Origin: Gemmatimonadota bacterium
GTDB lineage: Bacteria; Gemmatimonadota; Gemmatimonadetes; Gemmatimonadales; Gemmatimonadaceae
Assembly: GCA_031127095.1 (NCBI GenBank)
Contig: JARIEX010000006.1
Location: 1 to 51,933 of the forward strand
Direction of reading: 5' to 3'
Length of the DNA stretch: 51,933 nucleotides
Both the position numbers and the translations under genes were made by a program. Shown in pieces: positions 1 to 51,933 of this stretch (the stretch's first letter is position 1; each line of letters begins with the position of its first letter). Below the pieces are notes generated by a model that did no database searches, was not told the DNA's origin, and saw nothing but the letters and a program-made list of their open reading frames with translations.

Positions 1-1
1 C

Positions 2-235
2 GTCTTTGCCGGTGCCGACGTGACGGCGCGCGATGCCAACGGCAACACGCCGCTGCACCTCGCCGCGTCGCGCGGCAACGAGGCGCTCTGCGACTTGTTC
101 CTGGCGCGCGACGCCGATCCGCACGCGCTCACCGACGACAAGACCACACCGGCCATGCTGGCCATTGCCCGCGGATTTCCGGAGCTGGGGGCGAAGCTCG
201 CCGCGGTGTCCGTCGACGGGGAATCGGACGGATAG
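2..235 (+). CDS. Ankyrin-repeat protein, C-terminal part (5' end outside window)
   Basis: The reading frame is already open at base 2 and ends at a TAG at 233-235, so only about the last 77 residues are present. They contain one clear ankyrin repeat (key residues DANGNTPLHLAASRGN) followed by a weaker second one (DDKTTPAMLAIARGF). Ankyrin repeats are protein-binding helical hairpins and do not reveal a specific partner. A GTG at 20-22 is in frame but falls inside the repeat, so it is not a believable start. The gene is convergent with the large minus-strand gene that ends at 304, and a strong hairpin lies between them. Confidence 0.8.
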   Translation, partial: VFAGADVTARDANGNTPLHLAASRGNEALCDLFLARDADPHALTDDKTTPAMLAIARGFPELGAKLAAVSVDGESDG

Positions 236-249
236 GCCATGAGAAGGTC

Positions 250-285
250 GATGCCCCGTGACCGGCGAACCGGTCACGGGGCATC
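250..285. terminator. Bidirectional hairpin between convergent genes
   Basis: A perfect 16-bp stem (250-265 with 270-285) closes a CGAA tetraloop. It lies 14 bp past the plus-strand stop and 18 bp past the minus-strand stop. It lacks a clear U-run on either side, so it may act as a stem-only terminator or as an RNA 3'-end protector rather than a textbook intrinsic terminator. Confidence 0.75.
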
Positions 286-303
286 GTTCCATCAAGGCCG
301 GAA

Positions 304-3300
304 CTAGCGCCGTTCGTCGTCGTCGAACCCGAAGAACCCGCCGCCGCCTTCGCCGCCGCTCACGCGCTCGACGTGGAGCACCTTCGAATACGACGTCCCA
401 CCCACAATGATGGTGACCTTGTAGTCACCGGTGCCCACGAGCGCGTTCTGCCCGCCGCGGCCACCACGACCACCACCACCACCGCCGCCCGGGAAGATCC
501 CGATCGCCGCGAAGTCATCGCCCAGCGCGTCGCGGAGCGGACCGAACATCGCCTGCAATCCGGCCGGACCCGCCGCCGCGCCGGCACCCGCGCCCGGTCC
601 ACCGCGACCGCCGGGGCCCCCAGCGCCAGCCGTCGGAAAGCTCGGCAGTGGACGCGTCTCGCCAGGACGGTCCTGGAAGCCCGTGGCCCCGCCGAATCGC
701 CCACCACCGCCGCCACCGCCACCGAGCGCCCCGGCCAGCATGGCCTGCATTTCCGGCGGCTGCTGACCGGTCTGCACGGTCGTGCGGATCTGCGCCAGCA
801 TCGGCGCCGGCACGGCACCCGCCTTCTCGAGCGAATCGAGCGCGCGCATCACACGCCGCTGCGTGTTGATGCTGTCACGCAGCTGCGCCGGCGACAGCGC
901 GATCCGCGCCGGAGCCGGGCGCTGGGCGCGCATATCCCACACCACGTTGTGCAGGCCAGCCTGACCCGGTCCAGTAAGTGAACGGATCGTGTCGCCGCTC
1001 GCGTCCTGCACGATCATGCGCACCTGACCGCCGGCGCTCTCCGACAGCCGGTACCACATCGATGCGCCGTATGTCGGGCTCGGGCCCTGGAACACCCCCT
1101 GCCCCACGTTGCCGCCGTTGATCGTCTGCTCGCCCCACTGGAACGCCGTGCGTGGCTCAAACAGCGTGGCCTTGGCCGCCATCACGGCCGGCGTCATCTG
1201 CTGCAACGGCGTGATGTCGGCGATCCAGATGGAACGCCCATGCGTGCCGGCAATGAGTTCGCCGTCGCGCGGATGAACGACCAGATCGTGCACCGGCGTG
1301 GTGCCAAGTCCGCTCATGAACCGCTGCCACGACTGCCCGCGATCGATGGACACGTACGCGCCCACATCCGTGCCCACGAAGAGCAGATTCTGATTCTTCG
1401 TGTCTTCACGGATCACGTGCACGAAGTCCGTCTGACCGCTCGGCAGGTTGTTGACGATCGACGTGAACGTGCGGCCGAAGTTCGTGGTCACGAACACGTA
1501 CGGCGTGTAATCGTCGTTGCGGTGATTGTCGAACGTGACGTAGAACGTCGCGCTGTCGAAGTGCGACGGCTCGATGCGCGATACGTAGCTGCCCGCCGGC
1601 ACGCCGGTGACGTTCTTCGTCACTTCGTCCCACTGCGCGCCGTCGTTGCGCGTAACCCACACGCGCCCGTCATCGGTGCCGGCATAGAGTAGCCCCGGAC
1701 GGATCGACGATTCGTTCAGCGACACCACCGTCCCGAACGTTTCGGCACCCGTCACATCGGGCGTGATGCCGCCGGTGGTCTTGAGCGCCACGAACAGCTT
1801 GGCCGAGTCGGCGTAGGAGAGCTCACCGGAGATGGGGAACATCTCGTCGCCGTACTTCACGCTCTTGAGCACGCGGTTGGCGCCGAAGTACAGCGTCGCC
1901 GGATTGTGCTTCGAAATGATGTACGGGGTGTTCCAGTTCCAACGCAGCGCGTAGGCCACCGAATCGGCCCGCTGACGCGCGCGATACGCCGCCATCTGCT
2001 TCTTTTGCGTGGCCGTGGCGGGCTTGGTGGTATCGGGCCACACGGCGTAGATGGAGTCGTTCCACTGCAGGTAGCCGCCATCGCGCCACGTGGGCTTGCG
2101 CAGTGCCGTGCGCTCGCCGGTCGCGAAGTTCAGGCGGCCCATGTTACCGCCCTGCGACGTGGAGTAGATGATGTCGGTGTTCGTCTGATCCTGCTGCGTC
2201 ACGAAGCCGTCGCCCCCACCCACGTTGTGCCACATCGCGTTGGTGACCGGCCCCTGCTTGCGGCGGCTCGGCCCGCACCACGATCCGTTGTCCTGCAGGC
2301 CGCCGCACACGCGGTACGGCACGCCCATGTCGGCCGAAATATTATAGAACTGGCCGATGGCGATGGAGTTGGGGAACAACCAGTTCCCACCACGATCGTT
2401 CGATACGGCGACGCCTCCGTCGTTACCCGTGACGATGCGCTGCGGATCATTGGGATCGATCCACATGGCATGGTGATCCACGTGAATCCCTTCGGTGGTG
2501 TTGCCGGCTGTCTTGCCGCCGTCACTGGAATACTTCACCGGCGTGGACGACCAGTACACGCGGTTCGGATCCGTGGGATCGACGCGCACCTGCGAGTAGT
2601 AGAACGGGCGCGTGTTGTCGGGGTTCATGTACGCCCACGTCGTGCCGCCATTATCCGAGCGATACAGGCCGCTGGGCCGCTTCTGCGGCGCGACCTTGGC
2701 GTCCTTCGTGAGATTGGGCGCCGTGTCGGCCTCGACCATGGTGTACATCACGTCAGGATTCGAGCGCGCGATGGCGATCTCGATGCGTCCCTTGGTGGTG
2801 GTGGGGAATCCGCCACCCTTCACTTCGGCGAACGTCTCGCCACCGTCGGTGCTCTTCCAGAGCGCCGAGCCGGTGCCGCCCGACTTCAGGAAGTACGGTC
2901 CGCGCACGCGCTCGTAGCTCGAGGCCCAGAGGGTGTTCGGGTTGCGCGGGTCGAGCTGCACATCCACGAAGCCCGTCTTCTCGTCGAGAAACTTCACCAG
3001 GCGCCAGTTCTTGCCGCCGTCGGTGGTCTTGTAGAGCCCGCGCTCCTTGTTCGGTCCCCACGGATGGCCAAGGGCCGCCACCCACACGGTGTTCGGATCG
3101 GTGGGGTGCACTTGGATGCGACCGATGGAGCGCGTCTCGGCGAGGCCGAGGAACGTCCACGACTTGCCACCGTCGGCCGACTTGTAGATGCCGCCACCCG
3201 GCGAGATGGAATTGCGCGAATTCGCCTCGCCGGTGCCCCAATAGATCACGTTGGTGTCCGACGGGGCGATGGCGAGATCACCACCCGACGACACGCGGGC

Positions 3301-3585
3301 CGTGTCCATGACGGCCTTGAAGGTGGTGCCGTTGTTGGTGGTCTTCCACAACCCACCGCCGGCGGTGGACACGTAGAACGTCTTCGAGGGCGACGCGATG
3401 CCTTCGATATCGACGATCCGTCCCATCATGTTGGCGGGGCCGATGTTGCGCCACCGCAGCGCAGTAAGCACGGAAGCGTCGACGGAGGCCTTGGGCGGCA
3501 GCGCCGTCTGGGCCGCCAGCGGACTGGCCATCAGACCGGACAGGCCGGCCCCGAGGGCGAGGACGCGGATATTTCGCATGGGCAA
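304..3585 (-). CDS. Secreted VPS10/sortilin-type BNR-repeat protein
   Basis: A 1093-residue protein with a signal peptide (about 1-26, ending SPLAAQ). Asp-box/BNR beta-propeller motifs recur: WKTTNNGTTF near 80, YKSADGGKSW near 135, YKTTDGGKNW near 186, WKSTDGGETF near 244, then YRSDNGGTTW, VSNDRGGNW, VTRNDGAQW and VSIDRGQSW further on. This matches the large secreted proteins annotated as sortilin/VPS10-domain or WD40/YVTN/BNR-like proteins, which are abundant in Gemmatimonadota and Bacteroidota. The substrate is unknown; they are often called glycosyl hydrolases only by analogy to sialidase BNR repeats. The last ~200 residues contain glycine-rich low-complexity tracts. The start could be Met1 or Met3. 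No strong Shine-Dalgarno is visible. The gene lies just downstream of the tandem repeat array. Confidence 0.85.
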   Translation of the reverse strand: MPMRNIRVLALGAGLSGLMASPLAAQTALPPKASVDASVLTALRWRNIGPANMMGRIVDIEGIASPSKTFYVSTAGGGLWKTTNNGTTFKAVMDTARVSSGGDLAIAPSDTNVIYWGTGEANSRNSISPGGGIYKSADGGKSWTFLGLAETRSIGRIQVHPTDPNTVWVAALGHPWGPNKERGLYKTTDGGKNWRLVKFLDEKTGFVDVQLDPRNPNTLWASSYERVRGPYFLKSGGTGSALWKSTDGGETFAEVKGGGFPTTTKGRIEIAIARSNPDVMYTMVEADTAPNLTKDAKVAPQKRPSGLYRSDNGGTTWAYMNPDNTRPFYYSQVRVDPTDPNRVYWSSTPVKYSSDGGKTAGNTTEGIHVDHHAMWIDPNDPQRIVTGNDGGVAVSNDRGGNWLFPNSIAIGQFYNISADMGVPYRVCGGLQDNGSWCGPSRRKQGPVTNAMWHNVGGGDGFVTQQDQTNTDIIYSTSQGGNMGRLNFATGERTALRKPTWRDGGYLQWNDSIYAVWPDTTKPATATQKKQMAAYRARQRADSVAYALRWNWNTPYIISKHNPATLYFGANRVLKSVKYGDEMFPISGELSYADSAKLFVALKTTGGITPDVTGAETFGTVVSLNESSIRPGLLYAGTDDGRVWVTRNDGAQWDEVTKNVTGVPAGSYVSRIEPSHFDSATFYVTFDNHRNDDYTPYVFVTTNFGRTFTSIVNNLPSGQTDFVHVIREDTKNQNLLFVGTDVGAYVSIDRGQSWQRFMSGLGTTPVHDLVVHPRDGELIAGTHGRSIWIADITPLQQMTPAVMAAKATLFEPRTAFQWGEQTINGGNVGQGVFQGPSPTYGASMWYRLSESAGGQVRMIVQDASGDTIRSLTGPGQAGLHNVVWDMRAQRPAPARIALSPAQLRDSINTQRRVMRALDSLEKAGAVPAPMLAQIRTTVQTGQQPPEMQAMLAGALGGGGGGGGRFGGATGFQDRPGETRPLPSFPTAGAGGPGGRGGPGAGAGAAAGPAGLQAMFGPLRDALGDDFAAIGIFPGGGGGGGRGGRGGQNALVGTGDYKVTIIVGGTSYSKVLHVERVSGGEGGGGFFGFDDDERR

Positions 3586-3634
3586 GGTGAGCAGAGGTGG
3601 ACCGACTCGGCCCGGGAGAACGCGGGCGGGAGCA

Positions 3635-3663
3635 ACTATGAGCTACGCCGCGGCAACCCGCAA
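3635..3663 (-). promoter_or_regulatory. Candidate sigma-70-type promoter of the VPS10/BNR gene
   Basis: Read on the minus strand, TTGCGG (3663-3658) is followed after exactly 17 nt by CATAGT (3640-3635). These match the -35 consensus TTGACA at four of six bases and the -10 consensus TATAAT at four of six. Transcription would start near 3628, giving a leader of about 43 nt before the ATG at 3585. The promoter sits between the repeat array (from 3712) and the gene. It is a motif match only. Confidence 0.4.
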
Positions 3664-3973
3664 TGTTGTCGCGACGGGGCTGGCTGGCATGGGACGGGCG
3701 GCGGCGCACCGATCGGCTTATCCGTGTTGGTTCCGTGTGATCGGTGGTATCCGTGTTCTGGCAGTTCTCGGTCTCGCCTCATCACGACCGGTGGCGTCAC
3801 GGATAGATCGCAAACAGCTGGAACACGGATTGACGGATTGCACCGAAACAACACGGATCTGCTCCGTGGGGGCGACGGAGGTCGCTGCTTTTCCAACGGA
3901 TTGGTTTTTGATTGAACAACACATCAGCGATGGGCCGGCGCGTTGCGATGGCCGCTGGGACGCTGATCGGCTT

Positions 3974-4112
3974 ATCCGTGTTGATTCCGTGTGATCCGTG
4001 GTCTCCGTGTTCTGGCTGTTTTGGATCGTGCCGGATCACCACCGGTGGTGTCGCGGAGAGATCGTAAACAGCCGGAACACGGATTGACGGATTGCACCGA
4101 AACAACACGGAT
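3974..4112. repeat. Representative 139-nt core: long imperfect hairpin
   Basis: The core folds symmetrically around ACCACCGGTGGT (4038-4049). The 5' arm begins ATCCGTGTTG and the 3' arm ends AACACGGAT. With one bulged base about 40 Watson-Crick pairs form by eye, including runs CCGTGTTC and GGCTGTTT in the 5' arm. Within each arm a ~10-nt motif recurs (ATCCGTGTTG, ATTCCGTGTG, ATCCGTGGTC, TCCGTGTTCT). The same fold can be drawn in all seven cores. I recall intergenic ATCCGTG/ATCTGTG-type repeats from several bacterial phyla, but that is memory and needs a search. Confidence 0.85.
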
Positions 4113-4115
4113 CTG

Positions 4116-4134
4116 CTCCGTGGGGGCGACGGAG
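4116..4134. repeat. Conserved mini-hairpin at the start of each linker
   Basis: CTCCGT (4116-4121) pairs with ACGGAG (4129-4134) across a GGGGGCG loop. The same stem is present in all six linkers. The third linker keeps the stem after a C-to-G change just before it, and the sixth keeps it with loop GGGGACG. On the plus strand it is followed by GTCGCTGCTTTT in most copies. Confidence 0.6.
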
Positions 4135-5401
4135 GTCGCTGCTTTTCCAACGGATTGGTTTTTTGATTGAACAACACAACAGCGACGCGTCGGCGCGCTG
4201 CGATGGCCGCGGATACGTGGATCGGCTTATCCGTGTTGTTACCGTGTGATCCGTGGTCTCCGTGGGCTGGCTGGTGTTGATCGTGCCGGATGACCACCGG
4301 TGGTGTCGCGGAGAGATCGTAAACAGCCGGAACACGGATTGACGGATTGCACGGTAACAACACGGATCGGCTCCGTGGGGGCGACGGAGGTCGCTGCTTT
4401 TCCAACGGATTGGTTTTGATTGAACAACACATCAGCGATGCGTCGGCGCGCTGCGGTGGCCGGTGCTACGTGGATCGGCTTATCCGTGTTGTTACCGTGT
4501 GATCCGTGGTCTCCGTGGTCTGGCTGGTGTCGATCGTGCCGGATCACCACCGGTGGCGTCATGGACAGATCGCAAACAGCCGGAACACGGATTGACGGAT
4601 TGCACCGAAACAACACAGATCTGCTCCGTGGGGGCGACGGAGGTCGCTGCTTTTCCAACGGATTGGTTTTTTGATTGAACAACACAACAGCGATGCGTCG
4701 GCGCGCTGCGATGGCCGCGGATACGTGGATCGGCTTATCCGTGTTGTTACCGTGTGATCCGTGGTCTCCGTGTTCTGGCTGTTTTGGATCGTGCCGGATG
4801 ACCACCGGTGGTGTCGCGGAGAGATCGTAAACAGCCGGAACACGGATTGACGGATTGCACCGAAACAACACGGATCTGCTCCGTGGGGGCGACGGAGGTC
4901 GCGGCTTTTCCAACGGATTGGTGTTCGCCGATTGAACAACCCGAGAGCGATGCGTCGGCGCGCTGCGATGGCCGCGGATACGTGGATCGGCTTATCCGTG
5001 TTGTTACCGTGTGATCCGTGGTATCCGTGTTCTGGCTGTTTTGGATCGTGCCGGATGACCACCGGTGGTGTCGCGGAGAGATCGTAAACAGCCGGAACAC
5101 GGATTGACGGATTGCACCGAAACAACACAGATCTGCTCCGTGGGGACGACGGAGCACGTTTCCGATCCGATGGCTTTGCACTCTTTGATTGAACAACACA
5201 ACAGCGATGCGTCGGCGCACTGCGATGGCCGGTGCTACGCTGATCGGCTTATCCGTGTTGTTACCGTGTGATCCGCGGTATCCGTGTTCAGGCTGTTTTG
5301 GATCGTGCCGGATCACCACCGACGGTGCCGCCGAGGGATCGCAAACAGCTGGAACACGGATTGACGGATTGCACCGAAACGACACGGATCTGCAACAGCA
5401 G

Positions 5402-8400
5402 CTACGCCGTGACCGGCACCACCCCCACCGACTGCGGCGCCGGCTCCTCACTCTCCTCCAACGCCGGTGCCAGCATCTTGTACAGCACCGGCGTGACCAG
5501 CCGCGCAATCAGGGTACTCGACACCAGCCCGCCGATAATCACCCACGCCAGCGGTGAGTACAGCCCCGATCCCTGAAAGGCCAGCGGCAGCAACCCACCG
5601 ATCGCCGTCATCGTCGTGAGTACGATCGGCAGGAATCGAATCTCGCCGGCCTGTTGAATCGCGTCATCCAGACTCACCCCCTGTCGCCGCAGTTGGTCGG
5701 TGAAGTCCACCAGCAGAATACTCGTCTTGATCTCGATGCCCACCAATGCGACGAAGCCGATCATGGCCGTGAACGACAGCGTGTAGCCGCTGAGCAACAG
5801 CGCCACGATACCACCCACCAACCCCAGTGGAATCACCGAGGCCACCACCAGCGTGGTACGGAAGTCGCGGAACTCGAGCACCAGAATGGCGAGAATCGCA
5901 AACACCGCCACGATGATCGCGCCGCCAATGCCGCGAAAGCTTTCCTGACGGCTCTCGAACTCGCCGGCCGGATGCAACACGTAGCCCGCCGGCAATACGA
6001 CGGCCTCGAGTGCGCTCAACACCTGCCTGGTAACGGCGTCGGTGTTGTACCCCGAGCGTACGTAGCTCGTGATGGTCACGGAACGCTGCCGGTTCACATG
6101 ATCGATCGTGGTCGGCGATGCGTTGAAGCGCACCGCCGCGATCTGCGACAGCGGAATCATGGCACCGCTCACGCTGCTCACGTGAATACGATCGAGTGCC
6201 TCCGGTGCCGGTCGCCCGTTGTGCGCCATACGCACCATGAGCGGATACTCGTCGCCATTGGCCGAGCGGATCTTCCCCGCCTCGATCCCGGCAATCCCCA
6301 ACCGCAGCGTGCGCTCCACTTCCACGCTCGGAACGCCGAGCAGGCCCGCCTTTTGCTTGTCCACCACCAGCGTCAGATCCGATCGACGCAGCCGGACGGG
6401 GTTGTTCACATACTGCGTCCCCTCGGTGCCCTTGAACACCGCATCGTACTGCGCCGCGAGCCGCTGCAGGGTATCGAGATTCGTACCCTCAATGCGCATC
6501 GCGATTGGCGCATCAACGGGGGGACCGTTCTCGAACTCCTTCAACTCGATACGCGCGCCGGGATACAGCGCCAACTGCTGTCGCAGCGAATCAAGCGCCA
6601 TCGGAGTGCGCACATTGTCGTAGTCGTGCAGCAGCACGATCAGCTGCCCGCGATTGGGCGCCTCCGCGCGCTGAAACACGTTGTAATACACCTCCGGATT
6701 GTCCTTTCCCACGTTGGTGAACACACCGCGCGTGGCGGGATGCTGCCGGATCACCGACTCGGCATAGCGCGCCGCCCGGTCGGTTTCCGCGAGCGACGTG
6801 CCATCCGGGGTCTCGATGTCCACGTGGTACTGCGGCGTGCCGGCTTTCGGGAACAGCGAGAAGCCGACCGCCGGCACCAGCGCCACCGAGCCTGCCACCA
6901 CCAACAGGGCGAGCACCAAGGTCGTGCGCGGCGCCGCCAGCGCCCGGTGCAGCAGCGGCGCGTAGGTGCGATGAATGCCACGATCGAGCCACTGCAGCAC
7001 GCGATTGCCTTCGGCGTGCTCCGTGCGCGGCATCAACCGGCTGGCCAGCCACGGAATGATGGTGAGCGACACGACCAGGGAGGACACCACCGCGAACACC
7101 ACCGCAATGGGCAACGACTGGATGTACTTGCCGGCCAGCCCCGGCAGGAACAGCAGCGGCAGGAACGCAAAGACGAGCGTGCCGGTGGCACCCAGGACCG
7201 CCACCCCGATCTGTTTCGTTCCCTCGATCGCCGCCGCGGTCCGCGTGTATCCGTGACGAAGGAATCGCGAGATGTTTTCCACGACCACGATTGAGTCGTC
7301 CACCAGCAACCCCAGCGCAATCACGAAGCCCACGATCGACAGCTGATTGATGCTGTAACCGGTGGCGTACAGCAACATGACCGCCATGGCCAGCGACAGC
7401 GGAATCGAGATCATCACGATCACGGACGCCCGCGTACCAAGGGGCAGCAGCGTGATCAGCACCAGCAGGAGGGCAATCGCGAAATCCTCGCCCAGGCGCG
7501 CCAATCGCCGGTCCACGTTTTGCGACTGATCGAAACCACGGGCCAGCGTGATCCCCGGGGGCAAGCCCCGCTCAAGGACGTCGAGGGCCGCCCACACATC
7601 CGCCTTCACCGCCGAAATGTTCGTGCCCTTCTGCACCGCCACCGTCACCCACATGGCGCGCTGTCCGTTCCAGCGTCCCATGTGTACGGCGTCGCCATCG
7701 CCCCACTGCACGGTCGCGATGTCCTGAACGCGCACCACGGCACCGTTGGCGCCCGTGATCACCGTGCGCTGCACATCCTCGGCGCTCTTGTACCGACCCG
7801 TCGTAGCGATGTTGTAGCGACGCGTCCCCACGTCCACCGAGCCGCCGGGGATCTGCGCGTTGTCGCTCCCCAGTGCGTTGAACACCTGCGTCGGCGTGAG
7901 ACCGAGGCGCGCCATGCGACCGAGATCGAGCGTGACCTGCATCTCACGCGGAGGTGCGGCCCACCGCTCCGCCTGCTTCACCCCGGGCACACGCTCCAGC
8001 GCGTCTTCGAAGCGCCTCGCCACGTCATCCGTCTGCGCGTACGGCGCCTGCGGTGCCACCAGCGCCACCTGGAACACGGTGAGATCAGAGTTCTCATTGC
8101 GTTGCACTTCCAGCCGCTGCAATGCCGACGGCAGGTCGGCGCGCAACGCATTCACCTCACGGAGCACCTGATCATACTTGCGCTCCGCATCCGATTCTGA
8201 ATCGAACTCGATCTTGATCACCGACAATCCGTCGCTACTCGTCGAGGTGAGCTTCTTCACCTCGGTGAGCGAGTTGAGCTGCTTTTCGAGCGGCTCGGTC
8301 ACCAGCTGCTCCATGTCTGCCGGCGACGCGCCCGGATACACGGCCACGGTCGTGAAGATCGGCACCGGAAAATCGGGGTCTTCGGCACGCGGAATCGCGA

Positions 8401-8500
8401 TCCAGCTGCTCACACCCAGTGCGCCGAACATGAGGAACAGCAGCACCGTGAACTGCCACCGCTTGACCGAAAATTCGGCCAGCGTCCCCAGAAAGTTCAT
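5402..8500 (-). CDS. RND-family efflux transporter, inner-membrane permease
   Basis: 1032 residues, the usual size for an HAE1/AcrB-like or heavy-metal RND pump. TM1 lies near residues 15-33. The TM4 proton-relay segment carries the aspartate pair in LLVDDSIVVVEN, and TM10 keeps the lysine of that relay in GIEIKTSILLVDF. Large periplasmic loops follow TM1 and TM7. It would pump drugs, solvents or other amphiphiles by proton antiport, working with the adaptor and TolC-like genes immediately upstream. Its ATG overlaps the adaptor stop (ATGA, 8500-8497). No residue visible here fixes the substrate. The stop codon lies 9 bp from the tandem hairpin array, so the mRNA would run into that array. Confidence 0.93.
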   Translation of the reverse strand: MNFLGTLAEFSVKRWQFTVLLFLMFGALGVSSWIAIPRAEDPDFPVPIFTTVAVYPGASPADMEQLVTEPLEKQLNSLTEVKKLTSTSSDGLSVIKIEFDSESDAERKYDQVLREVNALRADLPSALQRLEVQRNENSDLTVFQVALVAPQAPYAQTDDVARRFEDALERVPGVKQAERWAAPPREMQVTLDLGRMARLGLTPTQVFNALGSDNAQIPGGSVDVGTRRYNIATTGRYKSAEDVQRTVITGANGAVVRVQDIATVQWGDGDAVHMGRWNGQRAMWVTVAVQKGTNISAVKADVWAALDVLERGLPPGITLARGFDQSQNVDRRLARLGEDFAIALLLVLITLLPLGTRASVIVMISIPLSLAMAVMLLYATGYSINQLSIVGFVIALGLLVDDSIVVVENISRFLRHGYTRTAAAIEGTKQIGVAVLGATGTLVFAFLPLLFLPGLAGKYIQSLPIAVVFAVVSSLVVSLTIIPWLASRLMPRTEHAEGNRVLQWLDRGIHRTYAPLLHRALAAPRTTLVLALLVVAGSVALVPAVGFSLFPKAGTPQYHVDIETPDGTSLAETDRAARYAESVIRQHPATRGVFTNVGKDNPEVYYNVFQRAEAPNRGQLIVLLHDYDNVRTPMALDSLRQQLALYPGARIELKEFENGPPVDAPIAMRIEGTNLDTLQRLAAQYDAVFKGTEGTQYVNNPVRLRRSDLTLVVDKQKAGLLGVPSVEVERTLRLGIAGIEAGKIRSANGDEYPLMVRMAHNGRPAPEALDRIHVSSVSGAMIPLSQIAAVRFNASPTTIDHVNRQRSVTITSYVRSGYNTDAVTRQVLSALEAVVLPAGYVLHPAGEFESRQESFRGIGGAIIVAVFAILAILVLEFRDFRTTLVVASVIPLGLVGGIVALLLSGYTLSFTAMIGFVALVGIEIKTSILLVDFTDQLRRQGVSLDDAIQQAGEIRFLPIVLTTMTAIGGLLPLAFQGSGLYSPLAWVIIGGLVSSTLIARLVTPVLYKMLAPALEESEEPAPQSVGVVPVTA

Positions 8501-9651
8501 GGCTGCACCGCGGTACGCGTTGCGGACCCGGCCGGTGCGGCGGTGACATTCAGGGCGGCGGCAAGCGTATCAGCCGTGACGATACGCACGCGCGCGCCCG
8601 GCGTGACATACGCGGCGCCTCGCGTCACGATGCGCGCGCCGGGTGCGAGCCCCTCGATCATGGCGCGGTCACCAGACACACCGGTCACGCGCACGCGCTG
8701 TGGCTGCGCAATCAGCTCAATGGGCACCTCGCGTCCGGCCGCAACGGTGTAGACCGTGGCCGAATCGCGATCAGCCTCGAGCAACGCGTCCACCGAGACC
8801 GACGCACCGCGCGTGGCGCCACCCGTCGCACCACGCACCACAATCGAGACCGCGCCCACCAGTCCGCTGGGTAATGCGTCGGCACCGCTCACGGTGATCT
8901 CGACCGCGTAGGTCCCCGTCCGGGGATCAGCGGAGCGACCCACCAGCAGCACGCGGCCGGTGAAGGTGCGCGCCGGCAGGGCGTCGAAACGCACGGTGGC
9001 GGCGTCACCCGGTTGGACCCGCAACGCATCGCGATCGGGAAGCCCGACCCGGAGGACGCGACCGCGTCGCGTACCGCCGAGCTTCATGATGGGCGTGCCC
9101 GTGGACACCGTTGAACCCGCCGTGACCAGTCGCTGCAGCACGATGCCGGCCTCGGGCGCCACGATCGTGGCATATTCGCGATTCACCGTGGCCGTGATCA
9201 GATCGGAACGCGCGGCCTCGAGCGTCGACGTCGCGTCCTGCAGCTGGGCGAGGGTGGCCACACTGTCGACGGTAAGCCGCTGCACGCGCGCCTGATCGCG
9301 CTGCGCCTTGTCGAATCCCGTCTGCGCCTTGTCCACGGTTGCCGTGATTTCGCGCAGATCGAGCGAGGCGAGCAGCTGGCCGCGCTGAACCGTAGCGCCC
9401 TCGTCGACCAGCACGCGCGCGACGATGCCACCGATCTTGAACGCCAGCGGGATTTCATCGCGTGAACCGAAGGTGCCGGTCGCGGACACGGCGGCGGCGG
9501 TGGTGCCGCGCGTTACGGTGTCTACGCTCACCGGCACCACGGGGGCGCGGGTCGTCGTATCGCGGGCGGGCGTGTTGCCACAGGCGGACAGCAGGTGGAC
9601 CGCCACCGGGACGAGAACGGCGCGATGGAGCAGAGAGCGACGGGGCGACAT
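8497..9651 (-). CDS. RND efflux periplasmic adaptor (membrane fusion protein), lipoprotein
   Basis: 384 residues from the ATG at 9651. The N-terminus MSPRRSLLHRAV...HLLSACG is a lipoprotein signal with lipobox LSAC, which favours this start over in-frame upstream codons (ATG at 9687, and others reaching into tolC). Barrel-sandwich (lipoyl-like) halves flank a coiled-coil hairpin around residues 85-135 (ASLDLREITATVDKAQ... onward), followed by a beta-barrel and a membrane-proximal domain. It bridges the pump and the outer-membrane channel. The gene starts 55 bp after the tolC-like stop and overlaps the pump gene by 4 bp, so the three are surely one transcript. Confidence 0.9.
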   Translation of the reverse strand: MSPRRSLLHRAVLVPVAVHLLSACGNTPARDTTTRAPVVPVSVDTVTRGTTAAAVSATGTFGSRDEIPLAFKIGGIVARVLVDEGATVQRGQLLASLDLREITATVDKAQTGFDKAQRDQARVQRLTVDSVATLAQLQDATSTLEAARSDLITATVNREYATIVAPEAGIVLQRLVTAGSTVSTGTPIMKLGGTRRGRVLRVGLPDRDALRVQPGDAATVRFDALPARTFTGRVLLVGRSADPRTGTYAVEITVSGADALPSGLVGAVSIVVRGATGGATRGASVSVDALLEADRDSATVYTVAAGREVPIELIAQPQRVRVTGVSGDRAMIEGLAPGARIVTRGAAYVTPGARVRIVTADTLAAALNVTAAPAGSATRTAVQP

Positions 9652-9706
9652 AAGCGTGGGGACGGATGAAGTGGGCGTGGGGCGCATCTGCGGAGCGCGC
9701 AGCAAA

Positions 9707-11080
9707 TCAGCGGGGCAGCACGCGCAGGGCAGCGGCGCGTTCGAGTTCCACCACACGCGTGGCGAAGGTGAAGCGGGTAATCACCTGATTGATCGCCGCC
9801 GACGTGAAAGCCGTGCGCGCGCTCAGAAAGTCCACCGGTGTCGCCAACCCCTCAGCGAAGCGGCGCTGCACCAGCCCGAAGGCGCGCTGCACGCTGGCCA
9901 GACGGTCGTCGGCTGTGGTAAGCATGCTGCGTGCCGACTGCACCGCGTCGTACGCGTTCCCAACCTGCAGCGCAATGGCGCGCTCGGCCTCCCGCTGGCG
10001 GTACTCCGCCTCCGTACGGGTCGCGTTCGCCTGCTCCCGCCGGGCGGCGTCCTGGCCACCATTAAAAGCATTCCACGACATCACCAAGGAGGCGAGTGCC
10101 ACATCGCTGCGGTTGTTGAAGCGATAGCGGTCGCCCTGTACGCCGTAGCTCGCGGCCAGTGCCACGCTGGGCAGGTAGGCCGCCGTGGCGATGCGCTCTT
10201 GCGCCCGGGCCAGCGAGATGCCGCTGCCGGCTTGCGCCAGCTCTTCGCGATGCGCGAGGGCATGCGCCAGCAGCGCACTGCGCGACAGCGAGTCGACCTC
10301 GAGCAGCGTGCTGTCCGCCGCAAGGGCAATCGCGCTGTCCTCATCGCGATTGCGCAGCACATTGAAGCCGCGCCGCGCTGCATCCCGCTGCCGGCGAGCC
10401 TCTTCGATCTGCTGCAGCAGCTCGCTGCGCTCGGCCCGCGCGCGCAGCAGCACATCGGGGGTGGCGTGTCCGGCCCCGATCAGGCGGTCGCTCACCCGCA
10501 CATACTCGTCGAGGACGGGGAGCGTGGCCTCGAGCGTCTCGACGGCGCGCACCGTGCTGGCGTAGCCGAGCCAGGCCTGCTGGATGTCGGCCGCGAGTTG
10601 TCGCATGGCGCCCTTGCGGGTGGCACCCGCCAGATCGCGTTGAGCCCGGGCCGCCGCACGGGCGCCGAAGAGCGCGTCGTTGAAAAGCGGCTGGGTCAGT
10701 TCGAGCTTGGTTTCCTGACGGAACGGGAGCGTCGCACTCACGTTGGTCGGAAAGCGTGACTCACCGATGAGCTGATTCAGCGCCGCATACGCCGGGTTGA
10801 CGAAGTCCCCGATGTTCACGACACCGCTGAACTCGGAGTAGCGCGCGTTCAGGCCGACCGTGGGGAGGAACCGCCCGTCGGCCTCGCGCACCTTGGCCGT
10901 GGCGCGGGCGAGCGCGGCGGACTGCTGCGCGATGGCGAGATTGGCGGTGAGCGCCTCCGCGACGTAGCCGTCGAGAAGCTGCCGCGCACTGGCCGGTCCC
11001 TGCGCGGTAGCGACCGCAGTGGCCGCGAGGGAAAGCACGGCGGTGGCGGCCGCGCGCCGCCAGTGCGCGGCGTTAAACAT
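9707..11080 (-). CDS. TolC-family outer-membrane efflux protein
   Basis: 457 residues from the ATG at 11080; a TTG five codons upstream (11095) is a weaker alternative. A signal peptide ends near AVATAQG. Two similar halves rich in long amphipathic helices follow, typical of the outer-membrane factor family, for example ARATAKVREADGRFLPTVGL in the first and ARAQERIATAAYLPSVALA in the second. It would form the trimeric channel through the outer membrane for the adaptor and pump encoded next, which implies a diderm cell. It is the first gene of the operon. A 6-4-6 inverted repeat at 11175-11190 lies about 95 bp upstream. Confidence 0.9.
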   Translation of the reverse strand: MFNAAHWRRAAATAVLSLAATAVATAQGPASARQLLDGYVAEALTANLAIAQQSAALARATAKVREADGRFLPTVGLNARYSEFSGVVNIGDFVNPAYAALNQLIGESRFPTNVSATLPFRQETKLELTQPLFNDALFGARAAARAQRDLAGATRKGAMRQLAADIQQAWLGYASTVRAVETLEATLPVLDEYVRVSDRLIGAGHATPDVLLRARAERSELLQQIEEARRQRDAARRGFNVLRNRDEDSAIALAADSTLLEVDSLSRSALLAHALAHREELAQAGSGISLARAQERIATAAYLPSVALAASYGVQGDRYRFNNRSDVALASLVMSWNAFNGGQDAARREQANATRTEAEYRQREAERAIALQVGNAYDAVQSARSMLTTADDRLASVQRAFGLVQRRFAEGLATPVDFLSARTAFTSAAINQVITRFTFATRVVELERAAALRVLPR

Positions 11081-11174
11081 CGGCCGATGGTTCAACGTCG
11101 CGATGCGTCATGACGGTGTGTTCAGGGGATGGGCCGAGCGACAGGCGCCGAAGTGCCGTGCCGATCTGGTGGCC

Positions 11175-11190
11175 TGATGACTGTTCATCA
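11175..11190. promoter_or_regulatory. Inverted repeat TGATGA-N4-TCATCA, candidate operator of the efflux operon
   Basis: TGATGA (11175-11180) and TCATCA (11185-11190) form a perfect 6-bp inverted repeat with a 4-bp spacer in the gap between the patatin gene and tolC. Its size and place suit a TetR- or MarR-type dimer. On the minus strand the T-run precedes the stem, so it does not look like a terminator for the patatin gene. The rest of the 11081-11286 gap shows nothing else I recognise. Confidence 0.4.
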
Positions 11191-11286
11191 AAAAGACTCG
11201 CGCAGACGGCCGCGGAGCAGAGCATCGGGCCTCGGCCTCGACTTCACGATCCAGACACTGCGGCTCACCGGCCGGGTGTGTCCGCC

Positions 11287-13206
11287 TTACGCGTTCGCGT
11301 ACCAAAGCCTTGGCAAGACCTTGTCATCTGCGGTCAGGAGTTCCCGAGCATGCTTCAGTCCCAGGTCGACGGCCTGTGTAAACGCATTCCAGTCCAGTAA
11401 GCCGATCCGTGAAATATCTGGCTGAAACTGGAGATCGACCAGCTCGCGCATTTTCTTCTGTGAAGAAGCGCCTGTCATCAGCGAAACATTGAGCACGATC
11501 GCGCCAAGGTTGGGCAACCCTTTGAATTGGCGATGCTTTCGCGTTCGTAACACACGATCTACCAACAGCTGCCAGCTGCTCGGCATAATCTGGAACGGCA
11601 GCGGCCAGTAATTATCTCGGCTGAGATCCACGCCAATGATGCGGCTGGCGCCGGAAGCACGCATCACGTCGACGGGGTAGTTATTGAAGGAAGCACCGTC
11701 GATCAACAGATCGCCATTGATGAGAACCGGTGGAAAGACCGCAGGAATCGAGACGCTGGCGGTAATGGCCAGGTCCAGGGCGCCCGCACGCATGATCTCC
11801 ACCTGCGCGCGGGAGTAATTGGACGCGACACAAAAAAATGGCTTCCAGAGATCCTCGACCTTCACATTCTCTTCCAATGCAGTGACAACGACGTCACGGA
11901 CAAGCGCCTTGAGGCGATGGCCGCGCAGCAGCGACATCATCGGAAACCAGTTGAAGTCGCCTGTCGGACTATTTTTCAACGCGTGGACGGCAAGCTTGAT
12001 CACTTGTGCGCTGGGGAGGTCCATCGCGCCGTAAGCACCCATCACCGCACCCATGCTGGTACCGCCGACCATATCCCAATCGATGCCGTGCTCTTCCAGA
12101 GCGCGCATGACGCCCAAATGGGCAAAACCGCGCGCACCGCCGCCTGCCAGCACAATGCCGCAGGCTTGTCCGGACACGATACGTGCCAATCGGTGCCAGT
12201 CCGACTGCTTCCCGCGTCGGCAGTGAAAATGCGACATGCCGTCGATCGGAATGTGTGTGCGGGCCGTCAGCCAGCGCGCGGTGTTGGCGGGAATTTTGCG
12301 GTCGTCAGGGTGAAGCAGCCACAGACTCTGCTTGACCGTGATGATCGGCGTCGCGCCCGACAGGTACTGCTGTTCCACGTCACTGAGTTTGGCGTCGCCA
12401 TCCGCATCCGCGACCAGCAGGACGTGATCGGCAAATCGGAGGCACAGGCGGGTCCAAGGGCTATCCCATGCATCGGCGGCAAACACTTGCATCTCGTGCC
12501 GGATTTCCTGTTCGTCAAGCCACGCGAGCAGGCGGCGATAGTCAGAGGGGCTGCTCGAATCCGCATCGGCGACGCCAGCCCCCAATATTGCATCAATACT
12601 TACGCGATCATGCACGACCAGCGATGCCTCTTCCATACCAAAACGCCGCTGTTCGTGCATCAGGGAGGCGCCTAACTCGTTGGCCAGCGGGGAGGCCAGG
12701 CATTCCGGATGCAACGGCAGGACGCACAAATTGACGACTTTGGGCTTCTTTGTGTTGAAGCGGTTTTTTGGCGACAGACGCTCGATGAGCTTGCTGGCCA
12801 AGGGTAGTGCAGCGCCGGGCCAGGAATGCAGCACGCTCTTAAAATCGGCGCCAGTTAAGGAAACCAGGAGACAGTCACGCAGCGCCGTAATGGTTGCGGT
12901 ACGCGGAGCGCCACTGATAACGCCCATCTCGCCAATCGGTTCGCCGCGGCCGATGTCGCTGAGGATGATGCGCTGCTGGTCCTCATCGAGGATCGATGCC
13001 TGAAGGCGACCGGCGAGTACGAGATAAATCACGTCGGAGGCATCGCCCTGCCGCATCAGAATCGAGCCGCCGGGCAGCTCTGTGGTCTTCAGTAATGGTT
13101 TTACGTTCGCGAGCTGCGCTTGATCGAGCTCGCCAAAAATTCCGGCCAAGGTTTCCTCGAGCAAGATTTGATATTGCTCAAGCTTTTCTCGTTCCAGGTG
13201 GTCCAC
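11287..13206 (-). CDS. Patatin-like phospholipase with N-terminal cyclic-nucleotide-binding domain
   Basis: 639 residues from the GTG at 13206, chosen because GGAGAAGG lies about 3-10 bases upstream; a longer frame to 13284 has no such site. Residues ~15-135 form a cNMP-binding fold (GGSILMRQGD, GEPIGEMGVISGAPRTATI). A middle region follows, then the patatin domain with oxyanion loop GGGARG near 355, nucleophile motif GTSMG near 380 and DGA near 501. This is the neuropathy-target-esterase/RssA-like architecture: a lysophospholipase possibly gated by a nucleotide. Base composition is clearly less GC-rich than in the neighbours, with runs such as CAAAAAAATGG, which suggests recent acquisition. 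It is monocistronic as far as can be seen. Confidence 0.88.
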   Translation of the reverse strand: MDHLEREKLEQYQILLEETLAGIFGELDQAQLANVKPLLKTTELPGGSILMRQGDASDVIYLVLAGRLQASILDEDQQRIILSDIGRGEPIGEMGVISGAPRTATITALRDCLLVSLTGADFKSVLHSWPGAALPLASKLIERLSPKNRFNTKKPKVVNLCVLPLHPECLASPLANELGASLMHEQRRFGMEEASLVVHDRVSIDAILGAGVADADSSSPSDYRRLLAWLDEQEIRHEMQVFAADAWDSPWTRLCLRFADHVLLVADADGDAKLSDVEQQYLSGATPIITVKQSLWLLHPDDRKIPANTARWLTARTHIPIDGMSHFHCRRGKQSDWHRLARIVSGQACGIVLAGGGARGFAHLGVMRALEEHGIDWDMVGGTSMGAVMGAYGAMDLPSAQVIKLAVHALKNSPTGDFNWFPMMSLLRGHRLKALVRDVVVTALEENVKVEDLWKPFFCVASNYSRAQVEIMRAGALDLAITASVSIPAVFPPVLINGDLLIDGASFNNYPVDVMRASGASRIIGVDLSRDNYWPLPFQIMPSSWQLLVDRVLRTRKHRQFKGLPNLGAIVLNVSLMTGASSQKKMRELVDLQFQPDISRIGLLDWNAFTQAVDLGLKHARELLTADDKVLPRLWYANA

Positions 13207-13416
13207 AGCCCTTCTCCACGCTTTGAAGTGTCGATCGCCCGCACCGTGGTGGCCTGTGCCACATCGCCTACGAATAGCCCCCACGAGACCTCCGCGATAG
13301 TCTGGCGGGTCCTTTCAGCGGCCACGGCTTTCACCTGGCGTCCGCTCCGCGAACGCCTGACGGCCCGGGAGCGGTGAACCAGCGCGGCAAAACGGGGTAG
13401 CATCGGGCAACCGACC

Positions 13417-13811
13417 ATGACGACGACTCGGCTCACAACACACCCCGCTGGCACCACGCGCGACCGCTGCCTCAGGGCGGTGCTGGCGGTAACGTGCTTG
13501 GCGGGTGCGTTCACCGTGGCCGCAGCACAACCGGCACCACGCGCCACCGCCCCCGCCCGCAGCGGTGCGTGGGCGCTCCCAGACGCCGAGTCGCTGATCA
13601 ATCAGGCGACACCACGCACTTCGCGGTCGCCCCACCGACCGCAGGACAGCCTCCACAGACGCAGCGCTACACCTTCTGCGAACGGTGGCACCGGGTGGGC
13701 AACCGCTGGCAATACCACGGCTTCGTGCGCGTGGTCCCGCAGGACACCGTTACTCCGGCGCCTCGCGCGCCAGCTGCAGTTGTCGCCGGCCAAGCCAAAT
13801 CGCGATCGTGA
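13417..13811 (+). pseudogene. Small exported protein, apparently split by a frameshift
   Basis: The first frame (ATG 13417) gives a signal peptide (AVLAVTCLAGAFTVAAAQ) and then SGAWALPDAESLINQ, up to about 13605. After that the plausible protein continues in the -1 frame as GDTTHFAVAPP..., QRYTFCERWHRVGNRWQYHGF and VRVVPQ, ending at the TGA 13809-13811. The join would be near 13597-13606. In its own frame the 5' half runs on into low-quality antisense sequence. I do not recognise a family. Either this is a decayed gene, a sequencing indel, or two unrelated frames that happen to look good. The 3' end overlaps the convergent carrier gene by about 60 bp. Confidence 0.45.
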
Positions 13812-15066
13812 GCCAGAGCGCGCTGAGCGGCGCGGCCAGCAGCGAGATCGTGCTCACGGCCATCCCGATCGCGCTCAGCCCGGCATAACTCCATGCCCCG
13901 ATCTGATCACCACCCCGATACACGAAGGTGTCGATCAGATTCTTCGCCTTGTATTTGTCCTCCGGGGGCACCACGGTGAACAGGATCTCGCGCGCAGGCC
14001 GACCGAAGGCGTATTCCCCGGCGCGGCGCATCACCTGAAACACGACAAACACCGCGAGCGTCCCCCACAGGCCGAGCGCGGTGAACCCCACGAAGCTCAG
14101 CACGGGCATGATCGCCAGCGTAAAGCCCACCCCGGCCCAGCGGATGACACGCCCCGTCAGGAACAGCTGCGCCAGCACCGTCAGCGACTGGACCACGGTG
14201 TCGATGTTCGCCAGAAACGCCGTGCGTGCCTCCCGGTCGTCGTAGCGCGCGCCCACGATCTCTGCCTGCTGGAAGTAGAGAATCGTCGAGCCGATCGTGA
14301 ACATCAGCATGTAGAGGCAAATCCCCAGCAGGTACGGGGAGCGCAGCACATGCGTGATGCCGGCCAGCGACGAGCCGCCCACCGAGCGCTGCGCCGCGTC
14401 GCGCTCGCGCGTTTCGCGACGGAAGCTGGGCGGAAACGCCCGCACGGTCTGCACCGCGCACTCGAGTAGCACCACCGACATGACCATCAACACGGGAATG
14501 CCCACCAGTTCGGCGAAGCGCGCCGTCAGGAACGACCCCACCAGCGCGCCGAGGGTGCCGCCCACACTGATGATGCCGAACAGCCGCTTGCTCTGCTCCG
14601 GCGAAAACGTGTCGGCCATGAATCCCCAGAACACCGAGGGGATGAACAGGCTGTAAATGCTGGTCAAAATCCAGAACGCGGGGCCGAGATACGGCTCGAG
14701 CACCGGCGGGCCGTACTTGATCAGGGCGGCAAACCCGAGCAGCAGTGCGATGAACACGCGATACACGATCGGGATGAACCGGCGCACCGGAAGGCGCGCC
14801 ACGACCGTGCCGTACACCGGATTCATCACGAGCGTCGTGATCAGCGTCCCGGTGAACAGCCACGGTAACCCCGAGGTCCCCGCCGCCACACCCGCTTCGT
14901 CACGGACCGCGCGCAAAATGAAGTAGCTCGCCAGCGCGAAGAAAAAGTACGTCGCCGCCAGCAGTGTCGACCGCTCTTCCCCCGGCTCCATCGTGCCGAG
15001 CCGGTCCACGATGCGCCGAAACGGACCGACTCCGGCGGCACGTCCCGCTGCATTCCCGGATGCCAT
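13750..15066 (-). CDS. MFS-type carrier resembling NTP/NDP exchangers
   Basis: 438 residues from the ATG at 15066, which overlaps the preceding stop (TGATG); the frame is open further upstream but this start fits the coupling. Twelve hydrophobic segments can be traced, beginning with LLAATYFFFALASYFILRAV. The motif ILRAVRDEAGV after TM1 is typical of the bacterial proteins related to ADP/ATP translocases and annotated as MFS or Npt1/Npt2-like carriers. The substrate cannot be told from sequence alone. It is the last gene of the minus-strand operon that begins at 19385. Confidence 0.75.
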   Translation of the reverse strand: MASGNAAGRAAGVGPFRRIVDRLGTMEPGEERSTLLAATYFFFALASYFILRAVRDEAGVAAGTSGLPWLFTGTLITTLVMNPVYGTVVARLPVRRFIPIVYRVFIALLLGFAALIKYGPPVLEPYLGPAFWILTSIYSLFIPSVFWGFMADTFSPEQSKRLFGIISVGGTLGALVGSFLTARFAELVGIPVLMVMSVVLLECAVQTVRAFPPSFRRETRERDAAQRSVGGSSLAGITHVLRSPYLLGICLYMLMFTIGSTILYFQQAEIVGARYDDREARTAFLANIDTVVQSLTVLAQLFLTGRVIRWAGVGFTLAIMPVLSFVGFTALGLWGTLAVFVVFQVMRRAGEYAFGRPAREILFTVVPPEDKYKAKNLIDTFVYRGGDQIGAWSYAGLSAIGMAVSTISLLAAPLSALWLTIAIWLGRRQLQLAREAPE

Positions 15067-16130
15067 CACTGGCTCCCATCCGTATCGGGGCGACCAGCAG
15101 CACCCGGCTGCGCACGCCACGCCGCGAGCACCTCCCGCTCGCGTTCAGGCGAAATCCCTGCCCGTAGCTTCTCCTGCTCGGCCGCCGGTCGCGCATGGTA
15201 CCACGTGAGCGCATCGCGCACCGTGGTGGCCAACGGACGGAACGTCAGCCCAGCCGCCAGCGCCTTCTCGATCACGCTCGTGCTGAACGCCACCGTGCTC
15301 GCCCCCGTGAACGACCACACGGGCATGTCCGCCCACGAGCGCACCTTCTGCGCCGTCAGAAACGCCGTCGGCACCCACGTGAACTGCGCATCGTTGGCAA
15401 AACAGGCCTTGATGCCGTACAGCAGTTCACCGATCCCACACACCGTGCGCGGACCCACCGCATTGAACACACCGCCGGTGCGGCTCTCGCCCAGGCGCAC
15501 CATCCACTCCGTCAGGTCGCGCACGTCGATCCACTGCGCCGGATCGTCGAGCGTACCGGGCGCCAGAATGTCACCACCCTTCTCGATGCGCACGGGCCAG
15601 TACGTGAACCGGTCGGTGAGATCGCCCGGTCCCACGATCAATCCCGGGCGCACCACCGTGGCACCGGCACCGAACGCCGCCTGCACCAGCTGCTCGCAGC
15701 GCACCTTCTTGTTGCCGTACGGTGCGGCCGCCGCCTCGGGGCCACTGATCGGCGCGGGCTCCTGCGTGGGATGCGTCTCGTCGGGAAATGACCGCGTGAA
15801 ATCCTTGTATGCCGCCGTACTGCTCACGTACACGTACTGCGCCACCTTCCCCTTCAGCACCGCCGCCGCGTTCACGATCCACTGCGGATTCGTCGTCGGC
15901 AGGTCGTACACCACATCCCACGTGCGCCCTTTCAGCGCCTCGTGTCCATTGGGATCGTTGCGATCGCCGATCAGCGTCTCGACCGTCGGAAACAACCCGG
16001 GCTTCGTCTTGCCGCGATTGAACAGCGTAACCGCGTGCCCGCGCGCCAGCGCGTGCTCCACCAGATGCGGCCCGATGTAGCCGGTGCCGCCAAGCACGAG
16101 CACCCGCAGTGGCGCAGGCCGTGTACTCAC
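15066..16130 (-). CDS. NAD-dependent epimerase/dehydratase-family protein (paralog 1, cytoplasmic)
   Basis: 354 residues from the GTG at 16130, which overlaps the upstream stop (GTGA). A Rossmann NAD(P) motif starts at once (VLVLGGTGYIGPHLV). The protein aligns along its whole length with the next gene upstream: GDRN, NPQW, RPGLIVGPGDL, YWPVRI.KGG, ARFTWVP-like QFTWVP, LTFRPLA and RPAAEQEK are shared. It has no signal peptide, unlike its twin. The closest family is the atypical SDRs near isoflavone reductase and CSP41. The reaction is unknown. Confidence 0.8.
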   Translation of the reverse strand: MSTRPAPLRVLVLGGTGYIGPHLVEHALARGHAVTLFNRGKTKPGLFPTVETLIGDRNDPNGHEALKGRTWDVVYDLPTTNPQWIVNAAAVLKGKVAQYVYVSSTAAYKDFTRSFPDETHPTQEPAPISGPEAAAAPYGNKKVRCEQLVQAAFGAGATVVRPGLIVGPGDLTDRFTYWPVRIEKGGDILAPGTLDDPAQWIDVRDLTEWMVRLGESRTGGVFNAVGPRTVCGIGELLYGIKACFANDAQFTWVPTAFLTAQKVRSWADMPVWSFTGASTVAFSTSVIEKALAAGLTFRPLATTVRDALTWYHARPAAEQEKLRAGISPEREREVLAAWRAQPGAAGRPDTDGSQ

Positions 16131-17299
16131 CGGCCTGCCTTCGCGTGCCACGCCGCCAGCACCGCCTGCTCCTTGTCCGGCGCGATACCGGCCCGCGCCT
16201 TCTCCTGCTCGGCCGCCGGCCGCGTCTTATACCAATCCAGCGTGGTCTTCGCCGTCTCGGCGAGCGGACGGAACGTGAGCCCCGCGGCGTACGCCTTCTG
16301 ACAGTTCACCGACATGAAGCCGGCGGTACGACCGAAGGCCGGTTGCCACACGGGCATATCGCTCCACGCGCGCACCTGCTGCTCGGCCAGGAATTCGGCC
16401 GGCACCCACGTGAAGCGCGCATCGCTCGTGGTTACCGCCTTGATGCCGTACAACATCTCGGCGATCGTGGTGGGCGACTTCGGACCGGTGGCGTTGAACG
16501 TGCCCAGCGTGTGGCTCTCACCGGTGCGCACGATCCACTCGCTCAGGTCGTGCACATCCACGTACTGCACCGGATCGTTGGGCGTGCCGGGGGCGAGCAA
16601 CTCGCCACCCTTGTCGATGCGCACCGGCCAGTAGGAGAAGCGGTCGCTCAGGTCGCCCGGTCCCACGATCAGACCCGGTCGCACGATGGTGACCTTGTCC
16701 TCACCGAACAGCGACTTCGCGTCGATCTCGCACTGCACCTTGTTCGGACCGTAGTGCGCGCCGTCGTTGCTGGCCCACACCGACGGATCGCCCGGTGTGT
16801 GCAGCGTCCCGTTCTCGTCCATCCCGGGCTTGGAGTAATCGCTGAACACCGAAATGGTGGACACGAACACATACTGTCCCACGCGCCCCTTCAGTGCCGC
16901 ACCGGCGTCACGCACCCACTGCGGATTGCGCGTGGGATTGTCGATCACGACATCCCAGGTGCCCGACTTCAGCGCATCGTGCCCGCCGGGCAGGTTGCGG
17001 TCGCCGACCAGGCGCGGGACCTGCGGGAAAAGCGTGGAGTTGGTCTTGCCGCGGTTGAACAGCGTCACGGCATGCCGGCGCGCCAGCGCGTACTCCACCT
17101 GCTGCGGCCCGATGAAACCGGTGCCGCCCAGAATCAGAATGCGCAGCGGCTTCGGCTGCGGGGTGCCTGTTTCCGGACGGTACGCCAGCGGACGGATGCC
17201 GTCGGCCGTAAAGGCGCCCGCGACCGCAGGCAGTCCCAGTCCGGCGGCGGCGCCCAGCAGCGCGCCGTGCTTGAGGAAGTGGCGACGATCGAGGCTCAT
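16127..17299 (-). CDS. NAD-dependent epimerase/dehydratase-family protein (paralog 2, Tat-exported)
   Basis: 390 residues. The N-terminus has a twin-arginine signal (LDRRHFLKHGALLGAAAG) with cleavage likely near AVAGA. Mature protein begins with a Rossmann fold (ILILGGTGFIGPQQV). Tat export suits a protein that folds around NAD(P) before crossing the membrane. It is clearly a duplicate of the following gene; the ATG overlaps the M19 dipeptidase stop (ATGA, 17299-17296). A periplasmic SDR is unusual. Loss of the signal in the second copy would give one enzyme in each compartment. The reaction is unknown. Confidence 0.82.
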   Translation of the reverse strand: MSLDRRHFLKHGALLGAAAGLGLPAVAGAFTADGIRPLAYRPETGTPQPKPLRILILGGTGFIGPQQVEYALARRHAVTLFNRGKTNSTLFPQVPRLVGDRNLPGGHDALKSGTWDVVIDNPTRNPQWVRDAGAALKGRVGQYVFVSTISVFSDYSKPGMDENGTLHTPGDPSVWASNDGAHYGPNKVQCEIDAKSLFGEDKVTIVRPGLIVGPGDLSDRFSYWPVRIDKGGELLAPGTPNDPVQYVDVHDLSEWIVRTGESHTLGTFNATGPKSPTTIAEMLYGIKAVTTSDARFTWVPAEFLAEQQVRAWSDMPVWQPAFGRTAGFMSVNCQKAYAAGLTFRPLAETAKTTLDWYKTRPAAEQEKARAGIAPDKEQAVLAAWHAKAGR

Positions 17300-18627
17300 G
17301 GGCGTCCGTCCAGCTGATGAATGGTTTTGGTCGAGGCGGGGCGTGTCGCGCGTAGCTTGACCGACACCTGCTCGGCGCGGGCCAGGGCGCGCAGCACGTT
17401 CTCACCGGCCAGCCCGCGCAGTTCCGTCGCGTTCCAGCCGCGCTGCACCAGTTCAGCGAAGAGCATCGGGTACGTGGAGACGTCCTCGAGTCCCTGCACC
17501 GTTTCGGTGATGCCATCGAAATCGCCGCCGATGCCCACGTGGGCGGCGCCGGCGATCTTTTTGATGTGGTCGAGATGATCGGCCACGTCGGCGATCGTCG
17601 CGATCGGCGTGGGGTGCGTTTCGCGCCACGCCGCGACGGCCTTGAACTGCGCGTCGTTGTCGTTCGGATACCGCTTGGCGATCGAGTCGCGCACCGCCGT
17701 GATCGCCGTGCTGTGATTGGCCACGGTCTGCGACACGAAACCGGGCACGAACGTCATCATCACCACGCCGCCGTTCTTCGGCAGCCGCGCCAAAATGGAA
17801 TCGGGAACGTTGCGCGGCACGTCGGTGAGCCCGCGCGCCGCCGAGTGCGAGAAGATCACGGGCGCCTCGGTGGTGCTCAGCGCCTGGCTCATCACCGCCG
17901 GCGACACGTGCGACAGATCGACGAGCATGCCCAGCCGGTTCATCTCGCGCACCACTTCCTTGCCGAACGGCGTGAGGCCGTTGTGGCGCGGTACGTCGTT
18001 CGCCGCGTCCGCCCAGTCCAGCGTGACGTTGTGCGTGAGCGTCATGTAGCGCGCACCGAGCGCATAGTACGCGCGCAGCGCGCCCAGCGAATTCTCGATC
18101 GCGTGCCCGCCTTCCATGCCCAGCAGCGAGCCGATTTTCCCCTGCGCGTACGCGCGGCGCACATCAGCGGCGCGCAACGCCGGCACGAACACATCGGGGT
18201 AGCGCGCGATCACCCGCTGCGCGATGTCGATCTGCTCCAGCTGCACGCGCGCGTAGCCGGAGTCGCGCACTTCACCCGGGATGTACACCGACCAGAACTG
18301 GCCGCCGATCATGCCTTTGCGCAGGCGCGCGATGTCCGTCATGCCGGCCGTCTTGCCGCGCAGATCGTATGCCACCACGTCCAGCGGATCCTTGGCCGCC
18401 TCGCGCATCGCCCACGGCAGATCATTGTGCCCGTCCACCAGCGGCGTGTTACGCAACAGTTGGCGCACGTACGCCAGCCGCTGGGCCAGCGAGGCCTCCT
18501 TCATGGACACGGTCGCCGGTCGCTTCGCCGCCGGCAGACGCTCGGCCGCCTGCGCCGTGACCACCGTGGGCACGCTCATCGCCAACGCCACACTCATCGC
18601 ACCGCATCCCACCGCACGCATCAGCAT
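17296..18627 (-). CDS. Membrane dipeptidase, peptidase family M19
   Basis: 443 residues from the ATG at 18627, with GGAG eight bases upstream; an ATG at 18621 in TGATG overlap is the alternative. A signal peptide (AMSVALAMSVPTVVTAQA) is followed by the renal-dipeptidase fold with metal ligands in VDGHNDLPW and further ligands in MEGGHAIEN, LTHN and IFSHSAARGL. The GIGGDFDG motif is typical of the family. It would hydrolyse dipeptides, possibly with a D-residue, outside the cytoplasm. It is coupled to the esterase upstream and the Tat-exported epimerase downstream. Confidence 0.9.
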   Translation of the reverse strand: MLMRAVGCGAMSVALAMSVPTVVTAQAAERLPAAKRPATVSMKEASLAQRLAYVRQLLRNTPLVDGHNDLPWAMREAAKDPLDVVAYDLRGKTAGMTDIARLRKGMIGGQFWSVYIPGEVRDSGYARVQLEQIDIAQRVIARYPDVFVPALRAADVRRAYAQGKIGSLLGMEGGHAIENSLGALRAYYALGARYMTLTHNVTLDWADAANDVPRHNGLTPFGKEVVREMNRLGMLVDLSHVSPAVMSQALSTTEAPVIFSHSAARGLTDVPRNVPDSILARLPKNGGVVMMTFVPGFVSQTVANHSTAITAVRDSIAKRYPNDNDAQFKAVAAWRETHPTPIATIADVADHLDHIKKIAGAAHVGIGGDFDGITETVQGLEDVSTYPMLFAELVQRGWNATELRGLAGENVLRALARAEQVSVKLRATRPASTKTIHQLDGRP

Positions 18628-19385
18628 CCGAGTCGCTCCAGGTAGTGCGGCAGCATTTTGCGCCACCACGGCCAGTCGTGGTTCACGTCATGCCCCCACA
18701 GGTCGAAATGATGTCCGATCTGCTTACGGTCCAGCAGGTCGTGGAAGTCGCGTGTCATCGCGGGCTGCTCGTGCGCCCCCTGCCCGGCCACGAGCGCGAT
18801 CCGTGTGTGGTGCCGTAACGTGTCCAGTGCACCACCCTGCAGATTCGCCACGTACCACATGGGATTGTTGAAGTAACAGTGGTCGTCGCTGTAGCCCTTG
18901 AAGTAGCTCGGAGCCAGATCGAAAAAACCGCTCATGCCGATCAGGCCACCGAACAGATCGGGACGACGGAACAGCGCATTGGCGGCGTGAAAACACCCGA
19001 AGCTCGCCCCCGTCGTGATGGCGCGCGCCTGCCCGTCGCCGCAAGCGTGACGGATGTACGGCACCACTTCGTCTTCGATGTAGCGCGAGTACAACGCCTG
19101 ACGCCGTGCCGACTCCGCCACCGGCAGCGTGCGGTCCATCCACGCCAGCTTGTTGATGCTGTCCACGGAAAAGACACGGACGCGCCCCTGCATCAGCAGT
19201 GGCTCGATGGCCTTGATCAGCCAGAAGCGCTCATTCTCGAGAAAGTCGGCCGCCGCCGTGGGGAAGAGCAGCACCGGCTGGCCACGCCAGCCGTAGGACA
19301 CGATCGGCATGTCGATGCCGAGCGCGGGACTGCGCCAGCGATCGATCCGCTTGGGCAGCGAGGGGTCGACGAACTGTGGAGACAT
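18621..19385 (-). CDS. Esterase D/PHB-depolymerase-like alpha/beta hydrolase
   Basis: 254 residues from the ATG at 19385 (MSPQFVDPSLPKR); longer frames upstream contain no protein-like sequence. The nucleophile elbow is GASFG near residue 124 (ITTGASFGCFHAANA). The acid is probably the aspartate before or after VAGQGAHE, and the histidine lies in the C-terminal WGHDVNHDWPWW. Similar proteins are annotated as 'esterase family protein'. No signal peptide is seen, so it should be cytoplasmic. First gene of the minus-strand operon, divergent from olsB. Confidence 0.8.
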   Translation of the reverse strand: MSPQFVDPSLPKRIDRWRSPALGIDMPIVSYGWRGQPVLLFPTAAADFLENERFWLIKAIEPLLMQGRVRVFSVDSINKLAWMDRTLPVAESARRQALYSRYIEDEVVPYIRHACGDGQARAITTGASFGCFHAANALFRRPDLFGGLIGMSGFFDLAPSYFKGYSDDHCYFNNPMWYVANLQGGALDTLRHHTRIALVAGQGAHEQPAMTRDFHDLLDRKQIGHHFDLWGHDVNHDWPWWRKMLPHYLERLGC

Positions 19386-19557
19386 GATGCCGTAAGCTCG
19401 CGCCCGCGCCGCGTCGGGGCCAGTGCGCGGCCGTGCGGCGCGTGCACGATCGTTGCCGCCCAGTGACCGTTCCGTGGCGCGACCGCCACTGGGATGGTAC
19501 GGGGCACTCGGAGGTTGAGGCGTCCGCGTGCTTCCGCACCGGACGTGACCGCCCGCC

Positions 19558-19563
19558 AGGAGG
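19558..19563 (+). promoter_or_regulatory. Strong ribosome binding site of the olsB-like gene
   Basis: AGGAGG lies six bases before the ATG at 19570 and fixes that start. The 184-bp divergent region 19386-19569 must hold promoters for both sides, but I see no convincing -35/-10 pair in it. Confidence 0.7.
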
Positions 19564-19569
19564 CCTCGC

Positions 19570-20445
19570 ATGCTGACCCGTGTGTTCGACGCGTCGAACT
19601 CCCCGTATCTGCCCCCCGTTGATGCCGGCGCCGCCGTGGCGCCCACCGATGCCGAGGTCTTTCCGCACCACACCGACGGCATCCCGCCGGGGATCGTGGA
19701 AGCAGGGCCGTACGTGGTGCGCTTCGCATGGTCACGTCAGGAGTTACACGCGGTGCAGGCACTGCGCTTCCGCGTGTTCAATCAGGAGCTGGGCGAGGGG
19801 CTGGCCGGTGCACAGCTGACGCAGCGCGACGAGGACGAACGTGACCCGTGGTTCCATCACCTCATGATCTGTGACCGGCGCACCGGTGAGGTGGTGGGGA
19901 CGTACCGGCTGCAGACGGCGGTGATGGCGGCCACACGATTCGGCTTCTACAGCGCCACGCTGTTCGAGCTCGGGGCGATCCCGGGGGCCACGCTCGCCGA
20001 CGCCGTCGAGATCGGCCGGGCCTGCGTGGACCCGGCCCATCGCTCGGGGCGGGTCCTCCGGCTGCTGTGGAAGGGATTGGCGCGGTACCTCCAGTGGAAC
20101 GGCAAGCACGTGCTCTTCGGCTGCTGCTCCCTCGCCGGCATCGCCCCTGACGTGGCGGCCGATGCCTGGCGCACCCTCACGGCGCGAGAGGCGCTCCACC
20201 CCGGGATCCTCGTGCGCCCCCGTCCCGCGGCGCGCGCCCTCCCCGACGACGGTCGGGCCCGTCCTCTGCTCGACGCCGAGGCCGGCAACGGCTCGCTCCC
20301 GCCGCTGTTCGAGGGGTATCTCGCCCTCGGCGCCACCGTGTGCGGCGCGCCCGCGCTCGATCGCGAGTTCGGCACCACGGACTTTCTGGTGATGCTGGAC
20401 ACCCGGGACATGGACGCGCGGAGTTACGCCTCGCTGTTCGGATGA
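19570..20445 (+). CDS. GNAT-fold N-acyltransferase, OlsB-like (ornithine lipid synthesis, first step)
   Basis: 291 residues. The core matches the acyl-homoserine-lactone-synthase/OlsB group: VQALRFRVFNQELGEG near the start, a YRLQ strand, FELGAIPGA, VEIGRACVDPAHRSG and a late FLVMLD. OlsB transfers a 3-hydroxyacyl chain from acyl carrier protein to ornithine, making lyso-ornithine lipid. The next gene, overlapping by 4 bp, is a PlsC/OlsA-like acyltransferase, which supports this role strongly. A start with AGGAGG six bases upstream is well supported. A related 'hemolysin-like' GNAT activity on another amine is the alternative. Confidence 0.78.
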   Translation: MLTRVFDASNSPYLPPVDAGAAVAPTDAEVFPHHTDGIPPGIVEAGPYVVRFAWSRQELHAVQALRFRVFNQELGEGLAGAQLTQRDEDERDPWFHHLMICDRRTGEVVGTYRLQTAVMAATRFGFYSATLFELGAIPGATLADAVEIGRACVDPAHRSGRVLRLLWKGLARYLQWNGKHVLFGCCSLAGIAPDVAADAWRTLTAREALHPGILVRPRPAARALPDDGRARPLLDAEAGNGSLPPLFEGYLALGATVCGAPALDREFGTTDFLVMLDTRDMDARSYASLFG

Positions 20446-21185
20446 CGCGCCTCCTTGTGGTGCGCGCGACGCGCCTGCTCTGCCGCGGGGTGCTGGCCGC
20501 GCTGCGCATCGAGGTCCGCCACGAGGGCGCGCCGGCGGACAGACCGACGCACGACGGGCCGGCGCTGTGGGTGGCCAATCACCTCTCGTGGATCGACATC
20601 GTGGCGATGCTCGGTCACCATCAGTGCACGTTCGTGGCCAAGGACGACGTCCGGCGGTGGCCGCTGGTGGGTACGCTGGGCCGGGCCCTGGGCGTGATCT
20701 GGATCGACCGCACGCGGAAGCGCGATCTGCTGCGCACCATTCCGCTGCTCGGCGATGCACTGCGCAGCGGTTGCCGCGTGATCCTGTTCCCCGAGGGGAC
20801 CACCACGCTCGGACACAGCGTGCTGCCGTTCCGCTCGTCGCTCGTGGAAGCCGCGGTGCAGGCCGGCGTGCCAGTGGTCCCCGTCGCGCTGTCGGTGTCA
20901 GCCGACCGTGGGGGCGGCGAGACGCTCTGCTGGGTGGGCGACGAAACGCTGTGGGCGCACCTGCGACGCCTGGTCTTCGTGCGCGGTGCCGTCTTCACGA
21001 TCCGGGTGCTGCCCGCGCTGGCGCCCGGACCGTCGCGGAAGGTGCAGAGCCACGCGGCACGCGCCTGCATTGTTACCGCGCGGCGGCAGCCCGCCGCTCA
21101 GCGCGCGGTGGCGTGGGACGCCAGCGCTTTCGCAAAGCAGAACTTCCGGCCGATGGACAGCTCCGATCTCGAAATCGCCCGGTAG
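20442..21185 (+). CDS. 1-acylglycerol-3-phosphate acyltransferase family, OlsA-like
   Basis: 247 residues from the ATG at 20442 (ATGA overlap with olsB). The PlsC motifs are present: NHLSWID near residue 46 (HX4D catalytic pair) and FPEGTTT near 117. In this place it most likely adds the second acyl chain to lyso-ornithine lipid, although a glycerolipid role cannot be excluded. The last ~30 residues are read antisense through the 3' end of the GNAT gene on the other strand (overlap 21098-21185). They do not look family-like, which suggests that the original stop was lost. Confidence 0.82.
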   Translation: MTRLLVVRATRLLCRGVLAALRIEVRHEGAPADRPTHDGPALWVANHLSWIDIVAMLGHHQCTFVAKDDVRRWPLVGTLGRALGVIWIDRTRKRDLLRTIPLLGDALRSGCRVILFPEGTTTLGHSVLPFRSSLVEAAVQAGVPVVPVALSVSADRGGGETLCWVGDETLWAHLRRLVFVRGAVFTIRVLPALAPGPSRKVQSHAARACIVTARRQPAAQRAVAWDASAFAKQNFRPMDSSDLEIAR

Positions 21186-21622
21186 CGCGCGATCTTTTCG
21201 GGATAGCGCAGAATCGTGGATTCCAGAAATCCCATGCGCAGGAACAGCGGCTCGGCCAGCGAAATCGCGAACAGCTCCGGGTAGCCACGGACGCGCGCGA
21301 GCCGTTCGGCCGCCGTGATCAGGCGCTGCCCCAGCCCGTGCCCCTGCGCCTCGGGCGCCACCGCGAGGGAGACCAGCTCCACCAGCGACGGCGAATACTC
21401 GTCGAGAGCGACCTGTCCCAGCAGCGCCCCATCGGGACCACGCACTAGCTGATAGTCCTGCAGGTGACTGACCACGAACGCCTCGCTGCGATGCAGCGTG
21501 AGACCGTCCGGCGCGAACAGGTTGTTGAGCGCGACGATCTCGGCAACATCCGCGCTGTTCGCCGGCTGCACCCGCAACGGCCACGCCGACGCGTGGACCA
21601 CCTCGGCCACCGACGTACCCAT
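21098..21622 (-). CDS. GNAT N-acetyltransferase, ArgA-like short form
   Basis: 174 residues from the ATG at 21622 (TGATG overlap with the DUF411 stop). The acetyl-CoA motif is SLAVAPEAQGHGLGQRL, preceded by LVELVS. The N-terminal part ADVAEIVALNN...DGLTLHRS and the late LFLRMGF resemble the acetyltransferase domain of N-acetylglutamate synthase, so arginine synthesis is possible. A generic amine acetyltransferase is the alternative, as there are no arginine genes nearby. It is the second gene of the DUF411 transcript. Confidence 0.7.
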   Translation of the reverse strand: MGTSVAEVVHASAWPLRVQPANSADVAEIVALNNLFAPDGLTLHRSEAFVVSHLQDYQLVRGPDGALLGQVALDEYSPSLVELVSLAVAPEAQGHGLGQRLITAAERLARVRGYPELFAISLAEPLFLRMGFLESTILRYPEKIARYRAISRSELSIGRKFCFAKALASHATAR

Positions 21623-22170
21623 CAGCGGGACGCGAACACCCGCGTCTTGCCGGCTTTGTCGAAGAGCACGACATCGTAGGCGTCCTTCATGCCGCCCTGT
21701 TCCATCCCGGGTGATCCCATGGGCATGCCGGGCACGGCCAGCCCACGCGCCGCCGGCTGGTCACGCAGCAGCTTCACAATGACATCCGCCGGCACGTGTC
21801 CCTCGATGGCATACGTACCCACCCGGGCCGTGTGACACGACTCGAGCGCCGAAGGGATGCCGAACGAGGCTTTGACACTGGCCATGTCGGCCGTGTCCCG
21901 CACGGTGACCTCGAAACCCGCCTTCCGCGCGTGCTTCACCCACTCGGCGCAGCATCCGCAGTTGGGGTCCTTGTAGACGGTCATCGGGGGCAACGCGGCG
22001 CCCGAGGCCGGACGCGCGGGGGTGCCAGTGGCGCCACCCCGAGCCGGCGGCTGGGCACGCAGCGCGCGCGCGCCCACCGTGGCCGCCACGGCGGCGACCC
22101 CCAGCTGCACGGCGGCGGCAACGAACGCCCGCCGGTCGGGCGGGCGGGAGAAGAGCGGATGAGAGCACAT
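21622..22170 (-). CDS. Exported DUF411 protein, putative copper-binding
   Basis: 182 residues from the ATG at 22170; frames extending upstream to 22317 cross the putative promoter and are not protein-like. The N-terminus PDRRAFVAAAVQLGVAAVAA is a Tat-like signal. The DUF411 domain has YKDPNCGCCAEWVKH, a cysteine trio well suited to a soft metal, and later ESCHTA and EGHVPADVI. A late methionine-rich stretch (PGMPMGSPGMEQGGM) could also bind copper. DUF411 proteins are commonly found with copper-handling genes. Here the gene is divergent from the cbb3 oxidase operon, which includes the copper ATPase CcoI, so a role in copper delivery or protection is a reasonable inference. Confidence 0.82.
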   Translation of the reverse strand: MCSHPLFSRPPDRRAFVAAAVQLGVAAVAATVGARALRAQPPARGGATGTPARPASGAALPPMTVYKDPNCGCCAEWVKHARKAGFEVTVRDTADMASVKASFGIPSALESCHTARVGTYAIEGHVPADVIVKLLRDQPAARGLAVPGMPMGSPGMEQGGMKDAYDVVLFDKAGKTRVFASR

Positions 22171-22177
22171 ATCGGGA

Positions 22178-22183
22178 AGTATA
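22178..22183 (-). promoter_or_regulatory. -10 box TATACT placed for a leaderless DUF411 transcript
   Basis: On the minus strand TATACT (22183-22178) lies seven bases before the ATG at 22170. Transcription would begin at or next to the start codon, giving a leaderless mRNA. No Shine-Dalgarno is present, which fits. No good -35 is seen at 17 bp. Confidence 0.45.
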
Positions 22184-22211
22184 CAGCGTTTCGGGGTGCG
22201 GGGTGCCACCA

Positions 22212-22226
22212 TCGGGGAATCCCCGA
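22212..22226. promoter_or_regulatory. Palindrome TCGGGGA-A-TCCCCGA, candidate shared operator
   Basis: A perfect 7-bp inverted repeat around one base lies in the 150-bp divergent gap, about 95 bp before ccoNO and 42 bp before the DUF411 start codon. It could bind one regulator acting on both sides. It is not an FNR box (TTGAT-N4-ATCAA), which might have been expected for cbb3 oxidase. A weak -10 (TAAACT, 22272-22277) is the only promoter-like motif toward ccoNO. Confidence 0.4.
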
Positions 22227-22320
22227 CGGAATCGCGTGAGGCTCCTGACGCACGGGCAGAAGACGACCGCCTAAACTCTGCGCGCATGACCCTCATTCCA
22301 CGATTCACCAGAGGCACCCG

Positions 22321-24573
22321 ATGACCTCAGCCCCCAGCGCGGGCGGCGGCGCCGTGCCGCGCGCGTCGGCCGCGTCGCTCAACCGGTTCTCGTACGATGA
22401 CGCCATCGTCCGCCAGTTCCTGTTCGCCACGCTCATCTGGGGCGTCGTGGGCATGCTCGTCGGTTTGATCATCGCGTTGCAGCTCGCCAACCCGATCTTC
22501 AATACCAACCTGGAATGGCTCTCCTTCGGGCGGCTGCGCCCATTGCACACCAATGCCGTGATCTTTGCCTTCGCCGGCAACGCGTTCTTCACGGGCTGCT
22601 ACTACTCCACCCAGCGCCTGCTGAAAGCCCGCATGTTCTCCGATGGGCTCAGCAAATTTCATTTCTGGGGATGGCAGGCCATCATCGTGAGCGCCGCGCT
22701 CACGTTGCCGCTGGGCTTCACGCAGGCCAAGGAATACGCCGAGCTCGAATGGCCCATCGACATCGCGATCGCGGTGGTGTGGGTGGCGTTCGCAGTGAAC
22801 TTCTTCGGCACGCTGATCCGGCGCCGCGAACGGCACATCTACGTGGCGCTCTGGTTCTACATCGCGTCCATCGTCACCGTCGCCATTCTGCACATCTTCA
22901 ACAACCTGTCCATGCCGGCCGGGCTGTTCAAGAGCTACAGCATCTACGCCGGTGTGCAGGACGCGTTCATGCAGTGGTGGTACGGACACAACGCCGTGGC
23001 CTTCTTCCTGACCACGCCGTTCCTCGGCCTGATGTACTACTTCATGCCGAAAGCCGCCGAAGGGCCGGTGTTCAGCTACAAGCTGTCCATCCTGCACTTC
23101 TGGTCGCTGGTGTTCATGTACATCTGGGCCGGTCCGCACCACCTGCACTACACCGCCCTGCCCGAGTGGGCGAGCACGGTCGGCATGCTCTTCTCGGTCA
23201 TGCTCTGGGCTCCGTCGTGGGGCGGCATGATCAACGGGCTGCTCACGCTGCGCGGCGCGTGGCACAAGGTGGCCACCGACCCGATCCTCAAGTTCTTCGT
23301 GGTCGGCATCACGGCGTACGGCATGTCCACGTTCGAGGGCCCGATGCTCTCGATCAAGAGCGTCAACGCGCTGGCTCACTACACCGACTGGATCATCGCC
23401 CATGTGCACACGGGCGCCCTCGGCTGGAACGGCTTCATGACCTTCGGCATGGTGTACTGGCTGCTGCCGCGACTCTTCCAGACCGAGATCTACAGCAAGA
23501 AGGCGATGGAGCTGCACTTCTGGATCGCGTCGGTGGGCATCGTGCTGTACGTGGTCGCGATCTACAGCGCCGGTGTGACGCAGGGGCTCATGTGGCGCGC
23601 CTTCGACGAGACAGGACGCCTGGCCTATCCCGATTTCGTCGAGACGGTGCTCAAGCTGCTCCCCATGTACTGGATGCGCGTGGTCGGCGGCACGTTCTAC
23701 ATCGTCGGCATGTTCATCTTCGGCTGGAACATCATCATGACGTGGACGCGCCGTCCGGCGGCGTACCACGTCCCCATCATCGAAGCGGCACCGCTGGCAC
23801 CCAGGTACGTGGAAGAACACCCGGTGGTGCCGGCCAGCGGCCTCTGGGCGCGCTTCAATCAGGTGCAGTGGCACCGCGCGTGGGAACGCGCGCCGATGCT
23901 CTTCACGGCGCTCACGATCCTCGCCGTCGTCGTCGCCTCGCTGTTCGAGATCCTGCCCACGTTCCTGATCAAGTCGAACGTGCCCACGATCGCGTCGGTG
24001 AAGCCGTACACGCCGCTCGAACTCGCCGGGCGCGACATGTACATCGCCGAGGGGTGCTTCAACTGCCACTCGCAGATGGTGCGTCCGTTCCGCTACGAGA
24101 CCGAGCGATTCGGCGAGTACTCCAAGCCGGGCGAGTCGGTGTACGAGCATCCGTTCCTGTGGGGCTCGCGCCGGATCGGGCCTGATCTGGCGCGTGAGGG
24201 CGGCAAGTATCCCGACCTCTGGCATGTGCGCCACTTCGAGAATCCGCGTGCCGTCACCGCGAAGTCGATCATGCCGGCGTACGCACACTTCCTGACCAAG
24301 ACGATCGATTTCGAGCAGATCCAGTCGCGCGTGGACGCGATGGCGATGGTCGGTGTGCCGTACGGCGACGCGCTCAACAAGGCACCCGCCATGGCCCGCG
24401 CGCAGGCGAAGACGATCGCCGCGGCGATCGTCGGGCAGGGCGGGCCGTCGGGGCTCGAGGACAAGCAGATCGTCGCGATGGTGGCGTACATGCAGCGCCT
24501 CGGTCGTGACATCAAGGTGCAGAACACCGCCGCCGTCCCGGCGACGGCAGCGCCGGGAGGATCGAACGAATGA
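22321..24573 (+). CDS. ccoNO: cbb3-type cytochrome c oxidase, fused subunits I and II (CcoN-CcoO)
   Basis: 750 residues. Residues ~1-490 are CcoN, the heme-copper subunit, with about 12 membrane spans and histidines in RPLHTN, HIFNN, the copper-site WYGHNAV and HHLHY, and the paired-heme-ligand segment IIAHVHTGALGWNG. Residues ~520-750 are CcoO: one membrane anchor, then the heme c motif CFNCH near 579 in the family context NCHSQMVRP, with a methionine ligand probably in SIMPAY. It reduces O2 at the cytoplasmic membrane and pumps protons under low oxygen. Fused CcoNO is known from other phyla. AGAGG sits about nine bases before the ATG. Head of an eight-gene overlapping operon. Confidence 0.95.
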   Translation: MTSAPSAGGGAVPRASAASLNRFSYDDAIVRQFLFATLIWGVVGMLVGLIIALQLANPIFNTNLEWLSFGRLRPLHTNAVIFAFAGNAFFTGCYYSTQRLLKARMFSDGLSKFHFWGWQAIIVSAALTLPLGFTQAKEYAELEWPIDIAIAVVWVAFAVNFFGTLIRRRERHIYVALWFYIASIVTVAILHIFNNLSMPAGLFKSYSIYAGVQDAFMQWWYGHNAVAFFLTTPFLGLMYYFMPKAAEGPVFSYKLSILHFWSLVFMYIWAGPHHLHYTALPEWASTVGMLFSVMLWAPSWGGMINGLLTLRGAWHKVATDPILKFFVVGITAYGMSTFEGPMLSIKSVNALAHYTDWIIAHVHTGALGWNGFMTFGMVYWLLPRLFQTEIYSKKAMELHFWIASVGIVLYVVAIYSAGVTQGLMWRAFDETGRLAYPDFVETVLKLLPMYWMRVVGGTFYIVGMFIFGWNIIMTWTRRPAAYHVPIIEAAPLAPRYVEEHPVVPASGLWARFNQVQWHRAWERAPMLFTALTILAVVVASLFEILPTFLIKSNVPTIASVKPYTPLELAGRDMYIAEGCFNCHSQMVRPFRYETERFGEYSKPGESVYEHPFLWGSRRIGPDLAREGGKYPDLWHVRHFENPRAVTAKSIMPAYAHFLTKTIDFEQIQSRVDAMAMVGVPYGDALNKAPAMARAQAKTIAAAIVGQGGPSGLEDKQIVAMVAYMQRLGRDIKVQNTAAVPATAAPGGSNE

Positions 24574-24764
24574 AGCTCTCCGACATCATGAGCTACGCTG
24601 ATCTCTCGAATTACGCCGAGGTTGCGTTGGTGCTGTTCCTCGGCGTGTTCGTCGCCATCACGATCCGCACGTTTCTTCCCTCACGGAGCCGCGAATTGTA
24701 TGAAGCGTCGCTGCTGCCGCTTGAGGATGATCGCGTGATCACGCCCCGCACCCAGGAGCGCTGA
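24570..24764 (+). CDS. ccoQ: cbb3 oxidase small subunit CcoQ-like
   Basis: 64 residues with one membrane span (AEVALVLFLGVFVAITI) followed by a short basic and acidic tail, as in CcoQ/FixQ, which stabilises the cbb3 complex. Its ATG overlaps the ccoNO stop by 4 bp and the next gene follows after 3 bp. The call rests on size, topology and position rather than on strong sequence motifs. Confidence 0.75.
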   Translation: MKLSDIMSYADLSNYAEVALVLFLGVFVAITIRTFLPSRSRELYEASLLPLEDDRVITPRTQER

Positions 24765-24767
24765 CCC

Positions 24768-25349
24768 ATGTCGACGCAAGACGACAAGGACAAAGCCACC
24801 AAGCAGGACCGCCTGATTGAGCATTCGTACGACGGGATTCAGGAATACGACAACCCGATGCCGCGCTGGTGGCTGCTGACGTTTGCCGGCACGATCATCT
24901 TCGCCGTGATCTACCTGTTCAACGTTGGCCCCGTGGGCAATGGCAAGGGTCGCATCGCCGACTATGAAGACGACATGAAGGCCTTCGCCGCGGCGCATCC
25001 TGCGCCGACCGGCGAGGTGTCCGGTGACAAACTGCTGGCGATGATGAAGGACGAGGACGCGCTGCATGAAGGCGAGGAGGCGTTCCAGAAGTTCTGCGCC
25101 TCCTGCCATCGCATGGATGGCGGCGGACTGATCGGGCCGAATCTCGCCGATAACGCGTGGATTCACGGTGGACGGATCACCGACATCTACGCCACCGTGG
25201 TGAACGGCGTGCTCGAGAAGGGCATGCCGGCGTGGGGCACGATGCTCAAGCCGGAACAGGTCGAGCAGGTCGTGGCGTACGTCGCGTCGCTGCAGGGATC
25301 GAATCCGGCGAACCCGAAGCCGCCACAAGGAACGCCGGTTACCCCGTGA
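24768..25349 (+). CDS. ccoP: cbb3 oxidase subunit III (CcoP) with a single heme c
   Basis: 193 residues. The N-terminal part IEHSYDGIQEYDNPMPRWW and the membrane span (LLTFAGTIIFAVIYLF) are diagnostic for CcoP. Only one CXXCH is present, CASCH near residue 110, with the methionine ligand probably in KGMPAWG. Classical proteobacterial CcoP is about 300 residues with two hemes c, so this is a short one-heme form. It would pass electrons to CcoO. It starts 3 bp after ccoQ and its stop overlaps the GTG of ccoG. Confidence 0.9.
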   Translation: MSTQDDKDKATKQDRLIEHSYDGIQEYDNPMPRWWLLTFAGTIIFAVIYLFNVGPVGNGKGRIADYEDDMKAFAAAHPAPTGEVSGDKLLAMMKDEDALHEGEEAFQKFCASCHRMDGGGLIGPNLADNAWIHGGRITDIYATVVNGVLEKGMPAWGTMLKPEQVEQVVAYVASLQGSNPANPKPPQGTPVTP

Positions 25350-26797
25350 GCCCAACGGCATCATCGGGTATGGGGAGACCGCCGTCCGGGCGCGTGCTCC
25401 CCACGCTCAACGAAGACGGCACCCGTCGCTGGATCCGCCCCAAGCCCTCGCACGGCCCATGGTGGAAACGGCGTCAGGTCGTGGCGTACCTGCTGATGGC
25501 GGCGTTCTTTGCGGCCCCGCACCTGCGCCTGTTCGGCAAGCCCGTGTTCCTGATGGACCTGCCGCGACGCCAGTTCACGCTGATGGGCTACACCTTCCTG
25601 CCCACCGACACGCTGCTGTTCATGCTCGTGATGGGCAGCGGTGTGATTGGCATCTTTCTCATCACCGCGCTCTTCGGGCGCGCGTGGTGCGGTTGGGCCT
25701 GCCCGCAAACCGTGTATCTCGAGTTTCTCTTCCGCCCGATCGGACGATGGTTCGACGGCGGGTACACCGGCTCGCGCGCGCTCGACAAGCAGGGCTCGTG
25801 GTTCACGCCGCGGCGTCTCGCGAAGTACCTCACGTTCTTCGCGATGGCGCTGTTCGTATCGCATACGCTGCTGGCGTTCTTCGTGGGCACCGATCAGCTG
25901 TACGACTGGATGGGGAACCCGCCCGCCGAGCATCCCACGGCGTTTTTTTTCGTGGTGCTGTTCACCGGACTGGTGTGGTTCAACTTCACCTACTTCCGCG
26001 AACAGACCTGCCTCATCGTGTGTCCCTACGGCCGCTGGCAGGCGGCGCTGATCGATCGCCAGTCGGTGATCGTGGCGTACGATTACGTGCGTGGCGAACC
26101 GCGCGAGCACGCCAGCAAGACGCGTGATCCGAAAGCCGGCGATTGCATCGACTGCGGCGCCTGCGTGCAGACCTGCCCCACCGGCATCGATATCCGGAAC
26201 GGCCTGCAGATGGAGTGCGTGCACTGCACGCAGTGCATCGACGCCTGCGACGACATCATGACGAAAATCGGCAAGCCGACGGGGCTCATCCGATACTCGT
26301 CGCAGGATGCGATCGCCGGCATGCCGCGACAACTCCTGCGGCTGCGCACCATTTTGTATCCGGTGGTGCTCACGCTCCTGATGGGGGGCCTCATCACGGC
26401 GCTGGTCATGAAAGAATCGGCTGATCTGACCGTACTGCGCGGCGGACTCGACGGCCCGTTCACCGAGGAAGCGGACGGTCGCGTCGCGAATCAGATCCGC
26501 ATCAAGCTCACCAACCGCGGCAGCGAGGCGATGCCGTACACGGTCACCCTCGACGGCCTCACCCAGGCGGGACTGCGCCCCGACGAGATCACCATCGTGG
26601 CGCCCGAAAATCCGCTCATGGTCGGAGCCGGCGCAACCCGCAGTACCAGCCTCTTCGTGCTCCTCCCGCGTCGCGGGTTCGCGAATGGCGAGCGCATGAT
26701 CACGATCAGCGTCACCGACGGCCGTCGTTATCAGGAGTCGGTGAGTTACCGGCTGCTCGGCCCGGTCGGCAGCGCTCCAACCGGCACGTCGCGATGA
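25346..26797 (+). CDS. ccoG: CcoG/FixG/RdxA-type iron-sulfur membrane protein
   Basis: 483 residues from the GTG at 25346 (GTGA overlap with ccoP). Membrane spans are followed by WCGWACPQT near 115 and two 4Fe-4S clusters in CIDCGACVQTCP and CVHCTQCIDAC between ~267 and 310. The C-terminal ~120 residues form the usual Ig-like extracytoplasmic domain. CcoG is proposed to reduce Cu(II) for cbb3 assembly. A run of eight T at 25943-25950 inside the gene is notable in such GC-rich DNA. Confidence 0.92.
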   Translation: MSPTASSGMGRPPSGRVLPTLNEDGTRRWIRPKPSHGPWWKRRQVVAYLLMAAFFAAPHLRLFGKPVFLMDLPRRQFTLMGYTFLPTDTLLFMLVMGSGVIGIFLITALFGRAWCGWACPQTVYLEFLFRPIGRWFDGGYTGSRALDKQGSWFTPRRLAKYLTFFAMALFVSHTLLAFFVGTDQLYDWMGNPPAEHPTAFFFVVLFTGLVWFNFTYFREQTCLIVCPYGRWQAALIDRQSVIVAYDYVRGEPREHASKTRDPKAGDCIDCGACVQTCPTGIDIRNGLQMECVHCTQCIDACDDIMTKIGKPTGLIRYSSQDAIAGMPRQLLRLRTILYPVVLTLLMGGLITALVMKESADLTVLRGGLDGPFTEEADGRVANQIRIKLTNRGSEAMPYTVTLDGLTQAGLRPDEITIVAPENPLMVGAGATRSTSLFVLLPRRGFANGERMITISVTDGRRYQESVSYRLLGPVGSAPTGTSR

Positions 26798-27306
26798 AAG
26801 CAGGCATGGGCTGGCCCATCGGTATTACGGTAATGCTCGGCGCGACCGTCGCCGGCAATCTCGTGATGATGCGGATTGCGAACAACGATCCCTCCTTCTC
26901 GGTCGAGCCGGACTACTACAAGAAGGCGGTGTTCTACGACTCCACGATGGCGCAGACGCACCGCAATCTCGATCTCGGGTGGGGTGTGCAGACCTTCGCG
27001 GACTCGATCGTGGCCGGCCAGCCTACGCGCTTGCGCGTGGTGCTGCGCGATGAGAAGGCGCTGCCACTGCGTGATGCCCACGTGGAAGCCACCGTGCTCT
27101 TCAACGCCCGCGCCAACGACCTGACCACCGCCACACTCACCAACGAGGGCGCCGGTGTGTACACGGCCACCGTGCCGATCAACACGCCCGGTGAATGGGA
27201 GGTGCGCGTGAGTGCGCGCCGCGACACCGCACACTTCACCGCGAGCACGCGGCTCACGGCCGTCCCAGCGACCGCCCGCGCGTCGGGGACCGGGCGCCGG
27301 CCATGA
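26794..27306 (+). CDS. ccoH: FixH/CcoH-family protein
   Basis: 170 residues with one N-terminal membrane span (GWPIGITVMLGATVAGNLVM) and an extracytoplasmic beta-rich domain. The post-membrane motif DPSFSVEPDYYKKAV is typical of FixH. CcoH helps assemble the cbb3 complex and may stay attached to it. Four-base overlaps couple it to ccoG and to the TauE/SafE-like gene. Confidence 0.85.
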   Translation: MKAGMGWPIGITVMLGATVAGNLVMMRIANNDPSFSVEPDYYKKAVFYDSTMAQTHRNLDLGWGVQTFADSIVAGQPTRLRVVLRDEKALPLRDAHVEATVLFNARANDLTTATLTNEGAGVYTATVPINTPGEWEVRVSARRDTAHFTASTRLTAVPATARASGTGRRP

Positions 27307-27989
27307 TCGGCACGGCGTCCGGCATTCTGCTGGCCAGCCTCGTGGGAAGCGTGCACTGCGCCGGCATGTGCGGCGGTTTCGTGTGCTTCTACACCGGATC
27401 CGGCAGCGGGACCGACGCCGCGGCGATCCGCGCCCACGCGATGTACAACGTGGGACGTCTCACCTCGTACCTCACGCTCGGCGCGATCGCCGGTGCCATC
27501 GGCGCTGGCGTGTCATCGCTGGGCGCCATGGCCGGACTGCAGCACGCAGCCGCGGTGGTCGCCGGCGCCCTCATGGTCGGCTGGGCGATCAGCACCATCG
27601 CCGCCCAGCGCGGTGTGCGACTCGGGGCGCTGCGTGCGCCCGAGTCATGGCAGCGCGCCTTGGGGCGCGTGTTGCACGCCGTACGGGAGCAGCCGATGGC
27701 CACGCGCGCCTGGCTGACCGGCTTGTTGACTACGATGCTGCCCTGCGGATGGCTCTATGTGTTCGTCGCGACCGCAGGCGGCTCGGGCAGTATCCGCGCC
27801 GGCGTGCTCACGATGGCCGTGTTCTGGCTCGGTACCGTCCCGGCGCTCCTGGCCGTCGGACTCGGTGCCCAGCGGGTGTTCGGTCCCCTGCGCCAACGGC
27901 TGCCGATGCTGAGCGCCGCGCTGGTGCTCGTCATGGGACTGCTGTCGATCTCTGGACGCTTCTCGATGCAACATGCAGGAAGGATGTGA
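27303..27989 (+). CDS. TauE/SafE-like (DsbD-type transmembrane) protein of the cbb3 operon
   Basis: 228 residues from the ATG at 27303; a frame reaching to 27195 overlaps ccoH and is not protein-like. About six membrane spans. The conserved pair in SVHCAGMCGGF and a second cysteine in TTMLPCGWLY recall the cysteine-pair helices of the DsbD/CcdA-like 'urease accessory UreH-like/SafE' family. Such genes are frequent between ccoH and ccoI in cbb3 clusters. A role in thiol or copper handling during oxidase assembly is likely but unproven. Confidence 0.8.
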   Translation: MIGTASGILLASLVGSVHCAGMCGGFVCFYTGSGSGTDAAAIRAHAMYNVGRLTSYLTLGAIAGAIGAGVSSLGAMAGLQHAAAVVAGALMVGWAISTIAAQRGVRLGALRAPESWQRALGRVLHAVREQPMATRAWLTGLLTTMLPCGWLYVFVATAGGSGSIRAGVLTMAVFWLGTVPALLAVGLGAQRVFGPLRQRLPMLSAALVLVMGLLSISGRFSMQHAGRM

Positions 27990-30460
27990 TGAGCACCGCC
28001 ACCATACCGGTCCGCGTGGTCGAACAGGTGCTCTGCGCCCACTGCACGCTCCCGGTGCCCGAGGGACTGCTGGACGAGGACGCCGAACGGCAGTTCTGCT
28101 GCAGCGGCTGCCATACGGCCTTCGGCATCCTCCACGCGCACGGCCTCGATTCGTACTATGGCTTTACCGACCGTCGCGAAGCGCCCGTGCGGGCCTCGGG
28201 GCGCAGCTACGACGAGTTCGATCACCCCACCTTCGCGAACCTGTACGTCACGGCACTTCCCACTGGGTTGTCCCGCACCGAGCTGTACCTCGAGGGCGTG
28301 CACTGCGCGTCGTGCGTATGGCTGGTGGAGCGGGTGCCGCTGGTGGTGCCCGGGGTCTTGCGCGCCGTGCTTGATGTGCGACGGTCGTTGGCGGTCATTG
28401 AATGGGACCTCGCCACGGTCCCGCTCTCCCGCATCGCGCAGGCGCTCGACGCGCTGGGCTACCCGCCGCACCCTTTCCGCGGCGTGGCGCGCGCCGACAT
28501 GCGCCGCAAGGAAGACCGGGCCATGTTGGGGCGCATCGGCATCGCCGGCGCAATCGCGATCAATGTCATGCTGGCGGCCCTCGCGCTGTACGCGGGCGAC
28601 CTCAATGGCATGGACGCTGATCTCACGCGGTTCTTCCGCTGGGTGAGCCTGGCCGTGACCGTGCCGGCGTTCATCTGGCCGGGTCGTGTGTTCTTCACCG
28701 GGGCCTGGGCGGCGTTGCGCACCCGTGCGCTACATATGGATCTCCCGATCGCGATCGCGCTCGCGGCCGGCTTCGTGCGCGGGGCCATCAACACCGTCAC
28801 CGACACCGGCCCGATCTACTTCGACGGGCTGGTGCTGCTGATCTTCGCACTGCTGGTGGGACGGTTCCTGCAGCAGCGTGGCCAGCGCATGGCGGTGGAT
28901 GCCGCCGAAGAACTGCACGCGCTCGCGCCGCGGAGCGCGCGTGTGATCGAGCAGGATATTGTGCGGGAGATGCCCAGTGAGGCGCTGCTGCCAGGGATGC
29001 TGCTCGACGTACGCGCCGGCGAGAGCTTCCCCGCCGACGGCATCGTCACGCAGGGGCGCTCGAGCGTGAACGCGGCGCTGCTCACCGGCGAATCGCGCCC
29101 GGCCTCGGTCGAGGTCGGCGCGACGGTGTATGCCGGCACGCTCAACGTCGAGGCCCCGCTGCGGGTTCGCGTAGAGCAGGCGGGCGAGACGAGTCGCATC
29201 GCCACGCTGATGCGTCAGGTCGAAGAGAGCGCCACGCGGCGGGCGCCGATCGTGCAGACGGCCAACCGGATGGCGGGTGTGTTCACCGCCGTCGTGCTGC
29301 TGGCCGCCGCGGTAACGTTCGTCATCAAAACACAGCTTGCCCCGGCAAACGCCCTCGACGACGCGATCGCGCTGCTCATCGTGACCTGCCCCTGCGCGCT
29401 GGCGCTGGCCACGCCGCTGGCGATCACGGTGGCCGTGGGACGCGCCGCGCGCCGCGGTATGCTGATCAAGGGGGGCGACGCCCTCGAGCGGCTGGCCACG
29501 CCGGGCACTCTGGTGCTCGATAAGACCGGCACGATCACCGAAGGACGCACCGCGCTCCTGGCATGGGTAGGACCGTCATGGGTGCCGCCCCTCGTGCTGG
29601 CCCTCGAAGAGGGCTCGTCGCATCCGCTGGCCGACGGCTTTCGGCGCGCCTGGCCGGGGCTGCCGATACCGCCCGTGACCTCGGTGCGCCATGTCGCCGG
29701 GGGCGGCCTCGACGGGGTCGTGGGCGGACACACGGTGCGCATCGGGTCGCCGCGGTTTGTCGCCGAGAGAGCATCGGTGATCGACGAGGCCGTGGCGCAG
29801 ATGATGCGGAGGGGGGATCGCACGCTCACCCCCGTGCAGGTGGCCGTGGACGGGGTCGTCATCGCCATGGGCGGACTGGGCGACCGGGTCCGCCCCGATG
29901 CGCACGCCTCCCTCGACGCCCTGCGCGCCCGCGGGTGGCACACCGTCATGCTGAGCGGCGACGCCCCGGAGGTGGTGGCGGCGGTGGGCGGCGCGCTGGG
30001 CTTTGCCCCCGCCGACACCATCGGCGCCGCCTCCCCCGAGGACAAGCTGGCCTTCGTCCGCCGGCTCCAGCAGAACCGGGCCACCGGCCGGCGCGGCCCG
30101 GTGGTCATGGTCGGCGACGGCATCAACGATGCGGCGGCGATCGCCGCGGCCGACGTCGGCATCGGGGTCCATGGCGGCGCCGAGGCTTGTCTGGCCACCG
30201 CCGACCTGTATCTCACCCGCGCGGGGCTCGGGGCGCTGGTCGAGCTCATCGACGGCGCCGATCGTACGTTGCGGGTGATCCGACGCAACATCGCGCTCTC
30301 GATCGGTTACAATCTCATCGGCGCCACCCTGGCGGTGACTGGACTCGTCACCCCGCTCATTGCCGCGATCCTGATGCCCACGAGCTCGATTACGGTTGTG
30401 CTCGGCTCGTGGTTCAGCACCACCTTTACGCGGTCCTCGACCGTGGAGCCGGTTTCATGA
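27989..30460 (+). CDS. ccoI: Copper-translocating P-type ATPase for cbb3 assembly
   Basis: 823 residues from the ATG at 27989 (TGATG overlap, AGGAAGG just upstream). The N-terminus carries CAHC near 15 and FCCSGC near 36, then an HMA domain with GVHCASC near 105. Eight membrane spans include the ion-site CPC motif ([11 protein letters not shown]) near 467. The phosphorylation site is DKTGT near 511; SSHPLA and GDGINDAAA (near 708) complete the P1B signature. CcoI exports or loads Cu(I) for the CcoN binuclear centre. The cysteine-rich extreme N-terminus is usual for the CcoI/FixI group. Confidence 0.93.
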
Positions 30461-30591
30461 GCGTCGTCTATCTGGTGTTGCCGCTGGCCCTGCTGGTGGT
30501 CGGGGCGGCGGTCGTGGCCTTCGTCTGGAGCGCGCGGAGCGGACAGTACGACGACCTGGACACGCCGGCGGTGCGGGTGCTGCACGACTGA
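30457..30591 (+). CDS. ccoS: CcoS, cbb3 oxidase maturation protein
   Basis: 44 residues: one membrane span ([20 protein letters not shown]) followed by [17 protein letters not shown], the diagnostic CcoS tail. CcoS is needed to put heme and copper into the oxidase. The ATG overlaps the ccoI stop by 4 bp. It is the last gene of the operon; no terminator hairpin is evident in the 60 bp after it. Confidence 0.92.
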
Positions 30592-30651
30592 CCCCCGAAA
30601 ATGCGCGCCCGGGAGATCACGGAATCATCCGGAATATCGTACATTACGGGC

Positions 30652-30876
30652 ATGAGCAACGCTGACACGAGCACCCATCGCAGCAACTCCGAGCGCCGCC
30701 ACAATCCGCGCCTGCGCGAATTGGTGGACGAAATGCTCGCCTCGATCCGCGCCGCCGCCAACGTCGAACTCTGGTCGACCGATGAACGGGACCGCTACGA
30801 AGCCGACATGGCGCGCATCATGAAGACCGTGCGGACGCACGCCGTGGGCGGCGATCTGCGCGCCCATCTGGAGTAG
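30652..30876 (+). CDS. Small protein of unknown function (74 aa)
   Basis: 74 residues from the ATG at 30652, charged and largely helical by eye (RLRELVDEMLASIRAAANVELW, with a basic N-terminal third and a C-terminal RAHLE). No signal peptide, membrane span or cysteine. A -10-like TACATT (30640-30645) ends six bases before the ATG and no Shine-Dalgarno is present, so the message may be leaderless. The next gene's coding sequence seems to begin at or just after its stop. I do not recognise a family. Confidence 0.65.
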   Translation: MSNADTSTHRSNSERRHNPRLRELVDEMLASIRAAANVELWSTDERDRYEADMARIMKTVRTHAVGGDLRAHLE

Positions 30877-30973
30877 GTCGGCGCCGCTGTCGGTCGCGGA
30901 CGCGGCGCTCCACGCCCGCCTTGACGCCATCTGCGCGGAGGGGTGGGCCCGCTGGGAGCGATTCGAGCGCACC

Positions 30974-31483
30974 GTGCGCGATGTCGATTTTCACTCGTTC
31001 GTCGCGGCCGACTACGAGGCCATTCGCGGCGCCCTGCTGCGGCTGCGCGCGCCCGGACAGCGCTTTCTCGAGTGGGGGTCGGCCACCGGCGTGATCGCCC
31101 TCATGGCCGACGCCATGGGATTCGAGTCGTACGGCATCGAGCTCGATGCCTCGCTGGTCCGCACCGCGCGCGACCTGGCCACACAGTTCGGATCCGGCGC
31201 CCGGTTCGTCGCGGGCAGCTTCATCCCCACCGGCTACGTGCGCCCCGCCGGTACCGAAGACTCGGAAACCACCGGTGACGGGCCCTCCGGCTATCTGCAG
31301 TTGGGCATGGCGCTCGGCGATTTCGACATCGTATTCGTGTACGCGTGGGACGGCGACGCCCCGCTGATGCACGATCTCATGCGCCGCTACGGTCGCCCCG
31401 ACGCGCTGCTGCTGCTGAACGACCATGACGCCGGGCTCCGGGGCTATCGCGGCGGCCGCGAAGTCTCCATCGTGCGGTCATGA
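30974..31483 (+). CDS. SAM-dependent methyltransferase-like protein, true start uncertain
   Basis: 169 residues from the GTG at 30974. The AdoMet motif is FLEWGSATGVIALMADAMG followed by the acidic strand end YGIELD; a later strand FDIVFVYAW and LLLNDHDA fit a class I methyltransferase. Protein-like sequence continues in frame upstream to about 30887 (ADAALHARLDAICAEGWARWERFERT) with no ATG, GTG or TTG, so the true start may be the CTG at 30887 or another rare codon. The substrate is unknown. Confidence 0.65.
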   Translation: MRDVDFHSFVAADYEAIRGALLRLRAPGQRFLEWGSATGVIALMADAMGFESYGIELDASLVRTARDLATQFGSGARFVAGSFIPTGYVRPAGTEDSETTGDGPSGYLQLGMALGDFDIVFVYAWDGDAPLMHDLMRRYGRPDALLLLNDHDAGLRGYRGGREVSIVRS

Positions 31484-31508
31484 CGGCCCCCCACCCCGTG
31501 ACCCGCGT

Positions 31509-32990
31509 ATGACCACACGTCCCACCGGCCTGCGCCGCGAGCTCGGTGTGCTCGCCCTCGCCTCCACCGGCATCTGCTCCATGGTGGGTGCCGGCATCAA
31601 CATCGTGCCATTCGCGCTGCAACGCACCGTGCCCGGCATCGGGGATCTGGTGCTCACCGCCTACGCGCTCGCCGCGGTGCCGGCCGTACTCGCGGCCCTC
31701 TGCTACGCCATGCTCGGCAGCGCCATGCCGCGCGCCGGCGGCTCGTACGTATACGCCAGCCGCGCGATCGGCCCGTACACCGGCTTTCTCGCCAGCTTCT
31801 CGCAGTGGTTCGGGCTGTGCATCGCGATCGGCGTGGTGTCGTATGTGATTCCGCCGTTCCTGCGTGACATCGCCGCCGCCGCACAGTGGACCACGGTGGC
31901 CGCCGCGCTCGATCAACGCCCGCTGCGTCTCGCGCTGGCCCTCGGCTTTCTGTGGACGTTCGTGTTCGTCAACCTGCGCGGTGTCCGCGCGGTGGCGAAC
32001 ACGCTGATTCCGCTGATGCTGGTGATGTTCGTGTGTGGTGGCCTCGTGATCGTCACCGGCTTGACGCACAACGCCGGCGACTACCTCGCCATGCTGGCCG
32101 GACAGTCGTACACGCTCCCTCCCGAACCCGCGCGCGCCGACTTCTGGACCGTGGTACCGCCCGCCGCCGCCATCCTGTTCTCCAGCTTCATCGGCTTCGA
32201 CGCCATCGCGCAGGCCGGTGGCGAGGCCAAGCACCCCACACGCTCCATTCCGCTCGCGATCGGCCTCACCATCCTCATCGTGGGTGCGTTCTACTTTCTG
32301 TTTTCGGCCGCGGTGTATCACACGGTGCCGTGGTGGTACGTGGCCGCCGAAAGCCGCGTGCGCGACGTGACCGCCCCGGGACTGCTCGCACCGCTCACCT
32401 CGCCGGTGGTCGCGATCATCATGGTGTCGGGCGCGGCGGTGTCGCTCATCAACGACCTCCCCGGCATGCTGCTCGGCGTGTCCCGTCTGTGCTTTGCGTG
32501 GGCCGAGGACGGCGTCTTTCCGCAGCGCCTGGCGGCGGTGCACACGCGGTTCGGCACGCCGCACGTGGCGCTGTTCGTGTCGGCCCTGCTCGCCACGATT
32601 GGCATCTTCGGCGGACATTTCGCCGGCGACTTCTTTCTCGGCGTCGACATTCTCGTCACCGCCATGCTGGTGAACTTCATCATCATGGCCCTGTCAGTGC
32701 TGCGTCTCCCGACGCACAATCCGGCGCTGGCCCGCGACATGCGCGTGTTGCCGGCCCGCGTGCTGCAGGTGGCCGTGGCCGGGACCGCCGTCGTGTTGCT
32801 CTCGGTGCTGCTGGTGGTGCACACGTGGCGGGATCTGCATGCTGATGTCGCGGTGTGGTACGCGCGCTCGACGCCCGTGTGGGTCGTGGTGATGCTCATC
32901 GGCAGCGCGATCTACTGGCGTGAAACGCGGGCGCTCGCGCGCCGCGGCGGCGACTTGCGCGCCATCACCTCGGTGCTGCCCCCCGAATAG
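31509..32990 (+). CDS. APC-family amino acid/polyamine permease
   Basis: 493 residues from the ATG at 31509. About 12-14 membrane spans. TM1 has the substrate-binding GAGINIVP signature (family GxGIF-like), and TM6 has FIGFDAIAQAGGEAKHPTRSIP, the classic APC FxGfd...aeE-like segment with a glutamate and a conserved proline after it. It would import or exchange amino acids or amines. The preceding gene ends 25 bp upstream. The exact substrate cannot be stated. Confidence 0.87.
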   Translation: MTTRPTGLRRELGVLALASTGICSMVGAGINIVPFALQRTVPGIGDLVLTAYALAAVPAVLAALCYAMLGSAMPRAGGSYVYASRAIGPYTGFLASFSQWFGLCIAIGVVSYVIPPFLRDIAAAAQWTTVAAALDQRPLRLALALGFLWTFVFVNLRGVRAVANTLIPLMLVMFVCGGLVIVTGLTHNAGDYLAMLAGQSYTLPPEPARADFWTVVPPAAAILFSSFIGFDAIAQAGGEAKHPTRSIPLAIGLTILIVGAFYFLFSAAVYHTVPWWYVAAESRVRDVTAPGLLAPLTSPVVAIIMVSGAAVSLINDLPGMLLGVSRLCFAWAEDGVFPQRLAAVHTRFGTPHVALFVSALLATIGIFGGHFAGDFFLGVDILVTAMLVNFIIMALSVLRLPTHNPALARDMRVLPARVLQVAVAGTAVVLLSVLLVVHTWRDLHADVAVWYARSTPVWVVVMLIGSAIYWRETRALARRGGDLRAITSVLPPE

Positions 32991-33033
32991 TCGATTCGCC
33001 ATCGCTTCCCTGCATACGCCATTGCCTCCCCTG

Positions 33034-34494
33034 ATGACGACGATTCCCCGTTATACGCTCGCCCCCGGCATCGAGATCACCCGTGTCCTGACGGGTCTGT
33101 GGCAAGTGGCCGACATGGAGCGCGACGGACGCGTGTTCGATCGTGATAAGGCCGCGCATGCCATGACCGAATACGTCAAGCACGGCTTCACGACGTTCGA
33201 CATGGCCGACCACTACGGCTCGGCCGAGGAAGTCGCGGGACGTTTCCGCACGGAGGTGATGCCCGGCGCGTCGGTGCAGTGCCTCACCAAGTGGGTGCCT
33301 CAGCCCGGCCCCGTCACGGAGGCTGATGTGCGCACCGCCGTCGATCGCGCCTGCGCACGGCTGCGCACCGACCGGCTCGACGTGCTCCAGTATCACACGT
33401 GGAGCTTTGCCGATCCGCGCTGGCTCGACGCTCTGGCACATCTCGAAACGCTGCGCGATGCGGGACGCATCGGCGCGATCGGCCTCACCAACGTCGACAC
33501 CGCCCACCTCCGCGTGGCGGTGGCCAGCGGTTTCCGCATCGCCAGTAATCAGGTGAGCGGCTCGCTGCTGGACACCCGCTTCACCGCCGCGCTGGCGCCG
33601 TACGCACACGCGCATGGCGTGGGGATTCTGTGCTACGGCACGTTGCTGGGTGGATTCCTCAGCGAGCGCTGGCTCGGTGCGCCGGAACCCGACTGGCATG
33701 CGCTCACCACGTGGTCGCAGATGAAATACGGCCGCTTTATTCGCGCGGCGGGTGGATGGGCTCCGTTTCAGGCGCTGCTGCGCACGGTGCACACCGTGGC
33801 CACCAAGCACGGCGTTTCGATCGCCGCCGTGGCCAGTCGCTGGGTGCTCGATCAGCCGGGCGTCGCCGGCGTGATCGTGGGAGCACGACTGGGCCAGTCG
33901 GCGCATGTGGCCGACACCGCACGCATCTTCGCCTTCATGCTCGACGATGACGACCGGCGTCTGATCGCGCAGGCGCAGGCAGCGCTCACGCCGATGCCCG
34001 GCGACTGCGGCGAGGAGTACCGCCGCCCGCCGTTCCTCACGGCCAGCGGCGACCTCAGTCACCATCTGTCGCAGTTCCCGGCGCCGTTCACCACACGCCC
34101 CGGCACCAACGGCCGCACGCTCGCGCTGAGCGGGACCGTGTGGGAACCCATGGCCGGCTACAGCCGCGCCGTGCGCAAGGGCGCGCAGATCAGCGTATCA
34201 GGAACCACCGCCACCCACGGCGACCGCCTCATCGGCGGGACCGACCCGGCAGCGCAGATGCACTTCGCCATCGACAAGGTCGCCGGGGCGATCCAGTCGT
34301 TGGGGGGCACCCTCGAAGACGTGGTGCGCACCCGCGTGTTCGTGTCCGACGTGGCCCACTGGGAGCCCGTGGCCCGCGCGCACGGCGAGCGCTTCGGACA
34401 CATCCTGCCGGCCAACACGCTCGTCGAGGCGCGCCTCGTCGGAGCGGAATATCTCGTGGAAATCGAAGCGGACGCGATCGTCTCCGAATCCTGA
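33034..34494 (+). CDS. Aldo/keto reductase fused to a RidA-family domain
   Basis: 486 residues from the ATG at 33034. Residues ~5-320 are an aldo/keto reductase barrel: TGLWQVAD, the catalytic aspartate-tyrosine in FDMADHYGSAEEV, the lysine in CLTKWVPQPG and the segment RTDRLDVLQYHTW. NADP-site residues appear late (GVIVGARLGQS). Residues ~365-486 match the RidA/YjgF fold: SGTVWEPMAGYSRAV, GAIQSLGGTLEDVVRTRVFV and LVEARLVGAEYLVEIEADAI, with the arginine that binds the imine carboxylate in VEARL. RidA hydrolyses reactive enamines/imines. A fusion with a reductase suggests removal of an unstable carbonyl or imine intermediate. Confidence 0.85.
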   Translation: MTTIPRYTLAPGIEITRVLTGLWQVADMERDGRVFDRDKAAHAMTEYVKHGFTTFDMADHYGSAEEVAGRFRTEVMPGASVQCLTKWVPQPGPVTEADVRTAVDRACARLRTDRLDVLQYHTWSFADPRWLDALAHLETLRDAGRIGAIGLTNVDTAHLRVAVASGFRIASNQVSGSLLDTRFTAALAPYAHAHGVGILCYGTLLGGFLSERWLGAPEPDWHALTTWSQMKYGRFIRAAGGWAPFQALLRTVHTVATKHGVSIAAVASRWVLDQPGVAGVIVGARLGQSAHVADTARIFAFMLDDDDRRLIAQAQAALTPMPGDCGEEYRRPPFLTASGDLSHHLSQFPAPFTTRPGTNGRTLALSGTVWEPMAGYSRAVRKGAQISVSGTTATHGDRLIGGTDPAAQMHFAIDKVAGAIQSLGGTLEDVVRTRVFVSDVAHWEPVARAHGERFGHILPANTLVEARLVGAEYLVEIEADAIVSES

Positions 34495-34520
34495 CCCTCC
34501 CTCACGCCGGACCTTCTGCC

Positions 34521-35864
34521 ATGACGCTACGTCAACGCTCCCGTCCCTTTGCTGCCGCCGCCCTCGCGCTGGCGGCCGCCGCCTCACCACTCGCCGCGCA
34601 GGGCAAGGGCAGCGACGCCCTCGCCGCCGAAATCGAAACGCGGATGGCGGCCGTGATGCCCAAAGTGGTCGCGTGGCGCCGCGACATTCACGAGCACCCC
34701 GAGCTCTCCAATCAGGAAACGCGCACGGCGGCGCTGGTGGAGAAGCATCTGCGCGCGCTCGGCCTCGAGGTGCAGCCGAACGTGGGCAAGACGGGCGTCG
34801 TGGGGATCCTGCGCGGCGGCAAGCCGGGGCCGGTGGTGGCGTTGCGCGCCGACATGGATGCGCTCCCGGTGACCGAACTGGTGGACCTGCCCTTCAAGAG
34901 CAAAGTCCGCACGATGTACAACGGGCAGGAAGTGGGCGTGATGCACGCCTGCGGCCACGACAACCACGTGGCGATCATGATGGGCACCGCCGAGGTGCTC
35001 GCCGGCATGAAGGATCGTATTCCGGGCACGGTGAAATTTCTCTTCCAGCCCGCCGAGGAAGGACTCGGCGGTGCCGAAGCGATGATCACCGACGGCGCCC
35101 TGCAAAACCCGCGTCCCTCCGCGATTTTCGGATTGCATGTGTGGCCGTCGGCGTTGGGCTCGCTCAGCACGCGCCCCGGCGGCTTCATGGCCGCGGCCGA
35201 TCAGCTCGACATCGTGGTGAAGGGACGGCAGACGCACGGTTCCGCGCCGTGGTCGGGCGTCGATCCGATCGTGATCGCCGCGCAGATCGTGATGGGACTG
35301 CAAACGATTGCCAGCCGGCAGATCGACGTCACGTCGGCCCCGGCCGTGATCACGATCGGCATGATCCAGGGCGGCAATCGCGGCAACATCATCCCCGACA
35401 GCGTGGTGATGATCGGCACGATCCGCACCTTCGATCCCGAGATGCGGAAGGAGATTCATGCCCGCGTGAAGCGCACGGTGGAAGACATCGCGCACTCCGG
35501 CGGCGCGACGGCACTCGTGAACGTGTCCGTGGGCGGTCTCATCACGCAGAACGATGCGTCGCTGCTGGAGAAGATGACCCCCACGCTGCAGCGCACGGCC
35601 GGCGACGGCGGCTTCAAGATCGTCAACCCCGTGACCGGCTCGGAAGACTTTCCGGCCTTCACCAAAGACATCCCGGGGCTGTTCTACTTCCTCGGTGTAG
35701 CCCCCAAGGGGATGGATCAGAAGTCGCAGGCCGCCAACCACTCGCCGCTGTTCTTCGCCGACGAGGCCGCGTTGCCGACCGGTGTGCGCGCGATGACGAA
35801 TCTGGCCGTGGATTATCTCAAGAGCGGCGGCATCGCCACCGCCAATCCGGCGATGAAGCAGTAA
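34521..35864 (+). CDS. Secreted M20-family amidohydrolase (M20D-like)
   Basis: 447 residues from the ATG at 34521, with a signal peptide (ALALAAAASPLAAQG). M20D motifs are clear: RRDIHEHPELSNQE, ALRADMDALPV, HACGHDNHVAIMMG, the catalytic glutamates in QPAEEGLGGAEAM and GLHVWP. This group hydrolyses N-acyl amino acids such as hippurate or indole-acetyl amino acids. Unlike most family members this one is exported. The stop lies 2 bp from the stop of the convergent NTF2-like gene, so there is no room for separate terminators. Confidence 0.88.
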   Translation: MTLRQRSRPFAAAALALAAAASPLAAQGKGSDALAAEIETRMAAVMPKVVAWRRDIHEHPELSNQETRTAALVEKHLRALGLEVQPNVGKTGVVGILRGGKPGPVVALRADMDALPVTELVDLPFKSKVRTMYNGQEVGVMHACGHDNHVAIMMGTAEVLAGMKDRIPGTVKFLFQPAEEGLGGAEAMITDGALQNPRPSAIFGLHVWPSALGSLSTRPGGFMAAADQLDIVVKGRQTHGSAPWSGVDPIVIAAQIVMGLQTIASRQIDVTSAPAVITIGMIQGGNRGNIIPDSVVMIGTIRTFDPEMRKEIHARVKRTVEDIAHSGGATALVNVSVGGLITQNDASLLEKMTPTLQRTAGDGGFKIVNPVTGSEDFPAFTKDIPGLFYFLGVAPKGMDQKSQAANHSPLFFADEAALPTGVRAMTNLAVDYLKSGGIATANPAMKQ

Positions 35865-35866
35865 GG

Positions 35867-36259
35867 CTACGCCTCGACGAACGTCTCCGAGTGGATCAGC
35901 CAGCCCATTTCGCTGAATCGCCACTCGGCGACGTAATGCCCACCCTGCTCGTGCATGCCGGCCATGCGGCGCCACCGACCAACCCAGCGTCCGCGCTCGG
36001 TGGCGCGCATCGGGTCGGCCAGCGTGACCTGCTCGGGCGTGCGCACGTAGGTCACGAACGCCCGGTCGGCAAACTGTTCGGCGAACGCGACGCGTGAGGC
36101 GTCACGGCCGGTGAGCGTCGGTCCACCGGCCACACCGACCACGATATCCGGTGCCATGAACGACACCGTGCGGTCAGCGTCGTGCGCCGCAATCGCCTGA
36201 TTGGACTGCGCGCGCAGCGCACGAATCTGATCGCTACCCATCGTCACGGCATCACTCAC
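35867..36259 (-). CDS. NTF2/SnoaL-like (DUF4440-type) protein
   Basis: 130 residues from the GTG at 36259 (GTGA overlap with the peptidase stop); an ATG at 36241 gives 124. The helix-then-sheet pattern AHDADRTVSFMAPDIVVGVAGG, RGRWVGRWR, HYVAEWRF and WLIHSETF is that of small NTF2-fold proteins, which may be enzymes or stress-related binding proteins. Function cannot be assigned. It is coupled to the S9 peptidase upstream. Confidence 0.75.
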   Translation of the reverse strand: MSDAVTMGSDQIRALRAQSNQAIAAHDADRTVSFMAPDIVVGVAGGPTLTGRDASRVAFAEQFADRAFVTYVRTPEQVTLADPMRATERGRWVGRWRRMAGMHEQGGHYVAEWRFSEMGWLIHSETFVEA

Positions 36260-38703
36260 ATCGTGGTGCGCTTTTTCGGCTTCACGTACTGATCGAGCCA
36301 CGCGGCCATCTCCGCGAGCGCCTGCCCCACGCTTTCCCGCGCGCGGTAGCCGTGTGATTCACCCGGCAACTGCACGTAGCGCGTGGTGGCACCGTTCCCC
36401 TTGAGCGCCTGATACATGCGCTCGCTCTGAATGGGATACGTGCCCGTGTTGTTGTCGGCCATGCCGTGCACCAGCAGGATCGGATCCTTGATCTTGTTGG
36501 CGTACGTGAACGGGGACATCGCCCCGTACAGCTCGGGGGCATCCCAATACGTGCGCTCCTCGCCCTGGAAGCCGAACGGCGTGAGCGTGCGGTTGTAGGC
36601 GCCGCTCTCCGCCACGCCGGCGCGGAACAGCCGCGTGTGCGCCAGCAGATTCGCCGTCATGAAGGCGCCGTACGAATGGCCACCCACACCGATGCGGTCA
36701 CGGTCCGCGACGCCCATGGCAACGATGGTGTCCACCGCCGCCTTCGCACTCGCGGTGAGTTGCTCCACGTAGCTGTCATTCGGTTCCTTCCCGTCCACGC
36801 CGACGATGGGCATGGTGGGGTTGTCCATCACGCCGTACCCTTGCGTGAGCATGAACAGGTGCGACGAGCCGCTCGGGCGCACGAAGCGGTACGGCGAGCC
36901 GACCACCTGCGACGCCGCTTCCTTGGAGCGGAACTCCAGCGGATACGCCCACAGGAAGAACGGCAGCGGACCATCCTTGGCCTTGTCGTAGCCGGCCGGC
37001 AGATAGATCGTGGCCGACAGCTTCACACCATCGGGGCGCGTGTACGTGATGAGCTGGCTCGTGACACCGGCGAACACCGGGGCCGGATCGGTGAACTGCG
37101 TGATCGCACGCGGGGCGGCCGCGGGACGCGCCAGATCGCGCACGAAATAGTTGGGGGCGTCGGCCTTCGACTCGCGACGCGTGAGCGCCACGGTCCCGTT
37201 CACATCGAGCATGCCGATGGGCTGCTCGAAGAAGGGGGCCGCACTGCGGAACACCCGCGTGGTGCGCGCCGTGGCCAGATCGAAGCGATCCACGAACGGG
37301 CGATCGCCTTCGGGGCCGGCACCGAGCCCGCTCAGGAACGCCACCTTCTTGTCGGGCGTGGTCAGCAGCACCGTCTGACCGCGTGCATCGCGCGCCGTGA
37401 GGAAGTCGCCCGGATCGGCGTAGCGGTCTTCACTCGAGCGCTCCCAGAGCATCCGCGGGGCCTTCACGCCCGACGGATCGATGATCCACGCGCGCGTCTT
37501 GCGCGTCTTGCCTTCGGTTTCGCGCGCGATGGCTAGGCCGGCCGTGCTCCACGTGATCGCACCGGCACGCCAGCTCGTTTCCAGCAGGGTTTTCGGCGTG
37601 CCGGTGAACGGCGCCTCCAGCAACGCGACGCGGTCGCGCTTGTCCGCCTTCGAGTCGCTGTCGCCACCGTCAAGGGCTTCCACCCACGCCAGCGTGGCAT
37701 CGACATCGCGCCGCCACTGCACGTTGCGGATGCCGGCCAGCGCGCCGTTACCACCCCACGGCACACGCTCGATGAGCGGACGGCTCACGATCGACTTCAC
37801 GACCACGCCATCCATCGACCACACTTCGGTGCGCGTGGGGAAATAATTCAGCGGCACCGTATAGGAGAACGGACGCGACAGCGTGCTCACCAGCAGGTAG
37901 CGTCCATCGGGCGACGCGCTGACATCGGTGCGCATCCCGGGGGCGCCGAGGGGCTTGACGGTGCCGTCGAGCGTCACGAGCGCCAGTTGACTCGTGCCGT
38001 AATGTTCGAAGATCGCTTCGTCGAACGGGCTCTTGAGCAGATCCTGATACGTGGCGGCGCGGTCATTGCGACCGGTGAGCGCTTCCTGCACGATCGGTCC
38101 TTCCGGCGTGGTCGTCATGGCCGGGGCTGCACCGCGCGTCGTCGGCACGAACGTGCAGGCCAGCGACGCCGTCGACACCCACGAGCAGGGATTGCCCAGA
38201 ATCGCCGTCAGGCGCTGCGGCGTGAGCGGCTTCGCCTGTGCTGTCGCCACATCGGCCAGCCACAACGTGATCGCGTCATCGCTCGTCACCGTGAAGGCGA
38301 TCTTCTGGCCGTCGGCCGACCACGACACGTTCTCGATGCTGGCGCCGGCGGGAATCGATGCCTGAATCTTGCGCGCGGCACCACCGGTGACCGCCTGCAG
38401 CGAGAGCCCCGTATAGCTCTGGCCGCGCGTAGGGCCGCTGGTCTTGGGATCGAAGCGCAATCCAGCCAACCGATATTCGAAGGCGGCCACGTCACTGATC
38501 GGCGGCAGCGCCGGACGTTCCAGCAGCAGCAGCCGCTGACGGTCGGGGCTCATCTGCACCAGCGGGGTGGCCGGCTGATCGAGAATCTGTGCGATGGGCT
38601 GCGGCGGCTGCCGGTACTGCGCCTGCGCCACGGACGGCCCGAAGGCCGGCACCAGCGCCACGACGACCGCGAGGACACGCGGCGAACGAGAGAGGAGTGT
38701 CAC
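36256..38703 (-). CDS. Secreted S9-family peptidase (prolyl oligopeptidase/glutamyl endopeptidase type)
   Basis: 815 residues. A signal peptide (VLAVVVALVPAFGPSVAQAQ) precedes a beta-propeller (~50-540) and an alpha/beta hydrolase domain. The catalytic serine is in GGHSYGAFM near 673, the aspartate in VHGMADNNTG near 746 and the histidine in GESHGYRARES near 782. The YDKAKDGPLPFFLWAYP segment begins the hydrolase domain. It resembles the plant-type glutamyl endopeptidase (S9D) group in overall layout. It acts outside the cytoplasm on peptides. The stop overlaps the next gene's start. Confidence 0.9.
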   Translation of the reverse strand: MTLLSRSPRVLAVVVALVPAFGPSVAQAQYRQPPQPIAQILDQPATPLVQMSPDRQRLLLLERPALPPISDVAAFEYRLAGLRFDPKTSGPTRGQSYTGLSLQAVTGGAARKIQASIPAGASIENVSWSADGQKIAFTVTSDDAITLWLADVATAQAKPLTPQRLTAILGNPCSWVSTASLACTFVPTTRGAAPAMTTTPEGPIVQEALTGRNDRAATYQDLLKSPFDEAIFEHYGTSQLALVTLDGTVKPLGAPGMRTDVSASPDGRYLLVSTLSRPFSYTVPLNYFPTRTEVWSMDGVVVKSIVSRPLIERVPWGGNGALAGIRNVQWRRDVDATLAWVEALDGGDSDSKADKRDRVALLEAPFTGTPKTLLETSWRAGAITWSTAGLAIARETEGKTRKTRAWIIDPSGVKAPRMLWERSSEDRYADPGDFLTARDARGQTVLLTTPDKKVAFLSGLGAGPEGDRPFVDRFDLATARTTRVFRSAAPFFEQPIGMLDVNGTVALTRRESKADAPNYFVRDLARPAAAPRAITQFTDPAPVFAGVTSQLITYTRPDGVKLSATIYLPAGYDKAKDGPLPFFLWAYPLEFRSKEAASQVVGSPYRFVRPSGSSHLFMLTQGYGVMDNPTMPIVGVDGKEPNDSYVEQLTASAKAAVDTIVAMGVADRDRIGVGGHSYGAFMTANLLAHTRLFRAGVAESGAYNRTLTPFGFQGEERTYWDAPELYGAMSPFTYANKIKDPILLVHGMADNNTGTYPIQSERMYQALKGNGATTRYVQLPGESHGYRARESVGQALAEMAAWLDQYVKPKKRTTM

Positions 38704-38764
38704 ACGTCTTCCGATGTTCGAAGTGAAACCACGACCTGCATGAACGAACGACCGTGCTGCATTG

Positions 38765-39853
38765 CTACCGCAGTGTCATTACCAACCCGTTGTGCGCCTT
38801 GATGACGCCGGCCCGCTGAATATCGAATCCGTTCTCATGGCAGTACAACCCCATCTGGTGCACGTCCATCAGTTCGCGGTAGCCGTGATTCATCCAGTCG
38901 GCCATCAGGTTGTAGAACACGCGCGACTTGAACTGATTGCGCGGGGTCGTCATCACCACCGTGCCGCCCGGCTTGAGAAAGCGCCGGTGCATCTCGAGAC
39001 ACTCCGCCTTGTGCGCGTCGGGAAAATGCTCCAACAGCCCGATCGAGACCACCACATCGAATTCCTTGCCGTACGTGAGGTCGCGAATGTCGGCGACCTC
39101 GAAGTGAATCGGCATCTCGTCGCGGTACCACACGCGCTGGTGGCCCGTGGTTGGATCGACGCCCAGAAACGGATAGTCGAGCGGAAACTTGCCGAACCGG
39201 TCGGTGGCGCAGAAGGCGTCGTAGTCCACCAGCACGATCTCGCCGCCCGGATACATCGCCGCCAGCTGCATCGCCTCGTAGCCGTCGGCCGCCCCGAGAA
39301 AGAGAATGCGTGGTTTCTTCACATTGAGACCGGCAAACAGGGCCCGCTTACCGCGGGGATCCCACACCGCGTCTTCCACCCGCATGATCTTGTTCCACAC
39401 CGCCAGATAGGCGATGTCCTGCAGGGCCTCCTTCGCCTCGTGCAGATCCAGCCGCGACAATGCGTCGCCGAACTGCGCCTTTGCCTGGTGCTGCGCCTCA
39501 GGCACATCGGTCAGGAAGAACTGGTGGAAGGCGGTGTTGAACAGGCGCCAGCCGTCGGCAATCGGCAGCGGCTGCTGATGCGTCTGCTCGTAGCTCCGCC
39601 GCGCGCTCGACCACTTCTCGGTGCGATACGGGCGCCCCACATCCTGCCAGCGCAGCGTAGACCAGTCCAGCGCACTGACATCCTCGAACAGATCGGGCGC
39701 CTGATCGCGCAGGTCAATCCGATATTGCCCGGTCAGCTCGTGGTGACCGATGCCATGGCGTGCGCCACGCGGTCGGCCCCACGGGCGACTGGTCTGAGCA
39801 GGAAAAGCGCGCGTGCTGGCCGCGGCGGTTTCGGGGGCGATCAGCGTAGCCAT
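38765..39853 (-). CDS. Class I SAM-dependent methyltransferase with an N-terminal extension
   Basis: 362 residues. The first ~165 form an extension of unknown role rich in aromatic residues (FNTAFHQFFLTD). The methyltransferase core starts with ILFLGAADGYEAMQLAAMYPGG and the acidic IVLVDYD, followed by VADIRDL, VVVSIGLLEHFPD and GGTVVMTTPRNQ. LEHFPD is the usual post-motif II/III signature of small-molecule methyltransferases. It is probably its own transcript, as 61-110 bp separate it from both neighbours. The substrate is unknown. Confidence 0.8.
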   Translation of the reverse strand: MATLIAPETAAASTRAFPAQTSRPWGRPRGARHGIGHHELTGQYRIDLRDQAPDLFEDVSALDWSTLRWQDVGRPYRTEKWSSARRSYEQTHQQPLPIADGWRLFNTAFHQFFLTDVPEAQHQAKAQFGDALSRLDLHEAKEALQDIAYLAVWNKIMRVEDAVWDPRGKRALFAGLNVKKPRILFLGAADGYEAMQLAAMYPGGEIVLVDYDAFCATDRFGKFPLDYPFLGVDPTTGHQRVWYRDEMPIHFEVADIRDLTYGKEFDVVVSIGLLEHFPDAHKAECLEMHRRFLKPGGTVVMTTPRNQFKSRVFYNLMADWMNHGYRELMDVHQMGLYCHENGFDIQRAGVIKAHNGLVMTLR

Positions 39854-39963
39854 ACGAGACCCGGCGTGAGAATGTCGACCGGTGGAGTCTGGGTTCTCGA
39901 CGGGCTCGGCGCCAGTGCTAGGAGCTGGGGCCGGGGCTCCGTTCGGCGCCCCGGGTGTCTGCG

Positions 39964-41838
39964 CTACCGCCGCTGCGTGCCGGTCGTATCCGTCAGCGCT
40001 CGCATGAACGCCACCAGGTCGCGCTGCTCGGTCGCGGTCAGACGCAGCGGATCGGGAGGCAGCGTCTGGTGATCGAGCTGAATCCCGATGCCGGCCCCGC
40101 CGCCGCGGTTGTAGAAGTCCACGACGGCCTCGAGCGTGCGGTACACCCCGTTATGCATGTACGGCGCCGTCAGCGCCACGTTGCGGAGGGACGGCGTCTT
40201 GAACGCGTAACGGTGCGGCTCAGCACGGGTCAGTCGAAAGCGACCGAGATCAGGATCAATCGTGGCGTTGGCGATGACCGCGCGTGACGGCGTGCCGAGC
40301 ACTTCCACCTCGGCTTTCCGATAGGCGGGCGGGACGGTGCCGTTGGTGAGGGGAATGAAGTGGCAGGTGGCGCACTTTCCCTTGCCCACGAACACATTGA
40401 AGCCGCGCCGCTCCTGGTCGGACAGAGCGGCCACATCACCGCGGAGCGCCCGGTCCACCGGTGAATTCAGCCGCGTCAGGCTCCGCTGATAGGCCGCCAG
40501 CACCGTCCGGATCTGCGCGGCGGTGACCACGGAGTCCGTGTGCGCCGGGACGTTTGTAAAGGCCACGCGGAAGCGGGCCACGACCGACGTGTCGGTCGCG
40601 AGCCTCGCCGCGATGCGGGACAAACTGCCATGCATTTCGTCCACGTTCTCGACCACGTCCGTGACCTGGTCTTCGAGATACGTGGTCCTGAGGTCCGCGA
40701 AGGAGCCCAGCTGCAGGCCACTATTGATGACCGTGGGCGTATTCCGCGCCAGTGGCGCACCGCCCCGTGCGCGGTTCACCGCGAGTCCATCGGTGAACGC
40801 CTTCTCGGCCATGTGACAGCTGCTGCACGCACGCGTGCCGTCGCCGGAGAGCTGCGTGTCGTGGAAGAGCCGCTCCCCCAGCGCGATCTGCGCGGGTGTG
40901 CCCGGCGTCGCATCGATCGGTGCGAAGCCCATGACATCGAAGGCGGCGCTGTCGAATACCGTCGCCGCATCCATGCGGAACGCCCGACGTTCCGCCGGCA
41001 CGCCGATCGCCATCGACAGGCGCACCTGCTGCATCGCCAGGCCGAGAGGAATGAGCCGCTGTGACAGAAAGGTGAAGTGGTCGAACGTGTCACGATCGCT
41101 CGTCGCCAGCAGCATCGTGCGTGCCTCGGCCACCAGCGAATCCACGTGCGACCAGGTACTGTCAGCCGTACGGTATGGGGCCAGCGACCGCACGATGCTC
41201 TCGAGCGCGACGTCCGCCTCAGCCAGCGAATGCCCCGCCACCGGAGAATCGAATCCCGGGAGACCGAGTGTCGCGATGCGCGCCAGCTCCAGCTTCACCG
41301 CATCCCACACATGCGCGTCGGAGGCGTGCTGCGCGCCCATCATCGTCTGGGCTCGCGTGACCAGCGGACGCAACGTGCCCGTCTCCCGGGTGATCGCCTC
41401 CCGCTCGCTGACCGGCGCATCGCCATACAGCGCTTCTTCGATCACCTGAAATCCCGTCGGCGGAAAGACCGCCTCCGGGCCTTCTTCGTCGTCCACCTCC
41501 AGCAGCGCCGGGCCGTTCATCTCCTTGGCGGTGGTCGGCGTGTAGTACTCCAGCGCCAGTTCGGCGAGCTTGAACGCACGACGTGCATCGACGAATGCCG
41601 TCCGTACACGCGGGACATCGGCGTCGGTTCGTAGCGCAACCGCTGCCGAGTCCAACTGCGCGATGCGAAGAGCCAGCGTATCGACGTGCGCGCGCCACAC
41701 GACGACGGTCTGCATGGCGCGCGCATCGTCGCTCGCCGTGGTCGCGCCGGGTGTCGAGACGGCGTCCGTGTCGGTACCACCACAGGCACCCATCGCTGCC
41801 GCGCAGGCCAGCGTGAACAGATACGATCGGGTCTTCAT
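39964..41838 (-). CDS. Imelysin-like/di-heme cytochrome c peroxidase lipoprotein
   Basis: 624 residues. A lipoprotein signal with lipobox MGAC is followed by a helical imelysin-like domain (~40-290) with the GFQVIEEALYGD motif (family GxHxxE). Residues ~315-620 are a MauG/CcpA peroxidase domain with two heme c sites, CSSCH near 336 and CATCH near 487, and distal segments NTPTVINSG and TPSLRNVALTAPYMHNG. Similar fused proteins are known in Bacteroidota. It may reduce H2O2 or oxidise a partner protein in the periplasm, and the imelysin part hints at iron. A 9-bp-stem hairpin separates it from the PhoX-like gene upstream. Confidence 0.88.
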   Translation of the reverse strand: MKTRSYLFTLACAAAMGACGGTDTDAVSTPGATTASDDARAMQTVVVWRAHVDTLALRIAQLDSAAVALRTDADVPRVRTAFVDARRAFKLAELALEYYTPTTAKEMNGPALLEVDDEEGPEAVFPPTGFQVIEEALYGDAPVSEREAITRETGTLRPLVTRAQTMMGAQHASDAHVWDAVKLELARIATLGLPGFDSPVAGHSLAEADVALESIVRSLAPYRTADSTWSHVDSLVAEARTMLLATSDRDTFDHFTFLSQRLIPLGLAMQQVRLSMAIGVPAERRAFRMDAATVFDSAAFDVMGFAPIDATPGTPAQIALGERLFHDTQLSGDGTRACSSCHMAEKAFTDGLAVNRARGGAPLARNTPTVINSGLQLGSFADLRTTYLEDQVTDVVENVDEMHGSLSRIAARLATDTSVVARFRVAFTNVPAHTDSVVTAAQIRTVLAAYQRSLTRLNSPVDRALRGDVAALSDQERRGFNVFVGKGKCATCHFIPLTNGTVPPAYRKAEVEVLGTPSRAVIANATIDPDLGRFRLTRAEPHRYAFKTPSLRNVALTAPYMHNGVYRTLEAVVDFYNRGGGAGIGIQLDHQTLPPDPLRLTATEQRDLVAFMRALTDTTGTQRR

Positions 41839-41855
41839 AGTTGGGCGAATGATGA

Positions 41856-41884
41856 CCGGCCCGGAGCGCAGAGCCCCGGGCCGG
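41856..41884. terminator. Hairpin between the PhoX-like gene and the peroxidase gene
   Basis: CCGGCCCGG (41856-41864) pairs perfectly with CCGGGCCGG (41876-41884) over an 11-nt loop. There is no U-run. It ends 17 nt before the peroxidase ATG on the minus strand, so it may uncouple the two genes or act as partial terminator or mRNA stabiliser. Confidence 0.55.
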
Positions 41885-41908
41885 CAGGTAATCAGGAAAT
41901 CGTGCGGA

Positions 41909-43372
41909 TTAGCGCGGCAGGCCCTTCACCAAGACCAGCATGCTGGCCTGATTCTCGGTCGGCCGCACGGTGCCGCCATCCACCCCCTGGTACTTCGTGC
42001 CACGCCACGAGTGCGGCTGCAGCGCAATCATGAACGTGTTGTCCTGACCGAGCATGGTGGACATGTCGAGCATGGCGCCGAATTCCCAACCGGCCTTGCC
42101 GGCCGGGCGTCCACCGACCGCGTTGTACAGCGCGGCGTCAGACATCGTACGGCGGTGATCCATCTCGAGCACCGGCTTGAGCTCACGCGTCGCGATGTTG
42201 TACTGGTAGATGTAGGCATCGTGCGTTTCATCGCCGTAGCCGTTGTCATCTTCCTGCAGGTACACGTAGTTCTGGCCGACGAAGATGTTGTCGAGGTTCT
42301 GGAACACGCGCGCGGCGTTCGTGGCCGACTTGTCGTCGCCGTCGGCGATCACTTCCAGCGTGCCCTGCAGCGGGTTGCTCGCATCGAGGCGCAGGCGATA
42401 GGCGCGGCCGTACTTCGAGCGGCTATAGTCGGCGTTGACGCCCGTGTTGTTCTGGCCGGTCGCCACGAAGTAGATCTCGCGGTTGTTGACATCGGAGCCC
42501 TTACGGTAGTCCACGTCTTCGACGCGCGCGAAGCGCACGGCGTTGAGCGCCGCGCCGGCGAGGTTGACCTGACGGCCCGTCAGCGTCTTCTGGCCGGTAA
42601 TCTGGCGAAACTGCACGGGATACGTCTGGCCGATCACCATGTCGCGTTCGCGCGTGTTGTTGTCGGCGCGTGCGAGCACGTACAAGTTGCCGTTGTCGAG
42701 ATCGCCCACGGTATTCGCGAGGTACATGGCCACCTGGCCCCCTTCCGCGCCCGAATCGTCGTCGCCGATAATGACGACCGTGCGGTTCGGGAACGCCACC
42801 TTGGGAAGCGGCACGGCGTTCTCGGCGTTGAAACGCCCGAAGGCCGACAGGTACTTGGGCGTGTTGGCCGCGCCCGACGGATCCACCGCGAGCATTTCGG
42901 ACTCTTCGTTGCTCTCACCGGCCGTGATGAAGGCACTGAAGCCGTGTTCGGCGACGGTGGCCAAGGACGCCGAGCAGAGTCGGTAGCGACCGGCGGTCGA
43001 GTTCACGACGTAGTCACCGGAGACCGGCTTCAGGTCCTTGTCGAAGCGGATACGCGAGACGGCAAAGTTGTCTTCGTGGTTCACGAGCGCCGTGAACGAC
43101 CCATCGGTGTTCTTGATGAAGCCGCTGCCGTCGGCCGAGCCGCCGAAGCGGTAGGTCGGTGAAGCGGCCAGCACATCGTCGCTGCTGATGAGGCTGTAGA
43201 TCTCGACGCCCGACACCAACGACTTGATCAGGGCCGGCGTGACCGACTGGTTCTTGAGCGCGACCGGTGCGACCGGCTGCACATTGGTGGTGGAATCGTC
43301 ACTGCACGCGGCGACGAGCAGGCTGCACGAGGCAACCAGTGCGCGCGTTGGTAAGCTGGAGGGGTAGCGCAT
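41909..43372 (-). CDS. Secreted lipoprotein resembling PhoX/DUF839 phosphatases
   Basis: 487 residues. A lipoprotein signal with lipobox VAAC (ALVASCSLLVAACSDD) leads a beta-propeller-like protein. Motifs such as FVNHED-like ALVNHEDNFAV, FGRFNAENAVPLP, VVIIGDDDSG followed by GNLYVLARAD, and DNIFVGQNYVYLQEDDNG match the PhoX/DUF839 pattern in order. PhoX enzymes are Ca/Fe phosphatases; without structural alignment I cannot say that all metal ligands are kept. It is followed by the di-heme peroxidase lipoprotein, so the pair may work together at the outer surface. Confidence 0.6.
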   Translation of the reverse strand: MRYPSSLPTRALVASCSLLVAACSDDSTTNVQPVAPVALKNQSVTPALIKSLVSGVEIYSLISSDDVLAASPTYRFGGSADGSGFIKNTDGSFTALVNHEDNFAVSRIRFDKDLKPVSGDYVVNSTAGRYRLCSASLATVAEHGFSAFITAGESNEESEMLAVDPSGAANTPKYLSAFGRFNAENAVPLPKVAFPNRTVVIIGDDDSGAEGGQVAMYLANTVGDLDNGNLYVLARADNNTRERDMVIGQTYPVQFRQITGQKTLTGRQVNLAGAALNAVRFARVEDVDYRKGSDVNNREIYFVATGQNNTGVNADYSRSKYGRAYRLRLDASNPLQGTLEVIADGDDKSATNAARVFQNLDNIFVGQNYVYLQEDDNGYGDETHDAYIYQYNIATRELKPVLEMDHRRTMSDAALYNAVGGRPAGKAGWEFGAMLDMSTMLGQDNTFMIALQPHSWRGTKYQGVDGGTVRPTENQASMLVLVKGLPR

Positions 43373-43411
43373 GGAACCGGCGTCCTCTGTATGGAGATGT
43401 GTCGCGAATGA

Positions 43412-43433
43412 AACGATCAGACAGGCGATCGTT
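43412..43433. promoter_or_regulatory. Inverted repeat upstream of the PhoX-like gene
   Basis: AACGATC (43412-43418) and GATCGTT (43427-43433) form a perfect 7-bp inverted repeat with an 8-nt spacer, about 40 bp before the ATG. Operator or small hairpin are both possible. The rest of the 201-bp gap 43373-43573 shows no convincing promoter. Confidence 0.3.
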
Positions 43434-43573
43434 GTTCACCGCGAACATACGAAGGACCGGCCGAAGAATCGGAGACAGCCGTATCACGCCAGCGTCACGA
43501 ACATGTTGCAGGAGAGCGGGAGCCGTGAAGACCAGACATTGCTGTACACAACGTCAGGTGCCTCGCTCCGCCG

Positions 43574-44374
43574 TCAGCTCAGCCCGAACTCTTCCCGCGC
43601 CTGACGCGCGGCGCGGCTCTGCACGTCGCCGGCAGCCAGCGCGGCGGCCCCTTCGGCCAGCGACTCCTCACGCCGGGCCAGCAGCCGCCAGAACTCATCC
43701 GCTGCACTGCCGGCGCCGTCGTCGGCGGGCAGCAGCGCGTACATCGCCTTGTACATCATCGAGAAGGCGAAGAAAATCGCGATCATGTCGGGGAGTACCA
43801 GCACGAAGCGCGTGATCGCGTTCACGTTGGCCACCTGATCGTTGAACGCCGGCGTATTGAACGGCGCCAGCACCATGCGGTAGTTGATCAGGAAGTTCAC
43901 CACTCCCGCCGCCAGATTCGTCACGCCGATCAGGATGCCGGCCTTCCGCATGGCCCGTCCCACCGTGGGCTCGTCCAGCAGTCGATTCATCTGCTGCTCA
44001 CGCTGCGGCGTATCCGGACCCAGCCCCTGCAACGCAATGGCCCGCGTGACCGGCACACCAACCAGCGCCGTCACGCCGAACACCAGGAACGAGACCACAT
44101 ACGACGCGCTGTCCTTCACGGCAAACAGCAGCCCGTCCACGTACCAGAACGCGAGCGCCCCGCGCATCAGCGACGTGAGCCCCACGAACGCCGTGATGAA
44201 ATTGAAGCGGCGGGTGATCACCAGCAGATCGATGAGCACCCAGGCCACGGGAATCATCGCCGCCGTGAGGTACGCGTTGAGCGTCCCGAGCGGCGCGGTC
44301 CCGTACTTCAGAACGAGGATCGGTATCGCGGCACCGATCAGCACGTCCAGGAGGAGCTTCAGCGTCTTCGACAT
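43574..44374 (-). CDS. VC0807-family integral membrane protein
   Basis: 266 residues with about six membrane spans. The opening LLLDVLIGAAIPILVLKYG, the segment VAWVLIDLLVITRRFNFI and VNFLINYRMV are in the style of the VC0807 family, whose function is unknown. The C-terminal ~40 residues are hydrophilic and alanine-rich and probably cytoplasmic. A 176-bp gap containing a long inverted repeat separates it from the DUF2461 gene upstream. Confidence 0.75.
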   Translation of the reverse strand: MSKTLKLLLDVLIGAAIPILVLKYGTAPLGTLNAYLTAAMIPVAWVLIDLLVITRRFNFITAFVGLTSLMRGALAFWYVDGLLFAVKDSASYVVSFLVFGVTALVGVPVTRAIALQGLGPDTPQREQQMNRLLDEPTVGRAMRKAGILIGVTNLAAGVVNFLINYRMVLAPFNTPAFNDQVANVNAITRFVLVLPDMIAIFFAFSMMYKAMYALLPADDGAGSAADEFWRLLARREESLAEGAAALAAGDVQSRAARQAREEFGLS

Positions 44375-44429
44375 GAACAGGCAATCTCACCAGCGCTGGG
44401 GCTGGGCGGTACCGGCGAGGGGTGGGGAA

Positions 44430-44542
44430 CTGCCAACTGCTGAGGAGGCAGGGAGGAGGGTGTCAGGGAGGAGGGAAGAGCAACGGCGTTACCTGCCCCC
44501 TCCGTCCTGACACCCTCCCCCTGCTCCCTAAGCAGTTGGCAG
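44430..44542. repeat. Long imperfect inverted repeat between DUF2461 and VC0807 genes
   Basis: The left arm (44430 to ~44476) and right arm (~44497-44542) are complementary over about 46 bp with few mismatches. The ends CTGCCAACTGCT and AGCAGTTGGCAG are perfect, and GGAGGGTGTCAGG pairs with CCTGACACCCTCC inside. It begins 9 bp past the DUF2461 stop on the minus strand, so it may end that transcript, but its length and sharply defined ends also suit a small mobile palindromic element. No target-site duplication is obvious. Confidence 0.75.
44451..44475 (+). other. Predicted G-quadruplex within the inverted repeat
   Basis: Four GGG tracts with loops AGGA, TGTCA and AGGA lie on the plus strand, meeting the common G3-N1-7 rule. 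They come from a direct repeat of CAGGGAGGAGGG separated by TGT. The fold would compete with the hairpin that the two arms make. Confidence 0.5.
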
Positions 44543-44550
44543 GTCACAAC

Positions 44551-45285
44551 CTATCGGCTCACTGCCTCACGCAACCCTAGCGCCCCATTCAACCACCGCA
44601 CAAACGGCGTCATGGCCTTGAAATGCCCCGCCAGCGTGCGCGGCAGCGCCGGACTGAACACATCGTCGGGCGTCAGCGCGGTCCACGCCGTGAACGACTG
44701 GTACCGCAGCCAGCCGGCCGCCGGATGATCCGCCGCGTACCCACGCGGCAGCCGGGTCAGCATGCCGTCGGTGTCCAGGTCACCGAAACGGCGGCGGAAC
44801 GTGCGTCCCTTCACGATCGCCTCGAACCCCTCGAGGTCGTCGGTGAGCGCCTGACGGATCTTGGTCACCGCCGACCGCGGCGGCATCCAGATCCCGCCAC
44901 CACAGAACGATTGGCCGGGCTCGAGGTGGAAATAGAAGCCCGCGCCGCCGTGGGCCGCCTCGGTCCCCACGCCACGTCCCGCGTCCCGATGAAAAAACCA
45001 GCAGGCCGCGTGCGTCTTGTACGGCGACTTGTCCTTTGAAAAGCGCACGTCGCGGTGAATACGGAACACCGATTTCTTCGGCGAGCCGATGATCTCCGGC
45101 ACGATCGTCGCAAGGTGGACATCGACTTCCTCCACCAGATGCGCCAGCGGACGCTTAATCTCGTGCTCGAAGTCGGCCCGGTGCGCCTCGAACCATTCCT
45201 TCCGGTTGTGCTTCGCGATCCCGCGCAGAAACGTGAACGCCTTCGGCGTAAACGGCGCGTACTGGTCATCGATCAGTGCGTTCAT
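44551..45285 (-). CDS. DUF2461-family protein
   Basis: 244 residues from the ATG at 45285 (ATGA overlap with the esterase stop); the longer frame to 45444 is antisense-like. Family features are clear: FTPKAFTFLRGIAKHNRKEWFEAHR, RIHRDVRFSKDKSPYKTH, and GFYFHLEPGQSFCGGGIWMP. DUF2461 proteins are small cytoplasmic proteins of unknown function. Nothing in the neighbourhood fixes a role. Confidence 0.88.
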   Translation of the reverse strand: MNALIDDQYAPFTPKAFTFLRGIAKHNRKEWFEAHRADFEHEIKRPLAHLVEEVDVHLATIVPEIIGSPKKSVFRIHRDVRFSKDKSPYKTHAACWFFHRDAGRGVGTEAAHGGAGFYFHLEPGQSFCGGGIWMPPRSAVTKIRQALTDDLEGFEAIVKGRTFRRRFGDLDTDGMLTRLPRGYAADHPAAGWLRYQSFTAWTALTPDDVFSPALPRTLAGHFKAMTPFVRWLNGALGLREAVSR

Positions 45286-46157
45286 GACATCCCCGATGAC
45301 ATCGCCATGGCCATGGCGTCCGCCGACGACGTCATCGCCGGAAAGAGAAACCGCAGAAACAGCCCGGTGCGTTCGCCCCACGCGCGCTCGTCGTGCAGGG
45401 CCCCCTCCACTTCCAGATACGCCAGATCGTGCCCGGGGCGCCATCCCTGACGCACGAGCATGCGGTACAGCAGTCGCGTCCCCTTGAGCATGCGTTGCTC
45501 GCCGGTGCCGACATCCAGCCAGATCGACAGGTCGGGGCGCCGCGCATCACTGGCCACGAGCTGCCGCACGATCCACCGGTCGTCCCACCACACGCTGGGC
45601 GACAGCAAGCCGAGCTTGCCGAACACCGCCGGATGTGTGAGTCCGAGGTGCAGCGTGAGCAGTCCGCCCAGCGAACTGCCCGCGAGGCCGGTGTCCCGCG
45701 GTCCACGCCGCGTGCGCCAATTGTGGTCCACCCACGGCTTGAGCTCGTACACCAGCATCCGGCCGTAGCGGTCGGCCAGCCCGCCGGCGTCGTGCGCGTT
45801 ATCGCGCGTGGGCGTGTACTCGTCGATCCGGTCACGCCCCGCATTCCCGATGGCCACGATGATGATCGGCTCGATCACCTGCGCATGCATCAGCGCCCGC
45901 GCCGTGGTGTCCACCCCCCACTGCACACCGAACGGCGACAGCGCGAGATCGTCGAAAACGTTCTGCCCGTCGTGCAGATACAGCACCGGATAGCGCCGGT
46001 CCGGCTGCCGCTCGTAATCCGGCGGCAAACAGATGGTCACATCATGCGGATGTGGCAGAAACCGCGAGCGGATTTCCGTGAAGTGCAGCAGCGAACCGAC
46101 CACGCGCGGGACGGGCGGCTCGGGGTGTAACTCTTCAGACAGTCCCGCATGCACCAC
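45282..46157 (-). CDS. Fes/enterochelin-esterase-like alpha/beta hydrolase
   Basis: 291 residues from the GTG at 46157 (46154 is an equal alternative), just after the dehydrogenase stop at 46162. The motifs YPVLYLHDGQNVFDD, the nucleophile elbow AGSSLGGLLTLH, and a late GALHDERAW carrying the histidine fit the esterase-D/enterochelin-esterase family. No signal peptide is seen. There are no siderophore genes nearby, so hydrolysis of some other ester is as likely. Confidence 0.8.
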   Translation of the reverse strand: MVHAGLSEELHPEPPVPRVVGSLLHFTEIRSRFLPHPHDVTICLPPDYERQPDRRYPVLYLHDGQNVFDDLALSPFGVQWGVDTTARALMHAQVIEPIIIVAIGNAGRDRIDEYTPTRDNAHDAGGLADRYGRMLVYELKPWVDHNWRTRRGPRDTGLAGSSLGGLLTLHLGLTHPAVFGKLGLLSPSVWWDDRWIVRQLVASDARRPDLSIWLDVGTGEQRMLKGTRLLYRMLVRQGWRPGHDLAYLEVEGALHDERAWGERTGLFLRFLFPAMTSSADAMAMAMSSGMS

Positions 46158-46161
46158 GCGA

Positions 46162-47148
46162 TCAGACCAGGTCCGGCACCGCGGCACCGGCCACGAAGGC
46201 GTCCAGATTGGCCAGCGCGCGCATCCCCATGTTCGTGCGCGTCTCGATCGTCGCACTGCCCAGGTGCGGCAGCAGCACCACGTTCTCGAGCTCCTTGAGC
46301 TCGGCCGTCACGCTGGGTTCGAATTCATACACGTCGAGTCCGGCCCCCGCGATCTTCCGCGCCTGCAGCACGGCCGCCAGCGCCGCCTCATCCACCACGT
46401 CGCCACGCGCGGTGTTCACGAGATACGCGTGCTCGGGCATGAGCGCGAGCGTGCGCGCGTTCATGAGATGGCGCGTTTCCGGCGTAGCGGGGCAGTGCAA
46501 CGACACGACATCGGCCCGCGCCAGCAACGTCTCGAGCGAATCCACCCGCTCGGCCCCCTCGGGGCCGGCCGTCGCCGGATCATCAATGCGCGGATCGCGC
46601 GGCGCGTGGTAGATGATCTTCATGTCGAACGCCGCGGCCGCCTGACGCGCCACCGCACGGCCGATGCGGCCGTAGCCCACGATCCCCAGCGTCTTGCGAC
46701 GCAGTGTGCGCCCCAGCATGAACGTGGGCCGCAGGCCGCCCCACGCCCCACTGCGCACATGGCGCTCGCCTTCGCCGAGGCGGCGCATGACCATCAGCAT
46801 CAGCGCGATCGCGATGTCGGCCGTGTCATCGGTGACGACATCGGGCGTGTTGCTGATCGTGATGCCGGCGCGCTTGGCCGCCGCCACATTGATGTGATTG
46901 ACCCCCACACCGACGTTGCACAGCATCCGCGCGCGAATGCCGGGCGCGCTGAAGATTTCTTCGGTCCAACGGTCGGTCACCGTGGTCATCACCACGTCGG
47001 CCTGCTGCAGCACCTGCTTGAGCTGGTCGGGCGCCAGCGCGACATCGGTCTTGTTGAACAGCGCGTCGTAGCGCTCGGCGATCGCGGCCTCGACCGGCGC
47101 CGGCATCTTCCGCGTCACCACCACCCGGATCGGGCGCGCCTCGCTCAT
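46162..47148 (-). CDS. D-2-hydroxyacid dehydrogenase, glyoxylate/hydroxypyruvate reductase type
   Basis: 328 residues from the ATG at 47148 (ATGA overlap with the aminotransferase stop). NAD(P) motif TLGIVGYGRIGRAVA, catalytic arginine in NTARGDVVDE, glutamate in GAGLDVYEFEP and histidine in LLPHLGSATIET. It would reduce glyoxylate or hydroxypyruvate to glycolate or glycerate. Coupling to a serine/alanine-glyoxylate aminotransferase strengthens that: together they turn serine and glyoxylate into glycine and glycerate. Confidence 0.9.
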   Translation of the reverse strand: MSEARPIRVVVTRKMPAPVEAAIAERYDALFNKTDVALAPDQLKQVLQQADVVMTTVTDRWTEEIFSAPGIRARMLCNVGVGVNHINVAAAKRAGITISNTPDVVTDDTADIAIALMLMVMRRLGEGERHVRSGAWGGLRPTFMLGRTLRRKTLGIVGYGRIGRAVARQAAAAFDMKIIYHAPRDPRIDDPATAGPEGAERVDSLETLLARADVVSLHCPATPETRHLMNARTLALMPEHAYLVNTARGDVVDEAALAAVLQARKIAGAGLDVYEFEPSVTAELKELENVVLLPHLGSATIETRTNMGMRALANLDAFVAGAAVPDLV

Positions 47149-48323
47149 GCGGACACCGCATCGCCCACGCGCCACTGCTGCAGCGCGGCGCCGACGCCGC
47201 TCCCCAGCGTGACCGGAATCCCCGCATCGCACAGCGCCATCTCGACCCCGGCCAGCGCCCCGGCCAGCGTGAGGCGGTTGGTGTCGCCCAGATGGCCGAT
47301 GCGAAACACCTTGCCGGCCACTTCGTTCAGCCCCGACCCGAGGGAAATGTCGTACCGCGTGAAGGCCAGCTCGATCACACGCCGCGCGTCGTGCCCCTCG
47401 GGCACCATCACCGCCGTCAGCGAATTCGAGGCGATCTCGGGGCGCTTGGCGCACTGGCGCAGTCCCCACGCATCCACTGCCGCCCGGATCCCGCTGGCGT
47501 GGAACCGGTGCCGCTCGGCCACCGCGTCCATCCCCTCGTCCAGCAGCATCGTCAGCGCCTCGTCGAGCCCGAACAGCAGCGACAGCGCCGGCGTGCTGGG
47601 GAAGTAGCCCTGTGCATTGTTGCTGCGCATGGGACGCAGGTCGAAGTACGCACGCGGCATCGTGCATCCGTCCACGCGAGCCAGCGCCTTGTCGCTCATG
47701 TAGAGAATGCCGAGCCCCGCGGGGAGCATGAACCCCTTCTGCGTGCCCGTAATGGCGCAGTCCACGCCCCACGCATCGAACTGGAAGTCGAGACTGGCGA
47801 TCGAGCTCACGCCGTCCACGTACAGCAGCGCGGGATGCTGCGCGCGATCGATGGCGGCCCGCACGGCTGCCACGTCGCTCGTGACGCCGGTGGCCGTTTC
47901 ATTGTGCACCAGCAGCACACCCTGAATTTCGTGGTTCGTATCGGCGGCGAGCGCGGCTTCGATGCGCGCCGGATCGGCGGCCTCGCCCCACGGCTCTTCG
48001 ATCACGTCCACCTGATAGCCCAGCGCGCGCGCCGTCTGAATGAACAGGTGCGAGAACTGACCGAAGCGCACCGCCAGCAGACGCGCCCCTGGGTTCTGCG
48101 TGTTCACGAGTGCCGCCTCCCACATCGCCGAGCCGGTGGCCGGAAACACGAACGGCTCACCCTTGGTCTGGTGCACGACCTGCGGCAGCCGCGACAGGAT
48201 CGAGTGCGTCAGGGCCGGGAAGGCGGGGGCACGGTGATCTTCCATCGCGCGGTGCATCGCGCGCAGCAGGCGATCGGGAACCGGCGTGGGGCCGGGAATC
48301 TGGAGGAAGTGGCGTCCGGCCAT
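47145..48323 (-). CDS. Class V aminotransferase, serine/alanine-glyoxylate type
   Basis: 392 residues. The PLP lysine is in GTQKGFMLPAGLG near 195; PGPTPVP at the N-terminus and YVDGVSSIAS upstream of the lysine are typical of the serine-glyoxylate/alanine-glyoxylate group. It moves an amino group between serine or alanine and glyoxylate. It overlaps the hydroxypyruvate-reductase-type gene by 4 bp and follows the MarR gene by 3 bp, so MarR may control the pair. Confidence 0.9.
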   Translation of the reverse strand: MAGRHFLQIPGPTPVPDRLLRAMHRAMEDHRAPAFPALTHSILSRLPQVVHQTKGEPFVFPATGSAMWEAALVNTQNPGARLLAVRFGQFSHLFIQTARALGYQVDVIEEPWGEAADPARIEAALAADTNHEIQGVLLVHNETATGVTSDVAAVRAAIDRAQHPALLYVDGVSSIASLDFQFDAWGVDCAITGTQKGFMLPAGLGILYMSDKALARVDGCTMPRAYFDLRPMRSNNAQGYFPSTPALSLLFGLDEALTMLLDEGMDAVAERHRFHASGIRAAVDAWGLRQCAKRPEIASNSLTAVMVPEGHDARRVIELAFTRYDISLGSGLNEVAGKVFRIGHLGDTNRLTLAGALAGVEMALCDAGIPVTLGSGVGAALQQWRVGDAVSA

Positions 48324-48326
48324 CGG

Positions 48327-48863
48327 TTACGTCGGTGTGGGAAGCGAAGAGTCGGGAGCCGGCGCATCCGGCTCCTCGGCGGTCAGATCGTCGTGTGCCT
48401 CGTCGGCGCTGTCGGACCCGTCGGGATCGAGCACCCGTAGCAGGCGGCGGCACAGCCGTGCCAGGCGCGCGCGCTGCTCGCCGCTCACCTCGCGCATGAT
48501 CGCCACGATAGCCTCACTGCGGGCCGGCGCGGCGGTGTGTAGCACGCCGAGTCCGTCATCGGTGAGGTGCACCGTGATAAAACGGCGGTCGGTGGCATGA
48601 CGCTCGCGCCGCACCCAGCCGCGGGCTTCCAGCGCGTCGATGATGGCCGTCATCTGGGCCTTGCTGCGCCCCAGCGCCTCGGCCAGCTCCTGCTGATGCA
48701 CCGGACCGCGCTCCTCGAGCGTCTCGAGCACGCCGAACTGCGAGGCCGACAGCCCGAACGGATGCACCGCCTGTTCAACCTGCGCCGCCGCCATCGTGGC
48801 GGCCCGCTGCAGGGTTGCGTAAGCGTCGAGGGCGCGACGGCGTTTCTTCTCTCCCTTACTCAT
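48327..48863 (-). CDS. MarR-family transcriptional regulator
   Basis: 178 residues. A winged helix with the recognition region LAEALGRSKAQMTAIIDALE and wing RRERHATDRRFITVHLT is diagnostic. The C-terminal ~30 residues are acidic and disordered, longer than usual for MarR. It lies first in the aminotransferase-reductase operon and probably regulates it, perhaps in response to a small aromatic or oxidised ligand; the ligand is unknown. Confidence 0.9.
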   Translation of the reverse strand: MSKGEKKRRRALDAYATLQRAATMAAAQVEQAVHPFGLSASQFGVLETLEERGPVHQQELAEALGRSKAQMTAIIDALEARGWVRRERHATDRRFITVHLTDDGLGVLHTAAPARSEAIVAIMREVSGEQRARLARLCRRLLRVLDPDGSDSADEAHDDLTAEEPDAPAPDSSLPTPT

Positions 48864-48905
48864 GCGTCGTCGGGGTCGGAGGGCGGACGGTCCAGCGGCA
48901 GCGGG

Positions 48906-51080
48906 TTACAGCGAGAGCATGCCCGCGTGCCGGATCGCCATGCGTTCGGCGAGCACAGTCGCGACCGCCATGATCGTTTCCTGCGGGTTGACGCCAAGGG
49001 CCGTCGGCAGCAACGACCCGTCTGCAATGTACAGCCCACGCACGCCGTGCCGCTCCCCATCGGGCGTGGCCCCCGACGTGGCGGGATCGGTGCCCATGCG
49101 GCAGGTGCCGTTCACGTGGGCCGAGAAGAGCCCGATGCGATTCGGCCCGACGGACCCCTGCTCGAGGCGCGCCACGTCGGCCGCCGACCGGACCACGATC
49201 GGCGTGGAGTGCATGGTGCCGACCTCCCGCGCGCCGGCCGCGAAGTGCAGCCGCGCGCTCGCCGACAGGGAGGCGCGGACGCGTCGCTGGTCCTCGGCCG
49301 TGAGCGCATAGGTGATCGACGTCTCCCCACGGCGATTGGTCCGCACCGCCCCGCTGGACCGCTGCCGTTCCGCCCCGTCCCGCGTGAGACCGATCAATAC
49401 GCCCAGCTGATTGAACGACGACATGAGCTCGTGATGGCCACGCCCGAAGCCCGGCATCGCCGCCGCCGTGAACGAGGGGTGCATGGGGGGCGTCTCGATC
49501 CAGAAGCCGAAGTCGGTGCCGCGCCAGCGAAGGTGCTCGTCGCACATCGTGGAGAGCGGAATGCCGGTGCTGGTCACGATCTCGCGGTCGTAGCGCCCCC
49601 AGATGGCGGTGGTCGGGTGCAGCCGTAACCACCGGCCCACCCCGCCACCGCCCAGCCCGGAGCGCTGCAGCAGTGCCGGGGTACCGATAGCGCCGCCCGC
49701 CACCACCACGATGGGCGCGTCGATGGTGAGGGCGCGCGCCGGACGCCCCGAGCGCGGATCGCGCACAGTGGCGTGCACGCGCTTGAGCGGTGGCGTCCCC
49801 GAGCCGGTATCGCGCTCGATGCGCTCGATCCGGTCAACGTGCGTGTCCGCATACACCATGGCCCCGGCCGCGAGGGCGCGTGGCACGAAGGTGAGCAGCG
49901 TGGACTGCTTCGCGTCGTGCCGGCATCCCACCCCGCAGAAGCCGCAGCGCACACAGCCGGTGGCGTTGATCTGCGCCGTGGACACCTTCCACCCCAGCGC
50001 GCGCGCGCCGTCGAGCAGAATGCGGTTGTTGGCGGAATGCGCATCCTCCGGCACGGCGCTGGCGTGCACCTCCCGTTCGATCCGGTCGAACACCGCGCTC
50101 ATGTCGCGCGGCGTCATGCCATACACCCCCGACTCGGCCGCCCACTGCTCGAGCACGAAGTCCGGCGTGCGCAGCATGATCATCCAATTCACCGTGGTCG
50201 ACCCGCCCACGGTGTTCCCCTGCACCAGCGCCACCGAGGCGTCGTCGGTCGTGCGCAGCGCGCCATCCGCGTACAGCTGCTCGGTGAGCTCCGCCTCACG
50301 CTCGTTGAAATCCGCGCGCGAGCGATACGCCCCCGACTCGAGCACGACCACGCGGAATCCCGCCTCCGCCAGCCGCGCCGCGGTCACCGCACCGCCGGCG
50401 CCGGTGCCGATCACGACCACGTCCGCGGTGCTGTGCAGGTCGTCGCGCATGGCCACCGCCGGTACCACCCCCCGCGGCAGCGGATCGGGGGCAATGACCG
50501 TGGGCAGCACGACGGGGCCGCGGGCCACCGGTTCCACCACCGGGGGCGAGCCGGGCTCAGCCGCCGGCAGGGGGCCCTCCCACGGCACGCGCGGGGTGCG
50601 CGACTGCAGCGGCCCGGCATAGCCGACCGCCTCAGCCACCTCGGGCTGGGCGTAGTGCACGGCCAGCATCAGGCGCCGCACGGAGTGCGATGCCGAGCGC
50701 AGCGGGGCCAGCGGCGAGTCGAGCCAGCGGCCAAAGCACCGGCGCTGCTGCGCGAGGGTGAGCGACGCAAAGCGACGGGGCACACCGGTGGCCAGCGCCA
50801 CCGCGATACGTCCCGCGAGCACATCGAGCGCCAGCCCCAGCTGGGCGCGGCGGTGCGGCGGCAGCCCCTCCAGCCGCGCGTCGCACCGCGCCACAAAGTC
50901 GGCGCGCGAGCCGGCGGCCACGTCGGCCCCACGGGGCGCGCCCTCGAGCACGCAGGGGATGAGTGCTTCCAAGGCAGCGCGCTGCGACGGCGTGAGCAGT
51001 GGCAGAACAACGCGCGGTGGCGTGCGGAGGTCGGAAGGCGCGGCGGTCACGGGGTGCACGCTACCGCACGCACCGCCCAC
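48906..51080 (-). CDS. GMC-family FAD oxidoreductase, long-chain alcohol oxidase type
   Basis: 724 residues from the GTG at 51080; GTGs at 51059 and 51050 are equally possible and none has a clear Shine-Dalgarno. An N-terminal helical domain of ~130 residues (LTPSQRAALEALIPCVL) resembles that of fatty-alcohol oxidases. The FAD motif VVVIGTGAGGAVTAARLAEAG is near 220 and GNTVGGSTTVNW follows. A cysteine motif, CVRCGFCGVGCRHDAKQST, is typical of this subfamily. The C-terminal HVNGTCRMG and NPQETIMAVA carry the active-site histidine and asparagine. It would oxidise alcohols to aldehydes. Confidence 0.88.
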   Translation of the reverse strand: MGGACGSVHPVTAAPSDLRTPPRVVLPLLTPSQRAALEALIPCVLEGAPRGADVAAGSRADFVARCDARLEGLPPHRRAQLGLALDVLAGRIAVALATGVPRRFASLTLAQQRRCFGRWLDSPLAPLRSASHSVRRLMLAVHYAQPEVAEAVGYAGPLQSRTPRVPWEGPLPAAEPGSPPVVEPVARGPVVLPTVIAPDPLPRGVVPAVAMRDDLHSTADVVVIGTGAGGAVTAARLAEAGFRVVVLESGAYRSRADFNEREAELTEQLYADGALRTTDDASVALVQGNTVGGSTTVNWMIMLRTPDFVLEQWAAESGVYGMTPRDMSAVFDRIEREVHASAVPEDAHSANNRILLDGARALGWKVSTAQINATGCVRCGFCGVGCRHDAKQSTLLTFVPRALAAGAMVYADTHVDRIERIERDTGSGTPPLKRVHATVRDPRSGRPARALTIDAPIVVVAGGAIGTPALLQRSGLGGGGVGRWLRLHPTTAIWGRYDREIVTSTGIPLSTMCDEHLRWRGTDFGFWIETPPMHPSFTAAAMPGFGRGHHELMSSFNQLGVLIGLTRDGAERQRSSGAVRTNRRGETSITYALTAEDQRRVRASLSASARLHFAAGAREVGTMHSTPIVVRSAADVARLEQGSVGPNRIGLFSAHVNGTCRMGTDPATSGATPDGERHGVRGLYIADGSLLPTALGVNPQETIMAVATVLAERMAIRHAGMLSL

Positions 51081-51127
51081 CCGCCAGCGGGTGGACGCCG
51101 ACGAGCGCGTCGTTCAGGCGCTCCCGC

Positions 51128-51922
51128 TCACGACGGCTCCTCCGCCAGAAATTCCTCGCCATCCGCCGGCTCTTCGGCGTCGAGCCGGTCGAAATAGTGT
51201 GCCACCGCGGTGAACCAGTACGCGCGCACCCTCAACACGGTGTCGCCCACCGCGACCGCGCTGAGCACCTCGTCCAGTTCAGGCCGTTCGAGCGGCACAT
51301 CGTGCAGCCCGCCGAACACGTGTACGTCGTCGAGATGGAGGAGATACGCGAGCACGCAGCGGCCGGGGGCGAGATCGTGGCTGGCGTCGCTCTCGTACAC
51401 GTACGGTTCGCCGTCGTCCGGGGAGAGGTCCGCAGCGAGCGGGAGGCGATTGCGCACCGACACACCGACGCCCGGTTCGGCGTCGACCACCTCCCACACG
51501 CCGAGGATGCCGGCGCGCTGCGCGTGGACCAGTGCCACGGTGTCGGCGTCCGTGCGCGCGCCGTGGCGGGCCTGCTGCGCGGCCAGCCACTGGGCGGCCA
51601 CAGGACCGTCGGCGTCGCGCGCGGCGAAGTGGTACACCGCCCAGGTCGTAAACAGATCGCCCTCTTCGGCGGGGAGTTCGTCGTCTGGGCCGAGCCCCCA
51701 CGCATCGTAGGCCGTATTCATCCACTCGGGGGTGAGCCGACGGTCGGCCCAGTCCACGATCTCCTGCGTGATGCGCTGGGAGCGCTGCATCACCGCCTCG
51801 GCGCGCAGCACGCTGGCGCGCACGGCGTGCGGGAGGGTGGCCGCCTCGGGGGGCACGGCGCCGCCGTGGCACTTCTTGAATTTGCGGCCGGAGCCACAGG
51901 GGCACGGAGCGTTGCGGTCCAT
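51128..51922 (-). CDS. SEC-C motif protein
   Basis: 264 residues with an N-terminal zinc-binding SEC-C motif (NAPCPCGSGRKFKKCHG) at residues 4-20. SEC-C modules are best known from the SecA tail, where they bind SecB and ribosomes; many stand-alone proteins carry them with unknown roles. The rest is acidic and unrecognised. The start is the ATG at 51922, and the minus-strand sequence ATTATCCCCGT just before it could hold a -10 box six bases from the ATG, though the window ends there. Confidence 0.8.
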   Translation of the reverse strand: MDRNAPCPCGSGRKFKKCHGGAVPPEAATLPHAVRASVLRAEAVMQRSQRITQEIVDWADRRLTPEWMNTAYDAWGLGPDDELPAEEGDLFTTWAVYHFAARDADGPVAAQWLAAQQARHGARTDADTVALVHAQRAGILGVWEVVDAEPGVGVSVRNRLPLAADLSPDDGEPYVYESDASHDLAPGRCVLAYLLHLDDVHVFGGLHDVPLERPELDEVLSAVAVGDTVLRVRAYWFTAVAHYFDRLDAEEPADGEEFLAEEPS

Positions 51923-51933
51923 ACGGGGATAAT

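Follow-up and report, generated by a model that had tools for sequence, protein, structure and literature searches.

A palindromic array behind an AcrB-type gene in a Gemmatimonadota genome: probable local expansion of a dispersed REP/BIME-like repeat

In the window analyzed here (the whole stretch of 51,933 nt from a Gemmatimonadota contig), seven palindromic cores of equal length alternate with six linkers of slightly unequal length, and this layout raises the question of whether the locus is an undescribed element whose core length is preserved or a local amplification of a repeat that occurs more widely. The initial annotation had leaned to the first answer, reading the fixed core length as a sign of selection or of a length-keeping copying mechanism, and had named a structured RNA, a protein-binding array and a tandemly amplified palindromic element as three options.

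The array and its repeating unit

A sequence check of the whole window placed seven cores of exactly 139 nt each and six linkers at 3720..5389, an array of alternating half-modules to which repeat analysis assigns no strand. The cores, defined by alignment on the forward strand, are located at 3720..3858, 3974..4112, 4229..4367, 4482..4620, 4737..4875, 4994..5132 and 5251..5389, and the array opens and closes with a core; both features agree with what had first been noticed. The linkers had been described as all different in length, but they measure 115, 116, 114, 116, 118 and 118 nt, which is four values; linker 1 (3859..3973, 115 nt, no strand) contains, in the alignment, the T-run where the linker lengths diverge. 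TRF reported a single array at 3711-5393 (period 255 nt, 6.6 copies, score 2637), and all 24 near-matches of ATCCGTGTTG (at most one mismatch) in the 52-kb window lay within the array, against 3.6 expected. Together with the equal length of the cores, these results indicate that the array is real. The number of substitutions per core pair ranged from 2 to 24 among the seven cores of the window, and the predicted RNA fold of every core is a long hairpin (-70.5 to -90.1 kcal/mol).

DNA uptake sequences in inverted pairs are found in some naturally competent bacteria, and a short motif standing in inverted pairs after genes would suit that reading; however, uptake sequences would occur as densely scattered single copies, and the confinement of ATCCGTGTTG to the array led us to reject this candidate, which can hardly be correct. 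A CRISPR has unique spacers between identical repeats; the linkers of the window can be aligned to one another, and the earlier statement that the array is not a CRISPR thus holds as far as the spacers are concerned. An AcrB-type RND transporter gene (5402..8500, reverse strand; PF00873, 4.3e-207) has its stop codon some 10 nt away from the array, which therefore occupies the 3' region of that gene. On the far side, a gene with a Sortilin-Vps10 domain (304..3585, reverse strand; PF15902, 4.2e-25) has its start about 135 nt off the array.

The genome of the window comprises 229 contigs (83% complete), and the array sequence has matches on 14 of them besides its own; the usual form there is a single hairpin consisting of a left half-module (GAACACGGAT...ACACGGATAAGC), a loop and a right half-module (GCTTATCCGTGT...ATCCGTGTTC). 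Each half-module is about 45 nt long and is made of ATCCGTGNN-type units of about 9 nt. Eight of the nine single elements extracted from this genome measure 104-130 nt and one 176 nt; among the 102 elements of distinct sequence collected in the genus, two inverted half-modules make up a single element, and 82 are 100-139 nt long. Read in these terms, a core is a right half-module, a centre of about 50 nt and the next left half-module, and a linker is the loop of a left-right element, stretched to about 115 nt in the window; the single copies elsewhere mostly have shorter loops. For example, the left half-module, linker 1 as a 115-nt loop and the right half-module form an alternate unit of 200 nt at 3817..4016 (no strand). 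Other arrays in the same genome repeat other loops, namely seven elements of 138 nt on contig C161 and four of 108 nt on contig C138, and within the arrays of this genome the half-modules alternate in orientation in a BIME-like manner. Moreover, core-type units exist at non-orthologous sites in relatives (e.g., contig C266 of G023 and contig C393 of G024). The two arms of one element were more alike (0.757) than arms of different elements (0.704; 68 elements of 100-125 nt), which indicates that the two arms of a hairpin are maintained, or copied, together. We propose that the half-module is the building block, that two inverted half-modules make the single element, and that alternating half-modules make the arrays. 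Hexamer-type tracts (CAACGG, CAACAG, GCAAAA) were seen outside the hairpin at four loci (L027 2990-3620, L024 2740-2780, L192 and L193), and a loose pattern with a hexamer tract on one side and its complement on the other was present at 74 of the 102 elements, a count without a control.

Does the core length stay fixed? In the MAFFT alignment of the array, all gaps fell within the linkers, in one short stretch around a T-run. We estimate about 3-4 indel events in the linkers, which form about 42% of the array, and the probability that all of them fell there, with indels striking at random in proportion to length, is about 0.03-0.07 when the T-run is left aside as a slippage hotspot. At the orthologous locus of the sister species G023, direct parsing gave three cores of 141 nt, and the linkers were constant too (118 nt by the same coordinates). 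The parsed cores measured 139 nt at this locus in G022, G026, G027 and G024, i.e., in every other species parsed except G023 (four of five), which is more than local expansion needs and counts against it. The parser covered 24 sources, gave no length in 10 and 102-126 nt in others, and was relied on for the orthologous window locus only. In the array of C161, the core centre is 77 nt in five cases and 88 nt in one and the alternate segment is 138 nt in all seven; in that of C138, the centres are 55, 55 and 85 nt and the alternate segment is 108 nt in all four. The alternate segment is thus constant there and the core varies, so the rule of a fixed core fails elsewhere. The linker gaps at one T-run, the 141-nt cores of G023 and the reversed pattern of C161 and C138 make the length lock of the window cores weak evidence, and they leave selection on core length, or a copying mechanism that keeps it, unsupported. 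A few slippage events at one T-run, following recent amplification, would yield the length pattern of the window.

Dispersal, gene ends and the origin of the array

A covariance model built from 13 elements matched 24 of the 30 genomes of the genus, a search of other genomes that the initial annotation had proposed as a check. The matches per genus genome ranged from 0 to at least 70 (both strands counted). In the family, the model matched at least 56 of 148 genomes, in a search with stricter filters and 22 scored candidates per genome, by which weak copies may be missed.

None of the 102 elements was located inside a called gene (heuristic calls from GC3-scored ORFs). Forty-three had convergent neighbors, 40 tandem ones (21+19) and 4 divergent ones, and for the remaining 15 one neighboring gene was missing; the 102 include array members and are hence not independent. 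Flanking stop codons were a median of 42 nt away (n=137), and flanking starts a median of 150.5 nt (n=52). In loci of at least 2.5 kb, the ratio of convergent to divergent gaps was 23:6 with an element versus 20:27 without (p=0.002). This location at gene ends is a property of the genus. Among the matches from other phyla described below, 23 of 93 lay within ORFs of 100 aa or more (naive caller), and the median distances to stop and start were alike (102 and 113 nt); we therefore limit the gene-end location to the genus.

Maximum-likelihood analysis of 36 cores united cores 2-7 of the window in one clade (97/95) and paired core 1 with the core of G022 (91/84), beside those of G026 and G027 from the same locus. 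Therefore, we conclude that an older unit was expanded into the array within this lineage. Several species have arrays at the orthologous locus; their unit numbers are lower bounds, because contigs often break inside them and the copy of G022 is interrupted. The latter (L048 1087-1420) is split by a transposase fragment (rve_3/rve_2), and its one parsed core is likewise a lower bound. In G022 an insertion sequence may have landed in the array.

The flanks of four loci of the same genome were searched in 13 relatives; two loci were aligned with five relatives each, one with four and the fourth with G022, and the rest were compared by the distance between flank matches. The element was often kept at the same gene pair with its internal sequence changed. 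Partial losses were also observed: one locus is a remnant in G027, and one has the right half only in G022. In G028 the element is absent at two loci, at one of which a short, plain stem-loop replaces it. Among the loci compared with relatives, no exact pair of empty and filled sites with a clear junction was obtained; from dispersal and patchiness we infer that the element as such has probably moved. At the locus of another element (L034), three relatives (L199, L200 and L201) have, by eye, a PAS/histidine-kinase-like gene and no element. A single 257-nt query gave no match in plasmid records.

With good though not full confidence, we consider that a non-coding intergenic repeat, which forms hairpins and is dispersed, was multiplied locally in this lineage to give the array; instead of a length-locked undescribed array, the locus most likely shows a recent tandem expansion, at one site, of a scattered palindrome of the REP/BIME-like kind. 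Of the three options named at the outset, the tandemly amplified palindromic element is supported by the dispersed matches and by the core tree. The window array could have been enlarged locally by unequal recombination or by replication slippage.

Candidate mobilizers and a possible role in transcripts

PMC3733652 and PMC2817692 describe REPs and BIMEs as palindromic, extragenic repeats of many copies, near stop codons and rare between divergent genes, which form inverted doublets and arrays of alternating orientation. The element studied here resembles REP/BIME and REPIN sequences in all of these traits: it is palindromic, extragenic, multi-copy and adjacent to stop codons, its arrays alternate, and it is rare between divergent genes. 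It differs from them in that it lacks a GTAG or CGTC tag, that its modules exceed 20-40 bp and are built of repeats of about 9 nt, and that it is unassociated with Y1_Tnp and abundant in genomes without detected Y1_Tnp. According to PMC3733652, CGTC REPs are apparently without a dedicated transposase, and in this respect, as palindromic repeats at gene ends for which none was found, they resemble the element; however, the sequence and size differ, and the CGTC tag stands near 1 of the 102 elements. Within 12 nt of the element end, GTAG occurred at 3/102 and CGTC at 1/102, versus 9.8% and 32.8% at random places in the same loci, and both tags are thus depleted.

For the mobilizer we relied on Y1_Tnp (PF01797), which we take to cover RAYTs. 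That the element is a REPIN or BIME mobilized by a RAYT, i.e., a Y1 transposase, which was lost or missed here, is suggested by the alternating inverted modules, the location after stop codons and the arrays, and by Y1_Tnp matches in 32 of 39 genomes chosen for the motif (31 over the cut-off) versus 23 of 148 in the family. However, no Y1_Tnp was found in the genome of the window (83% complete) or in the element-rich G002 (one contig, 99%). In the family, Y1_Tnp was present in 8 of 56 genomes with the element and 15 of 92 others (p=0.82; many genomes incomplete); in the genus, copy number did not differ with its presence (p=0.74); and among the 39 cross-phylum genomes, chosen for the motif, it was present in 21 of 25 with the hairpin and 11 of 14 without (p=0.69). 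The Y1 loci themselves gave the same picture: the eight in the genus contained 6-12 heptamer matches each (at most one mismatch), about the chance rate by our estimate, and 18 of the 20 cross-phylum ones lacked clustered modules. The other two have three units about 650 nt from the Y1 gene (L292) and three diverged units (L299), and by eye neither set frames the gene. Co-occurrence with a linked transposase, which had been proposed as a check, was examined for Y1/RAYT and gave no association; a Y1/RAYT mobilizer is disfavored in genus and family, and we consider a RAYT origin improbable. By eye, the Desulfococcaceae Y1 transposase gene of L292 lies within a long array of a different palindrome of the CCCGTAGGGAC type (1000-2450), and the Mediterranea Y1 transposase of L299 is flanked by long inverted repeats that have no relation to the ATCCGTG element (180-1000).

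Another candidate is a MITE whose DDE-type transposase would be supplied by a gene located elsewhere and present in some of the genomes; a MITE would share the short, non-coding form, the terminal inverted repeats and the dispersal of the element. Direct repeats of at least 7 nt flank 8 of the 102 elements versus 0 in the swapped-flank control; but of these eight, four are in the array of C138, three are window-type copies in relatives and one is a singleton (L030). The lengths and distances of the direct repeats are inconstant, and 3 of 88 singletons reach 6 nt, a figure without a control. Unlike in MITEs, no constant target-site duplication was seen, in a comparison that is blind to duplications of 5 nt or less. 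In addition, no transposase was present between the element arms in the eight loci read, and the larger inserts at orthologous loci among these carry other genes. We consider a MITE unlikely, though somewhat less so than a RAYT-driven element.

A third reading is that of a structured RNA or terminator array selected on the transcript. The array and the single elements have strong predicted hairpins, the elements are located after stop codons, and 6 terminator-like sites were counted where shuffled sequences gave 1.8 (sd 1.6). All six are on the strand that is sense for the gene upstream; but five of them are repeats of a single unit, and their tails read, for example, TTGTTTCGGT. A search of Rfam with 3500-5600 found nothing near threshold (best 25.7 bits versus 82, chance-level microRNA matches only). 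At tandem loci, the sense strand had 84 G-U and 125 A-C mismatches (p=0.006; array members are not independent), and G-U, not being above A-C, therefore gives no support for selection on the transcript. We consider this reading improbable, and the structured RNA option of the initial annotation has gained little support. The best fit is a DNA-level repeat that would be tolerated close behind stop codons, where the elements could form hairpins at 3' ends or hinder transcription and in this way affect transcripts.

The array itself would then be a local duplication, and the REP/BIME-like family to which it belongs matters more.

Similar hairpins beyond the genus

When about 85,000 species genomes were scanned for CCGTGTNATCCGTGNNATCCGTG, at least 119 stretches matched, where about 0.5 chance matches are expected at even base composition. 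Among the matches listed (80, assigned by title, several of them from one genome), 23 belonged to Verrucomicrobiota, 19 to Planctomycetota, 13 to Bacteroidota, 8 to Chloroflexota, 3 to Methanosarcinales and 14 to others; ATCCGTG hairpins are seen in these five groups in L064-L143. At least two inverted units (at most one mismatch) occurred within 150 nt in 59 of 93 of the matches listed, and the inverted units were more numerous upstream in 58 and downstream in 8, a bias that hairpins of constant polarity must show. Exact heptamers reached 7.9 per kb near the matches versus 0.16 elsewhere in the loci, a contrast that includes the effect of selection. An explicit hairpin pattern was present in 25 of 39 genomes (those behind 40 loci preselected for the motif), with up to 145 matches in one genome when overlapping ones are counted, and the reversed-pattern control gave 0. 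The Gemmatimonadota covariance model scored E of 0.001 or less at 26 of these 40 loci (Methanoperedens, 7.5e-12), and in view of the preselection such scores indicate similarity of the whole hairpin, not its frequency. The cross-phylum genomes are mostly metagenome-assembled and were taken as binned.

The cross-phylum likeness may reflect either common descent or the convergent evolution of a binding motif. Tentatively, and with more doubt than confidence, we suggest that the element belongs to a single superfamily of palindromes with modular arms of about 9-nt units (ATCCGTGNN) common to Bacteria and Archaea, which would have spread horizontally and be copied by an undescribed, non-RAYT mechanism or recognized by a widely conserved protein. 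At least four bacterial phyla, and Methanosarcinales among the archaea, have the same modular arms, which show no association with the usual transposase; if they are one family, identifying its copying or binding protein would account for a type of intergenic DNA that keeps recurring.

A text search of the open-access literature by exact motif string gave no paper; the string in PMC4060949 is an unrelated example. Adjoining the ATCCGTG copies of L069, L090, L101, L122 and L131 are tandem units of like form and other letters (ATTCGTGTCC, ATTAGTGAA and CTTCTGTGCC types), which by eye are perhaps sister families. In addition, 19 stretches of viral contigs (L223-L241) carry a triple ATCCGTG motif and are possible vehicles.
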